DNA of 64,000 bases, from positions 1-64,000 of IMG/VR virus record IMGVR_UViG_3300036795_000211. One strand, 5' to 3'. Origin of the DNA: a virus. Below the pieces are notes generated by a model. The model worked only from the letters and a program-made list of their open reading frames with translations. It made no database searches and was not told where the DNA came from. The translations under genes were made by a program, and so were the position numbers. Positions 1 through 64,000 of this stretch are shown here, one piece after another (within the stretch, counting starts at the first letter, position 1; each line of letters starts with the position of its first letter).

Positions 1-66
1 GAAGGTATCCAGGTCGGGTACCTTTCCGGTGTCGCAGGCCTCGAACTGGGATGGAGCGAACGATGA
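1..66 (+). CDS. C-terminal end of an unknown protein (cut by window start)
   Basis: Frame 1 is open from the first base and ends at a TGA at 64-66. Only 21 residues are visible, so no family can be named. Its stop overlaps the start of the next gene as ATGA, the usual sign of translational coupling in this genome. It shows that the small-gene operon at the left edge begins outside the window. Confidence 0.6.
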   Translation, partial: EGIQVGYLSGVAGLELGWSER

Positions 67-509
67 CCGAGTTCAGTGACGAGACCATCCGCAAGGGAAC
101 GGCGGACTGGTTCAACCGCGAAGGACCGTTCAACACGACCCTCGAGGAACTTACCCGGTACGCAACTGCGGTCGCGAGTGCCCCTCTCTCCGCCGTTAGC
201 CACTGGCTCACCCCGCGTTGCCCCGAGTGCGGGCTTTCGATCAAGGAGATGGGCGTCGACAAGGACGTGCACCTGATCATGCTCGGTAACGTTCTCGTGG
301 GTTGTGAGTGGTTCTGGGTGGTCAACCCGAACGCCGTTGGCATCGCGATGCCGAACTGGGATGACTGGACCGAGTCGTACGGTGACCTCGAGCTCTGGAA
401 AGAGACCGGCCGTCCGGGTAAGCCGATAGCGGAGAAGCCCCCGTGCACTTACCTGAGCCCCGGTGGCACTCCGTGTCGCCTTCGTCAGGACGGGCACTGG
501 CACGAATAG
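63..509 (+). CDS. Small zinc-binding-type protein, unknown function
   Basis: 148 residues. I start at ATG 63 rather than ATG 51 because 63 has a GGAG site just upstream and overlaps the previous stop as ATGA. It carries a CPECG knuckle (Cys53, Cys56) and ends with a second Cys/His cluster: Cys128, Cys138 followed by L-R-Q-D-G-H-W-H (His145, His147). The same C...C-x-L...H-x-H tail ends the gene at 834. Probably two small metal sites; role unknown. Confidence 0.75.
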   Translation: MTEFSDETIRKGTADWFNREGPFNTTLEELTRYATAVASAPLSAVSHWLTPRCPECGLSIKEMGVDKDVHLIMLGNVLVGCEWFWVVNPNAVGIAMPNWDDWTESYGDLELWKETGRPGKPIAEKPPCTYLSPGGTPCRLRQDGHWHE

Positions 510-531
510 CTGAAAGGGGACTACAACCGCG

Positions 532-837
532 ATGAAGGACCGTCCGTTCGTAACGCTGGCAAAGGAGTTGAACTACGTGATGAGTGGCGCACACGAGGTC
601 CCGAAGGACCTGCATGTCGGGACCGAGAACGCGGGACCCGAGGAGCAGATGTTCACCGTGGTCGTTTACGACCAGGGAGGCCGGACGGTGCTGTTCCGAC
701 AGATCGCCGGCTATTCCGCAGCTGGGGTCCTCACGCAGTACACCGAGCAGGTGTCCTCGGGTAACCCGGACTACGGAAAGGACACGACCGACGAGTCGTC
801 GGCTCCGTTCTACCGGGCAAGTGGGGTGACCCCGTGA
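532..837 (+). CDS. Hypothetical protein
   Basis: 101 residues, preceded by an AAAGGGGA ribosome site. It is mostly polar, with a short beta-rich middle (FTVVVYDQGGRTVLF). No family recognised. It ends in a GTGA overlap with the next gene, so it belongs to the same left-edge operon. An internal ATG (MSGAHE) is a possible alternative start. Confidence 0.65.
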   Translation: MKDRPFVTLAKELNYVMSGAHEVPKDLHVGTENAGPEEQMFTVVVYDQGGRTVLFRQIAGYSAAGVLTQYTEQVSSGNPDYGKDTTDESSAPFYRASGVTP

Positions 838-1049
838 ACATCGACCAGGCCATACACGCGATTCGCGACAAGTGGGCAGTGCCGGTTAAGTCGATACCGG
901 ACCTGCGGTCTATCCTCGAGCAGATAAACCCGGACGAGGAGCCGAAGTGCGGCGCAATTACCTGGCCGTATACCGAGAACAACATCTGCGTCCTTAAGCC
1001 GCACAAAGGCGGAAGGCACAAGGACGCGCGGGAACGGGAGTTCGACTAA
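834..1049 (+). CDS. Small C..C.L..H.G.H protein
   Basis: 71 residues, GTG start inside the previous stop (GTGA). Cys39, Cys52, His57 and His62 form the same spaced Cys/His pattern as the end of the gene at 63, suggesting a shared small metal-binding fold. The rest is an acidic helical N-terminus. Function unknown. Confidence 0.7.
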   Translation: MNIDQAIHAIRDKWAVPVKSIPDLRSILEQINPDEEPKCGAITWPYTENNICVLKPHKGGRHKDAREREFD

Positions 1050-1189
1050 TGGACAAGTACTGGGTGGTCGTATACAAGGCGCAGCCGGGAACGAACACGA
1101 TCTGGTACAAGCAGTACGAGAACCGCGAGATCGAAGCCGCTTCGACCAGCGACGCCATTGACAAGGCCGCCGGCGAACAAGGGGACTGA
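1049..1189 (+). CDS. Short hypothetical protein, last gene of the left operon
   Basis: 46 residues, starting MDKYWVVVYK and ending DKAAGEQGD. The start overlaps the previous stop as TAATG, which supports it despite its length. The aromatic beta-like N-terminus followed by an Ala-rich helix ('TSDAIDKAAGE') resembles small one-domain phage proteins. It ends 14 bases before a strong hairpin terminator. Confidence 0.65.
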   Translation: MDKYWVVVYKAQPGTNTIWYKQYENREIEAASTSDAIDKAAGEQGD

Positions 1190-1202
1190 AAGGACTACAA
1201 CC

Positions 1203-1246
1203 CGAGGCAGCTCAGGTCCAGCTCATACCGGACCTGAGCTGCCTCG
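1203..1246. terminator. Perfect 17-bp hairpin between converging operons
   Basis: A 17-base arm (1203-1219) pairs perfectly with 1230-1246 around a 10-base loop. It lies between the end of the plus-strand operon (1189) and the end of the minus-strand late operon (1262), so it can stop transcription from both sides. There is no long T-run on either side. Confidence 0.85.
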
Positions 1247-1261
1247 ATCTCCGGGTAGCGG

Positions 1262-1540
1262 TCAGACCGCGGAGAGGCCGAGCAACGTGACGGTCACCTG
1301 CTTGGACTGGCACGTGCGAATACCGCCGGACCCGTTCGCCTCCCAGCAGCGGACCTTCACCGACTTGGCACCGGTCACCAGAACCGATGCACCGATGATA
1401 CCGGCCATCGTCCCGGCCTGCGGCTGGTTTGGCGACGCCATCGCAGCGTCGATATTGTTCGCGAACGAGTGAGTGAAATACCCGCTCGAGTCCGTCGAAG
1501 TGGTAACTTCGTCGAACTGCGGGTCTCCGACAATGCTCAT
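1262..1540 (-). CDS. Hypothetical protein, last gene of the late operon
   Basis: 92 residues. A GAAAGGGTG site lies just upstream of ATG 1540. The protein is Ser/Thr/Ala-rich with two cysteines near the C-terminus (VRCWEANGSGGIRTCQ) and a hydrophobic stretch near residues 43-56. It looks like a small exported or structural beta protein, but no family is recognised. It is preceded on the transcript by the structured region at 1571-1710. Confidence 0.65.
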   Translation of the reverse strand: MSIVGDPQFDEVTTSTDSSGYFTHSFANNIDAAMASPNQPQAGTMAGIIGASVLVTGAKSVKVRCWEANGSGGIRTCQSKQVTVTLLGLSAV

Positions 1541-1570
1541 AGTGCACCCTTTCGTTGGAGCTTAGCTGTT

Positions 1571-1710
1571 CTCCCCCGGGGATAGTCCGTCCAGTCGCTC
1601 TCTCACCAGTACCCGCAGTGGGTCGACAGTCGTCCCGGTTAAACGGTGTGAAGGCTATCCCTACCTAGGCACGCACCGTGTCGTTGGTAGCCGCGACTCG
1701 CCCGGGGGAG
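1571..1710 (-). promoter_or_regulatory. Pseudoknotted structured RNA candidate (5' leader)
   Basis: Non-coding. Helices visible by eye: 1571-1580 with 1701-1710 (10 bp, perfect), 1593-1598 with 1693-1698, 1643-1650 with 1672-1679 (one G-U on the plus strand), a hairpin 1611-1614/1620-1623, and loop 1661-1665 with 1686-1690, which would make a pseudoknot. GATAG at 1581-1585 can also pair with 1655-1659. On the minus strand the basal helix ends about 20 bases before the ribosome site of the gene at 1540. The strand is uncertain. No known RNA class is recognised. Confidence 0.5.
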
Positions 1711-1715
1711 CAACT

Positions 1716-2216
1716 CTATGCGCCGACAAGCTCCAGCTCGGACCCGATGTTGGCTCGGATCAGATCGAAGCGGCGGCGAATCTCGAGGATCGCGTCATCG
1801 CAATCGGTGGTGAGGTGATCGGCTGGGAGCTCCACCGACTCGGTCACCGTAGTGCGGGTGAGCCGGATAAGGGTCGGTGAATCGTCCTCGAAGAAGCCGG
1901 GCGGGTCTTCGGTGGAGAGGTCCGGAATGAACCCGTGTTGCGTTCGGCCTTCGGCGATCTCGGAAAGAGTTGGCGGCGCCGTACGAATTGGTTCGGTATC
2001 GTGGTGCCGTGCCGGAGCTTGGACTCCCGCGCCCTCGTCGAGGATTGCGGTCAGCTCTTCGGTGATTCCGTGTCGCTCCTCCGCCTCGTAGTGCGCTTCC
2101 AGCTCTTCGATCTCGCGATCGAATCGGCGCTGCAGGTACATCGCCACGACGCAGGCCCCGAAAATGGCGGCCAGTATCAGCGATCCGACCCAGATAATCC
2201 GTGCGGTGGTGTCCAC
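1716..2216 (-). CDS. Single-pass membrane protein next to the endolysin
   Basis: 166 residues from GTG 2216, which has a GGAGAAAGA site; the longer reading to 2261 lacks one. One membrane segment follows a short N-terminus (ARIIWVGSLILAAIFGACVVAMYL), then a charged helical region likely to form a coiled coil and a Pro/acid-rich tail. Its place after the endolysin gene fits a lysis accessory such as a spanin-like or holin-like protein; that is inferred from position and topology only. Confidence 0.65.
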   Translation of the reverse strand: MDTTARIIWVGSLILAAIFGACVVAMYLQRRFDREIEELEAHYEAEERHGITEELTAILDEGAGVQAPARHHDTEPIRTAPPTLSEIAEGRTQHGFIPDLSTEDPPGFFEDDSPTLIRLTRTTVTESVELPADHLTTDCDDAILEIRRRFDLIRANIGSELELVGA

Positions 2217-2268
2217 TCTTTCTCCGATCCTCGAAGGTAACCCGGACGCAGCACGGGTCAAGGGGTGG

Positions 2269-3351
2269 TTAGTAAACGTTAACGCCGACGGCGACGTTGT
2301 CCGCGGAACCGTGGCTGTCCCGAATGACCGAGATCATCGTGATGTGCGCTCCGCCGTCCGGGAAGTCGTAGCTGACCTGGCCGTCGTTCTGCGTGGTATC
2401 GGCGGGAACTCGGATGCGGTCACGCGTCCACGTCTTGTCGTTGTTGTTGTACGTGGCGACCTTCAGGTACGGCGAGTTGGCTCCGACGTCCGTAGCGTTG
2501 CAGCCGAACGCCATTCCGCCGGCACTGCCGCCGATCCACTTGTAGATGGTCTGCGCACCGGTGCCGTTGTTCAGGTCCTGCATGTCGTTGTCCTCCGTTG
2601 TTCCCGTTGACTGTCCATTGCCGCCGGTGATGAGTGCGGCGAGGTCACTAAGGCCGCCGGGTCGACTCGAGCAGTCGACGAATCCGGTACCGGCCCACGG
2701 CTCGTAGGTGCAGTTGCCGATCTGGCCGTTCGAGTGCTGCCACAACGTGTGCGGAAGCGTTGGCTCACTCTGACCGTACGCCGCGACCCAGGTATGCACC
2801 TGCGGGTTCGTGAAGATCGGCGAAAGTCCGGCGGTCATTGCGAAGTTGAGACCCGAGTAGAGCCAGTTACCGGAATAACCGGGGTACGCGGGGAGGAGAG
2901 TACCGACAGTAGCGAGCCAGGCGATAGCACGAGAGAGCTGGTTGCCGCCGCCCTCCTCGTGGTCGAGAATGGCGAATTCGCCGTCCTGCAGTGAGCCGAC
3001 AAGTGCCACGAAGGCTCGAGCCTGTGCGATCACGTCCTGATCTGCCCGCAGGTACTGGTAGATCCCGAGTGTCGAAACGCCGGCGTTGTGTGCGAGCGCT
3101 CGCCTTCCCGCGGCCCACGCGTTGTCGATGTGGCTGGTTCCGTAGAGCGCACGGATTACCGCTCCGCCGCCATTCTCACCGGTGATCCCGGACCAGTTCG
3201 AGTTGTTGAACTCCGAAAGGTCCGGGAGATGGAATCCCGACGTAATTCCGTGCGGAGTGGCGGCGAAAGCTCTGGCGCCCTGCGGAATCAAACCCGCACG
3301 GCCCATTACTCCCTCCGGCACGTCCACGACGTCCTGTGCGCTGATCGTCAT
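2269..3351 (-). CDS. Endolysin, GH25-like muramidase with C-terminal binding domain
   Basis: 360 residues with an AAAGGAGG site. Residues 38-245 resemble glycoside hydrolase 25: D44 in 'LPDLSEFN', 'AVIRALYG', 'GIYQYLRADQD', the D130-H-E132 catalytic stretch 'ILDHEEG', 'WLYSGLNF' and 'LWQHSNG'. Such enzymes cut the MurNAc-GlcNAc bond of peptidoglycan. After a Gly/Ser linker near 250, the last 100 residues form a separate beta-rich domain that probably binds the cell wall or stabilises the enzyme. It has its own promoter at 3384-3412. Confidence 0.85.
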   Translation of the reverse strand: MTISAQDVVDVPEGVMGRAGLIPQGARAFAATPHGITSGFHLPDLSEFNNSNWSGITGENGGGAVIRALYGTSHIDNAWAAGRRALAHNAGVSTLGIYQYLRADQDVIAQARAFVALVGSLQDGEFAILDHEEGGGNQLSRAIAWLATVGTLLPAYPGYSGNWLYSGLNFAMTAGLSPIFTNPQVHTWVAAYGQSEPTLPHTLWQHSNGQIGNCTYEPWAGTGFVDCSSRPGGLSDLAALITGGNGQSTGTTEDNDMQDLNNGTGAQTIYKWIGGSAGGMAFGCNATDVGANSPYLKVATYNNNDKTWTRDRIRVPADTTQNDGQVSYDFPDGGAHITMISVIRDSHGSADNVAVGVNVY

Positions 3352-3383
3352 CCGGTGCCTCCTTTACCGTTGGCTATTCCCGA

Positions 3384-3412
3384 AGTCTAGCATGATAACC
3401 CCGAAAGGTCAA
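3384..3412 (-). promoter_or_regulatory. Promoter for the endolysin gene
   Basis: On the minus strand TTGACC (3412-3407), a 17-base spacer and TAGACT (3389-3384) match the phage's other promoters. Transcription would begin near 3377, about 26 bases before ATG 3351. The spacer contains the ATAACCCCGAAAGG element (3395-3408 on the plus strand), shared with other late intergenic regions. Confidence 0.7.
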
Positions 3413-3414
3413 TC

Positions 3415-3777
3415 TCAGTGGGGCACCGGTATCCCGTAGTGATGCGCCAGCTGGAGTAGCGAGTACGACGGCGGTGGAAGCGTTCCGCTACAGTGAAGTG
3501 TCGAGAACGAGTTTCGCGAATCAACTACGATCTGGATGCCGAGCTGCGACGCCTTTGCGTTCACGGGTGCGACAGCAATATCGCGGTAGAAACCGCAGGA
3601 ACCACGTACAGATAGAAAAAACACCACGAGACCGGCGCCGAATAGCACGGTCACGACTCCGTTGAGGATAAGGAACGCCAAAACAAGCCGACGCTGCTTC
3701 TTCGTCCACTGCTTGTATTCTTCATCGAGCACTTCCGGCGATAGCTGCGGCTCATGTGCGTGCTCATTCGTGGTCAC
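3415..3777 (-). CDS. Membrane protein of the lysis region
   Basis: 120 residues, GTG start overlapping the previous stop (GTGA). A basic cytoplasmic-type N-terminus (WTKKQRRL) leads into one membrane helix near residues 30-55 (VLAFLILNGVVTVLFGAGLVVFFL). The outer part carries two cysteines (SCGFY, LHCSG) about 38 residues apart that could form a disulfide. A holin or spanin component is possible because the endolysin follows directly. Confidence 0.65.
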   Translation of the reverse strand: MTTNEHAHEPQLSPEVLDEEYKQWTKKQRRLVLAFLILNGVVTVLFGAGLVVFFLSVRGSCGFYRDIAVAPVNAKASQLGIQIVVDSRNSFSTLHCSGTLPPPSYSLLQLAHHYGIPVPH

Positions 3778-4184
3778 GCGGTTTCTCCTTTGCCGTGGAG
3801 GAATATCTCGCGGCTAGTGCGAATCTCGGTGACCACGGCCCCTTGTGCAGCATCGATTTGCCGTGTTATTGCCCCTAGCGACTCGGACATGTGGCGATGC
3901 AGCTCTTCGATTGCCGATCGACCGGACACGATGTCACCGAGTGTCTGTACCTGCGCTTGTAGTGCGGCTATCTGCTGTGCTTGCTGCTGATTCGTCGCAT
4001 GTAGATCTCTCGTCTCGACCTCCAGCGCTTCAGCTCGTTCACGATACGAATCCGCGGCCTGCTTGTAGTTGGTCACAATCGCCGTGTTTCGGGTCGAACG
4101 GAATACAGCTACGCCTCCTATCGACCCGGCAATAGCGAGGAGTACCGCAACGACTGCTGCGAGTACCGAGATGACGTTACCCAT
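3774..4184 (-). CDS. Membrane-anchored coiled-coil protein (lysis candidate)
   Basis: 136 residues. An N-terminal membrane segment (residues 4-28, rich in V, A, L, I, G) is followed by a long coiled coil (about 40-115; AEALEVETRDLHATNQQQAQQ region). This layout, before a second membrane protein and the endolysin, fits a spanin-like or holin-like lysis protein. Family not recognised. Confidence 0.65.
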   Translation of the reverse strand: MGNVISVLAAVVAVLLAIAGSIGGVAVFRSTRNTAIVTNYKQAADSYRERAEALEVETRDLHATNQQQAQQIAALQAQVQTLGDIVSGRSAIEELHRHMSESLGAITRQIDAAQGAVVTEIRTSREIFLHGKGETA

Positions 4185-4193
4185 CGGTCCCCC

Positions 4194-5357
4194 TCACTTC
4201 TTCTTCTTGAGCGGCTTCGTCGTCGTAATTGCCTGCGTCCGGGCGGGTGCCGCATTCGTAGCATTCTGCAGTAGCGTTGCGAAATCGGCACGGAAATTCT
4301 CGAACGGCGTAACCGTGGCCTGCATTGCCGCGTCGTCCCAGCTATACGCTCCGACCAGGAACTGCACCGGACCGCGGGTGACCTCGCCACTGAATGCGAA
4401 GTCCGAGAGGATAGCGCGACAGAACATCGTTACGGCGCCGTCTTGGTAGAACACGCCGGGATCGACTGGTACACCGCCCATGTTCGTCAACTGTCCGTAC
4501 TGAAGTACGAACGGGTCCGTAAAACCCGCACGGGTAAACCGCTTCATCACCGCCGCACCGATGTTCGTGGCAGCACCGGACGTCAATACGCCGCCACTAC
4601 TAACGTCCGTAAAGTCCTCGCGGCGTCCTTGCGTTGCGATTGCGCTTGAGCGATCGACCTCCACTAGGGCGTACTTCGCCGGAACGTTTCCTGCGTCCGC
4701 CGCACTGTTGTATCGAATGAAGAGTGCATTCGGACCCGAGGCAATTGACTGCGCCACCGGATCGGTAGCGATCAAGATGCGATTCGGCACGGTCGGTATC
4801 GGGAATACCGAAAGCCGATTCTGGTCACCCGGTCCTTCGGAGACCATCCACGTCAAGCCGCCCTTGGCGCACCCCGCGGTTAGCAGGTCCGCAACCGAGA
4901 TGCTGGCGGAATCGAACTTCTGACCGGTCCAGATCCCGGAAACGGCTCCGATGTTCGTTTGTCGGGTCCACGGGAGCCCCCGCGCTATCGCTTGGTCGAC
5001 CACGTCATTGAATACTGCGGCACCCCACGCCACCGTATAGACCGCACGGTAATCCGCACCCTGCGTTCCCGATCCGTGTGCCGTAATCGTCCACCCGGAG
5101 GACGCGGGAGAGGGCTCATCTAGGATTCCGGTCCACACTATCGACCCGCCACGGAACGCCTTTACCGTCCGACCCGGTGTGAGCGCTTCCGAGCGATCTC
5201 TCGGCGGCTTGATCCACGTGGCCGTTAGGGTATCACATCCGCCGGGAGTCGTAAAGCTGTACGTAGCAGGTGCAAGGTGCCCGATATGCGACAGCGATAT
5301 CCCTCTCGTGCCTCCCGGCGGAAAGGTTACGACATGTGTAAGCCCGGGCATCAGCAT
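4194..5357 (-). CDS. Minor tail protein (tail tip or hub)
   Basis: 387 residues. It starts with beta-rich 'TPGGCDTLTATWIKPPRDRSEALTPGRTVKAFRGGSIVWTGIL', a pattern I associate with tail hub proteins that follow the distal tail protein in actinophages. The C-terminus is a run of lysines (KPLKKKK). Its position between the tail proteins and the lysis genes supports the call. MPGLTH, two codons downstream, is an alternative start. Confidence 0.7.
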   Translation of the reverse strand: MLMPGLTHVVTFPPGGTRGISLSHIGHLAPATYSFTTPGGCDTLTATWIKPPRDRSEALTPGRTVKAFRGGSIVWTGILDEPSPASSGWTITAHGSGTQGADYRAVYTVAWGAAVFNDVVDQAIARGLPWTRQTNIGAVSGIWTGQKFDSASISVADLLTAGCAKGGLTWMVSEGPGDQNRLSVFPIPTVPNRILIATDPVAQSIASGPNALFIRYNSAADAGNVPAKYALVEVDRSSAIATQGRREDFTDVSSGGVLTSGAATNIGAAVMKRFTRAGFTDPFVLQYGQLTNMGGVPVDPGVFYQDGAVTMFCRAILSDFAFSGEVTRGPVQFLVGAYSWDDAAMQATVTPFENFRADFATLLQNATNAAPARTQAITTTKPLKKKK

Positions 5358-5360
5358 CGG

Positions 5361-5705
5361 TCAGGACCCGGCCAGCTTGATGAACTTCGCCGCCTGCACG
5401 GCAAGGGACGGCGTCATCCCGTTGAGAGGCGTTCCCTCCTGCATTGCCGCGATTGTCGGCTGCAGGTCCGATACGAGCTGGATAATCGCGTCAACCTCCT
5501 CAACGGTATACGGAGCGTCCGGGTCCAGGTTGGCCAGATCGCCGTCCGGATTCGCCGGATCGGACGGGTTGGTGGTCAGCTCGTCAACGACAGCGATAAC
5601 GGACGTCGCTGTACGAATTGCGTCGGCCAGTTTGAGCCCGAGCTGCACGAGCGTGTTATCCAACTGGGCCCGGGTTAGTGGCGCCCCTGCCGTAAACTTC
5701 GCCAT
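5361..5705 (-). CDS. Small tail-region protein
   Basis: 114 residues, mostly alpha-helical with a disordered acidic stretch (NPSDPANPDGDLANLDPDAP). No family recognised. Tight spacing on both sides (13 and 3 bases) places it in the tail-tip operon; it may be a minor tail or baseplate component. Confidence 0.6.
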   Translation of the reverse strand: MAKFTAGAPLTRAQLDNTLVQLGLKLADAIRTATSVIAVVDELTTNPSDPANPDGDLANLDPDAPYTVEEVDAIIQLVSDLQPTIAAMQEGTPLNGMTPSLAVQAAKFIKLAGS

Positions 5706-5718
5706 TACGCCTCCTTCG

Positions 5719-6216
5719 CTATCCGACCATTGTCAGTGTCGCAACTGAATCGGCCCCTACGGTATAGCTGCCACCGCCGGTAGTGGCAACTGCGACGTTT
5801 AGCGTACCGGCCACGCTTACCGTGAACGACCCGGAGAACAGCCACTCCACTGCCGTTCCCGCAGCATACGCTGGTGTGTTCCCGAGACCTAGTGCGGCGC
5901 CACTGAACTCACGGGTATTGATTCCCGCTTGCACGAACTGCGTCGCGACCTGCCAGTTGTTCGATACTCGACAGCTGGAGATCGAACACGATCCGCCGAA
6001 CCCGTTTGCTTGTGCAACGGCCGACGCACCCTGCGACCAGTTGACCATCCCGTGTATCTCGTACTGTCCCGGAACGACATTCCACGTCATTCCGGAAATC
6101 GAGACGGCTCCGACACCGCTTACTGGCTGGTTCGACGCAAGGATCTGCGGTTGCGGTATCCGGGCAAGTAGTGCGTCGAGTCGCTGCGCACTATCGACAG
6201 ACTTGTCGGACGTCAT
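5719..6216 (-). CDS. Small beta-rich tail protein
   Basis: 165 residues. I start at ATG 6216 because it overlaps the previous stop as ATGA; the reading to 6237 is longer but unsupported. After a helical N-terminus (SAQRLDALLARIP) the protein is Gly/Ser/Val-rich, with many short strands ending in 'VADSVATLTMVG'-like sequence, typical of phage fibre or jelly-roll domains. Probably a minor tail or receptor-side protein. Confidence 0.65.
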   Translation of the reverse strand: MTSDKSVDSAQRLDALLARIPQPQILASNQPVSGVGAVSISGMTWNVVPGQYEIHGMVNWSQGASAVAQANGFGGSCSISSCRVSNNWQVATQFVQAGINTREFSGAALGLGNTPAYAAGTAVEWLFSGSFTVSVAGTLNVAVATTGGGSYTVGADSVATLTMVG

Positions 6217-9200
6217 TGCAGCCTCTCCGTCCACCACTGCGGCGGGTAGAACGCCGTGATACCGGGAAGTCCTTGTGCCGAGTACACGAACAGCCGGTTG
6301 TTCGCATTCGGGTACACGGCCAACGGACCACCACTGAACCTCTCGGCGTACTGCAGTGCCGATACTGCCTGGTCGCGGTCCAAGTTCGACCCGAGTATCC
6401 GACCAAGTTGCCGAGTAGTGTCCGGCTGATCGACCCAGATGTTATTGAATACCGAAATCGACCCTACGTTGACCAGGATGAACGTTCCCTTCGTATCAAC
6501 GAGGAACACGTCCAGGAAGCGATCGGAGGTATTGGTGTCAGTAATGGTCAGACCAAAGTACGGAGACAACGATCCTGGCGGTATGTCTGACAAAGGCAGC
6601 GTTACTGGTCCCATGTCGACAATGGTTTGAGTACCGAGTAGGTCAGTGGAAGGGACCAGGCCTTGACGCGGGATGTTCTGCGTCAAGGCCGTTCCACCGG
6701 GATACGGGTACTGACGGAGCTGGATCGTAATGTCGCGGGAGGCCGAGGGCGTGTTAACGGTACCGAGGACGGCGAACATCGTGTAGGTACCGTCATAACG
6801 AGCATTCAGGTTCCCGATGTCCGGGATCAGATACTCCGTAGCACCGTTCGGAACGTCCGTTGCCGTGATCGGACACAGTGGGTTGAAAGCGTCCGGCGCA
6901 TCACGAGGCGGGATATGCAGCGCCAAGCTTTGCAACGGAAGGATACCCGCGGCACCGAATGTCAGCCGGATCTTTCCGTTTGCGCCGGTAGCACCAAGGT
7001 AACCGGAACCGTCATCGGATCCACCGCCTCCACCGCCACCCGGACCTGTCGTCGGCGGCTTACCTTGTGACGCGGGTGCCGTGTTGACCCCGGAGAAACC
7101 ACCGTCCCCTCCCGGACCGCCGTCAAATACTGCCGGAGCACCGCCCCGTCCGTTCCCGTAGTTACCGGCGGACTTTCCTGCGGACCCCGGACCACCGGAA
7201 GAACCTCCACCGCCTCCGTGATCGTCACCAGCGGCGTTGGATTGTCTGCCGTCGCCACCGGGATAGTGCGCATAGTTCTGCGATCCATCGCCGCCCTTAC
7301 CACCGCCCCAAGCCGTGGACTGCCAGCCCCCGTCACCACCGTGCGCATATAGCTGTCGTCCACTGTCTCCCGAGAAGAACGAGTCACCGCCACCCTGCCC
7401 TTGGTTGCCTCCTCCGGTACCACCTGTTCCGCCGGCACCTACGAAGGGGTGGTAAACGGTTAGTGGCGTTACCGGAACGTTGAGCTCCATTACGTACTCA
7501 CCGGCGCCACCTCCACCGCCGCCGTGTCCGGGTTGCGCACCGGCACCTCCGGCTCCCGCGCCCCACCCTTCCTCTTTGTCTACGTGCGTTACGCCGGTCG
7601 GTGCCGTCCAGTTGTTCGATCCGGGCGTCGTGAACTCGGCAACGCTGGAGAAGGAGCTCGTTCCCGGAGCGGCTTGGATCGCTAGCGGCGTCCTTGCGGT
7701 ACCGACGATACCGGGTAGCTGGTAGAACGCACCGCGGGTACCGACAGTCCCAACCGAAGTTGGCTGTGCTTGGACGAGGTTGAGGTACGCGTCTGCCTGT
7801 AGTACCTCTTGCCCTTTCGACCCGGTAGACGTGACGGCATTCGCATCCCAGCGACTCCACATCTTAATCGACCAGCGGCTAATGGTCGTAAAGTCGAATC
7901 CGGAGGCCACCTGTGGAATGTGTGCACTAATCGACTGCCAGTGCGGCGAGTTAACCAGTGCCGAGGCATGACACGTCCGCTTGAAGCCGAACGAGTTCTT
8001 ATTTCCGGCGGAGTCGTATAGCGTTACCGCAAAGCTAACGGTACCGCGGTGCCAGACCGGCCACTGGTTAGACGGGGTCGACAATCCGAACCAGAAGGAG
8101 AACTTCGGACGACCCGTAATGTCAACCGGAGCCGGAAGTACGTGATCGTACAGTGGACGGCTGTGCCACTGTCGAGACCAGTGCGCACTAAAGCTACCGA
8201 ATGCCGTAACGGACGCCTTCGTCCACGTGGACCCGTTATCCGCACTGAATACCGGACCGCGATCGAGATAGCCGTCATCAAAGAAGTGCTGTTCGTTAGC
8301 GGCGCCCGTGCTGACTACCTGAGCGAGCAGACGAGCATACGCAGTTCCGGACGGCGCAATCAGCCCCGTGGACGTTACCTGCGTATACGCTGACGTCGTA
8401 TCAGCGGCACCGGAACCCGTAAGCGGACCGCCGATCTGCGTACCGGACGAGTCGAAGAAGTTTGCTCCGGTCTTACACGTTCTCGCTGACACTGCAGAAC
8501 GGAACCAGCCTTTTGCGGTGATCGAATCTCCGGCGTTGCACTTCAGTCCGGCGCCTTGCGCTCCGGTCGGTGAATCGATAAGCGGTGACGGTGCCGCACT
8601 ATGCGCTGCGAACATGTCACCGGAGGCAACGGAGGTAAGGCGGAGTGCGCCGGCTCCGGAATGTACCGGTGTCGTCACCCGAGCTATCGTACTGTTCCCC
8701 GCACCGACCCAGTTCGCAATCGTGGTATCGAACGTGGACGCATCACCGGTGAGGAAGTTGGCCGCTCCTACCGTTGACCCGAAGTCGTCAATCAATACCG
8801 TCGTAGGCGGAGGCGGGAACTGCTGGGACGGCGAGTTGAACTGGATTAGCTCCTGCGTGTCGGAACGACCGTACGGAAAGGCGGCAAACGACACATCGAC
8901 CAACGAGAACAGACCCTGCTCGGTCAATACCGAGTAGTGCACGACCACCGAGCTCAAGCCCATGCAGTCGAGAATCAGTGGTTCGGCGCCTTCGCGGGTC
9001 CAGATGAGCTCCCACGAATCCTGCGCTGTCGTTTGCAGCAGCAGCTCTCTTGCTCCGGCCAGCGTCAATCGATCAGCGATGTGATCTCCGGTTGACGGGA
9101 CGCCCATCACGACCGGAATGGTCGGAGCACGATTCGAGGCCCGGAAGCCGGTGATCACTTCACCGTCAAGTAGCAACGAAGCCGTTTGCTCGGACGTCAT

Positions 9201-9326
9201 CTGCGGAGCCGAAAGATCGAACCCGGTACCGAGGTAGAAGTACGCACCTACGCACTGCGGGTTCATGCTAGGTACGCCGCCGCCTAGCAGCTCAATGATC
9301 CCGCCGATTACCAAGCTGTCAGTCAT
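6213..9326 (-). CDS. Large minor tail protein with glycine-rich tip domain
   Basis: 1037 residues from ATG 9326 (site GAGGGTGAT); the longer reading to 9392 runs into the tape measure gene. The first 190 residues resemble a distal tail protein (FRASNRAPTIPVV..., LLQTTAQDSWELIWTREG). A carbohydrate-module-like middle follows. Residues about 575-775 are a glycine-rich repeat region with many GG, GGG and GGGGG runs, ending 'GANGKIRLTFG', a signature of tail-tip adhesin Gly-rich domains. The C-terminal part is another beta domain. Likely at the tail tip and in contact with the host. Confidence 0.8.
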   Translation of the reverse strand: MTDSLVIGGIIELLGGGVPSMNPQCVGAYFYLGTGFDLSAPQMTSEQTASLLLDGEVITGFRASNRAPTIPVVMGVPSTGDHIADRLTLAGARELLLQTTAQDSWELIWTREGAEPLILDCMGLSSVVVHYSVLTEQGLFSLVDVSFAAFPYGRSDTQELIQFNSPSQQFPPPPTTVLIDDFGSTVGAANFLTGDASTFDTTIANWVGAGNSTIARVTTPVHSGAGALRLTSVASGDMFAAHSAAPSPLIDSPTGAQGAGLKCNAGDSITAKGWFRSAVSARTCKTGANFFDSSGTQIGGPLTGSGAADTTSAYTQVTSTGLIAPSGTAYARLLAQVVSTGAANEQHFFDDGYLDRGPVFSADNGSTWTKASVTAFGSFSAHWSRQWHSRPLYDHVLPAPVDITGRPKFSFWFGLSTPSNQWPVWHRGTVSFAVTLYDSAGNKNSFGFKRTCHASALVNSPHWQSISAHIPQVASGFDFTTISRWSIKMWSRWDANAVTSTGSKGQEVLQADAYLNLVQAQPTSVGTVGTRGAFYQLPGIVGTARTPLAIQAAPGTSSFSSVAEFTTPGSNNWTAPTGVTHVDKEEGWGAGAGGAGAQPGHGGGGGGAGEYVMELNVPVTPLTVYHPFVGAGGTGGTGGGNQGQGGGDSFFSGDSGRQLYAHGGDGGWQSTAWGGGKGGDGSQNYAHYPGGDGRQSNAAGDDHGGGGGSSGGPGSAGKSAGNYGNGRGGAPAVFDGGPGGDGGFSGVNTAPASQGKPPTTGPGGGGGGGSDDGSGYLGATGANGKIRLTFGAAGILPLQSLALHIPPRDAPDAFNPLCPITATDVPNGATEYLIPDIGNLNARYDGTYTMFAVLGTVNTPSASRDITIQLRQYPYPGGTALTQNIPRQGLVPSTDLLGTQTIVDMGPVTLPLSDIPPGSLSPYFGLTITDTNTSDRFLDVFLVDTKGTFILVNVGSISVFNNIWVDQPDTTRQLGRILGSNLDRDQAVSALQYAERFSGGPLAVYPNANNRLFVYSAQGLPGITAFYPPQWWTERLQ

Positions 9327-9333
9327 ATCACCC

Positions 9334-12027
9334 TCACTGCGCCGAATACGTTGCTCGGTAGGCCGCGTTGCGCGCTGTCCCGTCCAGCGCACCTCCGAGG
9401 GCCGAACCGGTATTCACGGCGGACTTCTCTACGGTTCCGATTAGCTTCCGTAGTAGCATTTCGACATTACCCATACCGCTCATCTTGGCCCCCCGCGCCA
9501 GTGCGATGAACGCGCGGCGTTCCGCGGGAGTGAGCACCTCCTCAGTACCACCGGTACCGTTCATGATCATGTGCTGTCCCGGGGGAAGGGGCCCGCCCTT
9601 GTCGTACCAGTTGTTCGCCACTTCGTGCCCCCACGCGGCCGCGGGAGAACCATACCGGCCAAGGATGTAATTCAGCCCCCACAAGATCTGCGCCTTGTAG
9701 TCGCCGAGGTTGTACGGGTGTCCGTGCCCTAGCGACTGCGGAATACCGTACGCCCCGGAGGACTGGTTAACGGCGTATGCGGACCAACCGGACTCCTGAT
9801 TCCACAACGACAGGAGTGGCGGGAACTGCGAAGCACCCCAGCCGTAATTACCGAGAATCGACCGAGCATATGCCTGCGCGAGTGCGGCGGATGCCGAACG
9901 AGCCCCGGTGTCCATAAAGCCACCGAACATCGACGGCGACAGCTGCGCATTCTTCTGCACGTACGCCGCAATAGCCTTCTGTGCCGCCGCGTTCCGCGCA
10001 TTCAACTGCCGAAGGAATGTCGGAACGGAGGGGTTGAACTGGTCCGCGTACTGCCAATCGCCGGTACCGCCGGCCAGTCCTCCGAGTACCTTCTTGGTCG
10101 GACCGGCCGGCATCACGTGGGAGCCCTTCGGCAACCACGTGATCTCCGGACCCTCTTCACCGGTGAGGTAATAGCCGGACGCTCCGATTCCGCCTCCCCG
10201 CGCCCTACGTCCCTTAATCGGACGGGACGGGAACGACACACCGGCGGGAAGGTTCAACCCGAACGTCAGCGCGACCTTCTTGCCGTGAATTGCGTCCCAG
10301 TCGTGCTGGATGTTCCGCGCCTTCTTTGCGATGTCCGCTTGGATCGCATCGGTCGTGGTCTTGATCGAGGCCTGTGCCTTTCGGAACGGCGCACCCAACG
10401 GACCCGGGAGCTTCGCCATAATCCCGATGATCTTCGACACGAGCTTCAAGAAGGTCAGCTCGATTGCATCCGCCGTAAGGAAGGTGGCGTTCTTCCAGAT
10501 GTCCAGCGCCCGCGGAATCGTCTTCGTAAAGAAGTTGATCAGCGGTGCCGCGAAGTTGTTATAGATCGAGTGCCACGCTGAGATCCACGCTCGCTTAATC
10601 GCCGGCCACATGTTTATCAGCAGCGCGGACAAGGCGACAACGGCACCGACCACTGCCGCGATGATCAGCGGAACGCCCGCGAACGCTAGTGCTAGTGCGA
10701 CGCCAAGTGCCGTAACCCCGAGGATGATTGCCAGCAGGGCGTTCGGCGACAGGTGCGCAAGGAACTTCGCGATCGCTGCGGTGATCACTAGCATTACGGC
10801 GCCGAGCGGTGCTAGTGCGATACCGAGGTTAACGAAGATGCGCAGGATGCTAAGCAGCAGCGATCCGAGAACCGGTCCGTTTGCCACAACGTATGCGATG
10901 AACGCATTGAAGCCGGCGGAACCCGACAGTCCACTGGCCCAGTTCGCAAACTCCCGGGCCAGCGATACGATTCCGGGTAGGACAATCTGCGCCAACGGAA
11001 TGAACGCGAGCAGGATCTGACCGAGTGCGTTAGCTAGCTGTACGCCAGCAAGACCGAATTCCTTGAGCGCGAACGCTCCGAACTTGCCCATCTCCTGCAG
11101 GAAGTCGTGGAACGCGGGGGAGGTAGCAACGATCTCGAACTCATCGCCGAGAGCCTTGAAGGCACCGAGCGCTGGTTTGACGATCAGCGGTAGTAGACCC
11201 AGTACCGTCTTTACGACCTGGAACCACGGCTGAAGAGCGTTCGATACCGGCCTTGCGAATTCGTTCTGCAGCTTATGCCAGAGTGCGACGACCTGCAGCA
11301 GCTCTTGGAACAAGCCCTTCTGCGTACCGGTGAGGTTCCTCGTCGCGTCCGCTTCAGCACGCAGTGCGGCCGTTCGTTGGGTCCCGGTCGTTGCAGCCTT
11401 GAGCTTCGCCTGTGCCGCCGTCAAGGCCTGGTAGTCCTTGATCAGCTTCGAGACGACCGGACCAACGGCAATCGCAATACCGCCGACAGCAAGTCCAGCG
11501 CCGGCCAACGACGCGGTAAGTGCACCGGCAAGACCGATAACCGGAGTTAGTGCGGCAACGATCAACGGGGCTAGACCGATAATTGCGGAGACAAGACCCG
11601 ACCAAACGACGTTACCTTGCGAGATGTTGTTCGACATCCCGCTGAACGCACCACCGAGACCGCCGATAGCCGAGAGCAGACCGCCGAAACCGCCTCCGCC
11701 GCCGAAAATCCCGCCGATGTTAAGCCGCTTCTTGTTCAGCGAGTCAACTTCGTGCTTCGTAATCTCGATCTCAGCGTCGGCTTCGGCAAACCCCTGCGCA
11801 TCGACCTTGAGCTTTATCGCCTTCTGGAGGTTCTCGCGAAGAGCGTCGTACATCGCGGTAGTCGATACCGCTTCTTCCTTCGGCTGCGCAGCGTCGACCT
11901 TTAGCTCGGCCTCAAAGGTCTTACCGTCGAAGTCCGCGCCCTCTTGCTTCGCCTTTGCAACATCTCGTTCGAACTGATCACGATTGAGCTTAAGCGTCGC
12001 TTCGATCGAGCCGGCATCGAACGTCAC
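9334..12027 (-). CDS. Tape measure protein with lytic transglycosylase-like domain
   Basis: 897 residues. The charged helical N-terminus is followed by a Gly-rich hydrophobic stretch (about 100-190) and several long hydrophobic helices (about 330-470), as expected for a tape measure that sets tail length and is ejected. Residues about 715-810 carry 'LWNQESGW...AVNQSSGAYGIPQ', the lysozyme/SLT-type core, with the Glu near 744 as probable catalytic residue. It follows the chaperone frameshift pair with a 4-base overlap. Confidence 0.9.
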   Translation of the reverse strand: MTFDAGSIEATLKLNRDQFERDVAKAKQEGADFDGKTFEAELKVDAAQPKEEAVSTTAMYDALRENLQKAIKLKVDAQGFAEADAEIEITKHEVDSLNKKRLNIGGIFGGGGGFGGLLSAIGGLGGAFSGMSNNISQGNVVWSGLVSAIIGLAPLIVAALTPVIGLAGALTASLAGAGLAVGGIAIAVGPVVSKLIKDYQALTAAQAKLKAATTGTQRTAALRAEADATRNLTGTQKGLFQELLQVVALWHKLQNEFARPVSNALQPWFQVVKTVLGLLPLIVKPALGAFKALGDEFEIVATSPAFHDFLQEMGKFGAFALKEFGLAGVQLANALGQILLAFIPLAQIVLPGIVSLAREFANWASGLSGSAGFNAFIAYVVANGPVLGSLLLSILRIFVNLGIALAPLGAVMLVITAAIAKFLAHLSPNALLAIILGVTALGVALALAFAGVPLIIAAVVGAVVALSALLINMWPAIKRAWISAWHSIYNNFAAPLINFFTKTIPRALDIWKNATFLTADAIELTFLKLVSKIIGIMAKLPGPLGAPFRKAQASIKTTTDAIQADIAKKARNIQHDWDAIHGKKVALTFGLNLPAGVSFPSRPIKGRRARGGGIGASGYYLTGEEGPEITWLPKGSHVMPAGPTKKVLGGLAGGTGDWQYADQFNPSVPTFLRQLNARNAAAQKAIAAYVQKNAQLSPSMFGGFMDTGARSASAALAQAYARSILGNYGWGASQFPPLLSLWNQESGWSAYAVNQSSGAYGIPQSLGHGHPYNLGDYKAQILWGLNYILGRYGSPAAAWGHEVANNWYDKGGPLPPGQHMIMNGTGGTEEVLTPAERRAFIALARGAKMSGMGNVEMLLRKLIGTVEKSAVNTGSALGGALDGTARNAAYRATYSAQ

Positions 12028-12347
12028 TGCCAGTCCGCCTTTCCTTCGACCGCGCGGACCCGGACTCCGATGCCCTGCAGCGCCTGGTCCTTCTCCGTCT
12101 TAGCCGAACGTTCAGGTGTCTGCGGTACCGATCCGGGCTCGTTCCCGACCTTCCCCTCTTCGCGAAGGCCTTCGATTAGCGAATACTGCTCCCACCATTC
12201 GAGCTGTTCCCATTCGTCCCACGACATCATGAACTTGACGCGGACAACGTAGTAGGTTAGGCGCGCATCCCGATACCCGGTATCCCGTTCAACTGAGGCA
12301 TCGAAACGGCGCCACCGACTTCCGGGCGCAGCTCCTTCATCAGCCAC
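12024..12347 (-). CDS. Tail assembly chaperone T part (made by -1 frameshift)
   Basis: This frame continues past the end of the upstream chaperone at 12257 and lies one base back relative to it, the classic G/GT arrangement. The unique part is acidic and Trp-rich (MSWDEWEQLEWWEQYSLIEGL), typical of the T region, then ends overlapping the tape measure start by 4 bases. No canonical slippery heptamer such as GGGAAAG was seen in the overlap, so the slip site is unresolved. The true product is the fusion, not a protein starting at 12347. Confidence 0.65.
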   Translation of the reverse strand: MADEGAAPGSRWRRFDASVERDTGYRDARLTYYVVRVKFMMSWDEWEQLEWWEQYSLIEGLREEGKVGNEPGSVPQTPERSAKTEKDQALQGIGVRVRAVEGKADWQ

Positions 12348-12694
12348 GCATAGAAGAGCATGCGGCCACGCATCGGCAACTTGTTGAGCTGAATCGTTGT
12401 CGGCTGACCCTGACAGAGCTTTGCGAAGGCCTTTGTGTAACCGTTGATCATCTGTCCGAGGCCGACGCTCTCCTCCATGTTCGACAGTACCTTCATGATC
12501 GTCGCCGGGTCAGCATCTTCCGACAAGTCCGTCAAGCCGGACTTCGCTAGGAGCTCCTTCGATACCTTTGCGAGGTCTCGGAAGAGGGCCTCCATCGCCT
12601 TGTCCGACGGCTCCGGAACGACCCCCTTTCCGCCTCCGTACTTCTCGAAGTTCCAGTCGAGTTCCTTGAGTACGGCGCCTGCATCGAATCCCAC
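12257..12694 (-). CDS. Tail assembly chaperone G
   Basis: 145 residues, helical (AMEALFRDLAKVSKELLAKSGL; LGQMINGYTKAFAKLC). Located between the major tail protein and the tape measure gene, with a -1 frame continuation. These chaperones bind the tape measure protein while the tail tube is built. Family is assigned from synteny and architecture. Confidence 0.75.
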   Translation of the reverse strand: MGFDAGAVLKELDWNFEKYGGGKGVVPEPSDKAMEALFRDLAKVSKELLAKSGLTDLSEDADPATIMKVLSNMEESVGLGQMINGYTKAFAKLCQGQPTTIQLNKLPMRGRMLFYAWLMKELRPEVGGAVSMPQLNGIPGIGMRA

Positions 12695-12728
12695 AGCTGC
12701 CTCCTAGCCGCTGGTTGGGTCGACCCGC

Positions 12729-13328
12729 TTACAGCGCGGTCGAGATGATGTCGATGACCTGGCAGTTAGACAGGTCGGTCAACGAGTTCAGCGTGATCGG
12801 GTACATCCGCTTGTCCGCCGCACGGCGGAAGTTCGTCTGCACCTGTCCCGCCGAGTTGATCTTCGGGATGTAGAAGACGCGGGGGAACCCGAGGTCGTTC
12901 TTCGCCAGGATCGCACAGGCGAGCGAAGCGAAGTTCGAACTCAAGGTAAGCGTCTTCTTACCGGGAACGCCGGTACCCTGCGATTGCGTGGCGATCGATC
13001 CACCGCCGCCGTACGCGAGGTTGATGTTGTTCAGCGTCTCTTCGGCCATCGAGGTCGAGATCTGGAAGGTCGCCGTTTGCACCAGCGAGGCCACCGGGAT
13101 CGGCGTCTCCTCGATCTGGATGTCGTTCATGTTCGGCGAGAACTGGACCTGGACGCCCTGATCGGTACCGCCGGTATACGTCCAGCCAGTCCACTTGGAG
13201 AAGTCACCGAGATCGACGTCCGCCGGGAGCGCCGTACCGAACGGTGACGTCCACAGGTAACCGTTACCGAATAGCACCTCCTGCGTGTTGTACGCGGGAG
13301 GCAGGAACTCAGTACCCAAGTTCGGCAT
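12729..13328 (-). CDS. Major tail protein (tail tube)
   Basis: 199 residues. Tube-protein-like pattern: 'NGYLWTSPFGTALPADV', 'WTYTGGTDQGVQVQFSPNMNDIQIEETPIPVASLVQTATFQIS', then repeated strands. Directly upstream of the chaperones, as in siphoviruses. GC-ending codons are common here, as expected for a highly made protein. Confidence 0.85.
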   Translation of the reverse strand: MPNLGTEFLPPAYNTQEVLFGNGYLWTSPFGTALPADVDLGDFSKWTGWTYTGGTDQGVQVQFSPNMNDIQIEETPIPVASLVQTATFQISTSMAEETLNNINLAYGGGGSIATQSQGTGVPGKKTLTLSSNFASLACAILAKNDLGFPRVFYIPKINSAGQVQTNFRRAADKRMYPITLNSLTDLSNCQVIDIISTAL

Positions 13329-13352
13329 TGCGGGTCACTCCTTTCCGTGTAG

Positions 13353-13730
13353 TTAGACGCCGGGAACCGGTGTCACGTTGATTAGACCGACCGAAATGGT
13401 CGAAGCACCGGCGAAGTCGATGTACATGTTCCCATCGGCCTGCTTGTGATTCTTTGCGTTGTACGGACCGAGGACGTACGTCTTACCGGTCGGTACCGTC
13501 GCCAACGGCATCTGCGCCGCTGCCGGAACAGCCCCCTCCGGTTCGACCAGCGGACTGACGTTCCTCGTAAGGGTCAGCGTGCTACCCGACGTGTTCGTCA
13601 CGACCAGCAGCATGTAGCCGTTGTTCGCGAACTGCACACCGGTAAAGCCGGTCGTAACGGTGAGTGCCGCGGTCGTGACGTCGACCCCTGCCGGACTTGC
13701 TGCGGCCGGGTTAAGCGCTAGCCTCGCCAC
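13353..13730 (-). CDS. Small beta-sandwich structural protein
   Basis: 125 residues, GTG start with GAGGAGG site. Strand-rich sequence 'LTVTTGFTGVQFANNGYMLLVVTNTSGSTLTLT' and 'GKTYVLGPYNAKNH...MYIDFAGA...ISVGLINV' resembles a phage head or tail decoration or Ig-like domain. It sits beside the major tail protein; exact role not known. Confidence 0.65.
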   Translation of the reverse strand: MARLALNPAAASPAGVDVTTAALTVTTGFTGVQFANNGYMLLVVTNTSGSTLTLTRNVSPLVEPEGAVPAAAQMPLATVPTGKTYVLGPYNAKNHKQADGNMYIDFAGASTISVGLINVTPVPGV

Positions 13731-14088
13731 CGGCTTCCTCCTCGCTCTTGTCGGTGAGCGTCACGCCCTGCGACACGGCCGCGTCACGCAAGAGTGCGGC
13801 CTGCTGCGGACTAAACGCACGGTACTCATCGGTGACCTCGGCCCCGATGATCTCGAGACCGGAGTGCGGTGAAGCCACCTTCAGCCACACGGAATCCGAC
13901 TTCGGATCCTTTTCCGCTTCATCCGGAATCGGCTGTCCGGCCGGAACGACCCCGGGAGGGTATTCCTCTGCGGGTGCCGCCCCCGCAGCTTCCGCCGGAG
14001 GCTCCGAGTCGGCATCGGAAACGGTAACCGCGGGGGCGGCAGCTTCGGTCTTCTGCGGTTCTTCGTCGTCAGCCCATGTGGAGCTCAT
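13711..14088 (-). CDS. Acidic, disordered virion-region protein
   Basis: 125 residues. The first 60 are Ala/Pro/Glu-rich and probably disordered; residues 65-110 look like a small folded module (SVWLKVASPHSGLEIIGAEVTDEYRAFSPQQAALLRDAAVSQGV). A similar 'module plus acidic tail' design occurs in the gene at 15677. Unknown function; co-transcribed with the head-tail joining genes. Confidence 0.6.
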   Translation of the reverse strand: MSSTWADDEEPQKTEAAAPAVTVSDADSEPPAEAAGAAPAEEYPPGVVPAGQPIPDEAEKDPKSDSVWLKVASPHSGLEIIGAEVTDEYRAFSPQQAALLRDAAVSQGVTLTDKSEEEAGGEASA

Positions 14089-14477
14089 ACTCCGACCACC
14101 AATCGATAGTTGCTTACGTACTCGAGTCGATCGCCGTCATCCGGTGGTCCCAGCGGGGTAGGCGCACTTCCGAATCGGTCGATCAATCGGATACGCGTGG
14201 TACCGATTGTCATCGGCACGGGAGCGGCAAGCAACATCGCATCGTATGCCGTCGCCGTATTCTCGGGCCAGTCCTGTTCGTTGGCGTCCCCGCGTACCCG
14301 CATCTGGAAGTTCTGGTCGTCGAGAATCCCCTCCGTGGTAAGCCCGGCGCCTCCCGCGAACGTGAACGTGATCATCCGTCCCGGCATCTCGGGGATGAAC
14401 GGACCCCGATTGATCAGTGTCTTGTCGGCACCGAGCTGCAGCAGGAAGCCGTTGAAGTCGGCCCAGATCCACGCCAT
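14085..14477 (-). CDS. Head-tail joining or tail terminator protein
   Basis: 130 residues from ATG 14477, which overlaps the previous stop as TAATG; the longer frame to 14528 is not supported. Short strands with 'DRLEYVSNYRLVVGV' at the end and position after the connector genes match minor capsid or tail terminator proteins. Assigned mainly by synteny. Confidence 0.65.
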   Translation of the reverse strand: MAWIWADFNGFLLQLGADKTLINRGPFIPEMPGRMITFTFAGGAGLTTEGILDDQNFQMRVRGDANEQDWPENTATAYDAMLLAAPVPMTIGTTRIRLIDRFGSAPTPLGPPDDGDRLEYVSNYRLVVGV

Positions 14478-14986
14478 TACGCACCGCCGTGATAGTTCGG
14501 CGGGTGAATGTGTCCCTCGACGTGCCACCAGATGTAACCGAGTAGTGGACCGGGAAGCGGAATCCGCCGCGCTTTGTCCCGCAGTTCCTGCTCGGTCAAA
14601 CGGCGGGCCGCGGGAGGACGATTAAAGATAAGCTTTCCGCTGCTCGTTACGCTCGGGTGTCCCGATCGTCGAAGGTCGCCCCACAACACCGGGGCATGCG
14701 TTTCCACGCCACCTTCTCCGGCGAGGTCCTCCATCGCGTCTTCCATCCCCCGTGCACCACCGTCCTCAAGGACAGTTTCGGCGATCCCGGTGAGGTACCG
14801 ATCGCGATTGTCTAGGAGCGGTTGGCTCAGATATTTGGCCTGTCCGCCCCTGGGGTGCTTCAGGTCCAGCCCTTCGTGCTGGTACTTCGCGTAGATCTGA
14901 TCCACGACCACTTGTCCGGTAAGCGGACCGCCTTCGTCTACGATTTTCGACAGGTCGTCCATTCGCTTACCGAAGGTCCCGGCCAT
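14477..14986 (-). CDS. Head-tail joining protein (HK97 gp10-like by position)
   Basis: 169 residues. Helical N-terminus, 'DAMEDLAGEGGVETHAPVLWGDLRRSGHPSV', and a C-terminus rich in Pro/His (HIHPPNYHGGA). The 'THAPVLWGDLRRS' stretch resembles neck proteins that contact the connector. One-base overlaps on both sides (TAATG type) show tight coupling. Confidence 0.65.
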   Translation of the reverse strand: MAGTFGKRMDDLSKIVDEGGPLTGQVVVDQIYAKYQHEGLDLKHPRGGQAKYLSQPLLDNRDRYLTGIAETVLEDGGARGMEDAMEDLAGEGGVETHAPVLWGDLRRSGHPSVTSSGKLIFNRPPAARRLTEQELRDKARRIPLPGPLLGYIWWHVEGHIHPPNYHGGA

Positions 14987-15489
14987 CAGAAGCCCTCGTG
15001 GAGTGCAGGATCGTTCTCCAGCGATACGCCGTCAACGCCGAAGGGCGGCCGGAGCCCGAGACCGAAGTCGCTACCGGTAAACGCCGTGGCACCGTATAGC
15101 AACGGATTGATCACCTTCGACCGTGTTTCCACGGGAACCGGATCAGTGTCGACTCCCGGAGGTACGACCTGAATCTCCCCGGCCCGGATACCCTTCAGCG
15201 TTGCTTGGGCGTCCTGGTACAGCAAGTAGACCGGATCGAACTGCGAAAGGTCCTTGCCCTTTCGGTATGCGAGGGTAGCGTAGTACGCTCCCAGCGCGAT
15301 AACGAGTCCCTTAACGATCGGGGTTACGTTCGAGTCCTCGAACGGCTGACCCGTGGACCCATCGACCAGACCCTGCGCACGAGTTATGTGCTGCGACATC
15401 TGATCGTCCGTGAACGTAGCCGCGGTACCGGCGAAGTTGCCGTCCGGGGCCAGCGTTTCACGGATATCGGCTGGGAGCGCGTACGTCAC
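14986..15489 (-). CDS. Head-tail connector (adaptor) protein
   Basis: 167 residues. 'LPADIRETLAPDGNFAGTAATFTDDQMSQHITRAQGLVDGSTGQPF' followed by a helical part 'IVKGLVIALGAYYATLAYRKGKDLSQFDPVYLLYQDAQATLKGIRAG' is the usual layout of gp6-like adaptors that attach below the portal ring. It follows the capsid genes as expected. Confidence 0.75.
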   Translation of the reverse strand: MTYALPADIRETLAPDGNFAGTAATFTDDQMSQHITRAQGLVDGSTGQPFEDSNVTPIVKGLVIALGAYYATLAYRKGKDLSQFDPVYLLYQDAQATLKGIRAGEIQVVPPGVDTDPVPVETRSKVINPLLYGATAFTGSDFGLGLRPPFGVDGVSLENDPALHEGF

Positions 15490-15680
15490 TTCTGGTCGCT
15501 CCCCTTCGGGGCCTCAGCGGCTGAGTCCTTCTTCGTGGACTCATCGGCCTCGCGCTCTTCACGCGCGGCCGCCGCCACCGGGGCATCCGGGTCCGGCAAC
15601 TTCTTCGTGCCGGCATCGGTACCGGCAGAAGCGGCCGTGGGGACGGCGTCCTTCGGGTCGTACTCGCCTTCCTTGGTCAC
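15486..15680 (-). CDS. Small charged disordered protein
   Basis: 64 residues, almost only K, E, D, A, P, S and T, so probably unstructured. It overlaps both neighbours by 4 bases (ATGA type), which supports it as a real gene. Role unknown; such spacers are common between capsid and connector genes. Confidence 0.55.
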   Translation of the reverse strand: MTKEGEYDPKDAVPTAASAGTDAGTKKLPDPDAPVAAAAREEREADESTKKDSAAEAPKGSDQK

Positions 15681-15907
15681 GACTCCTCCTCCGGTTCCTC
15701 ACCGAACAGCGGTGCCTTGGCCGCGGACCGGAACGTTGCCGCCTCTTCCTTTGACGGCTTACGAACGGTACCCCGATCGCGCAGCTCCGTGGCGACGGAT
15801 CGCGGGAGCTCCACGACCGTGTCGGCCCGAAGCAGCTGGCCCTGATGCGAACTGTTCCGCACCATATAGGCCTTGACCATCGGGTCCTTCTCGGCGGTGT
15901 CCGCCAT
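15677..15907 (-). CDS. Small protein after the major capsid gene
   Basis: 76 residues. 'AYMVRNSSHQGQLLRADTVVELPRSVATELRDRGTVRKPS' looks like a small SH3-like or 'head protein' module common directly after capsid genes, with an acidic tail (EEPEEES). Ribosome site GGAAAGGAGG upstream. Function unknown. Confidence 0.6.
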   Translation of the reverse strand: MADTAEKDPMVKAYMVRNSSHQGQLLRADTVVELPRSVATELRDRGTVRKPSKEEAATFRSAAKAPLFGEEPEEES

Positions 15908-15945
15908 TGTTCCTCCTTTCCCGAACTACTGCTGGCGTTCCGGGA

Positions 15946-16944
15946 TCAGCCGGTCGTCAGTGCGGTGCCACCGGCAGGCGGCTGGGCCGTGGTAACGCCG
16001 GTCAGCATGCAGACGGCCTGCGGCTGGTCGACACCCAGCGCCGATGCCCGCTGCACGTCGGAACGCCACGTCTTGCGCGGCTCATCCCGGTACAGCGGCG
16101 AGGCCATCAGCGGGATCTCATCGGAATAGAACCCGAGGCGACCTCGCTGCACGACGAACGCCGTACCTGCCGGGCACTGTCGGGAGACCAGAACGTCGAG
16201 GTTCATGATCTTGTTCGGCAGCAACCCGGTGTAGTAGATAGAATCGGTGGCCGCGTCGCCGATGTACGGCTTGGCGAAGTCCACCGACTTGAACAGGGCC
16301 AGCTTGGCCGTGTGGTCGATGATCAGGGTGTCCGGCTCGAAGCCGAAGAAGTTCTGACCCTGAGCGTCGTACGCGGCGTTCTCGACCAGCCAGATCGCAT
16401 CGGCGAGGTGCGCCCGGATGATCCCCGAGTTCGCCGTTGACGTGCCGCCCTGCGCGATGGTGCCGTCCCACGCGTCCGCCGCCGTGATCGAGTACTGCGA
16501 CCCGGAAGGGATCTGCGAAACGAGCAGGTTGAAGAACGCCGTGTTCCAGTTCTTCACCATCGTGTTCTTGACCTGCGTGAGCTGCCGGTTCACCGGGTCC
16601 ACGATCTGCCGGCGCCGCATGGCATCGGAGACCTGGATTGCCAGTGCACGCTCATAGCTGTACGCCACGAGCAGTTCCCCGACGGCCCCGGTCGTGGCGG
16701 GCACTTCGGCGAACTCAGCGCGGATGTCCGAGTCGTTCTGAGCGAACAGCGGCGTGGACCGTTCGTAACGGACCGCACCGGACTCGTTCATGCCGGCATT
16801 CCGGAGCACGGACTCGATGATGAACTCGTTCGACATCAGGTCGAGTATGAGTGCCGGAATGCGCATCGGGTCCTTGAGATAGTCGTCGACGGTAATGCGC
16901 TGGCCGTCGAACGAGCTAGCAATCGGGAACGTCTGCGTAACCAC
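15946..16944 (-). CDS. Major capsid protein (HK97 fold expected)
   Basis: 332 residues, GTG start with a strong GGAGGAACCGG site. Capsid-like sections: 'LSNEFIIESVLRNAGMNESGAVRYE', a long helix 'DAMRRRQIVDPVNRQLTQVKNTMVKNWNTAFFNLL', and 'FGFEPDTLIIDHTAKLALFKS'. Codon use is strongly GC-ending compared with neighbours, a mark of high expression. Follows protease-scaffold and decoration genes. Confidence 0.88.
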   Translation of the reverse strand: MVTQTFPIASSFDGQRITVDDYLKDPMRIPALILDLMSNEFIIESVLRNAGMNESGAVRYERSTPLFAQNDSDIRAEFAEVPATTGAVGELLVAYSYERALAIQVSDAMRRRQIVDPVNRQLTQVKNTMVKNWNTAFFNLLVSQIPSGSQYSITAADAWDGTIAQGGTSTANSGIIRAHLADAIWLVENAAYDAQGQNFFGFEPDTLIIDHTAKLALFKSVDFAKPYIGDAATDSIYYTGLLPNKIMNLDVLVSRQCPAGTAFVVQRGRLGFYSDEIPLMASPLYRDEPRKTWRSDVQRASALGVDQPQAVCMLTGVTTAQPPAGGTALTTG

Positions 16945-16982
16945 CCGGTTCCTCCTTTCCCTTCGTTGTTATCGAGTGGCGG

Positions 16983-17405
16983 TCAGAGCAGCGGACCGAT
17001 TCGGGCCCGAGCCACCGTTGCTGCGCCGGCCACACCGAGAGGTTCGGTGCATCGGCCGACGACCGTGCCGAACACGTTCGCAGCGATCGTCTGGACCTGG
17101 CCAGTGGCATCTGCCGCCAGCAAGGCACCGAACGCCGTTGCGGTGTTGTACGTGACCCGGAGGTCGATCCCGTAGCCGACGGCCACGTAGTCCGGGTTCT
17201 GAGCGATGTTCGCCGGGTTCTGGGCGTCCTGACTCGTCCGGACCCCCGCGTCATGCAGGGCAACGCCCACGCACGTTGCGGCGAGTGCGGTGCAGGTCTT
17301 AACCGCACCACCGGTATCCGGCATCACCAGCTGGCTGCCCAGCACGGTCGAGATGACCTGATACGTGGTCGGACCCTGACGGACGTAAGGCACGAGGCCT
17401 GGCAT
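16983..17405 (-). CDS. Head decoration protein candidate
   Basis: 140 residues, ATG start with GGAGGG site. 'TCTALAATCVGVALHDAGVRTSQDAQNPANIAQ...YVAVGYGIDLRVTYNTATAFGALLAADATGQVQTIAANVFGTVVGRC' resembles DUF2190-like or decoration proteins that bind the outside of the shell. Position between scaffold-protease and capsid gene fits. Confidence 0.65.
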   Translation of the reverse strand: MPGLVPYVRQGPTTYQVISTVLGSQLVMPDTGGAVKTCTALAATCVGVALHDAGVRTSQDAQNPANIAQNPDYVAVGYGIDLRVTYNTATAFGALLAADATGQVQTIAANVFGTVVGRCTEPLGVAGAATVARARIGPLL

Positions 17406-17463
17406 CGGCTACGGCCCTCCTTCCTTTCTGTTCTCGATGATCGCGGGAGTGGGAGCTTGCCCC

Positions 17464-18711
17464 TTACAGGGCGAACGCCGACCGCGCCGCCTTCACGAAG
17501 TCGCGCGTTTCCTGGACTTCCTGCTCGCGCTCCTCCCGCTCTTCGTCCGGCTCGAGGCCGTTCCCGATGACGCCGCTCAGGTCGAGCAGCTTGATCTGCT
17601 TGCCGATCTCGGTCAGCACGGTTCGCATGACCTGGCCGGCATCGATCTCGTCCCCGCCGGACAGTTCGACCACGTGGCCGGACCCTTCCAGCAGTGGCCG
17701 CGCCAGGTCCACGATCGCCGGGGGGATGCCCAGCGCGTTGGCGAACTGCGTCCGTTCGTTCTGGAACGCCTGCTCGTCGAGACCGGCCTGTACCGCGTCG
17801 AGGTGCTCACCCTGCTGCACGATCAGCGCGTTCGCGTTGGCCAGTTCCAGTGCCTGCCGACGTTGCGAAGCCGAAACGGTCGCAGGAACCCGATCGGTCG
17901 GGGCCACTTCGTCCTCCTCCTCTTCGTCCTCATCGTCGTCGGTGTCCTCGTCCTCGACCATGTCGGCTTCGGCCTGCGCGATCAGCGCGTCGAGGTCCTC
18001 GTCGCTCAGCTCCGATTCGTCGTCGCTCTCACCGTCATCGTCGTCCTCGGTGAGTTCGTCGACAAGGCCTTCCAGGTCGTCATCCGACGCGTTGCGGGCC
18101 TTCTTCAGCAGCTCGAGGAGCTGACCCTTGTCTTCCAGCGTGAACGCCACCTTGTCTCCTCCTTCCCTTTCTCCGAACGTTGCATCGGAGAGGTCGAGAA
18201 CTTCGACCGTTCCGAGCTCGTTGCTCAGCGCGACGGGCACTTCGACTTCCTGCCACGTTCGCATTCCCGCGATGTGCGGGTCGAGCGTTCCCAGCACGTG
18301 CTGTAGTGCGGCCTTCCAGTGCTTTCCATCGGAACGCTCGTAGTCCTCATAGATCCTTGCGGAGACCCCGAGTTCGGGGTTGTCTCGCAGGAGTTCATCT
18401 CCCTTCCTCGTGGCCTCCAAGATCAGATCGAGACCGTCATTCGTCATCTCGACGCCGACGATCTTTCCCCGGGTCCGTTCCGGGTCGTTGTTGTGCTTGT
18501 TGTTCCCGTCGGCCAGCTGGAACGGTACCTGACCGAACGCCTTGTCCTTGAACGAACGGACGAGGTTCTGAAGGTAGTCCTTGTCGAACTTGAGCTGCTG
18601 CCCCTTGTAGGTGATCTCGCCGAGCGGCAGCAGCTGCGTACGCCACATCCGGCGACCAAGCGATACGGTACGCCGTTTGGAGCGCGGGGTGAGGAGTCCG
18701 TTTACCGTCAT
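17464..18711 (-). CDS. Capsid maturation protease fused to scaffold
   Basis: 415 residues. The N-terminal 170 residues resemble the Mu I-like or prohead protease group ('LLPLGEITYKGQQLKFDKDYLQNLVRSFKDKAFGQVPFQLADGNNKHNNDPERTRGKIVGVE'); His in 'NKHNNDP' is a catalytic candidate. The rest is a helical, very acidic region (stretches of D and E near 215-285) followed by more helix, as in scaffolding domains. It overlaps the upstream gene by 4 bases (ATGA). Confidence 0.75.
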   Translation of the reverse strand: MTVNGLLTPRSKRRTVSLGRRMWRTQLLPLGEITYKGQQLKFDKDYLQNLVRSFKDKAFGQVPFQLADGNNKHNNDPERTRGKIVGVEMTNDGLDLILEATRKGDELLRDNPELGVSARIYEDYERSDGKHWKAALQHVLGTLDPHIAGMRTWQEVEVPVALSNELGTVEVLDLSDATFGEREGGDKVAFTLEDKGQLLELLKKARNASDDDLEGLVDELTEDDDDGESDDESELSDEDLDALIAQAEADMVEDEDTDDDEDEEEEDEVAPTDRVPATVSASQRRQALELANANALIVQQGEHLDAVQAGLDEQAFQNERTQFANALGIPPAIVDLARPLLEGSGHVVELSGGDEIDAGQVMRTVLTEIGKQIKLLDLSGVIGNGLEPDEEREEREQEVQETRDFVKAARSAFAL

Positions 18712-20774
18712 GTCGCCTTCCTCGTGATCTTCTTCCCGGGTGCGAACTGTGGAATGGCGGTCCCGTGAAGGAGCCGGGCCAGTGCGATCTTGCGGGCCTC
18801 ACCCTGCGACCATCCACGAGCTTCGAGAGCGGCGGCCAACGTCCGGAGCTGCCCGACCTTCGACACGGTGATACCGAGTCGTTCGGCGAGTGCGGCGTCC
18901 TTGGCTTGCTGCTTCTCGGAGGCGATAGCGTTTGCGCCACGGTTCTTGAACAGCGTCTGCTGCAGCGTCGGATGCTTCGAGGTCGCACCGGACGCCTTGG
19001 CCGCCTTGTTCTCCGCCTTACGTACCGTGCGTCCTGCGGTGCCCTTCGGAGGAACGGCTGCGCCTCGGGCCACGGACATCGACCGCTCATGCCCGATACC
19101 TTGCAGCTTCGCCTTGTCGTAGGCCCGCTTCTGGTGCGGCTTGAGCGCTGCGTACTCGGCCTGGTGATCGGAAATCGATTTGCCGGTTGACGGTGCGGAG
19201 GTCTTACCTTCGGGGGTAGCCGTCCTACTGGTGCGGCGGCGTGACGTCCCGGGTGCCGCTCCCGTTCGTGTCACGCCGCCACTACCGCCCTCGCCCGCCC
19301 GGCGAGTCTTTCGGGATTGTCGTACTGCGCGCTCCGCCTTCAAGCGCTCCGGATGCCCCTGCGGATACTGCGCTCGAGCTGCCGTTCGGGCCTTCAGCAA
19401 GGTTGCGTGCTCCGGAGTCCCAACCGGAGTTGGGGTCGTTGCACCCGGGGTCTTAACGGTTGCCGTGTTTCCACCCGGGGTCTTTGTCGTAGCCGCCGGC
19501 TGCTTCGGCGCATTGACCACTGGCTTCTGCGTGGTCTGCTTCGTTGCGGCCATTCGATCAAGTGCGCCGCCGTGTGACATACCGCTCGCACGCAAGGCCT
19601 TGTACTGGGGGTTACCCTGCAGCTGCGTGAGCGTCATTCCGCCGACTCCGACCGGCTCGGAGGTATCCTCACCCCGCGCTTTCCGATCCAGTAGATCGTT
19701 CGTCTGCAACGTGCTGAGGGTCGACGCACGGTGCTTTCGACTCTCGATACCGTGATTCGACAGCCCACGGCGTTGCGAGATAACGGACTCGTGATCGGCG
19801 GCGTGGTCCTCGATGAGGAGCTGATGCGAACGTCCTTCGTGTCCGTGGGTAATCCCGTGCACGTCCGACAGATGCGCTATCAGCTTGAGTCGATCCTCGT
19901 TTGAACGGGAATGCGCCGGCGTGACCTTCTGACCGGACGGTGCGTACTTTGCGGCGGCTGCTGCCGTGTCCGTGGCGGAGTGCTCAGCGCCGGTCTTCGA
20001 CGGGGTCTTCGTTCCGCCGCCCTTGGTCCCGTGCTGGTAATGCGAGACCATTCCGGCGTGAATCCGAATCGTTTGACCGGACTTCGCACCCTTCGTAACT
20101 GCGACGTTGAGGTGCTCGCCGTCCTTCGAAAGGACCGTACCTTCGTGAACACCCGAGGACTGCGGGAACCGAACCTTGGAGCCGGCAGCGATCTTCGGAA
20201 GGCCGGGACCGCCGTGGTAAATCCAGCCGTGCGAATACCCCTTCGGACCGGTGAACTCGATGGCCTCTCGGCCTCCCGCGTACTCGGCGGGTGCCTTCAC
20301 CGCGCTGGGCGGGTAGCCCTTGTTCGCCGCATAGCGCTTGCACGCGGACATTGCGAACTTCGTGACAGCGTCGCCGGTCTTGCCCTGGTTCTTCGCCATT
20401 GACACGGCACGCTTGTAGACCCGGTCCATCTCACCGGCGACCGGCTGGTCCGACAACTCCCAGACGAATTCGCCTTGGGCTGCGGCGAGCTCCAGCGTTG
20501 CCCGCAAGGCCGACGACATCGCCTTTGCGGTCTGCGTGTTATCCGCCCACGAGCCCTTGACGGTTGACCACGCTCCGAGCTCACGGGCGCGCTTCCGGAT
20601 CAGCCGGCCCAGTGCGGGTCGCTTACCGGGTGCCGCCCTACCGACCGCCTGAATGGCCTTCTTCAGGTACGACCGATTCGGAATCGGATACGAGTCGTCC
20701 GGGAGTGCCTTGCCGGCCTTGGCCAGCTTTCGGCGCCCTGCCGCACGCTCCGGTGCGGGGGTCTTAACGGTCAC
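18708..20774 (-). CDS. Multidomain head-associated protein (DUF6582-like N-terminus, PKGYSHGW module)
   Basis: 688 residues, GTG start with a GGAGGTGA site. Residues 13-68 ('LPDDSYPIPNRSYLKKAIQAVGRAAPGKRPALGRLIRKRAREL') resemble DUF6582. Near 172-187 'EFTGPKGYSHGW' and, later, 'KARTAARAQYPQGHPERLKAERAVRQSRK' are shared almost word for word with the start of the metallopeptidase at 25994-28096. An SH3-like stretch (GSKVRFPQSSGVHEGTVLSKDGEHLNVAV) and a helical DNA-binding-like end (LAERLGITVSKVGQLRTLAAALE) follow. Very basic. May be packaged in the head; function unknown. Confidence 0.6.
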   Translation of the reverse strand: MTVKTPAPERAAGRRKLAKAGKALPDDSYPIPNRSYLKKAIQAVGRAAPGKRPALGRLIRKRARELGAWSTVKGSWADNTQTAKAMSSALRATLELAAAQGEFVWELSDQPVAGEMDRVYKRAVSMAKNQGKTGDAVTKFAMSACKRYAANKGYPPSAVKAPAEYAGGREAIEFTGPKGYSHGWIYHGGPGLPKIAAGSKVRFPQSSGVHEGTVLSKDGEHLNVAVTKGAKSGQTIRIHAGMVSHYQHGTKGGGTKTPSKTGAEHSATDTAAAAAKYAPSGQKVTPAHSRSNEDRLKLIAHLSDVHGITHGHEGRSHQLLIEDHAADHESVISQRRGLSNHGIESRKHRASTLSTLQTNDLLDRKARGEDTSEPVGVGGMTLTQLQGNPQYKALRASGMSHGGALDRMAATKQTTQKPVVNAPKQPAATTKTPGGNTATVKTPGATTPTPVGTPEHATLLKARTAARAQYPQGHPERLKAERAVRQSRKTRRAGEGGSGGVTRTGAAPGTSRRRTSRTATPEGKTSAPSTGKSISDHQAEYAALKPHQKRAYDKAKLQGIGHERSMSVARGAAVPPKGTAGRTVRKAENKAAKASGATSKHPTLQQTLFKNRGANAIASEKQQAKDAALAERLGITVSKVGQLRTLAAALEARGWSQGEARKIALARLLHGTAIPQFAPGKKITRKAT

Positions 20775-20947
20775 CGATTCACCTCCATTTCGGTTGAGAC
20801 GAAAGCGACCGAGAACCCGGTATGAATCGCTACCCTACTCGGCAGTGACAACCTGGCCCTAACGGTCAATGAGGTGAACCCTAACGGAGTCCACCTTGGA
20901 TATACCCCTAAATGGTGCCCACTAAACCGTTTTAACATCGCTGTAGT
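20775..20947 (-). promoter_or_regulatory. Intergenic control region with conserved late element
   Basis: 173 bases without a gene. On the minus strand TTTAGT, 16 bases and TATATC give a weak promoter before the GTG at 20774. The plus-strand element ATACCCCTAAATGG at 20902-20915 is nearly the same as elements at 33546 and 3395, which also precede minus-strand units. No terminator-like hairpin was recognised. Confidence 0.4.
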
Positions 20948-21307
20948 TTACGTGGGGTCAACGACAAACGGTCCGAATTGCGCCGTTACCGTCTTCCCGG
21001 CTGACGTTACGTCAATGCGCCACCAGGTCGACGCTGCAGTAGTCAGATCCGCATGCGGAATGCTAAACAGCGTGATTCCGTTCGCTAGCGGTGCCTGATT
21101 AGCACCGGCGTACGACTTGAACGACGTGTCCGAGTCCAGAACATCTCGTGAAGCCTTACGAATGAACGTACAAGTCTTCCCGGTGAGGTCCAGTGGCTGC
21201 TGCTTTCCGCCGACCAACGGAAGACTCGGATCCGTCAGTGCCGCTTGAATCGTTACGTCGTTGTTCTGACGTACCGAGATCGAGACCGGATCCATTTCGC
21301 CGGACAT
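20948..21307 (-). CDS. Small Ig- or BppU-like structural protein
   Basis: 119 residues, start overlapping the previous stop as TAATG. 'NNDVTIQAALTD...LDLTGKTCTFIRKASRD' and 'LTTAASTWWRIDVTSAGKTVTAQFGPFVVDPT' look like the N-terminal domain of baseplate upper proteins (Ig-like). It directly follows the 713-aa repeat protein and may be its partner on the virion surface. Confidence 0.6.
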   Translation of the reverse strand: MSGEMDPVSISVRQNNDVTIQAALTDPSLPLVGGKQQPLDLTGKTCTFIRKASRDVLDSDTSFKSYAGANQAPLANGITLFSIPHADLTTAASTWWRIDVTSAGKTVTAQFGPFVVDPT

Positions 21308-23448
21308 TAGTCCTCCACTACTATCGTTACGTCGAACCCTAGCGGCTCGACGGTTCCCCCGTAGGTAACTACGGTAATCGTGACCCCGTAAACTATTGGC
21401 ATTGCCGATCCTTCCACCGTGTCCGGTTGGAGAACTATCGCATACCCGAGAACCACTATACTGGCTGCCAGGGCGTTTGTCGAAATCGTACAGCCAATAT
21501 CCTCCGGCGGGGGAGGTATAATGGGCGCAATTGTCGGACCGGGAAGTTCAGTGGCACGCCGTTTACGCTGGAGCGACCGCCAGAAGCGCTGGGCCAGTCG
21601 CTTGACCACTGCAACCGGAAGGGGCGGCGGCTTCGGAGGTGGCGACGGCACCCACGGAATCGTGATTCGCCTCTTAGGTAGTGACCGCCTCGACGCTCTC
21701 GGCTGTACTACCGGCTCCGGTGCGAACGGGACTAGCTTACTGCTTCGGGCTCTTCGGGTTCGTCCGGCCTGACCCTTCCGGGTAGTCTGCGGGGCGTACG
21801 GCACAACGGTGGCCCGTGGTTGTCCGGGAAGCTGCGGAGGTCGTATACGTCGAAGTAGTACAATCCGCCGCATTCGGTGCGTATCCGGAACGGTCGGGGC
21901 CACCGGTACCGTGACGGGTGGAACCGGGGTCGTAGTTGCATTCGACTTCCTTCGATACCAGCGAGTTCGGATTCGAGTCGGTGCATACGGAGCAAACGCC
22001 GCAACCGAAGGGGTAGTTGTCGGGCCCGGAAGCTGATGAATGTTCGAGCGGCGAATCCGAATTCGCCAAGTACGGTTTCGCGGCTCGTACGGAGCCGGTT
22101 GCGCCGGGGTGACCACTTGCGGAGCCGGAGGTGCCACTACGCTCTGACTTGGCTTGCGATAACGCGTTGTCCGTCTGTTCGGCTGTATCGGAATAGTCGG
22201 CTCCGGACCGAATTGAGCTGGTGCAGCATACCGTGAACGTCGGAACCGGAATACTCGACGATACAACGACAAAGCCGGAAGTGGCTGGAATACGGCTCCG
22301 ATTCCACCGGGTATCTGCTGCACTGCCCCGCGCTGTCGCCTATACCGGGTACGCCGTACGCTAGGGGTCGCGGGAGGCGGAGCCGCACTAGTAGGCAACG
22401 GTGTCGCGTGCAGGATTCGTCGACCGCGAAGGGCCCAGCGTCGCGGTATCGGAACCGGCGGAATCGGCGGTAGGGGAACTATCACCGTCGGAACCAGCGT
22501 ACCGCTCCCGTGCGAGCGCCGATAGCGGAGCTTCGAACGACTCGGCTGCGCAACCGTCTCGATTGCAGCCGGGACCTGTGTCGCACTACCCTTTCGTAGC
22601 CTACGCATAGCTGGCCGGGTAGTTCGACCCAGCTGCGGAGGCGGAAATACGACGACCGGAGGTATCACCGCTGGAACGAACGCAGTAGCGCGTCGAACAG
22701 TTCTTGGTCGGTACGGACGCGATCTTGGCGCGACGGGTACGATACCGGCGGTGACCGCGATCACCTTGGACGGGACCGGAACCGCCCTGCGATAACCTCG
22801 TACCGATCTCCGATTAAGCCGAGGCTGTCCCGGCGGGAGACCAAACGGAACGCGGGCAATGTAAACGCCCGCAAAGCCGTCGGTAAACGTCCCGGTATTC
22901 TTCAACGTCCAGACCAGTCCGAGACCTGATGTGTCCGTTATCGTTGCCGCACTGCTTGCGGCAACTACCAGAGCGACGAGTAGGCTACCCGGCGGCGGCG
23001 TGAACGCTGCTGTCGTAGCCGAGTTCGCATTGGCAGTGGCGAGCGCCGGCGTAGAGCCGTCCAGCGTAATCGTGCCATTCGGCAAGACCTCGAACAGACC
23101 TACGCCGACGTTAAGAAAGGTGTTCGATGCTCCGATCGTTACCGATCCCGGCGTTCCAGTAGCCGAAGTCGCCTTTACAGCGCCGAGCTGGAAGCTGTTC
23201 TGTGCGGCCTGCGCGATAATCGTACTACTTGCCGTAGCAAGCAGCGTGGACGCTGACCCGCCTACGGCACCGTAGACCACCGAGCCGGTTACCGTAGTAG
23301 TGATTGCTTTCGAGTAGGCCGAGCTCGACTGGTTAGTGGTACTCGCTGCCGGCTGCGCCAGGGCCGTATTTCTGAGAACCTCGACCAGGATACTCGTGCC
23401 AGTCGTAATAACCGTGCCGGCTTGCGTGGCTTTAACCGTAAACGCCAC
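21307..23448 (-). CDS. 713-aa virion protein with about 14 Arg/Pro-rich repeats
   Basis: Three parts. Residues 1-208 are a Ser/Thr/Ala-rich beta domain ('SLLVALVVAASSAATITDTSGLGLVWT') as in surface-exposed phage proteins. Residues about 209-650 are about 14 degenerate repeats of 29-36 residues; each has an Arg-rich block (RR/RYRR/RRSRY) then a Pro/Val-rich block (VPxxx, PPxPP). Residues 651-713 form a beta end ('SIVVLGYAIVLQPDTVEG'). The repeat part is extremely basic and low in acid residues, unlike its neighbours. No family recognised; could bind DNA, RNA or teichoic acids. Confidence 0.75.
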   Translation of the reverse strand: MAFTVKATQAGTVITTGTSILVEVLRNTALAQPAASTTNQSSSAYSKAITTTVTGSVVYGAVGGSASTLLATASSTIIAQAAQNSFQLGAVKATSATGTPGSVTIGASNTFLNVGVGLFEVLPNGTITLDGSTPALATANANSATTAAFTPPPGSLLVALVVAASSAATITDTSGLGLVWTLKNTGTFTDGFAGVYIARVPFGLPPGQPRLNRRSVRGYRRAVPVPSKVIAVTAGIVPVAPRSRPYRPRTVRRATAFVPAVIPPVVVFPPPQLGRTTRPAMRRLRKGSATQVPAAIETVAQPSRSKLRYRRSHGSGTLVPTVIVPLPPIPPVPIPRRWALRGRRILHATPLPTSAAPPPATPSVRRTRYRRQRGAVQQIPGGIGAVFQPLPALSLYRRVFRFRRSRYAAPAQFGPEPTIPIQPNRRTTRYRKPSQSVVAPPAPQVVTPAQPAPYEPRNRTWRIRIRRSNIHQLPGPTTTPSVAAFAPYAPTRIRTRWYRRKSNATTTPVPPVTVPVAPTVPDTHRMRRIVLLRRIRPPQLPGQPRATVVPYAPQTTRKGQAGRTRRARSSKLVPFAPEPVVQPRASRRSLPKRRITIPWVPSPPPKPPPLPVAVVKRLAQRFWRSLQRKRRATELPGPTIAPIIPPPPEDIGCTISTNALAASIVVLGYAIVLQPDTVEGSAMPIVYGVTITVVTYGGTVEPLGFDVTIVVED

Positions 23449-23518
23449 TGCGCACCCAGCTCTCTCCGAATGGGCCGGCGGGTCCGCATACTACCCGCCG
23501 GCCCCGCTCCCGTTCGAC

Positions 23519-24034
23519 CTACTCGTCGGTCTCCACCGTGACCACGAACAGATGCGAGGCCGGGAGTGCGTTACCGATGTTGACCAGGGCCAGTCCGTTC
23601 GCCGTTCCCTGGTCCACGATGAACATGTCGTCCGGGAATTCGAACGGCACGTCCCAGCCGACCTGCGTGTTGAACGTCAGCTTGTGCAGTGCGGTTGCGC
23701 CGATCGTCGGACCGGTCGTACCTGCGGTCGTTGCCGTGGTTACGTCCAGCCCGGTGATCACCGAAGCCGGTCCGCGCTGATCCGTGTTCTGGAACGTGGT
23801 CGTACCGAATCCGGTACCGACCACTCGAACCGTCTGACGGTACAGCGCGATCGTGTGCTGGTCCGAGGTGACGGAACCCGCCGGTCCCCGAACGCCGAGG
23901 ATCAGCCGGCGCAGCTTGACGTTCGATGATGCCCCCGCGACAATCGCCGCGAAGTACCCGTTGAACGTGGTCGTTGCCGGCGTCCCAGCGAGCTGTGCGG
24001 ACTGCGATTCGAGCGACGCTACGAAGCGACCCAT
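23519..24034 (-). CDS. Beta-rich structural protein
   Basis: 171 residues. 'FNGYFAAIVAGASSNVKLRRLILGVRGPAGSVTSDQHTIALYRQTVRVVGTGFGTTTF' and 'FEFPDDMFIVDQGTANGLALVN' look like a jelly-roll capsid or tail surface protein. GC-ending codons dominate, so it may be an abundant virion protein. Adjacent to the repeat protein, transcribed before it. Confidence 0.6.
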   Translation of the reverse strand: MGRFVASLESQSAQLAGTPATTTFNGYFAAIVAGASSNVKLRRLILGVRGPAGSVTSDQHTIALYRQTVRVVGTGFGTTTFQNTDQRGPASVITGLDVTTATTAGTTGPTIGATALHKLTFNTQVGWDVPFEFPDDMFIVDQGTANGLALVNIGNALPASHLFVVTVETDE

Positions 24035-24315
24035 TACTCGCTACCTCCCTTCCGGATCGCGAGAGCGGCCTGGAGCCGTTCCCGATTATCGCTGCCCACG
24101 ACCTGCTCGCCGGAGTCGTGGAGCTCGAGGAGTCGGGCGGCGTGGTCGGCCTCCCGCATCTCCTCATCGGAGAGCTGGTCGATAAGGCTCTCGAGCGTCT
24201 TCACGTGCGACTCAATCTGCTCGAGTCGCGTTCGCAAGGCCGGTCGCGTGTACTTCGCACGCAGAGTCTCAACGAGTCCGTCGAGTACGCTGCGGTCCGA
24301 CGTTTCGTCCGCCAC
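24034..24315 (-). CDS. Small coiled-coil protein
   Basis: 93 residues from GTG 24315 (site AAGGGAAAGG); the ORF opens upstream at 24363 but without a ribosome site. Mostly one long amphipathic helix (LRTRLEQIESHVKTLESLIDQLSDEEMREADHAARLLELHDSG). It ends in a one-base overlap with the next gene and overlaps the small gene at 24269-24439 by 47 bases. Function unknown. Confidence 0.6.
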   Translation of the reverse strand: MADETSDRSVLDGLVETLRAKYTRPALRTRLEQIESHVKTLESLIDQLSDEEMREADHAARLLELHDSGEQVVGSDNRERLQAALAIRKGGSE

Positions 24316-24439
24316 TTCCCTTTCCCTTCTTCGGTTCGGGTTCGGTGTAGATAATCGGAACACCGTCAGCGTTCAACGTGATAACGGTATCCCCCGGCTC
24401 GGGTACTTCATCTTCCGGAGGCGGATCCTGCTTGGTCAT
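24269..24439 (-). CDS. 56-aa Pro/acid N-terminus, basic C-terminus protein
   Basis: Starts MTKQDPPPEDEVPEPGDTVI with an ATGA overlap to the upstream stop and ends in an Arg-rich tail (RTRRTR). Its last 47 bases overlap the coiled-coil gene in another frame. The coupling supports it as a real gene despite small size. Unknown role. Confidence 0.55.
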   Translation of the reverse strand: MTKQDPPPEDEVPEPGDTVITLNADGVPIIYTEPEPKKGKGSGGRNVGPQRTRRTR

Positions 24440-25059
24440 ACTGCCACCGCCCTAGTGTGTCGTTTGTCCCAGTGGCCCTTCCGTTGTTGCGCCTGCCGGA
24501 AGTCCTTTTGCGTATACGTATACGACCCGATGTGTCGCATCGTCTTGACGCGCTTCGAGGTGAACTGCTCGTTCACGTATACGTGCACTTCGCCGGTGAC
24601 CTGATCGACCACCTGCACCACGATCAACGGCATCCAGCCGTTCTTTGCGGTCTCCGCCTTCTTACGGAGCTGCTCTTCGGTCTTCATCGCGATTCGCTGG
24701 TTCTTGGCGTGGACGTTTAGCGTCTTCAGCTCTCCGCCGTACTTGTGGTCGAGTCGGAAGTCGAGTGGCGTATTTCGTGCCGTTGTCTGCCCCGCCTTAC
24801 GAACCCCGGCTCCGGAGATCTCGATATACGGATGCCCGAAGTGCTTCTCGAGCAGGGCCTTACCCTTTGCTGCGAACAACGCTTCGAACGTATCACCGAT
24901 CTCGGTCTTGCCCATCGCCGCACCAGTAGACGGATGCGTAAAACGAGAGGCCGTCTGACCTGGATCGCTAGCAAGCGACCCGACACCCTTCTTCGTAAAC
25001 TCACCGCCGCCGTGGTGATGCCCCGGAATGCGTGGGTGCAGATCCTCTTCCCACGTCAC
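24436..25059 (-). CDS. Head-region protein with PD-(D/E)XK-like core
   Basis: 207 residues. The start 'HPRIPGHHHGGGEFTKKG' is the short 'H..G.F' tag often seen at the junctions of head-cassette proteins. The core reads 'TPLDFRLDHKYGGELKTLN', with D, then E-L-K, as in PD-(D/E)XK nucleases, followed by 'NGWMPLIVVQVVDQVTGEVHVYV'. Possibly an endonuclease carried with the head or delivered to the host; catalysis is only inferred from the motif. Linked to neighbours by 4-base overlaps. Confidence 0.55.
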   Translation of the reverse strand: MTWEEDLHPRIPGHHHGGGEFTKKGVGSLASDPGQTASRFTHPSTGAAMGKTEIGDTFEALFAAKGKALLEKHFGHPYIEISGAGVRKAGQTTARNTPLDFRLDHKYGGELKTLNVHAKNQRIAMKTEEQLRKKAETAKNGWMPLIVVQVVDQVTGEVHVYVNEQFTSKRVKTMRHIGSYTYTQKDFRQAQQRKGHWDKRHTRAVAV

Positions 25060-25997
25060 AACGCACGCGCCCGAAGAACCAAAGCGGATGCCCTGCCCCT
25101 GAGTTGCCGAACCTGCACTTGTAGCTGCCCGATCTGGTTCCTCAAGCTATTCGCCTTAGTTGTTGCGGCACTTGACGCTGTTGAGGTGGCCTTTTTTGCC
25201 GTTGTCTTTCCGGCCTTCTTGGCCACAGTGGTGGCTGAGGCCTTAGCCTTCGTAGCAGTCTTTCCCTTGGTCGTCGTCCCGGTTGCTTTCGACCCGCCGG
25301 TCTTGGTCGACTTTCCGGAGTTCGTAACCCCCTTGAGCTCCTTCTGCAAGCCGCCGATCTTTACCTCGAGTGCGTTAGCCTGCTGCCGAAAGCCTTTCGC
25401 CCTCGTTAGCAACTGCGCCTTCTTGGCGCCCTTCGGACCGCGGGAGACCGGAGCCGTCTTTTGCCCCGGAGCCTTTTTCGCAGCAGGTGCCTTTGCCGCT
25501 GACGCACCGCCGCTGCTTCCGGACTTTGGTGCGAACTGCCCGCCGGTAGCGCTACCGGCTCCGACGTGCATCGTGTTGAACAGCTCGATCGGTTGCGCCA
25601 AAACGTCGTCTCGTGACATAGCCTTCGCTCTCGCCGCGGTTGCCTTGAGTTCGGCGATAGCCGCTGCAGCCGCCGCCTTTACTTCGGGATGCTTGCTCGT
25701 TGCCGCAAGTCGCTTGCACGCGTTGATCGCGGTGGCCGTTGCTCGACCCTCCGCCATACCGCCACGCATCAACGCGTTACGCATGTTCTCGATGTAGTTA
25801 GGTAGCTTCGCACCCTTCATGTGGTACAAGCCGGGTCCGCCGGGCTTGCCGCGTGGCGCGGGGGTAGCCACGAGTCGAGGCGTTTCCGCCGACAACGAGA
25901 TACCCTTGTGCTTCCGAATAAGCCGCATTAGCAGCTGCGTATGGGCATCCGGCTTCGGATCATGCGCATACGAGGAGTCACTGAGTTGCGTTGTCAC
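25056..25997 (-). CDS. Lys/Ala-rich head-cassette protein (H1-like)
   Basis: 313 residues. 'LPNYIENMRNALMRGGMAEGRATATAINACKRLAA' is a helical module common in actinophage head proteins (also hinted in the 688-aa protein). 'MHVGAGSATGGQFAPK' is the 'H..G.FAP' junction tag. After that the sequence is K/A/T/G-rich with 'KKAGKTTAKKAT' repeats like histone H1, ending in a coiled coil (NSLRNQIGQLQVQVRQLRGRASALVLRAR). Probably DNA-contacting inside the head; unproven. Confidence 0.6.
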   Translation of the reverse strand: MTTQLSDSSYAHDPKPDAHTQLLMRLIRKHKGISLSAETPRLVATPAPRGKPGGPGLYHMKGAKLPNYIENMRNALMRGGMAEGRATATAINACKRLAATSKHPEVKAAAAAAIAELKATAARAKAMSRDDVLAQPIELFNTMHVGAGSATGGQFAPKSGSSGGASAAKAPAAKKAPGQKTAPVSRGPKGAKKAQLLTRAKGFRQQANALEVKIGGLQKELKGVTNSGKSTKTGGSKATGTTTKGKTATKAKASATTVAKKAGKTTAKKATSTASSAATTKANSLRNQIGQLQVQVRQLRGRASALVLRARAL

Positions 25998-28096
25998 GAC
26001 TTCTTGATACCTCCAAGATCGTACTCCTGCGGCATCATCTTCAGCTTTGCGTACTCCGCGTACGCTCTAGCCGCTGCCCGCGGATTCGAATTCGCCGTTG
26101 CCTCGGTCCACAGCTCGGCCATTAGCTCGCTCGGCGATTGAGATGCGTATTCCGAGATGTTCGCCTTAATCGCCGGCGCATTCGCCTCGACCCACTTCTG
26201 CAGCGTCCCCCGGTTTATCAGTGCGTCCGCGCGATCGACACTGTCCTGCGTCATTCCGGCGAACACTTTGTCGATCTCCGCCGTCATCTGCGGACGATTG
26301 GCCTTTAGCGCCTCGTACGGCGCACGCATTTCGGCCACCGTGGTATGCGACAACTCCGGTCGGGTTGCGCCGATCGAATCAGCTATCGTATTCCACAGTT
26401 CCTGCGTAAAGCCGCCTTGCGGAAGGTGACGATGTACGCCGTGTCCGATCTCGTGGGTGAAGTTCGACTGAAAGCGGCCGACCTTTTCGTTGGTCGGTAC
26501 GTGAAATCCGGAGGACTCCTCGTCGCCCTTCCCCCGAAGGGTGTGCAGCTTCGGATGCAGCGTTATCTCGCCGCCGGGTCCGTGCGTCCCCGCCGTATAT
26601 GCGCCGGGGCGACTCTTCGCAGTTTCCGGATCAACGGTGCTCTGCGGCTTTTCAACGGTGACGTGCGTGGCGGAAACAACATGCGGAGCGTGCTTCGACT
26701 GAATTTCGAGAACCTTCTCGATCTTCTGCTTGAAGCGTACCTTCTCGCCGGGTGAGTATAGGAACGTACTCACCGTAGGATCGGACTCGTTTATCGTTAC
26801 ACCGCGACTCTTTACCGGTTCCGGTGCAGGCGGAAGTCCGGCCCGCTGTAGGTCCGCGTTGTACCGTGCTCGCTCCTCCGGATTTAGCCGGGACGCCACC
26901 TTTTCCGTTAGCTTTTCGTTCGCCGCTCGGGCACGAGTGTTGTAATCCGCTATTGCTCCCGCGCTACCCTGCTTGTCGTTCGGTAGGGTTAGCGATACCA
27001 GCTTACCGTTCTCCTGCTGACGCTCTACTACGAAGCCATTTTCCTCGAGCTTCGCCGCGTACGCCGTTAGATTGTTGTGTACCCGATCCGCGGTAGACGA
27101 ATTGCGGCTGCCCAACGAGCTACCGGTGTAGTGCTCAATTCGCACCCCGTTGTCACCGGCGGATACTTCGTGTCCCGGATCGTAATTGCGCCAGCCCTTG
27201 ACGGACGTCGAATGGCTCTTCACGGCCGCGAATCCGGACGAGCTTAGCGCAGAACGCGCTCGTCGCGCATTGACTTCGGCTGCTACGCGACCCTTTCCCT
27301 TCTCCACGGCTTGCACGTGCGCCGTCAAGGCAGTGTACTGCGAATCACCGCCGCCGAGGTAGATCTCCTTGCTGTTCCCGCTAGTGAGGAACGAGCCACC
27401 GGAGGACTTGTTCGTGGTAACGGCACCGATGTGCTTGTCGTCATGCCGAAAAGTGGTGACCCAGTCCTTGTGCTGCGTCGGAACGACACCACGACGCTGC
27501 TCCCGTAGATTCGGATACGAGTGTCCGGTACGCTCAATCGGTTCGGAGGTCGTTACCTCGGAAGGGTGTATTCCGCCCTTGCGGCGGCGTGAGCTCCTCG
27601 GTACCCGCGGGGCCTTGACCGCGGGAGGCGAAGCCACCTGGAGGTCCTCGCGATTGGCTACCTCGGCGTGGACTTCCTTCCAGAATTCCGTCCGATGCGC
27701 TGACCCCGGGTGATCCTCGCTGAGTCCGCGATCATTCGCGTTCTGCATCGCACTAGCCACGGCGTCATCGTATGCCGCGGTTTTCGGGAACGCCGATACC
27801 TTTCGACGCCACTCCGATTCCGTACCACCGAGACCGACCGGGGATTCACCGGGTGTCGTTTCCATCTTCGGAGCGGCTTCTTGACCCGGCTCGACCGACT
27901 TCGTGTGCATTCCGAGCTTGCGCGACTTGCGTACTGCGTTCTCGGCCTTTAGCCGTTCAGGGTGACCCGCGGGATGCGCCGCTCGAGCCTCAGTCCGAGC
28001 CGTTAGCAGCTCGGAGTGTGGCGTAACGCCGGGTATTCCGTGGAATACCCAGCCGTGGGAGTACCCTTTCGGTCCCACAAGGTCGAGCGTGCGCAT
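25994..28096 (-). CDS. HEIGH zinc metallopeptidase-like head protein
   Basis: 700 residues. The start 'DLVGPKGYSHGW' and 'ARTEARAAHPAGHPERLKAENAVRKSRK' repeat modules of the 688-aa protein. The last third has 'NFTHEIGHGVHRHLPQ', an HExxH-like zinc motif (H-E-I-G-H with a fourth His), and downstream 'SPSELMAELWTEA' that can supply the third ligand. This fits zincin peptidases fused to MuF-type proteins. Substrate unknown: prohead proteins or host targets are both possible. Confidence 0.65.
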   Translation of the reverse strand: MRTLDLVGPKGYSHGWVFHGIPGVTPHSELLTARTEARAAHPAGHPERLKAENAVRKSRKLGMHTKSVEPGQEAAPKMETTPGESPVGLGGTESEWRRKVSAFPKTAAYDDAVASAMQNANDRGLSEDHPGSAHRTEFWKEVHAEVANREDLQVASPPAVKAPRVPRSSRRRKGGIHPSEVTTSEPIERTGHSYPNLREQRRGVVPTQHKDWVTTFRHDDKHIGAVTTNKSSGGSFLTSGNSKEIYLGGGDSQYTALTAHVQAVEKGKGRVAAEVNARRARSALSSSGFAAVKSHSTSVKGWRNYDPGHEVSAGDNGVRIEHYTGSSLGSRNSSTADRVHNNLTAYAAKLEENGFVVERQQENGKLVSLTLPNDKQGSAGAIADYNTRARAANEKLTEKVASRLNPEERARYNADLQRAGLPPAPEPVKSRGVTINESDPTVSTFLYSPGEKVRFKQKIEKVLEIQSKHAPHVVSATHVTVEKPQSTVDPETAKSRPGAYTAGTHGPGGEITLHPKLHTLRGKGDEESSGFHVPTNEKVGRFQSNFTHEIGHGVHRHLPQGGFTQELWNTIADSIGATRPELSHTTVAEMRAPYEALKANRPQMTAEIDKVFAGMTQDSVDRADALINRGTLQKWVEANAPAIKANISEYASQSPSELMAELWTEATANSNPRAAARAYAEYAKLKMMPQEYDLGGIKKS

Positions 28097-28108
28097 CCCG
28101 CGCCCTTT

Positions 28109-28942
28109 CTACTGAACGCCGTTACGAGCGGCCCAACGCGTCAGTGCCTGGTACGCACCCAGCACATCGGCATCGACCGAAGGACTGGGAGTCGGTGCCG
28201 GCGGGGCCGAGGTCAGTGCCTTCGGAACGTTTACGTCGCCGTTCTCGGAAAGCAGTCGCGCCCAGGTGTCCCACGACATGTAACCGCGGCCGTCCACGCC
28301 CCAGCTCGCCCCCCACGAGTTCTGGAAGCCGACGAGCTGCGGCTCGATCACGATCTCATCGAAGCACATCTCGTGTCCACCGGCCACTCCGGAACCCGGC
28401 GAGATCGAAATGACTCCCTTCGAGTTCGGAGTGAACATCGACTCGTAGAAGTTGAAGCCGGAGATGGTCGGCTGCTTCTCCAGCGCTCCGAGTGCCGTGC
28501 TAAGCGACAGCGCGTGAAGGTACCCGGAGATGTACCCGTCGTTCTTCGCTGCCTTGCAGGCCGACGTTCCGTCCGATCCGGTGTCCTCGGAACCCGGAGC
28601 CGTGGGATTCTTCCAGTTGTACGTTCCCGGGAACGAGTCGAGCGCCGTGGCCTCGCCGTAGAACTCCTGTGCGAGGTTCTCGCCTCGGGTCTGCATTGCC
28701 TGCTGGAGGATCGCCGTAAGCGCGTCCCAGAGCGGACCGGATGCACAGGCACCGCCGATAGCGTTTCCGGTACACGCACCGGTCTGAAGCTGGTCGTAAA
28801 TCGGAATGTGCCGCGGCCACTTCACCGGCGTGTACGTCGCCTCGCGTGTTGCGAGGAAGTGCAGGTTACGGGAGTCGAACGCGAAGTGGCGACCCAGTCT
28901 CGGGTCACGAACGAGCGGATATCGGGCAGTTGAGATCGTCAT
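28109..28942 (-). CDS. Papain-like (C1) cysteine peptidase
   Basis: 277 residues from ATG 28942 (AGGAGG site); the longer reading to 28999 lies in the upstream gene. Q51 and C57 are 6 apart ('DQLQTGACTGN'), as in papain; H190 sits in 'AGGHEMCFDEIV' and N208 in 'FQNSWGASWG', giving the full Gln-Cys-His-Asn set. There is no signal peptide and no long prodomain. In the head cassette it may process prohead or injected proteins. A C1 fold is solid; the role is inference. Confidence 0.85.
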   Translation of the reverse strand: MTISTARYPLVRDPRLGRHFAFDSRNLHFLATREATYTPVKWPRHIPIYDQLQTGACTGNAIGGACASGPLWDALTAILQQAMQTRGENLAQEFYGEATALDSFPGTYNWKNPTAPGSEDTGSDGTSACKAAKNDGYISGYLHALSLSTALGALEKQPTISGFNFYESMFTPNSKGVISISPGSGVAGGHEMCFDEIVIEPQLVGFQNSWGASWGVDGRGYMSWDTWARLLSENGDVNVPKALTSAPPAPTPSPSVDADVLGAYQALTRWAARNGVQ

Positions 28943-29598
28943 GCGTTGCCTCCTGTTGGTAGCATTCGAGCACCCCGATGCGGAGCACCGGGGAAACACC
29001 GACAGTGAACGTGGACCGTTCCCGGCCAGCCGATCTTCGGCGGGATTAGCGCACTGAAATTCTTGCCATTAGCGTTCCGACACTCCGCCGTCGTTCGGCT
29101 ATCGTTCTTGCTATACCACCCGAGAACCGTACCGTACTGCTGTCCTAGCGCGTCGATCGTGGACGCCGCTATTATCCGTTGTGCCGACGCTTGAATGTGC
29201 TGCCCGTAAAACCGTCGCTCCGCATACCGAGCAGTGTTTGCCGCTACGTTTGGGTTCTCACCGTGCGCGCGGGCTTCTGCAATTTCCCGACGCAAACGTG
29301 TAAGCGCATTCACGAGGTACGCGGAGCGACGGAGCTCGTTCTCGCGGATCATTTCGGCTTGTGCGGCTCCGACACCTTGCATCTGCGGCATCGGGAACTC
29401 GTCGATTATCGCTAGTGCGATCTGCAGTGCGGACATTCCGACCTTGTCGGCGACCCGAATACCGAGCAACCGCGAGAGCGCGGGAAGGGCAGCCGTTGCA
29501 CTAAGGAACATCGAACCGCCGAGGATTAGCGCTACGGTTCCGACCAGTGCGGTATTGCTTTGCTGCGGCGGAATCTGCGTTTGCGTGTTAGGCTGCAC
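28939..29598 (-). CDS. MuF-like minor head protein
   Basis: 219 residues. I choose GTG 29598, 8 bases after GGAGG; GTG 29607 is alternative. 'NDSRTTAECRNANGKNFSALIPPKIGWPGTVHVHCRCFPG' is the conserved C-terminal end of phage Mu F-like proteins (C-x-x-x-x-G ... G-x-P-x-x-H-x-x-C-R-C). An N-terminal hydrophobic stretch (TVALILGGSMFLSATAALPAL) precedes it. Follows the portal gene, as usual. Confidence 0.8.
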   Translation of the reverse strand: MQPNTQTQIPPQQSNTALVGTVALILGGSMFLSATAALPALSRLLGIRVADKVGMSALQIALAIIDEFPMPQMQGVGAAQAEMIRENELRRSAYLVNALTRLRREIAEARAHGENPNVAANTARYAERRFYGQHIQASAQRIIAASTIDALGQQYGTVLGWYSKNDSRTTAECRNANGKNFSALIPPKIGWPGTVHVHCRCFPGAPHRGARMLPTGGNA

Positions 29599-31096
29599 GC
29601 TGTCCACCTCCGGCGGCTGCGGCTAGCTTCGATGCAGCATCTGCGGCCCCCGCGATACGTGCGGCACCTTGACCGATCGGCGAGGCGCCCATCGCACTTG
29701 CTTGCGCTGCCTGCTGTGCTCGGTAATCGGCAGCGTGGGACAGGATCGTCACTACCTTGTCCTGCGGAAGGTTGAAGATGGTCGACACCTTTTCGGCCAC
29801 CAGGTCAAGGAACTCCGGCGGGATGTTCAACTTCGGAGCAGCCATTCCGGCCTGCAGCAATCCGACGATCTGTGCCGAATCGGTCTGCGACAACGGTGAG
29901 GAGACCAAGCGGGGCACCTTCGCATTCGCACCCCACTTGTTTAGGATGCACAACGGTGCCGTAACCTCGGACGTAAACTGGTCGCAGATCTCCGTTTTCA
30001 CGGCCTCGCGGTGCTTGAGGAAGAAGTCGGACTGCGACTCGGACAACGCATAGGACCCGCGACCCAGCGCTGCCGCATTACCGAGCTCCAAGAACCCGGC
30101 TAGAACGCTTCGACTCTGATAGCTCTGGAGGAACTGCAGCGCGGCTTGAAACTGCTGCGCGCCCTGACCCTGCGAGGCGATTACGTCGAATAGCTTTCCA
30201 CCTTGCGGCGGACGCTGAAAGCCCGCCACTCCGGAGGACTTCATCGACGCGATCGTTTCGGCTATCTCATTCGCCGAGGTCGGGTCCGGTCCGTAGGCCG
30301 CAATCTTCGGAAGCGATTGCTGCTCGAGGAACTGGAACCACAGGAACAGCAGCTTCTGCTTCTGCTTGTAGCACCAGTACGTTACGTCCATGTCGGAGAT
30401 ACCCGTCAATGGCTGACGGTGCATTCCGTGAATGAACACGAACGCTCTCGGCTTGTAGATCCGAATGTAACCGTCCCAGTTGTTTCCGAATCGCTCCTTG
30501 GCTTTCGGGTTCGTTGAGAACCACCACGCACGCTGACGGAATCCGGTCATCTTTGCCGTGTGTTCGTCCCGCATCACCTCACACGTCTCCGGAGGACGCC
30601 AGTTCAGCGACTCGAGCTTGACGACATTACCTTCGGGGTTCGTCCACTCCTTCTCGAAGAACGCCTTTCGGTGGTACGTACCTCCGGACATCTGACCGAT
30701 GATCGTCGACATATTCGGAGTGATACCGCCGGCCTCGACCGGACTCTCGAGCTGCTCCTGCACCAGATCGAGCTCTCCGGTGTCACCCTTCTGTCCTTCG
30801 AAGCTGTACGTAGCTGCACGTATCGGCAGGGTCAGTGCTTGCTCGATCATGATTGCGTCGCCGTCTCGACGAAGCATTTCGTCGAGGTCCCGGATCTTCC
30901 ATTCGCCGGTCTCGAATACCGAACCGTCCTGGAACGAGACGAACATCCGGGTGTAGAGGTCGAACGCCGTACCCGATTCACCCTGCAGTAGCCGACGCTT
31001 CTGCGCCTTCGTAAGCTTCGGAAGGGAATCGATAACGTCCTTCGGAGCGGGAGGCGGCTTCTTCCGGGCTAGCCCGTTTCCGGCGATCGTAGCCAT
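29588..31096 (-). CDS. Portal protein (DUF935-like)
   Basis: 502 residues. 'FEKEWTNPEGNVVKLESLNWRPPETCEVMRDEHTAKMTGFRQRAWWF' and 'RAFVFIHGMHRQPLTGISDMDVTYWCYKQKQKLLFLWFQFLEQQSLPKIAAYG' match the DUF935 or Mu gp29-like portal group. It forms the dodecameric ring through which DNA enters. TGATG overlap with the terminase. Confidence 0.85.
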   Translation of the reverse strand: MATIAGNGLARKKPPPAPKDVIDSLPKLTKAQKRRLLQGESGTAFDLYTRMFVSFQDGSVFETGEWKIRDLDEMLRRDGDAIMIEQALTLPIRAATYSFEGQKGDTGELDLVQEQLESPVEAGGITPNMSTIIGQMSGGTYHRKAFFEKEWTNPEGNVVKLESLNWRPPETCEVMRDEHTAKMTGFRQRAWWFSTNPKAKERFGNNWDGYIRIYKPRAFVFIHGMHRQPLTGISDMDVTYWCYKQKQKLLFLWFQFLEQQSLPKIAAYGPDPTSANEIAETIASMKSSGVAGFQRPPQGGKLFDVIASQGQGAQQFQAALQFLQSYQSRSVLAGFLELGNAAALGRGSYALSESQSDFFLKHREAVKTEICDQFTSEVTAPLCILNKWGANAKVPRLVSSPLSQTDSAQIVGLLQAGMAAPKLNIPPEFLDLVAEKVSTIFNLPQDKVVTILSHAADYRAQQAAQASAMGASPIGQGAARIAGAADAASKLAAAAGGGQRAA

Positions 31097-32871
31097 CAGT
31101 CCCAGCCTCCGCTAGTGTCGTACGAATGCACGTTCGTGTGCGTATGTCCGCCGGTCCGGGTCAATCCGGCCTGCGCTAGTTGCTCAATCCGATTCCGTGC
31201 GTCATTCGCGCTTCTCCGTGAACGGGACGCGGGGGGTCCAGGAGCCCATTCGTCCAGGTCCTCTTCTCCGACGCTGTAGGCATGTATCCGCGCTCGCCCC
31301 TCCGAGCTCGAATCGGGCCAGAACGTCATCACGATTGCGTCACCGCAGTCCGGTGAGCGCTTGAGCCGCTTTACGACATTCTCTTTCGGCTCTACGGCGA
31401 TGATCCCGCCGGTCTTTACCTTCCACGTCGGGATCGTGAGATCGGCAAGGAGATCCTCATCCCGCGGAAACGCCACGTTACCCGGTCCGTTTACGGGGTC
31501 CAGCAACTCCCGGACATGCCAGTACGCTGCTGAACGGATATTTGCGAATCCGAACTCTCCGGTAACGTCACGGAGTCCCTCGGCTCGTCCGGCACCGATA
31601 TACGGAATAACCGGAAGTCGCGTATGCCGAATCTTGTTCACGACGCCAATTCCGATTCCCGTGGCGTCAACGCAGGCCAGCGCTCCGCCGATTGTCTGAA
31701 GCCGACCGATCAAACGCGAGGCCGTGGTTTCGGTGTCCTGCTGTCCGACGCGTTCCATCGACATCACGATCGGACCGACACGGTTCGTCATCACCGTCTC
31801 GTCCTTTCCGGTGTCGGCAACGTCGCACCCTAGGATCAATCGACCGTCCGGGCGTGGGCGACCCGCCTCGTCCCACAAGTCCCACCGGCGGAAGGCGGAT
31901 TCGATCCACGAGAGAGGAATGAGCCCTTCGGACCCTTCCTCCGGGGGCCTCCCGCGGACCTTGCTCCACCACAGCGCCGGTTCACGCCAGCGTACCTTAC
32001 CAGTTTCGGGGTCTTCGAATCGTCTTACGCCCCAGCGCTCCATTCGCTCGTGTACCCATACGGGAGAGAGGAGAACGTCGTTCCATTCCTTGCGGATGTA
32101 CAACGGGACCTGCATCTCACGGAGCTTCTTGTCCGCCGGCGGAATACCGTTGTCGATCATGTACTGCTTCAGGTCCGGGTACTTCGAGACCGCTTTCTTC
32201 GTGAAGTTCGGGGTGCGCAAACCGTCGATCGGTACGACATTCCATCCGGACCCCGGGCGGACCACCTTCGCAAAATGCGAGTCCGCCGAATCGGGGTTAC
32301 CAATAGCCAGGACATGAGCCGCACCCGAAGAGGCCAACGTGTCCGCCGCGATCCAAAGCGCCTCGGGAATGCCGTCAGCTTCCTCCAGCACGATGAGAAT
32401 GAACTTCGCATGAATACCCTGGAACGATGCAACTTCGGTAGGACGACGACCAAAAGCCACGAGCTCGTCACCAATACGCCATTGCGGATATCCTGCACGG
32501 GTGAGCCTCCCCCGTAGCTTTGCCATCGTGTGGACCTTCTGCAACTCGCGCCAGAGTACGGACTCGACCTGGGCGGAGGTCGGTGCGGTCGTGACGACAA
32601 ACGCACTACCGACCGGATGCGAGTCAATGAAGTGGCCGACCTTCATTGCGGAGTAACGTGACTTACCTGCGGCGTGGCAACTGGGCACCGCCGTATAGCG
32701 ATTCTCGACGACCGATTGATTAATCGCAATCTGGGCAGGCGTTAGCCACGTTCCCAAGCGGGTCTGCGACCAGCGTTCGAACGAGTCCGTCGTTCGCGGC
32801 TGGAACATTGCCGCTGCTAGCGCAAGTGGATCCGTGTCGATCAAGTCACTCGCGGTAAGCAATTCCGTCAA
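31096..32871 (-). CDS. terL: Terminase large subunit
   Basis: 591 residues. ATPase: Walker A-like S64-C-H-A-A-G-K-S71 and Walker B 'LIVLEEADG' near 155-163. Nuclease: 'LILGCDVADTGKDET' near 345 with 'ACVDATGIGIGV' and 'DCGDAIVMTFW' as further acidic positions of the RNase H-like core. It cuts and pumps DNA into the prohead. Length is usual for the family. Preceded by a weak minus-strand promoter in the 68-base gap to the small subunit. Confidence 0.92.
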   Translation of the reverse strand: MTELLTASDLIDTDPLALAAAMFQPRTTDSFERWSQTRLGTWLTPAQIAINQSVVENRYTAVPSCHAAGKSRYSAMKVGHFIDSHPVGSAFVVTTAPTSAQVESVLWRELQKVHTMAKLRGRLTRAGYPQWRIGDELVAFGRRPTEVASFQGIHAKFILIVLEEADGIPEALWIAADTLASSGAAHVLAIGNPDSADSHFAKVVRPGSGWNVVPIDGLRTPNFTKKAVSKYPDLKQYMIDNGIPPADKKLREMQVPLYIRKEWNDVLLSPVWVHERMERWGVRRFEDPETGKVRWREPALWWSKVRGRPPEEGSEGLIPLSWIESAFRRWDLWDEAGRPRPDGRLILGCDVADTGKDETVMTNRVGPIVMSMERVGQQDTETTASRLIGRLQTIGGALACVDATGIGIGVVNKIRHTRLPVIPYIGAGRAEGLRDVTGEFGFANIRSAAYWHVRELLDPVNGPGNVAFPRDEDLLADLTIPTWKVKTGGIIAVEPKENVVKRLKRSPDCGDAIVMTFWPDSSSEGRARIHAYSVGEEDLDEWAPGPPASRSRRSANDARNRIEQLAQAGLTRTGGHTHTNVHSYDTSGGWD

Positions 32872-32939
32872 CGAGGTCCAATAGGCCGGAGGTGCAGGTA
32901 TATAACTGCATCATACCCCTGTCGGTAGCTTTCCAAACC
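32872..32939 (-). promoter_or_regulatory. Gap between terminase genes with weak promoter
   Basis: On the minus strand TTTGGA, 16 bases, TATGAT. The gap also contains the late element variant ATACCCCTGTCGG (plus strand 32913-32925) and a small inverted repeat TGCAG...CTGCA. It could give terL its own transcript; weak evidence. Confidence 0.35.
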
Positions 32940-33536
32940 TCAGCTACCTAGCACTTTTCCTTCGATTGGCAGGACCTTATTCGTTTCCGGCTCACCGCCA
33001 GTCGTGGCGAGTACCAGCCAGCGGTAGATCGTGGCCCGAACCTGGTCGTCATCGGCATCGATTCCGAGATCGCCAAGCATACCGATAATTGCCCGACCCA
33101 GGTTCTCGGCCTGTCGTTCGGCGAGTCGGACGCGTCGTTCCTCAATCCCCGCCGCCAACGCGGTACGACAGATACTCGCGAGGTGCTTCCGTTCCTGCAG
33201 GTATAGGTCAACCCACAACGACCCAGCGTCCGAAAAGGAACTGAGGTCGATCTCCCGCGGATTGATGTAACCGGACTGCCTCCGGACAAGCCACAGCGAC
33301 TTGACGAATGTCAGCGGATCGCTTAGCTGGATCTGCTCGCGCAGCCATTCGATGTGTCCGGCGGTACGGCGGATCTCCTGCAGCAGCACTTCGGCCGGAT
33401 CCGTGATATCCGAATCGTCACCGTAGAACGCTCTCGCCTTGGACCGGTAGCTTCGGGCCAGCGACGTATCGCCGTTTACCGACCGTGCCGTTCGGCGTAC
33501 CTTGCGTGCGCCCGGGGTCATGTTCTTCGCAGCCAT
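32940..33536 (-). CDS. Terminase small subunit-like protein
   Basis: 198 residues. Basic N-terminus then a helical region 'AEVLLQEIRRTAGHIEWLREQIQLSDPLTFVKSLW' and 'ERKHLASICRTALAAGIEERRVRLAERQAENLGRAI'. This helical pattern, just upstream of terL, matches small terminase subunits of actinophages, which recognise DNA for packaging. It is the first gene of the late unit, divergent from the HNH-like gene at 33630. Confidence 0.75.
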   Translation of the reverse strand: MAAKNMTPGARKVRRTARSVNGDTSLARSYRSKARAFYGDDSDITDPAEVLLQEIRRTAGHIEWLREQIQLSDPLTFVKSLWLVRRQSGYINPREIDLSSFSDAGSLWVDLYLQERKHLASICRTALAAGIEERRVRLAERQAENLGRAIIGMLGDLGIDADDDQVRATIYRWLVLATTGGEPETNKVLPIEGKVLGS

Positions 33537-33594
33537 ATCCTGGTTGTACCCCGAAATGGCTTAACGTATTCCGTTTCGGGTAAGACAAAAACTT
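33537..33594 (-). promoter_or_regulatory. Divergent late/early switch region
   Basis: Between the divergent terminase and HNH-like genes. It holds GTACCCCGAAATGG (33546-33559) and an inverted repeat CCCGAAA...TTTCGGG. On the minus strand no clear -35/-10 pair was seen, so late start may need a phage factor. The plus-strand promoter lies next to it. Confidence 0.4.
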
Positions 33595-33623
33595 TTGCCG
33601 ATTCGAAAATCTTCTGCTATAAT
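33595..33623 (+). promoter_or_regulatory. Sigma70-type promoter giving a leaderless mRNA
   Basis: TTGCCG (33595-33600), 17-base spacer, TATAAT (33618-33623). The ATG of the next gene starts at 33630, exactly where transcription should begin, so the message probably lacks a leader. Confidence 0.8.
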
Positions 33624-33629
33624 AGCGGT

Positions 33630-34013
33630 ATGGAAACGGAAACGTATGCGCACTACCACAAACGACACGTTCGAGTCTATAAGATTCGCGGCAAGGCGCG
33701 TGCGCAGCCGTGTTTCGTTTGTCACGGAGCAGCAACGGAGTGGGCGACGCTACACTGGTCAAACGGTTCCGATCCACTTAACGACTACGTTCCGATGTGT
33801 CCACTCTGCCACGGCTGGTACGATTCAACTGAGAAGGACGGTCAGATGAAGATTGTCTACCCGCCGAGTTCGAAGCGTCGTCGCATAACCGTTGATAAAC
33901 CGTGCACGAATTGCTTGGAGCCGACGCATTCGCAAATCGGAATCTGCTACCGTCCTAGCTGTCGTCAAGCGTATCGCCGAACGTGGTCGCGGATACGACG
34001 CACTCGAAGCTGA
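33630..34013 (+). CDS. HNH-like zinc protein beside the terminase
   Basis: 127 residues. 'HKRHVRVYKIRGKARAQPCFVCHGAATEWATLHW' then 'DYVPMCPLCHGWYDS' resemble the HNH-type 'C..C...A..WA..H ... DY.PLC..CH..YD' group in actinophages, with two further Cys pairs (CTNC; CYRPSC) near the end. HNH nucleases next to terminases can aid packaging. The start is fixed by the promoter rather than a ribosome site. Confidence 0.75.
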   Translation: METETYAHYHKRHVRVYKIRGKARAQPCFVCHGAATEWATLHWSNGSDPLNDYVPMCPLCHGWYDSTEKDGQMKIVYPPSSKRRRITVDKPCTNCLEPTHSQIGICYRPSCRQAYRRTWSRIRRTRS

Positions 34014-34015
34014 CG

Positions 34016-34044
34016 TTGCCGGCCGCCTGCAGGCATGATATACT
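34016..34044 (+). promoter_or_regulatory. Promoter
   Basis: TTGCCG (34016-34021), 17-base spacer, TATACT (34039-34044). It begins 3 bases after the HNH-like gene and drives the four small genes from 34071. Confidence 0.75.
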
Positions 34045-34070
34045 CACGGTGTGAGAGGGAGGTGGCGCAT

Positions 34071-34322
34071 ATGGCCGACAACGGCCCAGCTGCGATACTG
34101 AAGGACATCGAGGAGTTCACGAGGGCGCTCGGCAACCAGGCCTCGCAGGACGTCCTCGAGATGCATCTCAAGGACCTGACCCCGGACGACATCAAGCTGC
34201 GATACCTGTTCGCATGCCAGATGATGGCTTCGTTCCTCGAGCCGGCGGTCCGTAAGGACATGCACATCGGCATGATCAAGATGATGGCGGCGCATGACGG
34301 AGTGGACCTCGATGACGAGTAA
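34071..34322 (+). CDS. Small helical protein, unknown
   Basis: 83 residues from ATG 34071 (GGGAGGTG site); the longer reading to 34035 would start inside the promoter. All-alpha: 'AAILKDIEEFTRALGNQASQDVLEMHLKDLTPDDIKLRYLFACQMMASFLE'. First gene of a four-gene operon. No family recognised. Confidence 0.7.
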   Translation: MADNGPAAILKDIEEFTRALGNQASQDVLEMHLKDLTPDDIKLRYLFACQMMASFLEPAVRKDMHIGMIKMMAAHDGVDLDDE

Positions 34323-34584
34323 AGCGGAGCACTGGGACGCAACGCCCGGCGTACTGTACGATCTCGATTGGCGACAGTGCCGGTCGTGCCTGCACTGGCA
34401 CCAGGTCACGCAGGAGGACCTGGACGGCAGCGCTGATGCGATCCCGGACCCGGAGCACCCGGACACGGTAATGCTGACCAACGAGCCCGGGAACACCTGT
34501 CCGGACTGCGGTGGCGAACTCGGCGAATGGCTGCCCCGCAATGCGACGGGTCGCGACGAGAACGGAGAGCTGACCTATGAGTAA
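34312..34584 (+). CDS. Two-CxxC zinc-ribbon-like protein
   Basis: 90 residues, overlapping the previous gene by 11 bases. 'CRSCLHW' and 'CPDCGGELGEW' about 41 residues apart can form a zinc ribbon. Unknown function. Confidence 0.7.
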   Translation: MTSKAEHWDATPGVLYDLDWRQCRSCLHWHQVTQEDLDGSADAIPDPEHPDTVMLTNEPGNTCPDCGGELGEWLPRNATGRDENGELTYE

Positions 34585-34849
34585 CGCGGTCGAGGAGTGG
34601 GTCAAGCGACACGGTCCGAACGTTACGGACGTGATACCGGGGACGGTCGAGTTCGCAATCGAAACGGACTACGAGTGCGCCCCGACGCTTTCGATAAGTT
34701 GGTCGCAGAAGGTGACTCGCCGGGGACCGAAGTACCACGGAGAAGCTGAGCGACGAACGCGGGAGATGACCGAACATACAACCTGGCATCTCGGCGTTTC
34801 CGAGATCGACCTCACGGCGATGATCAACGAGATCGTGGACGGGACATGA
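34577..34849 (+). CDS. Hypothetical protein
   Basis: 90 residues; overlaps its neighbours by 8 and 4 bases. Mixed alpha/beta ('VEFAIETDYECAPTLSISWSQKV' then helix 'SEIDLTAMINEIVDG'). No family recognised. Confidence 0.65.
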   Translation: MSNAVEEWVKRHGPNVTDVIPGTVEFAIETDYECAPTLSISWSQKVTRRGPKYHGEAERRTREMTEHTTWHLGVSEIDLTAMINEIVDGT

Positions 34850-35079
34850 GCACCTGTCGGCGACACACGTCAATCACCGTCACGGTACGCGGGAGGCCCC
34901 GCTGCGGGTGGTGTGGCCACCGGGTCCCGGACGCTGCGGGTGTCGCGCCAGGTCAAACCCGGGACATGATGCTGTCGCACCCCGCAGGAGCTGCTCGGAT
35001 CGCAGTCACGGAGTTGCTGGACCGCCGTCGCGCTCGGAGGCGCGCCCAGGACAGCGGACAGCAGCGCAACGTCGCATAA
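34846..35079 (+). CDS. Small basic protein with CGWCGH knuckle
   Basis: 77 residues, ATGA overlap. Two N-terminal Cys/His sites ('CRRHTS', 'CGWCGHRV') and a basic Arg-rich helix at the end (DRRRARRRAQ) suggest a small nucleic acid-binding protein. Its bases are clearly more GC-rich than those of the preceding gene. Confidence 0.6.
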   Translation: MSTCRRHTSITVTVRGRPRCGWCGHRVPDAAGVAPGQTRDMMLSHPAGAARIAVTELLDRRRARRRAQDSGQQRNVA

Positions 35080-35097
35080 AGAGCCAGCTCAGGCCGC

Positions 35098-35126
35098 TTG
35101 ACACGCCGCCCGGCTGCATGTAGTCT
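35098..35126 (+). promoter_or_regulatory. Promoter with hairpin leader
   Basis: TTGACA (35098-35103), 17-base spacer, TAGTCT (35121-35126). The leader has a perfect 6-bp hairpin (35133-35138 with 35143-35148, loop AAGA) before the ribosome site of the next gene. Confidence 0.75.
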
Positions 35127-35181
35127 TGAGAGGTGGGCAAGAGCCCACGACCCAGACACCCACGAGATGGGAAGGCACGAG

Positions 35182-35925
35182 ATGCCTACACACATCCGCC
35201 TGCCGCACAATGTCCCCGACACCCGGTCGAATGAGGCCAGCCCCAAGCAGATCGCGTTGCTGGAGCGCTTGATCGAAGAGCGCGAGATGACGGACGAGCA
35301 GGCGTCCTGGTACATCGACAGGATCTACCGGCACCGCAACCAGACAAACCCGTACCTCATCTCGAAGACCGAGATCAGCAAGTGGTTCGGCAAGCGCGAG
35401 CTCGGAACCGGCCTGTTTGGTCGGCCACTACGGACCGGGATGGTTCCGGACCACAAGAAGGCGTTCGTGGCCGAACCGTTCGGAACCCCGGTCCAGGACG
35501 TCGGAGAGCAGCACCTGGCAGTTCCGGCGAACTTCACCGAGGTCGCCCGTACCCGTCCCCGTCCGCCTGTTCAGCCAGTGCGTAACCGAGTGGCCGCCGA
35601 GGTTGGCGTGTACCGGCACAACGGTAAGGTGTACGTGGTCCGCAAGCGGCGGGGCCGCGAGTACCGTTACGCCACCGTCCTGGTCGAACTCGGCCTCCCG
35701 CGTTTGAACGAGCACGGCCAGACAGTTACCCACGATTTCGTGCAGGCGCACGGAATGCAGTACGAGCTCAGTGCCGAAGAGCGCATCACGGACGACGAGG
35801 AGATCAAGGCGCTGTGCATTCAGGTGGGCCGTTGCATCATGTGTAGCCACGCCATCTGGCAGGCCAAGTCGGTCGCGCGGATGATGGGAACCCGTTGCTA
35901 CAAGCGGGCGCACGGCCTGATCTGA
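35182..35925 (+). CDS. DUF6011-type protein
   Basis: 247 residues from ATG 35182 (GGGAAGG site). N-terminal helices 'EASPKQIALLERLIEEREMTDEQASWYIDRI'; middle beta stretch 'GVYRHNGKVYVVRKRRGREYRYATVLVE'; C-terminus 'GRCIMCSHAIWQAKSVARMMGTRCYKRAHG' matches the DUF6011 Cys pattern (GRC.MC...S...G..C). Single-gene unit with its own promoter. Role unknown; likely metal and nucleic acid binding. Confidence 0.75.
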   Translation: MPTHIRLPHNVPDTRSNEASPKQIALLERLIEEREMTDEQASWYIDRIYRHRNQTNPYLISKTEISKWFGKRELGTGLFGRPLRTGMVPDHKKAFVAEPFGTPVQDVGEQHLAVPANFTEVARTRPRPPVQPVRNRVAAEVGVYRHNGKVYVVRKRRGREYRYATVLVELGLPRLNEHGQTVTHDFVQAHGMQYELSAEERITDDEEIKALCIQVGRCIMCSHAIWQAKSVARMMGTRCYKRAHGLI

Positions 35926-35942
35926 ACCGAGAGCGTGAGGTG

Positions 35943-35964
35943 CCCCGGGGCCTACAACCCGGGG
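35943..35964 (+). terminator. GC hairpin after the DUF6011 gene
   Basis: CCCCGGG (35943-35949) pairs with CCCGGGG (35958-35964) around an 8-base loop, 18 bases after the stop codon. It is followed by a short CCTTGC rather than a T-run, so strength is uncertain. Confidence 0.5.
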
Positions 35965-35974
35965 GCCTTGCGGT

Positions 35975-36102
35975 CCGGCTTCAAGGGAAAGTACGAAAGC
36001 TAGCGGGTCGGCCTGGCAAGCCGGTATAGTACCTCTCGCTGCCGAGCGAAACGTTCGCGCAATCGGTGGTCTACCGAGGGTCCCGTTTCCCCTTGAAGCC
36101 GG
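35975..36102 (+). promoter_or_regulatory. Long-range structured leader
   Basis: A 13-base arm (35975-35987) pairs perfectly with 36090-36102; AAA/TTT extends it past a one-base bulge. Inside are small hairpins: GGTA-TAG-TACC, GCGAA-ACG-TTCGC and CGGT...ACCG. The basal helix ends 16 bases before the AAAGG ribosome site of the gene at 36132. No promoter with a proper -35 was found for it. Confidence 0.5.
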
Positions 36103-36131
36103 TCCGGAAGGCCGAGAAGAAAGGAACACTG

Positions 36132-36671
36132 ATGCCTACACCCGGAGGTCTGCCGAAGCGAGGCGACCGCATGGAGAACGACATGTACCCGAACGTCCTA
36201 TTCGAGGTGATCGAGAGGACGTCACCGACCGTCCCGTTCATCGCGTGGATTCGCCGAGTCGACGGAAAGGAGCTCCCGCCGGGATTCGGCAGCAATCACA
36301 CCCGCAACAACCGCCGCGAGTGGTCGTTGCTCTGGGAGACATCGGAGATGCCCGGAAAGTGGCACTTCTCCGATGCAATTCCGCCACGAGTGATTCCGCT
36401 GGAGGAGAAGAAGAACGTCACGATGGTGACCGGTCCGCCGCAGTTCACGGTGTCGATCACCGAACGCGAGGAGTACTTCTCCTTTCAGCCGCAGCGTCGC
36501 ATCCCGACCATTGCCTCCCGCGCCAACTGGGAGGACTACATGGACTCGCACAACACGCCGGCCGCAGCGTACGAGGCCTGTGACCGGTCGCAGAAAGCGT
36601 TCGGCGAGAACGTAGAGTGGCGCGTGGTGCTCAAGCGTACGACGGTCGATGTCGTACACCGCACCAGTTAA
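36132..36671 (+). CDS. Hypothetical protein
   Basis: 179 residues from ATG 36132 (AAAGGAAC site). N-terminal half is beta-like ('VLFEVIERTSPTVPFIAWIRRVDGKELPPGF'), the rest mixed. No recognised family. It is flanked by the structured leader and by the promoter of the next gene, so it is a single-gene unit. Confidence 0.65.
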   Translation: MPTPGGLPKRGDRMENDMYPNVLFEVIERTSPTVPFIAWIRRVDGKELPPGFGSNHTRNNRREWSLLWETSEMPGKWHFSDAIPPRVIPLEEKKNVTMVTGPPQFTVSITEREEYFSFQPQRRIPTIASRANWEDYMDSHNTPAAAYEACDRSQKAFGENVEWRVVLKRTTVDVVHRTS

Positions 36672-36689
36672 ACCAGCCCCTGGTTCCCG

Positions 36690-36719
36690 TTGACAAGCCC
36701 CGTCCACATCGGATAGGCT
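36690..36719 (+). promoter_or_regulatory. Promoter
   Basis: TTGACA (36690-36695), 18-base spacer, TAGGCT (36714-36719); start near 36726, followed by AGGAGG before ATG 36767. Confidence 0.75.
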
Positions 36720-36766
36720 GGTGTCCAGAGCACCAGTTATCGCCCACCACAGGAGGCACTACCCAG

Positions 36767-37624
36767 ATGGTTACCGTCAAGGAGCAGCTGGCCGAGAAGA
36801 AGAGGCTCGCTGCTGAGGCCGAGGCAACCCCGGCCGCCAAGCCCGCCCGCAAGACCCGGTCCGCGAAGGCCGCGACCACCGAGACCGCACCGGCCGCGAA
36901 GACCAAGACCCGTTCCGCCAAGGCCAAGGCCGCCCCGGCGAAGGAGACCGAGGCCCCGGCCGCCAAGCCCAAGCTGACGGACGAGGAGAAGCAGGCCCGC
37001 AAGGAGGCCGCATTCGCCAAGCTCAAGGCCGCCGCAGCGGTCAAGCGTGAGGAGAAGCGGAAGGCCATCGCCGCGGCCCTGGTCCAGACCAAGAAGTCGC
37101 TCAAGAAGGGTGCGAAGCTGTACCTCACCCGGGCCAGTTACTACGGCTGCAAGGTCGTGGTCGTGGGCTCCGAGGAGGTCCGGGGCCGCATCCTCGTCAC
37201 CGTCCGGCTCGTGACCAAGAAGGACGGCACCGAGCCCTGGCCGATCGAGAACGACACCCGCCGGGTCAGCCCCGACTTCCTGCAGGCCGAGAAGCCCGGC
37301 CCCCGCGAGAAGCGCGAGAGCAAGAAGCAGCGGGAGCGTCGCGAGGCGCGGGAGGCCAAGGCCGAGGCGAAGGGCAGCAAGCGCCGGTCCAAGAAGGCCG
37401 CCGATGAGGCCGAGGCGGAGGACGAGAGCGAGGACCTGGAGGACGAGCTCGAGGTCGAGGATGAGGACGAAGAGGACCTCGAGGAGGACGACACCGAGGA
37501 CGAGGAAGACGAAGAGGTGGACGAGCCCGAGGAGGCCGATGACGAGGCCGACACGGATGAGGACGATGACGAAGAGGAGGACGACGACGACGAAGAGGAC
37601 GATGAGGACTCCTGGGAGGAGTAA
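36767..37624 (+). CDS. Histone H1-like protein with acidic tail
   Basis: 285 residues. Residues 1-120 are Lys/Ala/Thr-rich with 'AKPARKTRSAKA' repeats; 120-170 is a small beta module ('GAKLYLTRASYYGCKVVVVGSEEVRGRILVTVRLV'); the last 80 residues are almost pure Asp/Glu. Basic arms plus acidic tail resemble nucleoid proteins or chaperones. Codons are nearly all GC-ending, unlike most early genes, and a terminator follows, so it is probably made in large amounts. Confidence 0.75.
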   Translation: MVTVKEQLAEKKRLAAEAEATPAAKPARKTRSAKAATTETAPAAKTKTRSAKAKAAPAKETEAPAAKPKLTDEEKQARKEAAFAKLKAAAAVKREEKRKAIAAALVQTKKSLKKGAKLYLTRASYYGCKVVVVGSEEVRGRILVTVRLVTKKDGTEPWPIENDTRRVSPDFLQAEKPGPREKRESKKQRERREAREAKAEAKGSKRRSKKAADEAEAEDESEDLEDELEVEDEDEEDLEEDDTEDEEDEEVDEPEEADDEADTDEDDDEEEDDDDEEDDEDSWEE

Positions 37625-37642
37625 CCTCTAATCCCCTGCCGG

Positions 37643-37668
37643 GGGCCGGTCGCGATGACCGGCCCTTT
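37643..37668 (+). terminator. Rho-independent-type terminator
   Basis: A perfect 9-bp stem (37643-37651 with 37657-37665) and a 5-base loop, followed by TTT, 18 bases after the preceding stop. Confidence 0.8.
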
Positions 37669-37697
37669 CGGCATCTTTGCCGGAAAGGAGAATCGGA

Positions 37698-38132
37698 ATG
37701 GCGAATCGGACTACAACCCGGCCACTTGCGCCGATCGAAAAGAAGGCGGTCGCCGGTCCAACGGCCGCAGTTCTCGGCGGTTACATCGTGTGGCTCGTAT
37801 TCACGATCTGGCCCAACCTCAAGACATACGTCACGCCCGAAGCGGCGGCGCAGATGCCGGTCGTGGTCGGAGGCATCCTGGCCGCCCTTGCGGCATACGT
37901 GGCACCGCACACCTCGCGACCCGACCTACCTTCGGTACAACCCGCCCCAGCTCAGGCACTCGGCGGACAAGGTGGACAATCGTCCTTCCGAAGCGGAACC
38001 GGCCAAACGCACATCGTCGTACACGGTGGTGACCCGGTAAGTCCGTCCGGCGGTGCCGGTGGAGGTGGGGTCCCCCTGCGTCCGGGTCCCGATTCGACAC
38101 CGGAAGCTGGCGGGGCCTGGCCGGCGGAATGA
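37698..38132 (+). CDS. Holin-like membrane protein
   Basis: 144 residues from ATG 37698 (AAAGGAGA site). Two membrane segments near residues 20-40 (PTAAVLGGYIVWLVFTIWP) and 54-72 (VVVGGILAALAAYVAP), then a Gly/Pro-rich soluble tail. Small size and layout match actinophage holins. It lies far from the endolysin, so the holin role is tentative. It overlaps the helicase gene by 4 bases. Confidence 0.6.
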   Translation: MANRTTTRPLAPIEKKAVAGPTAAVLGGYIVWLVFTIWPNLKTYVTPEAAAQMPVVVGGILAALAAYVAPHTSRPDLPSVQPAPAQALGGQGGQSSFRSGTGQTHIVVHGGDPVSPSGGAGGGGVPLRPGPDSTPEAGGAWPAE

Positions 38133-39478
38133 AGCCCGACGTACACCAGGAGAAGGCAATCGACCTGTTCGTCGCCAATCGAACGTTCGGTTGCTTTGAC
38201 GTGCCGGGGAGCGGTAAGACAGCTATTGCGATTAACGCACTTGATCGCTTGGGCCGCTTCCCGGCAGTGATTACCGCTCCGGCGCACCTCGTTCCGCAAT
38301 GGCGACAGCAGTTCATCGACTGGGGCTTTCCGGAGGACGAGATCGCGTACACCCCGCGCGGATGCGGTCCGGAACATCGACTCGACGTGCTGTTTAGCGA
38401 CGCTGCCTTTAAAGTGGTGTCGTACGACATGTGGGCAACGGATCGCTATCGGAAGTACCTCCTCGATCGGGAGTACGAAGCATACGTATTCGATGAAGCA
38501 CACCGTCTGAGGCGCGGGGGACGGAGGAAGCGACGATCCGTTGAAGGTGGCGCGTACAAGGCCGTGAAGTGGCTGCGGACGAAGACCCGTTCGAAGCACA
38601 TGAACACGCCGGTCTGGTGGCTCACCGGTACCCCGATAATCAAGGACGCGACCGACGTCTGGCCGTTCCTCGCAATGGCGAATCCGTATCGCTTCACCTC
38701 CCGCGAACGCTTTGCACAGGACACGTGCTATACGTCGTATTCACCGTACGGTCTCGTGATCGGTAAGGTGAAGGAGCCCGAGAAGTTCCAGCGGCTACTC
38801 GGAAAGTATTCGATCCGCCGCACCTGGTCCGACATTCCGGAGCTCGCCGATCTGTCGATTCGACATATCGAGGTACCGGTGGAGCTCGCACCGCGTGAGC
38901 TGCATCGTCACCGAACGATAAAGCAGGACTATCGTGATCCGCTTACCGGCGAACCGCTGTTCTCGTCCGGGTCGATGGTCCGTGCTCTCCGACAATTGAC
39001 CGTACCAGCCAAACTAGACGCACTGTCCGAGGTGCTGGAGGACCACCCCGGACGCTGGTTGCTCCTCGCTTGGTACAAGAAGAGCGCGAGGGACATTGAA
39101 GCGCTGGTCAAGAAGACCGGTCGTCCTGTCGGGTACATCGACGGAACGGTGAAGGAGCGTGATCGTCAGGAAGCATTCAAGCTATACCGACGTAATCCGC
39201 AGGCCGTAATGGTCGCGACGATCGGATCGACGAAGGAGGGATTCGACGGCCTGCAGGTGGGCAACCAGGTCGGGTTCGTCGAACAGCACTACCTATCCGA
39301 AGACAACGCGCAGGCGTTTGGCCGCCTCCTGCGGCGCGGGCAGGGCCAGCCCGTACTCGCTTACTGGTTCTATGCTCGCAGGTCATTCGACATGCGCGTT
39401 CGTCGAGTAGCACTAAACCGGGGAAAGGGTATCGCCGAAGCACTCGGTGAGTACCTCGAAGAGGAGGAATGGGAATGA
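38129..39478 (+). CDS. SF2 (SNF2/DEAH) helicase
   Basis: 449 residues. Walker A 'VPGSGKTAIA' near 25, DEAH box 'YVFDEAHRL' near 120, motif III-like 'WWLTGTPI', and C-terminal 'VATIGSTKEGFDGLQVGNQVGFVEQHY...QAFGRLLRRGQ' as motifs V-VI. Such proteins move along or remodel DNA during phage replication or recombination. ATGA start. Confidence 0.9.
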   Translation: MKPDVHQEKAIDLFVANRTFGCFDVPGSGKTAIAINALDRLGRFPAVITAPAHLVPQWRQQFIDWGFPEDEIAYTPRGCGPEHRLDVLFSDAAFKVVSYDMWATDRYRKYLLDREYEAYVFDEAHRLRRGGRRKRRSVEGGAYKAVKWLRTKTRSKHMNTPVWWLTGTPIIKDATDVWPFLAMANPYRFTSRERFAQDTCYTSYSPYGLVIGKVKEPEKFQRLLGKYSIRRTWSDIPELADLSIRHIEVPVELAPRELHRHRTIKQDYRDPLTGEPLFSSGSMVRALRQLTVPAKLDALSEVLEDHPGRWLLLAWYKKSARDIEALVKKTGRPVGYIDGTVKERDRQEAFKLYRRNPQAVMVATIGSTKEGFDGLQVGNQVGFVEQHYLSEDNAQAFGRLLRRGQGQPVLAYWFYARRSFDMRVRRVALNRGKGIAEALGEYLEEEEWE

Positions 39479-39660
39479 GGTACCGCATCGCAAAATGGAA
39501 GGACGCACTGATTCGCAAGGTCGTGTGGCACCTACCGCGCCGAGTCGTGATGTGGAGCTACATTCGGGTAGCCGCTCACGCAACTACCGGTAAGTTCGGT
39601 GACACGGTCGTACCGGAGCTGTCGATGATGGACGCACTCAAACGATGGGACGAACGATGA
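39475..39660 (+). CDS. Small conserved actinophage-type protein
   Basis: 61 residues from ATG 39475 (ATGA). 'MRYRIAKWKDALIRKVVWHLPRRVVMWSYIRVAAHATTGKFGDTVVPELSMMDALKRW' is a pattern I recognise as recurring in actinophages without known function. A basic, amphipathic helix makes up most of it. Confidence 0.7.
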   Translation: MRYRIAKWKDALIRKVVWHLPRRVVMWSYIRVAAHATTGKFGDTVVPELSMMDALKRWDER

Positions 39661-40265
39661 ATGACATCGCACATCGTACGGAGAACGACAACGACCTGCA
39701 CGGTGACCCCGACGCGACGCACTGGGCCGAACGCTTTATCGCCGTTCGCAAGGAGATCCGATTTCAGAAGCTGCGGGATATCGCGGACGACGAAGGTGCG
39801 ATGCTAGCGTGGTTCGCCGGAGCAATCGAGACCGGCCGAATGGCGGAACACGAACTGTTCGACCGCCCTTTCGGCTCCGATGCGCCGTCGGACGGGGACA
39901 CTGCCGAAGTCCCTGCTGGTGATCGTCCGGAGTATATCACCTTCTTCGATGCGTTCAGCGGATGGGCGCACCTGCAGGAGCTCTGGCCGGAGAACGGACA
40001 GTGGTGTCGACGACACTGGTCTCCGTGTCCGGCAGGCGGTTACAACGGAATCGGCGCAGCGGTCGCAATGATGGAAGCGTTCGCACAGGACAGCGAGTTG
40101 TCCGGAGATGCACTTACGCCCGAAGGACTCAATCGGTCACTACTGCGGGTCGTAAAGGAGCACGGCGCAATCTGCTGCGCTCTCGGCGACCAAGAGATGT
40201 ACCGTATCTGGCAGGACTGGCCCGGCGCAACGAAGCTACCGGGCCAGGTAGACGCTTCCGAATAG
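39657..40265 (+). CDS. Hypothetical protein
   Basis: 202 residues from ATG 39657, overlapping the previous stop. Helical with a Cys/His/Trp-rich part (WCRRHWSPCPAGGYNG). No family recognised. Part of the helicase operon. Confidence 0.65.
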   Translation: MNDIAHRTENDNDLHGDPDATHWAERFIAVRKEIRFQKLRDIADDEGAMLAWFAGAIETGRMAEHELFDRPFGSDAPSDGDTAEVPAGDRPEYITFFDAFSGWAHLQELWPENGQWCRRHWSPCPAGGYNGIGAAVAMMEAFAQDSELSGDALTPEGLNRSLLRVVKEHGAICCALGDQEMYRIWQDWPGATKLPGQVDASE

Positions 40266-40275
40266 GAGAGAGAAC

Positions 40276-40872
40276 ATGCCACTCGCAGGAACGAACATTC
40301 CGAAGGCCGTCCGTGCCGGTGACTTCTTCTGCGTGCAGGGCTCATCGAGCTCCGGACGGTGGATTAAAGGCGCCGAGATCATCGACGACGCTTCACCCGA
40401 TGCTGCCGAGTTCCAGCACGCCGGAATCGTCACAAAGGTTACGTGGCCGACCGCCGGAGTCCCGAACGTCACGATTCTCGAAGCCGAAGGTGACGGCGCA
40501 ATCGAGACTGCGTACCACTACGACGGTGCGCATATAATTTGGTCGACCGGCGCAATCGTGCCGTCCGCGGTTCAGCGTCCGAACATCGTGGCAGGCGCAC
40601 TCACGCTAAAGGGTGCGAAGTACGGCTATCTCGATTACGCAGCGCTTGGGCTGCATCACTACCACGTCGACATCCCCGGCCTTCGTGCTTACATCGGCTG
40701 GTCGAAGCGGCTCATCTGCTCGCAGCTCGTAGACCGGGCATACGAACTCGGCGATTACCATCTGTTCGTCAAGCCGCCACGCTGGAACGGCTACGTAAAG
40801 CCCTCCGATCTGTCGCAGCTGCTGATCAATCTTGGCGTAACGGCACTCGGGCCGGCCCACGACAGTTGGTGA
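40276..40872 (+). CDS. Permuted papain-fold hydrolase (YiiX/NlpC-like)
   Basis: 198 residues (site GGAGAGA). 'AGDFFCVQG...GRWIKGAEIID...FQHAGIVTKV' supplies the His in the first half, and 'RLICSQLVDRAYELG' the Cys in the second half, the reversed order of the permuted NlpC/P60 family (YiiX, LRAT type). Members act on lipids, peptides or cell wall. No signal peptide; target unknown. Confidence 0.7.
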   Translation: MPLAGTNIPKAVRAGDFFCVQGSSSSGRWIKGAEIIDDASPDAAEFQHAGIVTKVTWPTAGVPNVTILEAEGDGAIETAYHYDGAHIIWSTGAIVPSAVQRPNIVAGALTLKGAKYGYLDYAALGLHHYHVDIPGLRAYIGWSKRLICSQLVDRAYELGDYHLFVKPPRWNGYVKPSDLSQLLINLGVTALGPAHDSW

Positions 40873-40873
40873 G

Positions 40874-40902
40874 TTGACATGCCTGTAGTTTCGGTATAGA
40901 CT
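40874..40902 (+). promoter_or_regulatory. Promoter
   Basis: TTGACA (40874-40879), 17-base spacer, TAGACT (40897-40902). The leader is short, with a GAGGAGG site before ATG 40924. Confidence 0.8.
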
Positions 40903-40923
40903 GGGATCTGAGGAGGCATCTAT

Positions 40924-42156
40924 ATGGCCGAGGAAGTCACTTACCCGCCGCGCTGGAAGCCGCGTCCGCCGGCACGGTTGCCCGGGGTGAACGGTAAGGC
41001 ACCGTTCGAGATCACCGTGAACGAGCTAAACTCGTACCTCCACTGTCGCCGACAGTGGCACATTACATCCGCAAACCGACAGTCGCTGCTGAAGATCGGC
41101 GCTCCGACCCCCGCGCTGCACATCGGGTCCGCATTCCACTATGCAACGGCGATGCACTCGCATCACGGACAGGACCCCGAGCAGGCCGTTCGCGAGTTCT
41201 TCTCCGACTCGATTGAGCGACTCCAGGCGCAGTACCTGCAGCGCGTCGGCGCCTATATGTCGACACAGGAGCTCAACCTGATCGACGAGCAGCGAATGAT
41301 GGCGCTGCACCTCATCCGTGTCTACTACGAACGTCACGGGCTCAAGAACCCGATCCGACCGTTCAAGCACATCGCGTCCGAGGTTACCTTTCGCTTGCCG
41401 CTCGTCAAGGAATACGACGTGTGGCTCGTTGGCACGATCGACGAGATCGGTATTGATCCGGACGGAAATCCGGTGCCGATTGAGCGAAAGACCTACACGC
41501 GGAAGCCGGACAAGAAGAACTGGCGGTTCAACCACCAGATCTACGGTTACGCGTGCGCGCTCAGCATCCTTACCGGCAAGCCGGTTAACTACGCGGCATA
41601 TGACGGCATCCGCAAGAAGGAGCCGACCGTCCCGCAGCTCTTGAAGTCCGGTGAGCTGTCCCGCAAGTGGATCGACACCACCTACGACGTGTACAAAGGG
41701 GCGGTGCTGGCCACCTATCACGGTGAGGTCCCGATCGAGTTCCTCGACATCCTGAACCGCCTTCAGGCGCGGGACCAGGGACCTGAGAACGCGTTCACGC
41801 ACCGCTTCCGCATTCCGATCTCCCGGTACGCGATGTCGAAGTGGTGGGACGACGCGCAGGCCGTTGCGATGGAGGCCTCGCACCAGCCACGGATCATTCC
41901 GAACTTCGAGTGGCAGGGCTGCCCGATGTGTCGGCAGAAGGACCTGTGCCACGCGATTCAGGCCGGTGACCGTAACGCGCAGACCGAGATCATCCGTTCC
42001 GAGTATCGGAAGGGTACGACGCCGACCATTACCACCGTTCGTTCCGGCGTTCCGATAGCGGAGAAGCGGGTCAAGGACGTCAGCCAACTGGCGAAGTACA
42101 GCCAGGTGTCGATGGGCCACGATCCGGACTACACCACGGAGGTCGTTCCGTCATGA
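40924..42156 (+). CDS. Cas4/RecB-like exonuclease
   Basis: 410 residues. PD-(D/E)XK core: 'VGTIDEIGIDPDGNPVPIERKTY' near 172-192 (D, then E-R-K), followed by 'NHQIYGYA'. One Cys near residue 40 ('LHCRRQW') and three near 333-342 ('CPMCRQKDLC') match the four ligands of the 4Fe-4S cluster in Cas4 and AddB-type nucleases. Likely processes ends for recombination with the Sak4-like protein. Confidence 0.88.
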   Translation: MAEEVTYPPRWKPRPPARLPGVNGKAPFEITVNELNSYLHCRRQWHITSANRQSLLKIGAPTPALHIGSAFHYATAMHSHHGQDPEQAVREFFSDSIERLQAQYLQRVGAYMSTQELNLIDEQRMMALHLIRVYYERHGLKNPIRPFKHIASEVTFRLPLVKEYDVWLVGTIDEIGIDPDGNPVPIERKTYTRKPDKKNWRFNHQIYGYACALSILTGKPVNYAAYDGIRKKEPTVPQLLKSGELSRKWIDTTYDVYKGAVLATYHGEVPIEFLDILNRLQARDQGPENAFTHRFRIPISRYAMSKWWDDAQAVAMEASHQPRIIPNFEWQGCPMCRQKDLCHAIQAGDRNAQTEIIRSEYRKGTTPTITTVRSGVPIAEKRVKDVSQLAKYSQVSMGHDPDYTTEVVPS

Positions 42157-42380
42157 GGAAGCTCGATTTCGAAGGCGATTGGCGTCAGCAGCTTCGCGAT
42201 CTAATCGACCCACTTCTCGAGAAGGGTGCGAATCGCGAGACCGTTGACTTCGAGACCTCCCGCGTTTTCGGCATTCAGCTCGGACAAGGCGGACAAGGTC
42301 CGAACCCCGTCCCGGAGTGCAAGTACTGCGGGGCATACGGAGGCGGAGGCCACGGCGGCTTCTGTCCGAACGGAGGATGA
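42153..42380 (+). CDS. Small CxxC protein
   Basis: 75 residues, ATGA overlap. Ends 'CKYCGAYGGGGHGGFCPNGG', a Cys/His cluster. Co-transcribed with the Cas4-like nuclease. Confidence 0.65.
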   Translation: MRKLDFEGDWRQQLRDLIDPLLEKGANRETVDFETSRVFGIQLGQGGQGPNPVPECKYCGAYGGGGHGGFCPNGG

Positions 42381-42381
42381 A

Positions 42382-42624
42382 GTGGCAACTGAACTGGTCC
42401 GACACGCATTCGAGTTCGCGCACGAGGCTCCCGACCTCTCGCAGCTACCGCCGGGAGGTCACTTCGACGTGGAGATCGTCAAGGTCGAGCTGCGTCAGGA
42501 CCGCGCTACCGGGCAGCTCATCGTTACCGAGATCGCGCGGATCATCCGTGCACGGGACGCGGGAGGCCAAGTGATCGAGTGGCCGCCGAAGCAGGGGATG
42601 CCGTACACGTCGAGGACCGAATGA
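42382..42624 (+). CDS. Hypothetical protein
   Basis: 80 residues from GTG 42382 (GGAGG 5 bases upstream). 'GGHFDVEIVKVELRQDRATGQLIVTEIARIIRARDAGGQVIEWPPKQ' is a small beta fold. Overlaps next gene as ATGA. Confidence 0.6.
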   Translation: MATELVRHAFEFAHEAPDLSQLPPGGHFDVEIVKVELRQDRATGQLIVTEIARIIRARDAGGQVIEWPPKQGMPYTSRTE

Positions 42625-42893
42625 AGTACCGCTTCCGAGGCGGTCCGCTTGACGGCCAGGACTGGGACGTTACTCGCGACGCTGACGGTTTTCTTCCGTA
42701 CCACATCTGCGCACTACAACCGATGTCGCTCCCGGTGCCGACCGAGCTCACACCCGCCGTCTCGACCCCCGACGTGCGTGAACCGGTCACGTACACCCTC
42801 GGCAAGCTGGTCACCGGCGAGTACGTGTACACGTGTCGTCCCGAAGACCTCGCAGAAATCTTCGGTAGCGGCAGCTCAGGACCGCCGGAGTAG
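42621..42893 (+). CDS. GGPLDG-family protein
   Basis: 90 residues. 'MKYRFRGGPLDGQDWDV' matches the start of the protein at 56492 ('SYLFIGGPLDGEYREV'), a small family seen widely in actinophages. Function unknown. Confidence 0.7.
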   Translation: MKYRFRGGPLDGQDWDVTRDADGFLPYHICALQPMSLPVPTELTPAVSTPDVREPVTYTLGKLVTGEYVYTCRPEDLAEIFGSGSSGPPE

Positions 42894-42894
42894 C

Positions 42895-42923
42895 TTGCCG
42901 TCCGGACCGGCATCGTCTATACT
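42895..42923 (+). promoter_or_regulatory. Promoter
   Basis: TTGCCG (42895-42900), 17-base spacer, TATACT (42918-42923), 2 bases after the previous stop. Confidence 0.8.
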
Positions 42924-42961
42924 CAGAGGGTAGTCAAGCAACCGCGAAGGAGGTGAGTGCA

Positions 42962-43213
42962 GTGCGAGTTTGGATTCCGTGGCCCGTCTGGGTGCTGATC
43001 ATCGTGTTCGGCATCCCGTTGTACCTGATCTGGGCGTGTATCGCGACCGGCGTATTTATTGTCGTGTCGCTGATCGCGTGGGCCGTGTCCCGCTCGTGGC
43101 GTCGGGGACTTCGGATCGGCGGACTTACCTTCGCCGCGATGATTGCTCCCGGTCACATGACTAGGGCGCACAACGACCGCAACCGTGTCGTCAACGTAAG
43201 GGTCGTAGCATGA
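42962..43213 (+). CDS. Membrane protein
   Basis: 83 residues from GTG 42962 (AAGGAGG, 8-base spacing). Two membrane helices: 'WPVWVLIIVFGIPLYLIWAC' and 'GVFIVVSLIAWAVSRSW', then a basic tail. Could change the host envelope; no family recognised. Confidence 0.65.
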   Translation: MRVWIPWPVWVLIIVFGIPLYLIWACIATGVFIVVSLIAWAVSRSWRRGLRIGGLTFAAMIAPGHMTRAHNDRNRVVNVRVVA

Positions 43214-43458
43214 GATTGCGTGACCGGTTCCGTCTCGTCGTAACGTGGGATCCGATGCCCGAATTCCACGCCTGCCCGGCCTGCCAAGGTCGGTGCTATA
43301 TGCGATCAGTGACAGACGGAACCGGTCACCAGTATCTGATCCCGGTGTGGCCGGGGAACCGGCACAAGGCCTGCTTCCCGTGTCACGCATGCAAAGGGAA
43401 GGGATCGGTTCCGACCATCGGATCGGACAACCGGATCCTCGAGAAGAAAGGCTTCTAA
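43210..43458 (+). CDS. DnaJ-type zinc finger protein
   Basis: 82 residues, ATGA overlap. 'CPACQGRCYM' and 'CFPCHACKGKGSV' are CxxCxGxG-like repeats of the DnaJ zinc domain. Small stand-alone versions are common in phages. Role unknown. Confidence 0.7.
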   Translation: MRLRDRFRLVVTWDPMPEFHACPACQGRCYMRSVTDGTGHQYLIPVWPGNRHKACFPCHACKGKGSVPTIGSDNRILEKKGF

Positions 43459-43459
43459 C

Positions 43460-43732
43460 ATGGCGCTGGACCAACGAGAGCTGATTATCGCATTCACCTC
43501 CGTGCAGTTCTGCGCTCAGCCGGAGATCTATCCGATATGGCAAGCGTTCAACCGTGCGGTCCTGAAGGAGTCATTCGGTGACGAGGCCATCGAGATGCCG
43601 AGTCGCGAAGAGCTCGTGGCGGCAGCAGCTACGCTAATGCGGGCGATCTTCGAGTTGCTAACGCCGGGAGAGCGCGACTCGGTCTTCACGGAAGCCGCGA
43701 AGATAGTTAACAGGAGGAGGCAGACCCGATGA
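43460..43732 (+). CDS. Hypothetical helical protein
   Basis: 90 residues, helical throughout ('PSREELVAAAATLMRAIFELLTPGERDSVFTEAAKIVNRR'). No family recognised. ATGA overlap with the next gene. Confidence 0.6.
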   Translation: MALDQRELIIAFTSVQFCAQPEIYPIWQAFNRAVLKESFGDEAIEMPSREELVAAAATLMRAIFELLTPGERDSVFTEAAKIVNRRRQTR

Positions 43733-44316
43733 GCGCTGTTGTAGTCCTCGCATTCGCCAAGCGTGCGGAGGCCGCGAGGTTCGTAAAGGCGATGTACGCC
43801 GAAGACCCGAGTGCGGGTGAAATCGGCGATGCAGTGTTCGCGTCGGAGGTCGCGGCAACGATAGCGCGTCCCGATTACTGGTGTACCTGCGAAGGACAGC
43901 AGGACCCCGGCGGAACTCGCAAGGCGAGGCGCGGGAGACCGAAGCGTGAGCTCGGATGGACGCGCGATGAAAAGACCGGAATGTTCGTGTGCGTACATTG
44001 CGGTAAGCCGGCAAAGGCGACCGTGATCCACTTCATCTCGTCCATGCTGATCGGCTCGAAGGACATGACGCCGCAGATCCTCGGTACCGGCGAGGCAACG
44101 ACGCTATTCGAGCAGCGCGTGATGGAAGCGGTCACGAACGCTATTGCCGAAGGACACGAGCCCGATATCGACACCCTCACGTCGTTCGAGCGCACGCACC
44201 TTGCGCATACGCCGAACGGACTTGCCGATCCGACACACGGTGGCACCGGCCTGTCGTCCACCGGAACGCCACGCAGCATCAACCGCAAGCGAAAGGAAAG
44301 GCCGCGTCGTGGCTGA
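43729..44316 (+). CDS. Zinc-ribbon-containing hypothetical protein
   Basis: 195 residues. 'YWCTCEGQQDPGG' and 'MFVCVHCGKPAKA' supply a two-Cys pair each; the spacer has 'RRGRPKRELGWT', an AT-hook-like basic stretch. The end is basic. May bind DNA; not proven. Confidence 0.6.
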   Translation: MSAVVVLAFAKRAEAARFVKAMYAEDPSAGEIGDAVFASEVAATIARPDYWCTCEGQQDPGGTRKARRGRPKRELGWTRDEKTGMFVCVHCGKPAKATVIHFISSMLIGSKDMTPQILGTGEATTLFEQRVMEAVTNAIAEGHEPDIDTLTSFERTHLAHTPNGLADPTHGGTGLSSTGTPRSINRKRKERPRRG

Positions 44317-44812
44317 CGAACCAGTGCTAAGTCGCAATGGCTTCGAAACCGAGGAGATCACCGAGTTCGAGTGCACGATTCGCTTTCCGACCGGAACGCT
44401 TACGTTCAAGGGGAAGCATCTCCGTGCCGCCGTCGAACTAGTCCGCTTGATCCAGCCGGTAGAGCACTTCGATGCACTCGAAATTACGGCTCAGCGTGCC
44501 GTACTCCCGAGCGAAGCTGCCGCAAAGGAACTCGTGATCACCGTCAAGCGTCCGGGCAATCACGGAGATACTACGTTCGAAATGGAGTACAACGATGGTC
44601 GCGAGGAGCGACGACGCAAGCGAATTCGGCTTCCGGGTATTCACGCGGATATCGTTCTCGAACTAATGTCGAAGCATCCGGCCGGCGGCGAAGGCGTCGA
44701 CATGACGGTGATTGATAGCGGAAATCGTGCCGTCGGGACGGCGGAGGTCGAGATGACCCTTGAAGGCGTAAAACACCTGGTTGCTGCCCTGCAAGAGGTC
44801 GCAGGTCTCTGA
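44309..44812 (+). CDS. Hypothetical protein
   Basis: 167 residues from GTG 44309 (AAAGGAAAGG site). Beta-rich first half ('EITEFECTIRFPTGTLTFKGKHLRAAVELVRLIQPVEHF') and second half with 'VTVKRPGNHGDTTFEMEYNDG'. The ORF is open further upstream to 44144, but that part overlaps a real gene. Confidence 0.6.
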   Translation: MADEPVLSRNGFETEEITEFECTIRFPTGTLTFKGKHLRAAVELVRLIQPVEHFDALEITAQRAVLPSEAAAKELVITVKRPGNHGDTTFEMEYNDGREERRRKRIRLPGIHADIVLELMSKHPAGGEGVDMTVIDSGNRAVGTAEVEMTLEGVKHLVAALQEVAGL

Positions 44813-44867
44813 GAACTGCCCTTGCCTGACCCGACCTTACCCGATCCGACAATCGGAGGAGACGCCG

Positions 44868-45119
44868 ATGAATCCCAGCAACCCCCCGCTCTGTCAGGAG
44901 TGCGGAGAACATGAAGTGGCGTACTCCGACTTCGTCTGCCGGTTCTGCTTTGCCAAGCTCCCGAATCACCACAAACGTGCCCTTCGTTTGAGCGTAGGGC
45001 GAGAAGATGAACGACACACGAGGGAGCGAGCACTGCAGTGGCTAAAGCGGAACCGCCGAAGTACTGGGACGAAAGGTCGGAGCGAATCGCGAATGCGAAC
45101 GAGCTCGCGTCGGGGATGA
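44868..45119 (+). CDS. Zinc-ribbon protein, overlaps next gene
   Basis: 83 residues (GGAGG site). 'LCQECGEHEVAYSDFVCRFCFAKLP' is a clear four-Cys ribbon; the tail is basic (RSESRMRTSSRRG). Its last 82 bases overlap the next gene in another frame. Confidence 0.6.
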   Translation: MNPSNPPLCQECGEHEVAYSDFVCRFCFAKLPNHHKRALRLSVGREDERHTRERALQWLKRNRRSTGTKGRSESRMRTSSRRG

Positions 45120-45220
45120 ACTTCGTAGTCCCGGACGTCGTACCGCCACCGAGGGCGCAGATACGCTGGGCCCTCCAGCAACTAAGGAGCAAGTACAGTG
45201 TCAACCGAACCCGACCGTAG
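45038..45220 (+). CDS. Hypothetical protein, nested start
   Basis: 60 residues, GTG start. 'PPKYWDERSERIANANELASGMNFVVPDVVPPPRAQIRWALQQLRSKY' looks like a real small protein, but it overlaps the zinc ribbon gene by 82 bases. Ribosome site GAGGGAG is distant. Both frames may be used. Confidence 0.45.
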   Translation: MAKAEPPKYWDERSERIANANELASGMNFVVPDVVPPPRAQIRWALQQLRSKYSVNRTRP

Positions 45221-45461
45221 CGGGATCATGGACGTCGGAAATCCGTTTCTCGCCGTAGTCCCGTCCCGGGTGGACACCGGTACCGTGCAAACGGCGCAGG
45301 GAATGCGTGGCGTCGTGACAACGCGGACGTCCTCCGCAACGGTGACCGAGTTCCTCACGAAGGCCGATCTCCTCACCCGAGCTCGAGTCTTCAACGAGCT
45401 CGCTGACAAGGTCAGCGACACCGGCATCATCGTCGTAGGAGGTTCACTCAATGGCGGCTAA
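45198..45461 (+). CDS. Hypothetical protein
   Basis: 87 residues, GTG start with AAGGAG 8 bases upstream. 'FLTKADLLTRARVFNELADKVSDTGIIVVGGSLNGG' is helical, followed by a beta end. No family recognised. Confidence 0.6.
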   Translation: MSTEPDRSGIMDVGNPFLAVVPSRVDTGTVQTAQGMRGVVTTRTSSATVTEFLTKADLLTRARVFNELADKVSDTGIIVVGGSLNGG

Positions 45462-46071
45462 CGTACGGCGGATGTTCTACGCCCCCGAATCGCTTTCCGC
45501 GGAAGTCGTGCAGATGGTCCTCGAACTTATCTCCGTGGACGTAAAGCTCGGAATCGTGGAACGCTGGACGCCGCATGAGCTCCTCGTTGCCTACGACTAC
45601 GCGATGCGTGCGCACCTGCGTGCGTCCGACAATCCGACTCACCTACGTCCGCAACCGTGGTTCGTCACTACTGCAGCCGCGATGTCGAAGGCGGCACCGT
45701 TCCACGATCCGACCGAGGCGTTTCACTCCGGTTCACGCACGGCGGAAAGCGACACCGGTCGCATTACGGTCAACGACCATATTCGCGTTACGACTCCCGG
45801 CGTTTCGGCTGAGTACCGCATTAACGGCGTACGAATCGTGTACGACACGGAGCACCTCACGTTCATGTCGGACGAACTCGACAAAGCCGGAATCACCGAG
45901 ATCGAGATGGCGAACTACGCCGGAATGTGCTCTCGGGACCAACGCGTCACCGCACGCGGGAGGAAGGACGATAAAGCTCCGTGGCTGTTCCTCCACGCTA
46001 GCGGAACGGTGTGTACGCACGACTTTCGTCCCGCCGAATCGCACATGTTCGGCGAATGGGAGCCCTCTTGA
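45451..46071 (+). CDS. Hypothetical protein
   Basis: 206 residues, overlapping the previous gene by 11 bases. Helical first half ('VVQMVLELISVDVKLGIVERWTPHELLVAYDYAMRAHLRA'), beta second half with a single late Cys/His pair (VCTHDF). Part of a run of small unknown early genes with frequent TTGA overlaps. Confidence 0.6.
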   Translation: MAANVRRMFYAPESLSAEVVQMVLELISVDVKLGIVERWTPHELLVAYDYAMRAHLRASDNPTHLRPQPWFVTTAAAMSKAAPFHDPTEAFHSGSRTAESDTGRITVNDHIRVTTPGVSAEYRINGVRIVYDTEHLTFMSDELDKAGITEIEMANYAGMCSRDQRVTARGRKDDKAPWLFLHASGTVCTHDFRPAESHMFGEWEPS

Positions 46072-46283
46072 GCTCCGCGATACCGAACGCGGGCTGGTAC
46101 ATCGAGTTCTACAACGCCGAAGGCGAAAAGATCGGCGATTCGATCCCGTTTCCCGATCCGGCTCCGTTCGAGTACAGCCTTCCGGTCCCGGAGGGTACGG
46201 AATACATGCGCCACGTATTCATCTTTCGTGCGCCGGAACCGATGATCCCGCCGTACTTCGACGAAGATGCGAGGCCGAGTTGA
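46068..46283 (+). CDS. Hypothetical protein (TTG start)
   Basis: 71 residues from TTG 46068, coupled as TTGA with GGGAG 5 bases upstream; ATG 46056 has no good site. 'AGWYIEFYNAEGEKIGDSIPFPDPAPFEYSLPVPEGTEYMRHVFIFR' is beta-rich. Confidence 0.55.
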   Translation: MSSAIPNAGWYIEFYNAEGEKIGDSIPFPDPAPFEYSLPVPEGTEYMRHVFIFRAPEPMIPPYFDEDARPS

Positions 46284-46558
46284 GCTGCGGTAAAGATCTG
46301 CCGGGCCGAATCGCACGCGTTCCCGGCGCAGCAATGCGAATGATCTTTCCCGAAGTGCGTGATGCGGACAACGACAAGATCTGGGGCTCGGCATGGGACA
46401 ACGAAGCCTCGGCGAAGGAGAGTTGTCGCCTTAACGCAACGGAGCACGGTCATCTCGGAGCCACGCTCGGTCCGTTGCATACCGAGATCGGCTGGATCAC
46501 CGGTGTCGACCTACGAGGCGCAATATCGAGAAACGGCGGTAGAGATGCTCACATATGA
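46280..46558 (+). CDS. Hypothetical protein (TTG start)
   Basis: 92 residues from TTG 46280, TTGA overlap. 'MIFPEVRDADNDKIWGSAWDNEASAKESCRLNATEHGHLGATLGP' resembles small domains that recur in actinophages, but I cannot name it. Ends overlapping the next gene by 14 bases. Confidence 0.5.
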   Translation: MSCGKDLPGRIARVPGAAMRMIFPEVRDADNDKIWGSAWDNEASAKESCRLNATEHGHLGATLGPLHTEIGWITGVDLRGAISRNGGRDAHI

Positions 46559-46853
46559 CACCGAGGAAGTCACGTATCTGCTTACCGCAGCTGCGAAGAG
46601 CCGCGGGAGGAAGGAGATGTACTGCGGTAGTGCGGTTCTCGAATGGCTCAAGGAAACGACACCGGAAGCCGAATCGGACCCGCCCGGAAGTGTCATGTCG
46701 TATGCAACGCTCACCGGTGTGTCGATCATTCTTAAGGACGACTATGCTCCTTCCGAGTTCCGCATCATCAAGCACGATAGCTGCACCGTGTCGGGAAGCG
46801 ATGTGTCGCACGGAATGTGCTTGCCTATCGCTGACGGCTACCTGGCGTTGTAG
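46545..46853 (+). CDS. Hypothetical protein, last gene before the primase leader
   Basis: 102 residues. 'VTYLLTAAAKSRGRKEMYCGSAVLEWLKETTPEAE' then beta stretches. 'SHGMCLPIADGYLAL' at the end. No recognised family. Confidence 0.55.
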   Translation: MLTYDTEEVTYLLTAAAKSRGRKEMYCGSAVLEWLKETTPEAESDPPGSVMSYATLTGVSIILKDDYAPSEFRIIKHDSCTVSGSDVSHGMCLPIADGYLAL

Positions 46854-46868
46854 GACAAATCGAATGGC

Positions 46869-46897
46869 TTCCCAGTTTGCCAGCCAGGGTATATGAT
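46869..46897 (+). promoter_or_regulatory. Probable promoter before the primase leader
   Basis: TTCCCA (46869-46874), 17-base spacer, TATGAT (46892-46897). The -35 is poor; the -10 is good. Transcription would begin near 46904, just before the hairpin at 46921. Confidence 0.45.
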
Positions 46898-46920
46898 CAT
46901 TCTTCTATGGGCATAGCGCA

Positions 46921-46961
46921 CAGGAACCCCAGCTCACTGTTGCCGCAAGCTGGGGTTCCTG
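46921..46961 (+). promoter_or_regulatory. Perfect 14-bp hairpin in the primase leader
   Basis: A 14-base arm (46921-46934) pairs perfectly with 46948-46961, loop 13 bases, no T-run after it. It lies between the promoter and two tiny leader reading frames, so it may work in attenuation or mRNA stability rather than as a plain terminator. Confidence 0.6.
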
Positions 46962-46984
46962 TTAGGCCGAGGAAGGCCACTGCG

Positions 46985-47062
46985 ATGTCCGCCTACCGCG
47001 TTAGGAGGATCACCACTCATGAGCCTACCCGATCCCTTTCCGTCTGTCAAGCTGCTATGTGA
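46985..47062 (+). CDS. Short leader peptide candidate 1
   Basis: 25 residues (MSAYRVRRITTHEPTRSLSV...), with the recurring CCGAGGAAGG site 8 bases upstream. It overlaps the second leader frame. Weak but well placed. Confidence 0.35.
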   Translation: MSAYRVRRITTHEPTRSLSVCQAAM

Positions 47063-47078
47063 TGGCGCACTTCGGTGA
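47019..47078 (+). CDS. Short leader peptide candidate 2, coupled to the primase
   Basis: 19 residues (MSLPDPFPSVKLLCDGALR) behind AGGAGG. Its TGA overlaps the GTG start of the primase-helicase (GTGA), so translating it would feed ribosomes into the large gene, which has no good site of its own. Confidence 0.5.
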   Translation: MSLPDPFPSVKLLCDGALR

Positions 47079-49288
47079 AGGCAGCGTCGGTACCGAAGGA
47101 GCTTACTGACGCCCTCGATAAGCTAGAGGACGTATCGCAGGAAGGTGATCAGTACCGTGCTATCTGCCCGGTGCATAACGGACACGGTCTAACCGTTCGA
47201 TGGAACTCCGAATCGAACGTCCTCGTAGTGCATTGTCACGCGGGGTGCGAGAAGGACGATGTCGTAACGGAGCTGCGTAAGCTCGGGATTCATCTCGGTA
47301 GTGCACGCCACCGTTATGAATATCGCGACGCCGATGGCGTGCTTAAGTGGACGAAGATCCGTTCACGCAGCAAAGAGGGACGTCGCTTCACCTACTATAT
47401 GTGTCACTCCGTCAAGGGCAAGGTGCCGGTAGAGGGAGTTCATCTCGGTAAGAAGACACGCAAACCCGATGGAACTTGTCGTTTCTGCGGCTCAGCGGAG
47501 CATCCCCGCGGAATGCTGTACAACGCAGCATCCGTAGTCGCAGCGATCGCTAATGGCGACGAGATATGGCTTGTCGAAGGCGAGAAGGATGTCGATGCGT
47601 TGACGTCGAAAGGTGTCATCGCAACAACGGCAATGAACGGCGTGGACGATTGGGGACCGATATACGTCGATCAGCTCGCCGGAGCACGCAGTGTCGTAAT
47701 CGTCGCGGACAATGACGCACACTCACACGGTAAGCGCGGTGCGTACAGTCGCTACCTATCACTCACCGGACACGTAGACACGGTGTGCGTAAAGGTCGCG
47801 AAGACCGGTAAAGACAGCTTCGATCACCTGCATGCGGGCTATACGGTAAACGACTTCGTAGATGTACCGATTGACGAACTCGAAGCACTTGCGCAGATAA
47901 CTACGGAAAGCGTAGATGCTGACGATCCGTTGTTCGATGAACGATGGACGCAGTACGGCTATGCGAAACGCTTCATTGAGCTACACGGCACGGAGGTCGT
48001 ATTCGACGGCAGATGGTGGCGCTATTGGGACGGTGCATACTGGCGAAAGGACGAACACGGTAGAGTGCTGCGTATGTCTGCGCGTCTCTCTCGGCGTATG
48101 TCGCAAGTGTCGGACAAGGTGCTAGGGACGAACGACAAACCGTTGTACGGAGCATTCGCAGCGAAGCAGGAAGGCGCAGGTGCTATTGCGTCAACGATGG
48201 CGCTCGCTAAGTCGGAGCTATCACTGCCGCAAGAAGAGTTCGATACCGATACAACGCTACTCGTATGCCGTTCCGGTATGTACGCTGGAGGCGGCGCATT
48301 CGCACCGCATGATCCGTTGAAGCTATACACGAAGTGCGTACCGGTTGATCACGATCCGAATGCCGAAGCACCGCAATGGGAACGCTTTCTCCGTAGCAGC
48401 ATTCCCGACCGTGATCAGCGTCGCTACCTGCAAACGCTCATCGGCTTTGCGCTTGTTGGCGGCGACCGAAAGAAGAAGCGCATCGTAAACCTGATCGGCC
48501 CGAAGGACACCGGTAAGTCAACGTTCCTCAGGTACATCGGCGAATTGCTTGCTCCGTACATCAGTACGCCGGCAGTAGAAGAACTCGTCTCGCACAAGTC
48601 GCGTAGACAGTCCGACAAGTTCGCACTAAGCGAGCTCCGAGGTTCGCGCATGGCCGTCGTGTCCGAGATCGAAGCGCACAGCACGTTCCGCGTTGCACCG
48701 TTGAAGGCATTGACCGGCGGTGACGTGATACAAACGCAATCGAAGAACCGTGATCCCGTCGAATGGCGTGCGTCAATTATGCTGCTGATCGCTACGAATG
48801 AACGCATTGCATTCGACGTCACGGACGACGCATTCGCTGAGCGTCAGATTGATATCGTGTTCCGGCGCAAGCGTAAGATTGATCGCAGCTTGTCGGTAAA
48901 GCTTGATGCCGAGAAACCCGGGATATGGAACTGGATCCTAGCCGGTGTCGATTCGTACCTACGTGACGAACTCGTTGAACCGCAGTCCGTAAAGGATGCG
49001 CGGGAGACCGCAGAGACTGAGATCTCGATCCCGTTCCAGTTCATTCAGCAGGGACTCGAATCCGGTATGCTCGTTGCAACGAAGGACGACTTCCCGGTCG
49101 TCAAGTGCTGCGGCGTTACGAAGCTGTTCGCCGACTTCGATGCATGGTGCAAGAACGAAGGTATGCGCGGTCCACGCCTACGCGAGTTCAGTAGAATCGT
49201 GCAGCGTCGCTATCGCAAGCATCACAACGCAAGCGACGGTCGCGATCACTTCGTCGGAATTGCGCCCTCTCGCAATGCAGAGAAGTAA
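47075..49288 (+). CDS. Primase-helicase (CHC2-Toprim-D5/SF3)
   Basis: 737 residues, GTG start in a GTGA overlap with a leader peptide. CHC2-like zinc site 'CPVH...VVHCHAGC' (31-58), Toprim 'IWLVEGEKDVDAL' and 'VVIVADNDAHSHGKRGA' (about 165-225), D5-type N-domain, then SF3 helicase Walker A 'GPKDTGKST' near 475-483 and B region near 520. Same layout as phage/plasmid D5-family primases, so it likely primes and opens the origin. Codons are clearly less GC-rich than in neighbouring early genes. Confidence 0.9.
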   Translation: MKAASVPKELTDALDKLEDVSQEGDQYRAICPVHNGHGLTVRWNSESNVLVVHCHAGCEKDDVVTELRKLGIHLGSARHRYEYRDADGVLKWTKIRSRSKEGRRFTYYMCHSVKGKVPVEGVHLGKKTRKPDGTCRFCGSAEHPRGMLYNAASVVAAIANGDEIWLVEGEKDVDALTSKGVIATTAMNGVDDWGPIYVDQLAGARSVVIVADNDAHSHGKRGAYSRYLSLTGHVDTVCVKVAKTGKDSFDHLHAGYTVNDFVDVPIDELEALAQITTESVDADDPLFDERWTQYGYAKRFIELHGTEVVFDGRWWRYWDGAYWRKDEHGRVLRMSARLSRRMSQVSDKVLGTNDKPLYGAFAAKQEGAGAIASTMALAKSELSLPQEEFDTDTTLLVCRSGMYAGGGAFAPHDPLKLYTKCVPVDHDPNAEAPQWERFLRSSIPDRDQRRYLQTLIGFALVGGDRKKKRIVNLIGPKDTGKSTFLRYIGELLAPYISTPAVEELVSHKSRRQSDKFALSELRGSRMAVVSEIEAHSTFRVAPLKALTGGDVIQTQSKNRDPVEWRASIMLLIATNERIAFDVTDDAFAERQIDIVFRRKRKIDRSLSVKLDAEKPGIWNWILAGVDSYLRDELVEPQSVKDARETAETEISIPFQFIQQGLESGMLVATKDDFPVVKCCGVTKLFADFDAWCKNEGMRGPRLREFSRIVQRRYRKHHNASDGRDHFVGIAPSRNAEK

Positions 49289-49548
49289 ATTCCTGTAGTA
49301 ATCCGTAATCCTGTGGACTTCTATGTAGCCGCCTTCTCCTTTCTACATGGTATCTACAGTTCTACAGATGATAGGTATGATAATGTGTCACACCTGAGGC
49401 AGGTAATGGAGACAGCATATGCCTCAGGTATGGGCCTCCTTATAGGAACTGTAATCCTGTAGTGGCTCTACCGGACTCCGCAATACTTTGAGCTGCTCGG
49501 ATAGCCACAGTATTGTAAACCTGTGACAGATGAACGGAAGGACATACG
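49289..49548. other. Origin-like intergenic region
   Basis: 260 bases without a gene, AT-richer than the rest. Repeats of GTAATCCTGT[A/G]G type at 49305-49316 and 49451-49462, with related copies at 49288-49299 and 49515-49526 and reverse copies near 49354-49366. A perfect 10-bp inverted repeat (49392-49401 with 49420-49429) lies in the middle. It follows the primase-helicase gene directly. Confidence 0.5.
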
Positions 49549-49725
49549 ATGGACGAGAGAATAGCGAAGCTACTCGAAGCGCAGAACAAGCTTCTCGCAG
49601 CAATCGCAACCGAGATCAGCTATACCGGTCACTCCGGAGAGTACTACACGTCGTATAGTACGAACGAGAATGGCACCGCCGTGTATCGGCGTAACATGCC
49701 GGACACGAGAGAAACGGAGTTGTAA
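49549..49725 (+). CDS. 58-aa hypothetical protein
   Basis: Starts MDERIAKLLEAQNKLLAAIA behind GGAAGG, a short coiled-coil helix, followed by a Tyr/Ser-rich stretch (GEYYTSYSTNENGTAVY). First gene after the origin-like region. No family recognised. Confidence 0.6.
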   Translation: MDERIAKLLEAQNKLLAAIATEISYTGHSGEYYTSYSTNENGTAVYRRNMPDTRETEL

Positions 49726-49748
49726 CGACATTCCGGAAGGACAGCCGA

Positions 49749-49832
49749 TTGCGACGAGCTTTTCCGTACGAAACGAAGACTCTTAGCCGTCTCTATCTCC
49801 GCTTGTCTAGGTGCTACATTCTCACCGTTTGA
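49749..49832 (+). CDS. 27-aa peptide candidate (TTG start)
   Basis: TTG behind GGAAGG at 8 bases; basic, hydrophobic peptide (MRRAFPYETKTLSRLYLRLS...). Its stop overlaps the next promoter's -35. Only the ribosome site supports it. Confidence 0.25.
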   Translation: MRRAFPYETKTLSRLYLRLSRCYILTV

Positions 49833-49857
49833 CATCACGGCAATTCACTGATAGGCT
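49829..49857 (+). promoter_or_regulatory. Promoter of the membrane-anchored protein gene
   Basis: TTGACA (49829-49834), 17-base spacer, TAGGCT (49852-49857). The start site falls near 49864, the first bases of the structured leader. Confidence 0.85.
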
Positions 49858-49862
49858 TCTGA

Positions 49863-49982
49863 TGCCGGGCAGCCATACGAGCAGCGAGCGACGGCAACGC
49901 ACCCAGCATCCGATATCCGACATGGCGCGATTGAGGATGGCGTTGCCTGGCCTGATCGTGTAGTTCGCGTGGCTGTCCGGCA
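49863..49982 (+). promoter_or_regulatory. Structured 5' leader filling the whole untranslated region
   Basis: The 5' end (49863-49875) pairs with 49970-49982 (13 bp, one G-U). Inside, GGCAACGC (49893-49900) pairs with GCGTTGCC (49940-49947) and CATCC (49907-49911) with GGATG (49935-49939). It ends 2 bases before the CCGAGGAAGG ribosome site. It fills all of the leader between the start site and the ribosome site. Confidence 0.6.
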
Positions 49983-50000
49983 CACCGAGGAAGGAAGACC

Positions 50001-50624
50001 ATGAACGACCCCACCGGACCAATCGCCGCACCACGGAGACGTTGGCCACGCCGCCATCCAATCATCACTGGCGTGCTAACAGCAATCGTTGCCTTCATTG
50101 CTGTCGGAATCGCACTTGCGCCGAGCGGCCAACAGCAGGTCGTTACGCCGCCCGCCGCAGCACCGGCAAGCCCGGTTTCCGCACCTTCGCCATCCGCAGC
50201 ACCGTCACCGACTGGCGTCCCCCGCGCTGTCATCGGAACGGCCGAGGAGTTCACTCAGTCCGGTGTCCCCGCGCTAACCATCACGCCGTATGCACCGGTT
50301 ATCGCAACCGGTCCGATCGATATGTACAGCGACGGGCCCCAGAATGGCTACTTCGTGTCGTTCAAGCTTGTTGCCGCCGGCCTGACGGACAACACGGAGG
50401 TCGATTCGACCGAGTTCTACGTCAAGCAGGGTGCCGATCGCTATGACGAGGGTGACGGAAACGCATACGAAGGACCGCATGCCGGTTCCGAGCTGTCGTA
50501 CAGCGAACTGAACACCGGCGACGTTACGACCGGATGGCTCACCTTCGACCTGCACTCACCGCACGGAAAGCTCGTGTATGCGCCGAACCTTGATGGCGGG
50601 CCACTGCAGATCTGGCGGTTCTAG
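50001..50624 (+). CDS. Membrane-anchored DUF4352-like protein
   Basis: 207 residues. Basic N-terminus, one membrane helix (ITGVLTAIVAFIAVGIALA, 21-40), a Pro/Ala/Ser linker (about 45-75), then an Ig-like domain ('FKLVAAGLTDNTEVDSTEFYV...TGWLTFDLHSP') as in DUF4352 proteins of actinobacteria. Displayed outside the cell membrane; possible superinfection exclusion or stress role. Confidence 0.65.
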   Translation: MNDPTGPIAAPRRRWPRRHPIITGVLTAIVAFIAVGIALAPSGQQQVVTPPAAAPASPVSAPSPSAAPSPTGVPRAVIGTAEEFTQSGVPALTITPYAPVIATGPIDMYSDGPQNGYFVSFKLVAAGLTDNTEVDSTEFYVKQGADRYDEGDGNAYEGPHAGSELSYSELNTGDVTTGWLTFDLHSPHGKLVYAPNLDGGPLQIWRF

Positions 50625-50658
50625 CTCCGCCATTCCGAACCGGCTACCACTGAATAGC

Positions 50659-50687
50659 TTGACAGGGTGCTAGCCATCGGATATGCT
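50659..50687 (+). promoter_or_regulatory. Promoter of secreted protein gene 1
   Basis: TTGACA (50659-50664), 17-base spacer, TATGCT (50682-50687); short leader with CCGAGGAAGG before ATG 50729. Confidence 0.85.
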
Positions 50688-50728
50688 GCGGTAACAGTTT
50701 AATCCACACCGAGGAAGGGCAAGTTGCT

Positions 50729-51289
50729 ATGCGCAAGACCTTGATCGCCGCGTTCGGTCTGTTGACCGCCGTGGGAATCTCACTGGGTGTCGTTCAGTCC
50801 AACTCGGCCGGAGCGGCCACTCGTGCCTGCACCGAAGCCGTGACCACGCACAATGGCGTGACCGCGAACTGGTGCGCCAGCCAGGACCTCACCGGGTCGT
50901 CGCCCCTGCTGCAGCTCGCGACCACGAACAAGGTCGGTGTCTACTCCCGGCTGACGCTGAAGGTGGCCGGCGAGAACAAGCAGACCGACTTCCAGTTCTA
51001 CCCCGTGGTCGCCGGCGGTTCCGCCAAGAAGTTCAACTGGTCGCCCCGTGGCGCGGCCTCAAACCTCTGCATGGACGTCTCGAATAACCGCACGGTACCG
51101 GTCCTGAAGTTCTGCGTCGCGAACAAGCTCTCCCAGCAGTGGGACGCCATTCAGATCGGCGACACGAACAGCTTCGACTGGGTCAACGCTGCCACCGGCA
51201 CTGCTCTCACGGCCCCGGTCCACGCTCAGTACGAGCGCTTGATCATGGGTAACGGTTCCGGCTTCACCTTCGATCAGTCCGGCTCATAA
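50729..51289 (+). CDS. Secreted protein 1 (trefoil-like repeat)
   Basis: 186 residues. Signal peptide MRKTLIAAFGLLTAVGISLGVV... with cleavage expected near 'AGAAT' (about 30). The mature part has 'NLCMDVSNNRTVPVLKFCVANKLSQQWDAI', the C...V...C...QQW pattern of ricin-type beta-trefoils. Exported; GC-rich codons and its own promoter and terminator suggest strong expression. Confidence 0.75.
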   Translation: MRKTLIAAFGLLTAVGISLGVVQSNSAGAATRACTEAVTTHNGVTANWCASQDLTGSSPLLQLATTNKVGVYSRLTLKVAGENKQTDFQFYPVVAGGSAKKFNWSPRGAASNLCMDVSNNRTVPVLKFCVANKLSQQWDAIQIGDTNSFDWVNAATGTALTAPVHAQYERLIMGNGSGFTFDQSGS

Positions 51290-51308
51290 CCGTCCCGACA
51301 ATTCCGAT

Positions 51309-51358
51309 GGCGGCCGCATCCCGAATCGCGACGGGGTTCGGTCGCCTCGGCATCTTTT
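51309..51358 (+). terminator. Terminator after secreted protein 1
   Basis: GGCGGCCG (51309-51316) pairs with CGGTCGCC (51339-51346, one G-U), with ATCCCG/CGGGGT inside, then TTTT at 51355-51358. Confidence 0.6.
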
Positions 51359-51375
51359 AACGACATAGGAGCATG

Positions 51376-51585
51376 ATGAATCTGCAGTCAGCACTCAACG
51401 TCGTTTCCGCCGGCGGAAGGGTTCGGCGTCCGACATGGCCGGAGAACGAAGTGATGCTGCAACGGATGGAAGGCGACGTTCCACGAATGACGTTCTGGAA
51501 CACCGACACGGACGAGGAGGTCCCGCGCGGATTCGCGATCCAAGACATCAACGCCGATGACTATATCGAGGTGGAAACGCCATGA
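51376..51585 (+). CDS. DUF2829/Tad2-like protein (anti-Thoeris candidate)
   Basis: 69 residues, ATG 51376 (GGAG 4 bases upstream). 'NLQSALNVVSAGGRVRRPTWPEN' matches the DUF2829 opening (F..AL..L..G..V.R..W) and 'FAIQDINADDYIEVE' the closing (...D..A.DW...). In known phages this family includes Tad2, which binds the Thoeris signal molecule. Family by eye only. Confidence 0.6.
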   Translation: MNLQSALNVVSAGGRVRRPTWPENEVMLQRMEGDVPRMTFWNTDTDEEVPRGFAIQDINADDYIEVETP

Positions 51586-51767
51586 CGGAACCCGAGCCGC
51601 AAAGCGTATTTACCGCCGAAATGGTACGTGAAAGCGAAGAGATCGCCATGCTCCGGCAGATCCGAACCATGATCCGCTTGATGGCCGTAGGACTCGGGCT
51701 ACTCACGTTCGGCTGCCTTGTCATGTTCGTCACCGTAATCGTTACGGCGATCCAATATGGCGGCTGA
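51582..51767 (+). CDS. Small membrane protein
   Basis: 61 residues, ATGA overlap with the Tad2-like gene. Acidic N-terminus, then one membrane helix (LMAVGLGLLTFGCLVMFVTVIVTAI). Could be a partner of the Tad2-like gene or a host membrane factor. Confidence 0.6.
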   Translation: MTEPEPQSVFTAEMVRESEEIAMLRQIRTMIRLMAVGLGLLTFGCLVMFVTVIVTAIQYGG

Positions 51768-51981
51768 CGATACACCGCCGATGCCTGAAGCCGTGATTGC
51801 GGTATCACGGTTTCAGGCCGATGGAACGGTAACCGTCCTCTCGTGGGAAGTCAGTGCGAGTGCCGCAAACGGGATGGAGGCCGGGATGCGATACCAGTTC
51901 GGCGATCCGGTATCCGGAATGGTTCCGATAGCCGCACTCGAGCAACTCGAGACTTACCCGGGATTCATCTCCGACGAATAG
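51757..51981 (+). CDS. Hypothetical protein
   Basis: 74 residues, overlapping by 11 bases. 'EAVIAVSRFQADGTVTVLSWEVSASAANGMEAGMRYQFGD' is a short alpha/beta protein. No family recognised. Confidence 0.55.
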   Translation: MAADDTPPMPEAVIAVSRFQADGTVTVLSWEVSASAANGMEAGMRYQFGDPVSGMVPIAALEQLETYPGFISDE

Positions 51982-52012
51982 CGCGGGGGCCGACAGCACC
52001 GGTGCTATTTCC

Positions 52013-52041
52013 TTGACACCCACCTAGGTGACTGATAGGCT
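52013..52041 (+). promoter_or_regulatory. Promoter of secreted protein gene 2
   Basis: TTGACA (52013-52018), 17-base spacer, TAGGCT (52036-52041). The leader has a 5-bp hairpin CGCGG...CCGCG, then AAGGAGG. Confidence 0.85.
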
Positions 52042-52078
52042 TTACCCAATCGCGGAGGTACCGCGAGAAGGAGGCATC

Positions 52079-52546
52079 ATGTTCCGCAGAAGAATCGCAA
52101 TCGGATTGGCGAGTCTCGGACTCGTCGCCGGCGGCGCACTGGCAACGGTGTCCGCTTCGCCGGCAAGTGCGGCAACGACCTACCAGATCACGCTGCACGT
52201 GGACTCCCGGTTCGGAATCGTCACGCACGGCACCGGGAACCAGGTAACCGTTCAGCTCAACGGGCACACGCTGTTCTACAAAACGGCGACGTCCGATGGC
52301 TTCACGAAGCTGCACGTGAACGGCGGCTCGAACTGCCTCGAGGCGCTGAACAGCAACATCGTGGTCGTCAACCCCTGCTCGGCCGGAAACGACCAGCAGA
52401 AGTGGCACATCACCCCGGCAAGTCCGGCGTGCAACTACCAGGTCAAGTCGAACAACAACTTCATGGCCGTGGCCTCGGCAAGCGACGGACAAGGTGTCGT
52501 GATGAACGCCGGCCAGGGCGACATCCGATGGGATTGCGGGCCGTAG
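52079..52546 (+). CDS. Secreted protein 2 (trefoil-like repeat)
   Basis: 155 residues from ATG 52079. Signal peptide MFRRRIAIGLASLGLVAGGA... with 'ASAATT' near the cleavage site. Mature part has 'NCLEALNSNIVVVNPCSAGNDQQKWHI', again C...V...C...QQW. Similar in size and plan to secreted protein 1 but clearly diverged. Confidence 0.75.
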   Translation: MFRRRIAIGLASLGLVAGGALATVSASPASAATTYQITLHVDSRFGIVTHGTGNQVTVQLNGHTLFYKTATSDGFTKLHVNGGSNCLEALNSNIVVVNPCSAGNDQQKWHITPASPACNYQVKSNNNFMAVASASDGQGVVMNAGQGDIRWDCGP

Positions 52547-52569
52547 TTCGGTAAGCGCCCCCCTAGCGT

Positions 52570-52608
52570 CAGGTCCGGGTCTCGCCGAAATGAGATGGCT
52601 CGGACCTG
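52570..52608 (+). terminator. Hairpin between secreted genes 2 and 3
   Basis: CAGGTCCG (52570-52577) pairs with CGGACCTG (52601-52608), with TCTC/GAGA inside. No T-run follows. It may end transcript 2 or form part of the leader of gene 3, for which no separate promoter was found. Confidence 0.5.
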
Positions 52609-52643
52609 GCCCCCGGGGAACGACTCCGGAGAGAGAAGGTACC

Positions 52644-53204
52644 ATGCGCCGAATACTAACACTGATTTCCGGTGTCGCAATGGCGATCGGAATCGGAGCG
52701 GCTGCCGCCCCCGCGCACGCATCAACGGCCCCGGCCAAGCAGGTCGGATACGCTATCACGCAGACCAATCCGACGACCTACATCACGCCGCTCGACACGG
52801 CGATCCCGGCTGCTCCGCTCATTGCCGCGTGGCGGATCTGCACTCGGTCGACGCCAACTCGCTGCGCAACCGGCAAGGGCGCTGGCGAGCAGTTCCAGAT
52901 GCAGGCCTCGGGCTATAGCACGTTCAACCGGATCAGCGCTCCGTACGGCGTCATGTTCAAGACGCCTAACGGTCTCTGCCCGCATGCGAAGGACGGCGCG
53001 AATGGCTGGGTCGTCCTGGGTGACGTGGGTTGTGACCCGAACAACCAGTCCTACCAGTGGTTCATCACGACCGATAACCCGAATCGGCTGCTGAACCCGC
53101 TCTACGACCGTTACCTCGGCGTGCTGTTCAACAACCAGGACGGAGCCCGCACGACAACGCAGCCCGGGACCGGCGCCTTCTATCTCGGGGAGTTCGGGAG
53201 CTAA
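52644..53204 (+). CDS. Secreted protein 3 (trefoil-like repeat)
   Basis: 186 residues from ATG 52644. Signal peptide MRRILTLISGVAMAIGIGAA... with 'AHASTA' near the cleavage site. 'LCPHAKDGANGWVVLGDVGCDPNNQSYQWFI' repeats the C...V...C...QW pattern. Together with the two preceding genes it forms a family of exported proteins. Confidence 0.75.
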   Translation: MRRILTLISGVAMAIGIGAAAAPAHASTAPAKQVGYAITQTNPTTYITPLDTAIPAAPLIAAWRICTRSTPTRCATGKGAGEQFQMQASGYSTFNRISAPYGVMFKTPNGLCPHAKDGANGWVVLGDVGCDPNNQSYQWFITTDNPNRLLNPLYDRYLGVLFNNQDGARTTTQPGTGAFYLGEFGS

Positions 53205-53229
53205 CCCGGGCGCACAACCGAAACCCCAG

Positions 53230-53258
53230 TTGACATCAGTGTAGTTCGCTGCTATACT
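53230..53258 (+). promoter_or_regulatory. Promoter
   Basis: TTGACA (53230-53235), 17-base spacer, TATACT (53253-53258). The start site falls near 53264, the first base of the next hairpin. Confidence 0.85.
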
Positions 53259-53263
53259 GGGAT

Positions 53264-53322
53264 GGCCGGCCCCGGTGTGGGTTCTGGAACCCCCCCTCCA
53301 CTCCACTACACCGGGGTCGGCC
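53264..53322 (+). promoter_or_regulatory. Leader hairpin before the gene at 53354
   Basis: A 15-base arm (53264-53278) pairs with 53308-53322 (one G-U), with an inner GGGTTC/GAACCC helix. It starts at the predicted transcription start and is followed by TTCTTG and the CCGAGGAAGG ribosome site. Confidence 0.55.
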
Positions 53323-53353
53323 TTCTTGCCGCTATACCGAGGAAGGAAACGCA

Positions 53354-53848
53354 ATGTCGTTGTCCGGAATGGACCGTGAGTCCGCCGAAGCGTTGATGGC
53401 CGCCACTGGCCGGGTACTCGCGAAGTTCGACCGCTTGACCGAGAAGTACGGTACCGAGCCCCCGATGGGCTCCGTGGTCCGCTGGCAGAAGGTGTTCGGT
53501 GACGGCAAGGTCTACTCCTACGCCGCGATCCACACCGAGAATGGCTGGTACACCACCGGCCCGCGCTCCCCGAAGAGAATCGGCTGGGAGCCACTGATCG
53601 AGTGGATCGACGCGGGAGGCACCGCGTTCAACTTCGCGCAGATCGCCGGACCGTTCCCCATTCCGCACCGCGTGGTAACGACCGCCGGTTCGATCCTTGG
53701 CCCGTTTCCGCCGCCATTCCCGGCTGCTGATCTCGGCGAGGACATGATTACCCGTCGCAGTCCCGATCAGTCCGATGACGACATGCTGGATGACGAGCAG
53801 TCCGATGGCGAGCCGAATGACGGTGTCGGCTGGAAAGACCACAACTAA
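53354..53848 (+). CDS. Hypothetical protein with acidic tail
   Basis: 164 residues. Helical N-terminus, beta stretch 'MGSVVRWQKVFGDGKVYSYAAIHTENGWYTTG' and an Asp/Ser-rich end (SDDDMLDDEQSDGEPND). GC-rich codons. No family recognised; own promoter and leader hairpin. Confidence 0.65.
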   Translation: MSLSGMDRESAEALMAATGRVLAKFDRLTEKYGTEPPMGSVVRWQKVFGDGKVYSYAAIHTENGWYTTGPRSPKRIGWEPLIEWIDAGGTAFNFAQIAGPFPIPHRVVTTAGSILGPFPPPFPAADLGEDMITRRSPDQSDDDMLDDEQSDGEPNDGVGWKDHN

Positions 53849-53885
53849 CCCGCACCATTAACTCCGACAAGGGGGCATCAGCCCA

Positions 53886-55127
53886 GTGTCAATCACGCCC
53901 ACTCCTGATCAGCGTCGTGCACTCGACGCGATAATGACTTGGTACGCCGAAGGCGGCGATCCGCCACTGACTCTCGGCGGTTTCGCGGGGACCGGGAAGA
54001 CAACGCTACTCGGCCAGGTCCGTAGGCGCATCCCCGCCAAGCGAGTCGTGTTCGCGAGTTACACCGGTAAGGCCGTTTCGGTGTTGAAGTCCAAGCTTCC
54101 GCCGGGTTCCGATGTGACCACGCTTCATCGCCTCCTGTACACGCCGACCCATCGTCTGGTCTGCAAGGACTCCGGCGACAACCTGACGAACGCTCTCGGG
54201 ACGCCGGCCTCGTTCTGCGACACACACCGGCCGAACCTCAAGGGTGCGGATGCGGACCATTCAATCCTGCAGGGTCGCGATCCGTGTACGCCGCAACGAA
54301 AGCTCGATTGGCTGCAGAACCTGAGCCCGCTCGATGGTATCGACCTGGTCGTTGTCGATGAAGCATCAATGGTCTCCGACAAGATCTGGGGCGACCTCAC
54401 GAAGTGGGGTGTCCCGGTGCTGGCGGTCGGCGATCACGGCCAGTTGCCGCCGATCAAGTCAACGTTCAACCTGATGCAGCACCCGCAGATCAAGCTCGAG
54501 ACCATCGTGCGTCAGGCCGCCGAATCGCCGATCATCCAGATGTCGATCATGGCTCGCGAAGGGCGGCCTATCCCGCGCAAGGACTTCGGTAACGGTGTCG
54601 TGAAGGTGCCACGGCACAAGCTCGGAAGGTACGAGCTCGATCCCGACTCGCAGGAGCAGTTGATCATCGTTGGCTACAACGCCACTCGAAACGACACCAA
54701 CGAGATGCTCCGGCGACAGTGCGACCGGAAAGGTGAGCCGCAGCCCGGTGACGTGGTCATCTGCCTCCGTAACTCCTACGAGAACGGTGTCTTCAACGGG
54801 ATGCGGGGTCGCATACTGCATCTCGAACCCGAACCGTGGCGCGAGGGCTACATGGCCGACATTCAGGTGTTCGGCGAGGACGAGATCTACACCGCAATGA
54901 TCGCGGCCGACCAGTTCGGCAAGCCGAAGACCATGTCGGAGATGAATCGGCGATTCGGCCTGTGGGACTATGGCTATGCGATGACGTGTCACAAGGCCCA
55001 GGGCAGCCAAGCGGACAAAGTGGTCGTGATCGAGGAACGGATGCCGTCCGCCTCGGACGCGATGCACGCACGCTGGCTCTACACCGCCATTACGCGGGCC
55101 GCCAAGGAGTTGATCCTGGTCGGATGA
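53886..55127 (+). CDS. SF1B helicase (RecD/Dda-like)
   Basis: 413 residues, GTG start. Walker A 'GGFAGTGKTTLLG' near 31-43, 'VVVDEASMVS' near 158, 'AVGDHGQLPPI' near 180, and the C-terminal 'GYAMTCHKAQGSQADKVVVI...WLYTAITRAAKELILVG' typical of UvrD-C-2 ends. Likely moves 5' to 3' on DNA in replication or recombination. Confidence 0.92.
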   Translation: MSITPTPDQRRALDAIMTWYAEGGDPPLTLGGFAGTGKTTLLGQVRRRIPAKRVVFASYTGKAVSVLKSKLPPGSDVTTLHRLLYTPTHRLVCKDSGDNLTNALGTPASFCDTHRPNLKGADADHSILQGRDPCTPQRKLDWLQNLSPLDGIDLVVVDEASMVSDKIWGDLTKWGVPVLAVGDHGQLPPIKSTFNLMQHPQIKLETIVRQAAESPIIQMSIMAREGRPIPRKDFGNGVVKVPRHKLGRYELDPDSQEQLIIVGYNATRNDTNEMLRRQCDRKGEPQPGDVVICLRNSYENGVFNGMRGRILHLEPEPWREGYMADIQVFGEDEIYTAMIAADQFGKPKTMSEMNRRFGLWDYGYAMTCHKAQGSQADKVVVIEERMPSASDAMHARWLYTAITRAAKELILVG

Positions 55128-55390
55128 CTCCCGAGATGAAAGCGTTTATCGAGCAGGGACTCGCCTCGATGGAATTCACGGTTGAAGTGACCGGCTTCCT
55201 CCCCCGCGGTACCGACACCGAATGGTTCATGCTGCTCTGCACGCAATGCGGTGACCCGGCCGAGCCACTGTGGATGCCATTCGAGAGTGCCGAAGCACGA
55301 GGTAAGTGGGCCGCTGCACACACCGAGCTCGCTCACCACGACAAATACCGCGTTATCGATGTACCGAAGGGAGCTACAACGAATGGCTAA
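55124..55390 (+). CDS. Hypothetical protein
   Basis: 88 residues, ATGA overlap with the helicase. One CxxC (LLCTQCGDPAEPLW). No family recognised. Confidence 0.6.
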   Translation: MTPEMKAFIEQGLASMEFTVEVTGFLPRGTDTEWFMLLCTQCGDPAEPLWMPFESAEARGKWAAAHTELAHHDKYRVIDVPKGATTNG

Positions 55391-55715
55391 CTCGCCCGCC
55401 CGGCAGATGGTCGCATTCCGCAAGCAACTGGCCGAGATGCCAACCGAGTACCTGTTCTGCCACAACTTCGGGCACCAGGTAACGCCGTCCACGATTAACC
55501 CGGACGGTCAGATCTTCGTTATCGGCCTGCTCTGCGGGTCATGCGGAATGGAGATCGACCGATTCCGCGACTCGTACACCGGAAAGGTGTCCAGCCGGTA
55601 CTGGCACCCGAAGGGTGACTACTACTTCCGGGGTACCGGTCCGATAACGCCGCAGATGAAACTCGAGATCGAGGAAGCATGGCGCAACTCGGTCGATCTA
55701 CCGAAAGCTGGCTGA
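55383..55715 (+). CDS. Zinc-binding-type hypothetical protein
   Basis: 110 residues. 'FCHNFGHQVTP...LLCGSCGMEIDRFRD...YWHPKGDYYFRGTG' gives Cys/His pairs of a kind that recurs in actinophage early genes. Overlaps by 8 bases upstream and as TGATG downstream. Confidence 0.6.
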   Translation: MANSPARQMVAFRKQLAEMPTEYLFCHNFGHQVTPSTINPDGQIFVIGLLCGSCGMEIDRFRDSYTGKVSSRYWHPKGDYYFRGTGPITPQMKLEIEEAWRNSVDLPKAG

Positions 55716-55831
55716 TGATGCAGCGCGAATACACGTTTAGCCTGTTTTATTGGCTGCTCGCCAACTGGAACTGGGCAACGGTAGCAGTACTCGCCGTTAT
55801 CTCCGGAGTACTACTCAAGGTGGCGGACTGA
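55715..55831 (+). CDS. 38-aa membrane peptide
   Basis: Coupled TGATG start, MMQREYTFSLFYWLL..., with one membrane helix (NWATVAVLAVISGVLLKV). Short but tightly coupled. Confidence 0.5.
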   Translation: MMQREYTFSLFYWLLANWNWATVAVLAVISGVLLKVAD

Positions 55832-56083
55832 ATGACGGTCGAGGAGCTCCTTCCCGGAACGCGAATCACGCTCGAAGGGTCACCGTTGATCGGCACCTAC
55901 ATCGAGCAGACCCGCCATCCGCTCTACCCGCAACTACGGCTGGTCGTATGGGTACTCAGTGACGACGTAATATCGCTGGACGCACTAAGTCCGCAGCAAG
56001 AAATCGGTAACCCGATCGACCCGCAGAATCTCAAGGCACGGACGTACTGGCTGCGACAAGCACTCAACGCTGGAGGTAGATAG
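55832..56083 (+). CDS. Hypothetical protein
   Basis: 83 residues; ATG is the base after the previous stop. 'LPGTRITLEGSPLIGTYIEQTRHPLYPQLRLVVWVL' is a small SH3-like beta region, followed by a helix. Confidence 0.6.
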   Translation: MTVEELLPGTRITLEGSPLIGTYIEQTRHPLYPQLRLVVWVLSDDVISLDALSPQQEIGNPIDPQNLKARTYWLRQALNAGGR

Positions 56084-56084
56084 T

Positions 56085-56495
56085 ATGCCGCTCTCGAGGA
56101 TGGCCCTGAAGTGGGGCTTCAATGATGCCGGCCTCGGTGACATTCCGGGTCTCGATTACGACAAGATGGTCCACGCCATCGTGATCAAGCTCGCCGAGAA
56201 CGATATCACGCAGTTCTTCGGCAAGATCCAGAACGCGATCGACAAGTGGCAGCGAGAGAACGCTCGGATCTTTCCGTCCGAGTACGCGGTAATACGTATT
56301 CACCCGTACGCGTACCGTGGCTACCTAAAGATGTGGCCGCAAACGATGGTGAGCCCCCTGCCGTTCGGCAGCAAGCCGAATTCCGTGTTCGGCGTCCCGA
56401 TCGACGAGGACCAGCGAATGTTCCGTACCTCGTGGGAGCTTCAGCTCGGCGGAAAGCTCCTCGAGTCCGGCGAAGTATTGGAGATTGTCGAATGA
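56085..56495 (+). CDS. Hypothetical protein
   Basis: 136 residues. 'KMVHAIVIKLAENDITQFFGKIQNAIDKWQREN' then 'FPSEYAVIRIHPYAYRGYLKMWPQ'. GGAGG site. No family recognised. Confidence 0.6.
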   Translation: MPLSRMALKWGFNDAGLGDIPGLDYDKMVHAIVIKLAENDITQFFGKIQNAIDKWQRENARIFPSEYAVIRIHPYAYRGYLKMWPQTMVSPLPFGSKPNSVFGVPIDEDQRMFRTSWELQLGGKLLESGEVLEIVE

Positions 56496-57004
56496 GCTCC
56501 TATCTGTTTATCGGCGGGCCACTGGACGGTGAATACCGCGAGGTCGAGGACCCGCCGCCAACGTGTGTCCCGTACCTCTCAGCGGCACCGTGGACTTCGG
56601 AATACCAGCCGTACGCGATTCCGTACATCGCACTTCCAGCGGATACGGCTGACGGTACCTACGTGGTCTACACCGTTTTCGATGAAGCCGAGCTGTCCAC
56701 GGCTCTCCGATGTCCGGTGTGCGTAAGCGCGGGGATCTACTCGGTCGAGCACCTCCCCTATTCCGATGCAAGACCCGGTGACGATTACCACGGCCAGTTC
56801 CCAATTCCGACGCCGTGGAACGATCCGAAGGCTGCCGTCCTCGAGGACATTCATCGCACTCTCGGAGTGAGTGGCGGACCATTCGGAATTGATGACGAGT
56901 TCCCGACACGTGAACCGCAGACCTTTACGTTCGGATACGACGACACCTCCGAAACAGCGCAGATTGAGCCACTACCCGACCAAAAGGGAGACGATGAGAA
57001 TTGA
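56492..57004 (+). CDS. GGPLDG-family protein, long form
   Basis: 170 residues, ATGA overlap. Starts 'SSYLFIGGPLDGEYREVEDPP', like the protein at 42621; has a CPVC pair near the middle. Function unknown. Confidence 0.65.
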   Translation: MSSYLFIGGPLDGEYREVEDPPPTCVPYLSAAPWTSEYQPYAIPYIALPADTADGTYVVYTVFDEAELSTALRCPVCVSAGIYSVEHLPYSDARPGDDYHGQFPIPTPWNDPKAAVLEDIHRTLGVSGGPFGIDDEFPTREPQTFTFGYDDTSETAQIEPLPDQKGDDEN

Positions 57005-57332
57005 CATCGACGAATACGAGGTCACATATCGGCAGTTCGACCACTGGTGCCGCCAGAAATGGATTCGTTCCACCGGTAAAGGTGGCTCCGGAATCGATCG
57101 TGACTTCGAAGAGGACGAGGTAAAGATCTTCAAGATTATGGCTCCGCTCGTCAAGCTCGGCTTGTCCCCCCGCGTTGCAGCTGCGTTGGCGCGTACGCAC
57201 GTTGAAAACGGCTTCACCGGCGCATTGACACTTCGGGACGGTGAACTGGAGCTCAGTGGCATCTTTGCCTCGGTACGCGCTGACGCAGTTACCCGGCGGG
57301 GTGGTCACCCGGGAGAGATGTTCTTCCGCTGA
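56994..57332 (+). CDS. MerR-like DNA-binding regulator
   Basis: 112 residues (AAGGGAG site). 'EVTYRQFDHWCRQKWIRSTGKGGSGIDRDFEEDEVKIFKIMAPLVKLGLSPRVAAALAR' matches the winged-helix N-domain of MerR proteins of phages ('ITYRQLDYW...GSG..R..'). Short effector part. Candidate early regulator of the phage promoters. Confidence 0.7.
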   Translation: MRIDIDEYEVTYRQFDHWCRQKWIRSTGKGGSGIDRDFEEDEVKIFKIMAPLVKLGLSPRVAAALARTHVENGFTGALTLRDGELELSGIFASVRADAVTRRGGHPGEMFFR

Positions 57333-57451
57333 CGTCACCTGCCCTGTCTGGGCCATATTGGGATACATGGGATTCGGCCTAGAATATCGGAACGGGACAG
57401 GTCGGGTTGCCTAGGGGCAATGGTACAGGGACTCTGGAGGTGCTATAGGGT
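57333..57451 (+). promoter_or_regulatory. Intergenic region with weak promoter
   Basis: TTGGGA (57358-57363), 16-base spacer, TAGAAT (57380-57385). The flanks CACCTGCCC and GGGACAGGT can pair. It separates the MerR-like gene from the next small genes. Confidence 0.4.
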
Positions 57452-57700
57452 GTGTCAGTGGAATATGGCTCTGGCCCAAGCATTCGTCGGTGTCCGCAGG
57501 TCGGACACTTCGTGTGCCCGAGTTGCGGTGGTAACGGAATAATGCTGATGATCCGCCATGCGAATACCGGACAAGCGGTCGGTACCGAAGTGTGCAACGT
57601 ATGCGGCGGATCCGGACAACTAGGGAGTGGTAATGCGACAGACGCGTGGCCGCAAGATCTCGGGTTCGGCAAAGGCCTCCCCGGAACTGGCCTCTCTTAG
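57452..57700 (+). CDS. DnaJ-type zinc finger protein
   Basis: 82 residues, GTG start (GGAGG about 10 bases upstream; a second GTG two codons on is possible). 'FVCPSCGGNGIMLM' and 'EVCNVCGGSGQL' are two CxxCxGxG-like repeats. Similar in kind to the protein at 43210. Confidence 0.65.
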   Translation: MSVEYGSGPSIRRCPQVGHFVCPSCGGNGIMLMIRHANTGQAVGTEVCNVCGGSGQLGSGNATDAWPQDLGFGKGLPGTGLS

Positions 57701-57878
57701 CCGGATCCGCGGGATGGCGAGTTGGATTCGCCGAACCAGTGGAACGCCAAACGAATACCCGAAGATTTCGGCGATGAGTGGTCGCGAGATCTTCGATGCA
57801 AGGCAATTCGCAGTGGGCGGCTATCCGTGGCCCGCCAAGTGGACCCAACGACTCGTGGAGATGGCACGCAGTGGCTGA
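57633..57878 (+). CDS. Hypothetical basic protein
   Basis: 81 residues from ATG 57633 (AGGGAGTGG site), overlapping the zinc protein by 68 bases. 'RQTRGRKISGSAKASPELASLSRIRGMASWIRR' is basic; the end is mixed. Overlap lowers confidence. Confidence 0.5.
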   Translation: MRQTRGRKISGSAKASPELASLSRIRGMASWIRRTSGTPNEYPKISAMSGREIFDARQFAVGGYPWPAKWTQRLVEMARSG

Positions 57879-58029
57879 GTACCCGGAGGTGAATAGCGGT
57901 CCGCTCTGCAACGCCGAGGAGTCCGGCTACCTGGATAGTACCGAGGTGTTCTGCCCATTCGCAGCTGGACCGTGCACGTCGGAATGTCCGACCAATCGAG
58001 AACGAGCCTGCATTATCGGAGAGGACTAA
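57871..58029 (+). CDS. 52-aa Cys-rich protein
   Basis: GTG start inside the previous gene's end (8-base overlap). Five Cys in 'LCNAEESGY...FCPFAAGPCTSECPTNRERACIIGED' suggest a small metal-binding protein. Confidence 0.5.
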   Translation: MAEYPEVNSGPLCNAEESGYLDSTEVFCPFAAGPCTSECPTNRERACIIGED

Positions 58030-58033
58030 TCGC

Positions 58034-58336
58034 ATGGCTGACACCGACAAGAAGCCGTTCGACATCACGACCCGCGTAAACGGTAAAACTACTGACTTTC
58101 AGGTGCCGATTGACGATCCCTTCATTCGTCATACCGTGTGGACGGAATGGCGGCTAATCTCGTGGCTCCCGTTCCCCCGCGTCCGGACCAGGGTCGAGGT
58201 TATCGTCGGAGCCGACCGCGACATCATCTACGCCGTAATGCACGCAGTTAGCGAACATCGAGCCACGGTTCCGCTAAACGATCCGATTCCGCCGCCGGAC
58301 TCCACCGTTTTCGGATTCGAGTCCGCCGGTGACTAA
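58034..58336 (+). CDS. Hypothetical protein
   Basis: 100 residues. 'TTRVNGKTTDFQVPIDDPFIRHTVWTEWRLISWLPFPRVRTRVEVIVGADRDIIYAVMHAV' is alpha/beta. No family recognised. Confidence 0.6.
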   Translation: MADTDKKPFDITTRVNGKTTDFQVPIDDPFIRHTVWTEWRLISWLPFPRVRTRVEVIVGADRDIIYAVMHAVSEHRATVPLNDPIPPPDSTVFGFESAGD

Positions 58337-58682
58337 GCCGCTGGAGGTACACCATTTCGTCGAAGGTGACCAGATCGACATTAAGTACCTCCTCGCTCCC
58401 GCGGTGGTCGAAGGTCACGAAGTAACGGAGCCGACCATGCTCTGGGTCGCCAATTCCGGCGGACCGGCCACCGTTACCGTGATGCAGTACGGCTGGAACC
58501 CGAAGAAGCCGGGTGACGTGATCACGGAGCCGAAAACGATTACCGTGCGGCGTCGGCGGTCACCGGATGACGGAGCATCCGAGACGCTCATCGGAATGTT
58601 CGCACCCGGTCCGATCAAGTACGACCGCCACTTCCGCAACCTTACCGTGTGCGCTTTTCGCTTTGACCCGAAGCCTGGTTGA
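58329..58682 (+). CDS. Hypothetical beta protein
   Basis: 117 residues, GTG start, 8-base overlap. Strand-rich ('TEPTMLWVANSGGPATVTVMQYGWNPKKPGDVITEPKTITVRRRR'), possibly a small Ig-like fold. The gene end overlaps the next promoter's -35. Confidence 0.6.
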   Translation: MTKPLEVHHFVEGDQIDIKYLLAPAVVEGHEVTEPTMLWVANSGGPATVTVMQYGWNPKKPGDVITEPKTITVRRRRSPDDGASETLIGMFAPGPIKYDRHFRNLTVCAFRFDPKPG

Positions 58683-58707
58683 CCTATCGGGATCACTCGG
58701 GTATCCT
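58679..58707 (+). promoter_or_regulatory. Promoter of the recombination operon
   Basis: TTGACC (58679-58684), 17-base spacer, TATCCT (58702-58707). The start site falls near 58714, at the first base of the structured leader. Confidence 0.75.
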
Positions 58708-58714
58708 ATAGGTG

Positions 58715-58781
58715 GAGGCCCCCGGTACACACGGCCCGTATCCGCAGACATCTGCGGGTCCTGCAGCGTGGCGGGGGCCTC
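58715..58781 (+). promoter_or_regulatory. Structured leader of the recombination operon
   Basis: GAGGCCCCCG (58715-58724) pairs with CGGGGGCCTC (58772-58781), and CCGCAGA (58742-58748) with TCTGCGG (58751-58757). It begins at the predicted start site and ends 15 bases before the GAAGAGAG ribosome site of ATG 58807. Confidence 0.6.
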
Positions 58782-58806
58782 TCCAACTTTAGCGAAGAGA
58801 GACCGA

Positions 58807-59109
58807 ATGTCCGACATGCAAGGTACCACGTCGCAGCGTAACCGAGAGCGAAACGAGGCAGTACAGGCTGAGCGACGTAGACGCAATCCTCCGATACCTA
58901 CCGAAGGTGGCGGACACGCATCGAAGGTGTTTCCGCACTTCTCGGTGGCGAATGGCTTGTGCATGTGTCTTGCCGGTTGCTGTCTCGGAGTAAATGGCTG
59001 CCGCTGTCACGAATGTCCGTGTGACCGACCTGGTTCCCGCGGATACGGTAAACACTCGGGCAAGCTCCGCCCGGAAGGAGAATTCAGTGGCACTCGCAAA
59101 AGCAGGTAG
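58807..59109 (+). CDS. Cys-rich basic protein
   Basis: 100 residues. Arg-rich helix (RNRERNEAVQAERRRRNPP), then nine Cys-type positions in 'LCMCLAGCCLGVNGCRCHECPCD', likely a metal cluster or zinc fold. Overlaps the Sak4-like gene by 23 bases. Function unknown, probably nucleic acid binding. Confidence 0.6.
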   Translation: MSDMQGTTSQRNRERNEAVQAERRRRNPPIPTEGGGHASKVFPHFSVANGLCMCLAGCCLGVNGCRCHECPCDRPGSRGYGKHSGKLRPEGEFSGTRKSR

Positions 59110-59896
59110 CAGTACCCTCGATCTGCCGTGGGGCAAGCCCGATGAAGTCGAAGGCGGAATCGGGGTCAATGCCGCCATCTTCGGGTTCGCGGGGAGTGGG
59201 AAGTCCACCGTGGCGGCATCCGCCGTTTCCGCCGAAAGCGGTAAGCCACTGCTGGTCGTCAACTTCGATGGCGAGGTCAACTCCCTTCGGGGACGCACCG
59301 ACATTGACATCTGGCCGCGGAAAGGCGGAGTGCGCAGCTGGGAACGAATCGCTGCGTTCACTGATCGGCTGGCCACCGGCAAGCACCCGTTCAAGACTAT
59401 CGTGTTCGACACCGGGAACAACATGTACCGGTATGCACTAGCGCACGTGAAAGCGTCGGGTTCGCCGAACCGGGACCCCCGGCAGATCTTTGGCGGCGCA
59501 AACGACCTGGTCAACGAGGTAATCGTCAAGTTCGTGCAGATCGCTAACGAGCGGGGAATCAACGTCATCTGGAACTGGCACGCCGAGGAGGTCAAGGAAG
59601 GTGTCGGCGACGCGGTAAAGCTGTTCATTCGGCCGGATGCTACTCCCGGGGTACTGAAGACCATCTACCAGCAGCACTCCACGATCGGCTATCTCGAAGA
59701 GCGAATGGCGGGTAAGCGTCGGCTCTACCTGCACAACACGCTGAAGCTCATCGCAAAGGTACACCAGCCGCAGGGCGAAGGTGCATTGGCGGTCGAGATT
59801 GACGATCCAGACTTCGGCAAGGTAATCGACCACCTGAGGGGCGTGGCCAAGTATGACGCAGGGAAGAAGTCAACGATACGTACCCGGTCCGCTTGA
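59087..59896 (+). CDS. Sak4-like RecA-family ATPase
   Basis: 269 residues from GTG 59087 (GGAAGGAG site). Walker A 'GFAGSGKST' near 28-36, Walker B 'KTIVFDTGNNM' near 105, 'VIWNWHAEEV' as a sensor-like stretch. Sak4 proteins are single-strand annealing or recombination ATPases. Followed at 61550 by a DUF669-like protein, a common partner. Confidence 0.85.
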   Translation: MALAKAGSSTLDLPWGKPDEVEGGIGVNAAIFGFAGSGKSTVAASAVSAESGKPLLVVNFDGEVNSLRGRTDIDIWPRKGGVRSWERIAAFTDRLATGKHPFKTIVFDTGNNMYRYALAHVKASGSPNRDPRQIFGGANDLVNEVIVKFVQIANERGINVIWNWHAEEVKEGVGDAVKLFIRPDATPGVLKTIYQQHSTIGYLEERMAGKRRLYLHNTLKLIAKVHQPQGEGALAVEIDDPDFGKVIDHLRGVAKYDAGKKSTIRTRSA

Positions 59897-60149
59897 GGGT
59901 CGACGCGACGTCCTAACGTGCTTGGACTGCGGAGCGATGGTTCCGTATCCGTTCGTTGATCGGCACGACAACCACCATTCTTCGTTGGAGGCACTCCGTG
60001 AACGGTTGGACCTGGTTCTTCGCGATCGTCAGCCTCTTGCTGGCAGTAATTATCGCAGTACTGACCTGGATCCTTCGCAGGGATCGGTCCAATCACCCTT
60101 CGGGCCTATCCTTGCCGGAATCGTCCGTCCCCAGTATCCCCACCGCTGA
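59853..60149 (+). CDS. Small zinc-type protein overlapping two genes
   Basis: 98 residues. 'VLTCLDCGAMVPYPFVDRHDNHHSSLEAL' is the 'C..CGA.V....H..H' pattern known from actinophages. The last 50 residues overlap the next gene in another frame, which weakens the C-terminus. Confidence 0.5.
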   Translation: MTQGRSQRYVPGPLEGRRDVLTCLDCGAMVPYPFVDRHDNHHSSLEALRERLDLVLRDRQPLAGSNYRSTDLDPSQGSVQSPFGPILAGIVRPQYPHR

Positions 60150-60735
60150 GGTCGAGCAGCTTCGGCGTGACCTGCATGAAGCCGGTGGATCGGTCGCGCG
60201 ACTGACCAAGGAACTTTCGCTGGAGCGAGAGCAGACCGGTCGAAACCTCGAGACCATTGCCAAGCGGGCCGAGGTCGAAATACAGCAACGAGTGGCGTTG
60301 GCCCGAACGGAGCTGGAACGCGAATTTGCCGAGCGGAAACGGACTGACCGCCAGGTGTCGAACCAGCTTTCTCGAGCTGCGTTGCTGGCCAAGGTGGCGG
60401 AGCACATGGGTCCGTTGTTCCCCGGCTTCCCGTACAACCTTAAGGAATGTCGTCACGTCGGTGAGGTATTCGATTACCTGGTCTATGAAGGGCTGGAAGC
60501 CGGCGGAGATATCTCGGTGATCTTCCTCGAGATCAAGTCCTCGGCGTCCGGGCGTACTCGCCGGGTAACCAATCCGCGGGAGAAGGCGCTCCGGGACGCA
60601 ATTAAAGCGGGTCGGGTCCACTACAAGGTCTGGCAGCCGCCAAACGCCGCCGAGCTGGAAAGGCTGGCTCGGGAGGCGATCGAATCGCTGGAGGTCCCAG
60701 CGCTCACCGAAGGAGGAGACAATGCCGATAGTTGA
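59998..60735 (+). CDS. Membrane-anchored Endonuc_Holl-type nuclease
   Basis: 245 residues from GTG 59998 (GGAGG, 6-base spacing). N-terminal membrane helix (WFFAIVSLLLAVIIAVLTWIL), coiled coil (about 50-130), then a nuclease-like end: 'LFPGFPYNLKECRHVGEVFDYLVYEGLEAG', 'ISVIFLEIKSSAS' (E-I-K), 'REKALRDAIKAGRVHYKVW'. This matches the family of endonucleases related to archaeal Holliday junction resolvase. The membrane anchor is unusual for a nuclease. Confidence 0.75.
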   Translation: MNGWTWFFAIVSLLLAVIIAVLTWILRRDRSNHPSGLSLPESSVPSIPTAEVEQLRRDLHEAGGSVARLTKELSLEREQTGRNLETIAKRAEVEIQQRVALARTELEREFAERKRTDRQVSNQLSRAALLAKVAEHMGPLFPGFPYNLKECRHVGEVFDYLVYEGLEAGGDISVIFLEIKSSASGRTRRVTNPREKALRDAIKAGRVHYKVWQPPNAAELERLAREAIESLEVPALTEGGDNADS

Positions 60736-61030
60736 GGAACCGGGTCCGGAGAAGCGAGTCCTCGGGCGACACCACGCACCACTGGGTCAGCCGATCAGCC
60801 CGTTCAAGTACACCGTAACGCGGAACGATGGCGGTAAGCCGATTCCGCTGGACGAGCCGTGCCTGGTAATCCGCGCGCAGGACGCCTTTGCGCTCGTGTT
60901 CATTCAGATGTACATCAATCACACCCTCGATACCGTTAGTCCGGCCCTGACTAACGAGCTGCTCGCCCACCGGGAACGGATCCGGCGGTGGCAGGACGAA
61001 CATCGGGATAAGGTAAAGCTCCCTGATTGA
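60722..61030 (+). CDS. Hypothetical protein
   Basis: 102 residues (GGAGGAG site). 'HAPLGQPISPFKYTVTRNDGGKPIPLDEPCLVIRAQDAFALVFIQMYI' then a basic helix. Overlaps the previous gene by 14 bases. No family recognised. Confidence 0.6.
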   Translation: MPIVEEPGPEKRVLGRHHAPLGQPISPFKYTVTRNDGGKPIPLDEPCLVIRAQDAFALVFIQMYINHTLDTVSPALTNELLAHRERIRRWQDEHRDKVKLPD

Positions 61031-61055
61031 CAAACTTCCAGCCATTCTATAGACT
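61027..61055 (+). promoter_or_regulatory. Promoter
   Basis: TTGACA (61027-61032), 17-base spacer, TAGACT (61050-61055). The leader contains GCTGCC/GGCAGC and then AAGGAGG before GTG 61114. Confidence 0.85.
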
Positions 61056-61113
61056 GGGTAATCCAAGGGGCCGCTGCCGCCCCGCAAGGCAGCAAAGAAG
61101 GAGGTACTCAGAT

Positions 61114-61557
61114 GTGGCGCAGCGACTAGAAGCGCATCACGGCTGGAAGGGCGACAAAGCTGGCTATCATGCGCAGCTACATCGTGTACGAAGAGCACGT
61201 GGTCGCGCCAAAGAGCACCTTTGCGTGAAGCACGCAGAGAAGGGTAAGCAGGTACGAGCGAATGACTGGGCACACGTTCACGGTGAAAGTGGCTTTGACG
61301 TGTACGCGGATTTCGTTCCGCTCTGCGATCCCTGTCACGAAGAGTACGACAATCCCACGAAGGCACGCGGTGCGAGAGTGCAACTTGCTGCCGGGAAGCT
61401 AGCCGAACAGGACGTCATTCGTATTCGAGAACTGCTAGCGAAGAAGGTTCCGCAGCAGCGTATCGCAACGGAGTTCGGTGTCGTACAAACGGCAATTAGC
61501 AAGATTAACACGGGTCGCACGTACGCAAACGTGGGACGAACCGAAGGAAGTGGTTAG
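61114..61557 (+). CDS. HNH-like endonuclease with helix-turn-helix end
   Basis: 147 residues from GTG 61114 (AAGGAGG). 'LHRVRRARGRAKEHLCV...NDWAHVHGESGFDVYADFVPLCDPCHEEYD' is the HNH-like group with H, N and H candidates; the end 'IRELLAKKVPQQRIATEFGVVQTAISKINTGRTY' is a helix-turn-helix. This is the usual build of phage homing endonucleases. Codons differ from the neighbouring recombination genes (more AT-ending), consistent with a mobile gene. Confidence 0.75.
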   Translation: MAQRLEAHHGWKGDKAGYHAQLHRVRRARGRAKEHLCVKHAEKGKQVRANDWAHVHGESGFDVYADFVPLCDPCHEEYDNPTKARGARVQLAAGKLAEQDVIRIRELLAKKVPQQRIATEFGVVQTAISKINTGRTYANVGRTEGSG

Positions 61558-61960
61558 CATACCTGCAACGATTGACCTCACCGGCGTTAGCACCGAGGGC
61601 AAGCCGCCCCTGGAGCCAGACGTTTACCCGGCGGTCATCACGAAGGCCGACATTCACGACTCGAAGAGTGCCGGAGAGCCCACGCTCTACCTCGAGCTCT
61701 CCGTGAGTGACGAAGGCCGAAACGGTCGGTGGAGCACGTCACTGCAGCCCCAGTCGCTATGGCGGGTCAAGCGACTTCTGGTCAACCTCGGTCTCGAAGT
61801 CCCGGAAGGGGAGTTCGAATTCGACGAGGAGGACCTGATCGGCGTCGAGTGCCAGGTGCGGACGATCCAGGAGCCGCACTACCAGGACAAGAAGCGGAAG
61901 ACCTGGCGCATCGCCGAGATCCTCAACGAGGACGGCGAAACCGGCGAGGGCTGGGGGTAG
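61550..61960 (+). CDS. DUF669-like recombination or ssDNA-binding-type protein
   Basis: 136 residues, GTG start overlapping the HNH gene by 8 bases; no ATG is available, so the start is uncertain. 'VYPAVITKADIHDSKSAGEPTLYLELSVSDEGRNGRWSTSLQPQSLWRVKRLLVNLGLEVP...DLIGVECQVRTIQEPHYQDKKRKTWRIAEIL' fits DUF669, often encoded beside Sak4 or primase. Confidence 0.75.
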   Translation: MVSIPATIDLTGVSTEGKPPLEPDVYPAVITKADIHDSKSAGEPTLYLELSVSDEGRNGRWSTSLQPQSLWRVKRLLVNLGLEVPEGEFEFDEEDLIGVECQVRTIQEPHYQDKKRKTWRIAEILNEDGETGEGWG

Positions 61961-61966
61961 CAAGCA

Positions 61967-62081
61967 CCGGTCCGAATTGCTGCACCCGACACGGATCGGG
62001 CGTCCTAGGGCGTGCAGCCGGACCGGGTAGTACCCGGCGGGGATTCGGGATCGGAGCTGACGGGTCCCCGCCGGGCTTTTT
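61967..62081 (+). promoter_or_regulatory. Attenuator- or riboswitch-like leader with terminator
   Basis: Helix 1: 61967-61974 with 62019-62026 (8 bp) extended by 61979-61985 with 62012-62018 (7 bp) around a small hairpin. Alternative helix: CCGGGT 62023-62028 with ACCCGG 62032-62037. Terminator: 62033-62042 with 62066-62075 (10 bp, perfect), then CTTTTT (62076-62081). The alternative helix excludes both others, the usual logic of a transcriptional switch. It lies before ruvC-like, queD, queE, folE. Confidence 0.65.
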
Positions 62082-62096
62082 CGATCGGAGGGACGA

Positions 62097-62480
62097 ATGC
62101 GTGTTATCGGGGTTGACCCGGGGGCAGTATATACCGGTGTCGCGATACTGGACAGCGACGGCAAGTTCATCTACTGGAACGAGTCCGATGACCCGGTTGT
62201 CATCTGGGTCGCCATCGAAGAAGCTTGCCGTTACGGTGAAGGTGTCGTTGTCGTTGAGGACTTCCTCGGGTCCGGTCGCCGAAACGAATACACGCAACGG
62301 ACCACCGAAGCACTCGGGTACATCTACCACCGCTGTCGCGAGGAAGGCATTACGGTCGAACGGGTACCGCAGCAAGCTCGACTGGCCAACGTGATGAACG
62401 TCCCGAAGGAGATATCCCGCAAGGACGAGAAAGCTGCGGCGGCCCACGCACTCTCATACCGCGAAAGGAAACGGACTTGA
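62097..62480 (+). CDS. RuvC-like Holliday junction resolvase
   Basis: 127 residues. 'MRVIGVDPGAVYTGVAIL' (D7), 'GVVVVEDF' (E near 54), and 'RKDEKAAAAHALSY' (D, H near 110-117) form the RNase H-type acidic set. It resolves branched DNA before packaging. Coupled to queD by TTGA. Confidence 0.82.
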   Translation: MRVIGVDPGAVYTGVAILDSDGKFIYWNESDDPVVIWVAIEEACRYGEGVVVVEDFLGSGRRNEYTQRTTEALGYIYHRCREEGITVERVPQQARLANVMNVPKEISRKDEKAAAAHALSYRERKRT

Positions 62481-63013
62481 GTCCTAAGCGTACGGTCGAT
62501 CTTACGCATTATGCGCAGATCGCACACCGGTTGTTCTTGACGCCGGGAAAGTGCCAGCGTATCCACGGGCACTCGTTGACGATTAACCTCGAGCTGGTCG
62601 GGGAGGTGGACGGTACCGGGAAGATTGTCGGTCTCGATTTCGCCGCAATAAAGAGCGCCTTTCGGTCATTCGTGGACGCCTATCTCGATCACAGCTTGCT
62701 GCTGAATGAGATCGACCCGTTCGCTCGTCAGCTTCTTACGAACCCGCAGTATGGCGCAGAAGGCGGAACGTGGATCAGCGAAGTCGAACCCGCCGATCTT
62801 CCCGGGTTGCGAAGGTGCGCGGGAGACCCGACCACGGAGAACATAGCGATGTGGATCGCCGAATGGGCCGCGCTAACGTTCACGGTACTCGGTCTCTATA
62901 GCGTGTCCGTCCACGTTGACGAGACCGACACCAACGGTTCCGGGTACGAATGCGCCGTGGACCACCTTACCCGTAAGCGAGAGCTCACCGATGTACTCGG
63001 GAGGTGGAAGTGA
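62477..63013 (+). CDS. queD: QueD: 6-carboxytetrahydropterin synthase
   Basis: 178 residues, TTG start with GAAAGGAAAC site. Zinc ligands: His in 'IAHRLFL' and the HGH in 'GKCQRIHGHS', where Cys is the catalytic residue. 'DHSLLLNE', 'TTENIAMWIAEW', and 'VSVHVDET' are conserved positions. It makes CPH4, the first step after GTP cyclohydrolase in 7-deazaguanine synthesis. Confidence 0.9.
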   Translation: MSPKRTVDLTHYAQIAHRLFLTPGKCQRIHGHSLTINLELVGEVDGTGKIVGLDFAAIKSAFRSFVDAYLDHSLLLNEIDPFARQLLTNPQYGAEGGTWISEVEPADLPGLRRCAGDPTTENIAMWIAEWAALTFTVLGLYSVSVHVDETDTNGSGYECAVDHLTRKRELTDVLGRWK

Positions 63014-63777
63014 TCGACTTCGAAGCGCGTCCGTCGCGTGACTGGCTGCTGGTCTCGGAGATGTTCGGTCCTACCTTTCAAGGCGAAGGGCCGTCAACCG
63101 GACAGTTGGCGATGTTCATTCGCCTCGGCGGGTGCAATCAGCACTGCGGCTTCTGTGACACGCCGCACACCTGGGTCTTCACCGATCGTCAGGTCGAACA
63201 GCATGACCTATCGCTGGTACCGTTCAGTCCGAAGGAGGAGCTAACCCGGTACACGATTCGCGATGTCGCCGCCGAGATCATCGCGTCCGGTGTCGATCTT
63301 ATCGTGATTACCGGTGGCGAGCCACTGCTGCAAGCCGAACAGGTGGCGAAGCTAATCTCAGCGGTGAACGAGGAATCGGCACACCACTTCGAAATCGAAA
63401 CGGCCGGGACGGTCTCCCCCGCGCCCCTAGTGATGTTCGAGAACGTCCGCTTCAACGTATCGCCGAAATTGGCGTCCAGCGGTAACGAGCTCGAGCTGCG
63501 CCGGAATATCCCGGTACTTTCCGAGCTGCGTGACTTCCCGGGTACCGCATTCAAGTTCGTAATGGGCTACGAATACGGTGCCGATCTGGCCGAAGTACTT
63601 GAGCTGCAGAAACTCGTCGGCTTCAATAACGATCGAGTCTGGCTGATGCCGGAGGGAATCACGGAGAAGGGTATTCTCGACGGAATGAAGCGGCTGTCCT
63701 CAGTGGCGTTGTTCAACTACTGGCATCTCTCCACCCGCATGCACGTACTCCTTTGGGGGAATGAACGTGGCCGTTAA
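63010..63777 (+). CDS. queE: QueE: 7-carboxy-7-deazaguanine synthase
   Basis: 255 residues from GTG 63010 (GGGAGG, GTGA overlap); GTG 63004 is alternative. 'SEMFGPTFQGEGPSTG' and 'GGCNQHCGFCDTPHTW', the CxxxCxxC radical SAM site, are diagnostic; 'VITGGEPLLQ' is the SAM-binding stretch. It converts CPH4 to CDG. Confidence 0.92.
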   Translation: MIDFEARPSRDWLLVSEMFGPTFQGEGPSTGQLAMFIRLGGCNQHCGFCDTPHTWVFTDRQVEQHDLSLVPFSPKEELTRYTIRDVAAEIIASGVDLIVITGGEPLLQAEQVAKLISAVNEESAHHFEIETAGTVSPAPLVMFENVRFNVSPKLASSGNELELRRNIPVLSELRDFPGTAFKFVMGYEYGADLAEVLELQKLVGFNNDRVWLMPEGITEKGILDGMKRLSSVALFNYWHLSTRMHVLLWGNERGR

Positions 63778-64000
63778 TCTTCGTATGCAAGCCGCCGTTG
63801 AGATACTACTCAGCGAACTCGGGTACGACCTGTCGGATGCGCACTTCCGGCGGACCCCCGAACGCGTAGCGGAGGCACTCAACGGGTTCAGCAAGTCGCG
63901 TCACGATCGCGCGCACGACATTCTCGATGTCTCCTTCGAGGACGGGTTCTCGAGTCTGGTACTGGTCGGACCGATCGAGTACACGAGCATGTGCGCCCAT
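63767..64000 (+). CDS. folE: FolE-type GTP cyclohydrolase I (cut by window end)
   Basis: Starts at GTG 63767 (GGGGG, 6-base spacing; ATG 63761 is alternative). 78 residues visible: 'RRTPERVAEALNGF' and 'VGPIEYTSMCAH', the site with the zinc Cys and His. It makes the dihydroneopterin triphosphate used by QueD. The rest lies beyond the window. Confidence 0.85.
   Translation, partial: MAVNLRMQAAVEILLSELGYDLSDAHFRRTPERVAEALNGFSKSRHDRAHDILDVSFEDGFSSLVLVGPIEYTSMCAH

Follow-up and report, generated by a model that had tools for sequence, protein, structure and literature searches.

The operon and its one long gap

The window, the whole stretch of DNA analysed here (64,000 nt), is the first part (bases 1-64000) of a virus record that is 73,707 bases long. 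An exact 127-bp direct terminal repeat (record positions 1-127 and 73581-73707) is consistent with circular assembly of a complete genome. On the plus strand an HNH-like gene (61114-61557), matched to HNH endonucleases in PHROGs and with a GTG start proposed from a GGAGGT site, is followed by a gene for an SSB-like OB-fold protein (61553-61960; phrog_3724, PrgE-like), the exact start of which is uncertain, a GTG near 61553 being proposed. The next gene, and the first 3′ of the hairpins discussed below, encodes a RuvC-like resolvase (62097-62480, ATG at 62097). After it come queD (62477-63013), queE (63004-63777), whose reading frame overlaps that of queD, and folE (63761-64342), whose frame overlaps that of queE and which continues beyond the end of the window. 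A gene with only a weak DUF6610 match (64339-65130 of the record) lies between folE and queC (65137-66465 of the record), and the 442-aa product of the latter has its QueC domain at residues 219-432 with a long N-terminal part ahead. Gene calls lacking family matches are from a simple codon-usage script. According to family matches to queD, queE, folE and queC, the genes downstream of the SSB-like/ruvC gap make 7-deazaguanine. That gap, 136 nt, is the sole long one of the operon; the junctions from ruvC through queD, queE, folE and the 64339-65130 gene to queC measure -4, -10, -17, -4 and 6 nt.

The closest promoter-like sequence on the same strand in the 6 kb scanned upstream is TTGACA-N17-TAGACT at 61027-61055, ahead of the HNH and SSB-like genes. 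It has 10 of 12 matches to a sigma-70-like consensus and is likely the promoter of the SSB/ruvC/que operon. Promoter-like matches are present at the corresponding place 5′ of the SSB-like gene in three of the related lineages introduced below (L001 at 2886, L008 at 4898 and L035 at 2533), and in a fourth, L014, TTGACA...TAGGCT was seen there by eye, the promoter scanner not having listed it. The promoter scan gave no match in the SSB-like/ruvC gap of any of the five lineages, and so the hairpin region is intercistronic and not the 5′ leader of the operon transcript. An earlier note on this DNA had taken it for a leader controlling ruvC, queD, queE and folE. A plausible terminator is so positioned that read-through could set the expression of these genes.

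Two hairpins and their relatives

The gap contains, on the plus strand, a two-part hairpin, HP1 (61964-62028), and a GC-rich hairpin, HP2 (62033-62075). The outer helix of HP1 pairs 61967-61974 (CCGGTCCG) with 62019-62026 (CGGACCGG), and its inner helix pairs 61979-61985 (GCTGCAC) with 62012-62018 (GTGCAGC). HP2 has 15 pairs (62033-62047 with 62061-62075), two of them U-G, and is followed by the U-tract CTTTTT (62076-62081). The helices named in the earlier note are thus all present letter for letter; its description of three mutually exclusive ones does not hold, since HP1 and HP2, the terminator of that scheme, do not overlap and both are present in the minimum free energy (MFE) fold. Pair probabilities are 0.98-1.0 for the HP1 outer helix and 0.95-1.0 for HP2, RNA energies here and below referring to 37 °C and leaving pseudoknots and tertiary contacts out of account. 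The folding that the earlier note had proposed as a check shows the region to fold better than chance (z = -2.5, 2 of 200 shuffles being as good), and the HP2 stem itself was equalled by 2 of 500 shuffles, but the two hairpins are not alternatives to each other. The third helix of the scheme, six base pairs between 62023-62028 (CCGGGT) and 62032-62037 (ACCCGG), has a pair probability below 0.001, and a full-length fold constrained to contain it comes to -61.1 kcal/mol, as against -70.5 kcal/mol.

With a stable GC-rich hairpin and a U-rich tract directly after its stem, the window has two features of an intrinsic terminator, and the proposal that 62033-62081, ending in CTTTTT, is one remains plausible for a site between the SSB-like gene and ruvC-queD-queE-folE. 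HP2 was passed over by a consensus terminator scanner, whose limit on loop length it exceeds. That loop (62044-62064, TTCGGGATCGGAGCTGACGGG) is similar to the region of the ruvC ribosome-binding site (62078-62096, TTCGATCGGAGGGACGAATG), as if duplicated.

HP2 belongs to a wider set. Seven of the 14 longest perfect hairpins in the genome are wholly intergenic, though intergenic DNA makes up 13% of the sequence (p = 0.001), which argues that hairpin punctuation is general in this phage; HP2 alone among the 14 has a T5 tract, and long hairpins without U-runs look like the usual punctuation in this genome. Perfect intergenic hairpins of 10-17 bp without U-tracts are at 1203-1246, which stands between convergent genes, 23472-23504, 46920-46962, 49392-49429, 72253-72292 and 73011-73048 of the 73,707-base record.

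Searching an annotated phage collection, at the DNA and protein levels, with the region, RuvC and the SSB-like protein gave no match, and no relative of the SSB was found in bacterial or archaeal genomes; the comparison consequently rests on IMG/VR viral contigs found by protein-guided scans. They yield five lineages including that of the window, all uncultivated, and scans with RuvC or SSB alignments gave mostly these five again (L002 being a near-identical version of L001, and L015-L018 having exactly the gap sequence of L014). The same gene order is present in the four further lineages, with RuvC identities to the window of 68% (L001), 54-55% (L014), 50-52% (L035) and 42% (L008). The gap is 103-166 nt long, depending on lineage, and each contains a long, GC-rich hairpin in the corresponding position, ending 21 nt before the ruvC start in the window and 14, 18, 25 and 7 nt before it in L001, L014, L008 and L035, respectively. 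Its stem is 14-16 pairs in four lineages and 26 in L035, and in every one of the five it is beyond what dinucleotide shuffles provide (0-5 of 500).

The covariation search suggested in the earlier note bore fruit for HP2 but not for HP1, which does not align. Over the 12 aligned pairs of the HP2 stem in four lineages, counted on the arms alone with the loops cut out, 97.9% of cells are paired and four pairs are changed on both sides (2 of 500 shuffles; 0-1 in slid controls). Whole-gap MAFFT alignment misplaced L035, and so its stem was tested separately. Neither HP1 nor the HP2 loops have alignable conserved nucleotides across the five lineages, though HP1-like hairpins of non-aligning sequence occur in the other gaps. 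The U-tract is confined to the window lineage, being absent after the hairpin in L001, L014, L008 and L035; retention of the hairpin without it argues that termination was not the ancestral function. L009 and L020, which are more distant, have overlapping SSB-like and ruvC-like frames and hence no gap, although queD, queE and folE are kept, and so the hairpin is not required for control of que genes as such.

Proposed punctuation and its competitors

The explanation we favor, with somewhat more confidence than doubt, is that HP1 and HP2 are constitutive punctuation between cistrons of one operon, a partial terminator and/or a processing or insulating structure, that sets the ratio of SSB to RuvC and Que proteins. 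The reasons are that the two hairpins form together, that a hairpin is kept in five lineages and its stem covaries, and that it occupies the sole long gap, one without a promoter match. From the observed positions, folding, HP2-stem covariation, absence of promoter matches from the gap and window-only U-tract, we infer termination, processing and product stoichiometry at HP2. Transcription would start near 61062 and pass through the HNH and SSB-like genes, with HP1 and then HP2 forming in order while the RNA exits the polymerase. HP2 with CTTTTT would act as an intrinsic terminator releasing a fraction of polymerases, and the paired hairpins would shield the 3′ end of the SSB mRNA or fix its position. 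Read-through or cleaved transcripts would supply the overlapping ruvC-queD-queE-folE block at a lower level, its ruvC ribosome-binding site being insulated by the hairpin. The expected outcome is much SSB, which is probably needed in quantity, and little of RuvC and the Que enzymes, for which catalytic amounts may suffice, with a ligand being unnecessary. In relatives without the U-tract the same hairpin could serve as a U-less (‘I-shaped’) terminator or as a processing or insulating structure.

Terminator hairpins of the U-less, ‘I-shaped’ type have been described for mycobacteria (PMC12288462), where dependence on the U-tract appears, from that paper and the titles in its references, to be disputed. 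HP2 resembles intrinsic (Rho-independent) terminators, including these, in being a GC-rich hairpin after a stop codon, with a U-tract in the window. It differs in lying within an operon, where no promoter match follows and full termination would therefore silence ruvC and the que genes, and the hairpins of the four relatives differ further in having no U-tract.

One observation sits uneasily with punctuation alone. Folding of nascent transcripts reveals a competing helix on the plus strand, helix A, which pairs 61963-61983 with 62037-62058, excludes both HP1 and HP2, and takes in most of the alternative hairpin of the earlier note. It is the MFE structure for nascent RNAs ending at about 62053-62070 and is more stable than the HP1 fold by as much as 7.9 kcal/mol. 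At the transcript ends tested this advantage was reached by 13 of 300 loop shuffles and by none of 300 HP1 permutations, figures that are optimistic for the window because it was chosen for its switch-like look. Helix A is larger than chance by these two controls, and pure punctuation does not need it. In a conditional attenuator helix A, made from the HP1 5′ arm and the HP2 loop, would be an antiterminator that forms first, with a protein, pausing or translation then deciding whether HP2 forms; we consider such a device unlikely. Once the 3′ arm of HP2 has been made, the two-hairpin fold of the full-length RNA is better than helix A by 7.2 kcal/mol, and helix A would have only some 15 nt of transcription in which to act. 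How well the HP2 loop pairs with upstream sequence is seldom matched by shuffled loops in the window (12 of 500) and in L014 (16 of 500), where the similar competitor has 12 pairs, but such pairing is not in excess in L001 (103 of 500), L035 (290 of 500) or L008 (493 of 500). Of the attenuator-type architecture in the earlier note, the six-pair helix is negligible; helix A is a real competitor, though only in nascent RNA, and comparable pairing is present in at most two of the five lineages. Judged on these sequences, helix A may matter in the window phage and is not a conserved design. In L014 (4460-4541) HP2 has UCCUUCCC both in its loop and in its 3′ arm, and its 5′ arm can pair with the loop first, giving a nascent hairpin of 12 pairs, before it switches partner to form the full stem.

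The hairpins could alternatively be primarily a site for mRNA processing, HP2 (and HP1) being cleaved by RNase III, or a nuclease like it, to separate the SSB message from that of ruvC and the que genes. The stem, and not the U-tract, is what covariation shows to be kept, and the location inside an operon just 5′ of the next ribosome-binding site would suit cleavage. Classical RNase III sites have longer double-stranded stems, however, than the 14-16 pairs (26 in L035) available, and processing as the main function is in our estimation improbable. That the inverted repeats act instead as DNA, in a cruciform or single-strand hairpin at, for example, a replication or recombination site beside ssb and ruvC, is suggested by the SSB-, resolvase- and recombinase-like neighbor genes but is very doubtful: two U-G pairs are retained in the HP2 stem of the window and two G-U pairs in the stem of L008, pairings that form in RNA and not in DNA, and the U-tract and gene orientation fit RNA.

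The proposal that the element senses preQ0, preQ1 or a related 7-deazaguanine as a metabolite riboswitch, attractive since the downstream genes make 7-deazaguanine, can hardly be sustained: Rfam covariance models gave no match at gathering score, and even at E<=10 they brought up no known metabolite riboswitch within 61020-62120; the conserved unpaired nucleotides that an aptamer needs were not found across the five lineages; the first downstream gene is ruvC; and L009 and L020 have que genes and no gap. The statement in the earlier note that no known preQ1 class was recognizable agrees with the lack of a match to the Rfam preQ1 models. Weak Rfam matches to chrB-a, STnc310 and mir-1896 (E 2-9) are taken as chance. 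Compared with preQ1 riboswitches of classes I-III, for which the features were taken from a review (PMC11625349), HP1 and HP2 are likewise upstream of preQ0 pathway genes but have no pseudoknot, no conserved pocket nucleotides and no Rfam match. If the hairpin pair is ordinary operon punctuation, as we favor, a false riboswitch lead is removed.

A pseudoknot at the probable start of the message

Follow-up of the hairpins led to a pseudoknot that covaries in both helices and is located 5′ of the SSB genes of the five uncultivated-virus lineages. In the window it is the H-type pseudoknot GGGGC-c-GCTGCC-GCCCC-gcaa-GGCAGC at 61067-61093 on the plus strand, about 0.9 kb upstream of HP1 and HP2. It lies between the promoter-like site and the ribosome-binding site, at what would be the 5′ end of the mRNA and 6 nt before GGAGG. 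All five lineages have it, in seven copies: besides that of the window, these are at 2924-2950 and 2952-2974 in L001, 4941-4966 in L008, 3918-3945 and 3948-3971 in L014, and 2570-2598 in L035, those of L001 and L014 being in tandem. Its pair count was reached by none of 400 shuffled leaders for the window and by 0 or 1 of 400 in each lineage; all pairs of both helices are kept in the seven copies, with double changes at two P1 positions (of five) and five P2 positions (of six); and when 3′ strands were permuted among copies full pairing resulted in none of 2000 cases (mean 77% paired). The shuffle and permutation figures are somewhat optimistic, since the alignment of the copies was made by hand and the descriptor had been fitted to these very loci. 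In more distant relatives no such pseudoknot with at least 10 pairs was found within 200 nt 5′ of the SSB gene. Other descriptor matches in the genome, which at nine pairs occur roughly once every 2 kb, are taken as background, and a 14-pair match in L035 was set aside as it lies inside queC. A pseudoknot is a feature shared with class I preQ1 riboswitches, here as an element separate from HP1 and HP2, but its first loop is 1-3 nt and there is no second loop, so that none of the class I loop nucleotides is present. The 61067-61093 pseudoknot, and not the hairpin pair, appears to be the conserved control element of the operon.

The product of 61553-61960 is predicted to be an OB-fold SSB-like protein, the fold being supported by a profile match to PrgE of pCF10 (E=0.0016) and by the match of its predicted model (pLDDT 82) to the PrgE structure 8s4s (Foldseek E=2e-7). 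PrgE has been described as an atypical SSB (PMC11137577). In phage T4 the SSB encoded by gene 32 controls its own gene by binding a 5′ pseudoknot of about 28 nt in its mRNA; a segment of more than 40 unstructured nucleotides with UUAAA/UAAA repeats and the ribosome-binding site adjoins that pseudoknot, and the neighboring segG is a homing endonuclease gene (PMC535899). The window pseudoknot is likewise compact, precedes a ribosome-binding site and stands, as placed by the promoter match, at the start of an SSB message, and a gene for a homing-type endonuclease, HNH here and segG in T4, adjoins the SSB gene in both. In contrast to T4, only about 20 nt separate pseudoknot and start, UUAAA repeats are absent, the HNH gene intervenes between pseudoknot and SSB-like gene (in the window lineage only, among the five compared), the SSB is PrgE-like and some pseudoknot copies are tandem. 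On this incomplete analogy the pseudoknot possibly works like the T4 operator, and it is not called a member of that family.

A broader, tentative proposal, which we hold to be possible and not probable, is that the PrgE-like SSB binds the 5′ pseudoknot and shuts off translation, in a gp32-like manner evolved independently in an unrelated phage group, and that the intercistronic hairpins add a second point of control, at which expression of the resolvase and 7-deazaguanine genes is attenuated, possibly via exchange between helix A and HP2 when ssb translation stops. In the literature searched, autogenous control of SSB by an mRNA pseudoknot was found for T4-like phages only; if the SSB does bind the pseudoknot, such control would be a recurrent solution.

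The promoter-like site ahead of the pseudoknot is one of an intergenic TTGACA-N16-19-TAnnnT series, at 35098, 40874, 49829, 50659, 52013, 53230, 61027 and 72339 on the plus strand and 47050 on the minus strand. Several of these sites are followed by short 5′UTR hairpins of different sequence. The loop of the SSB-operon 5′UTR hairpin with a 6-bp stem occurs only ahead of that operon, and its two 4-bp matches elsewhere in the genome are within genes.
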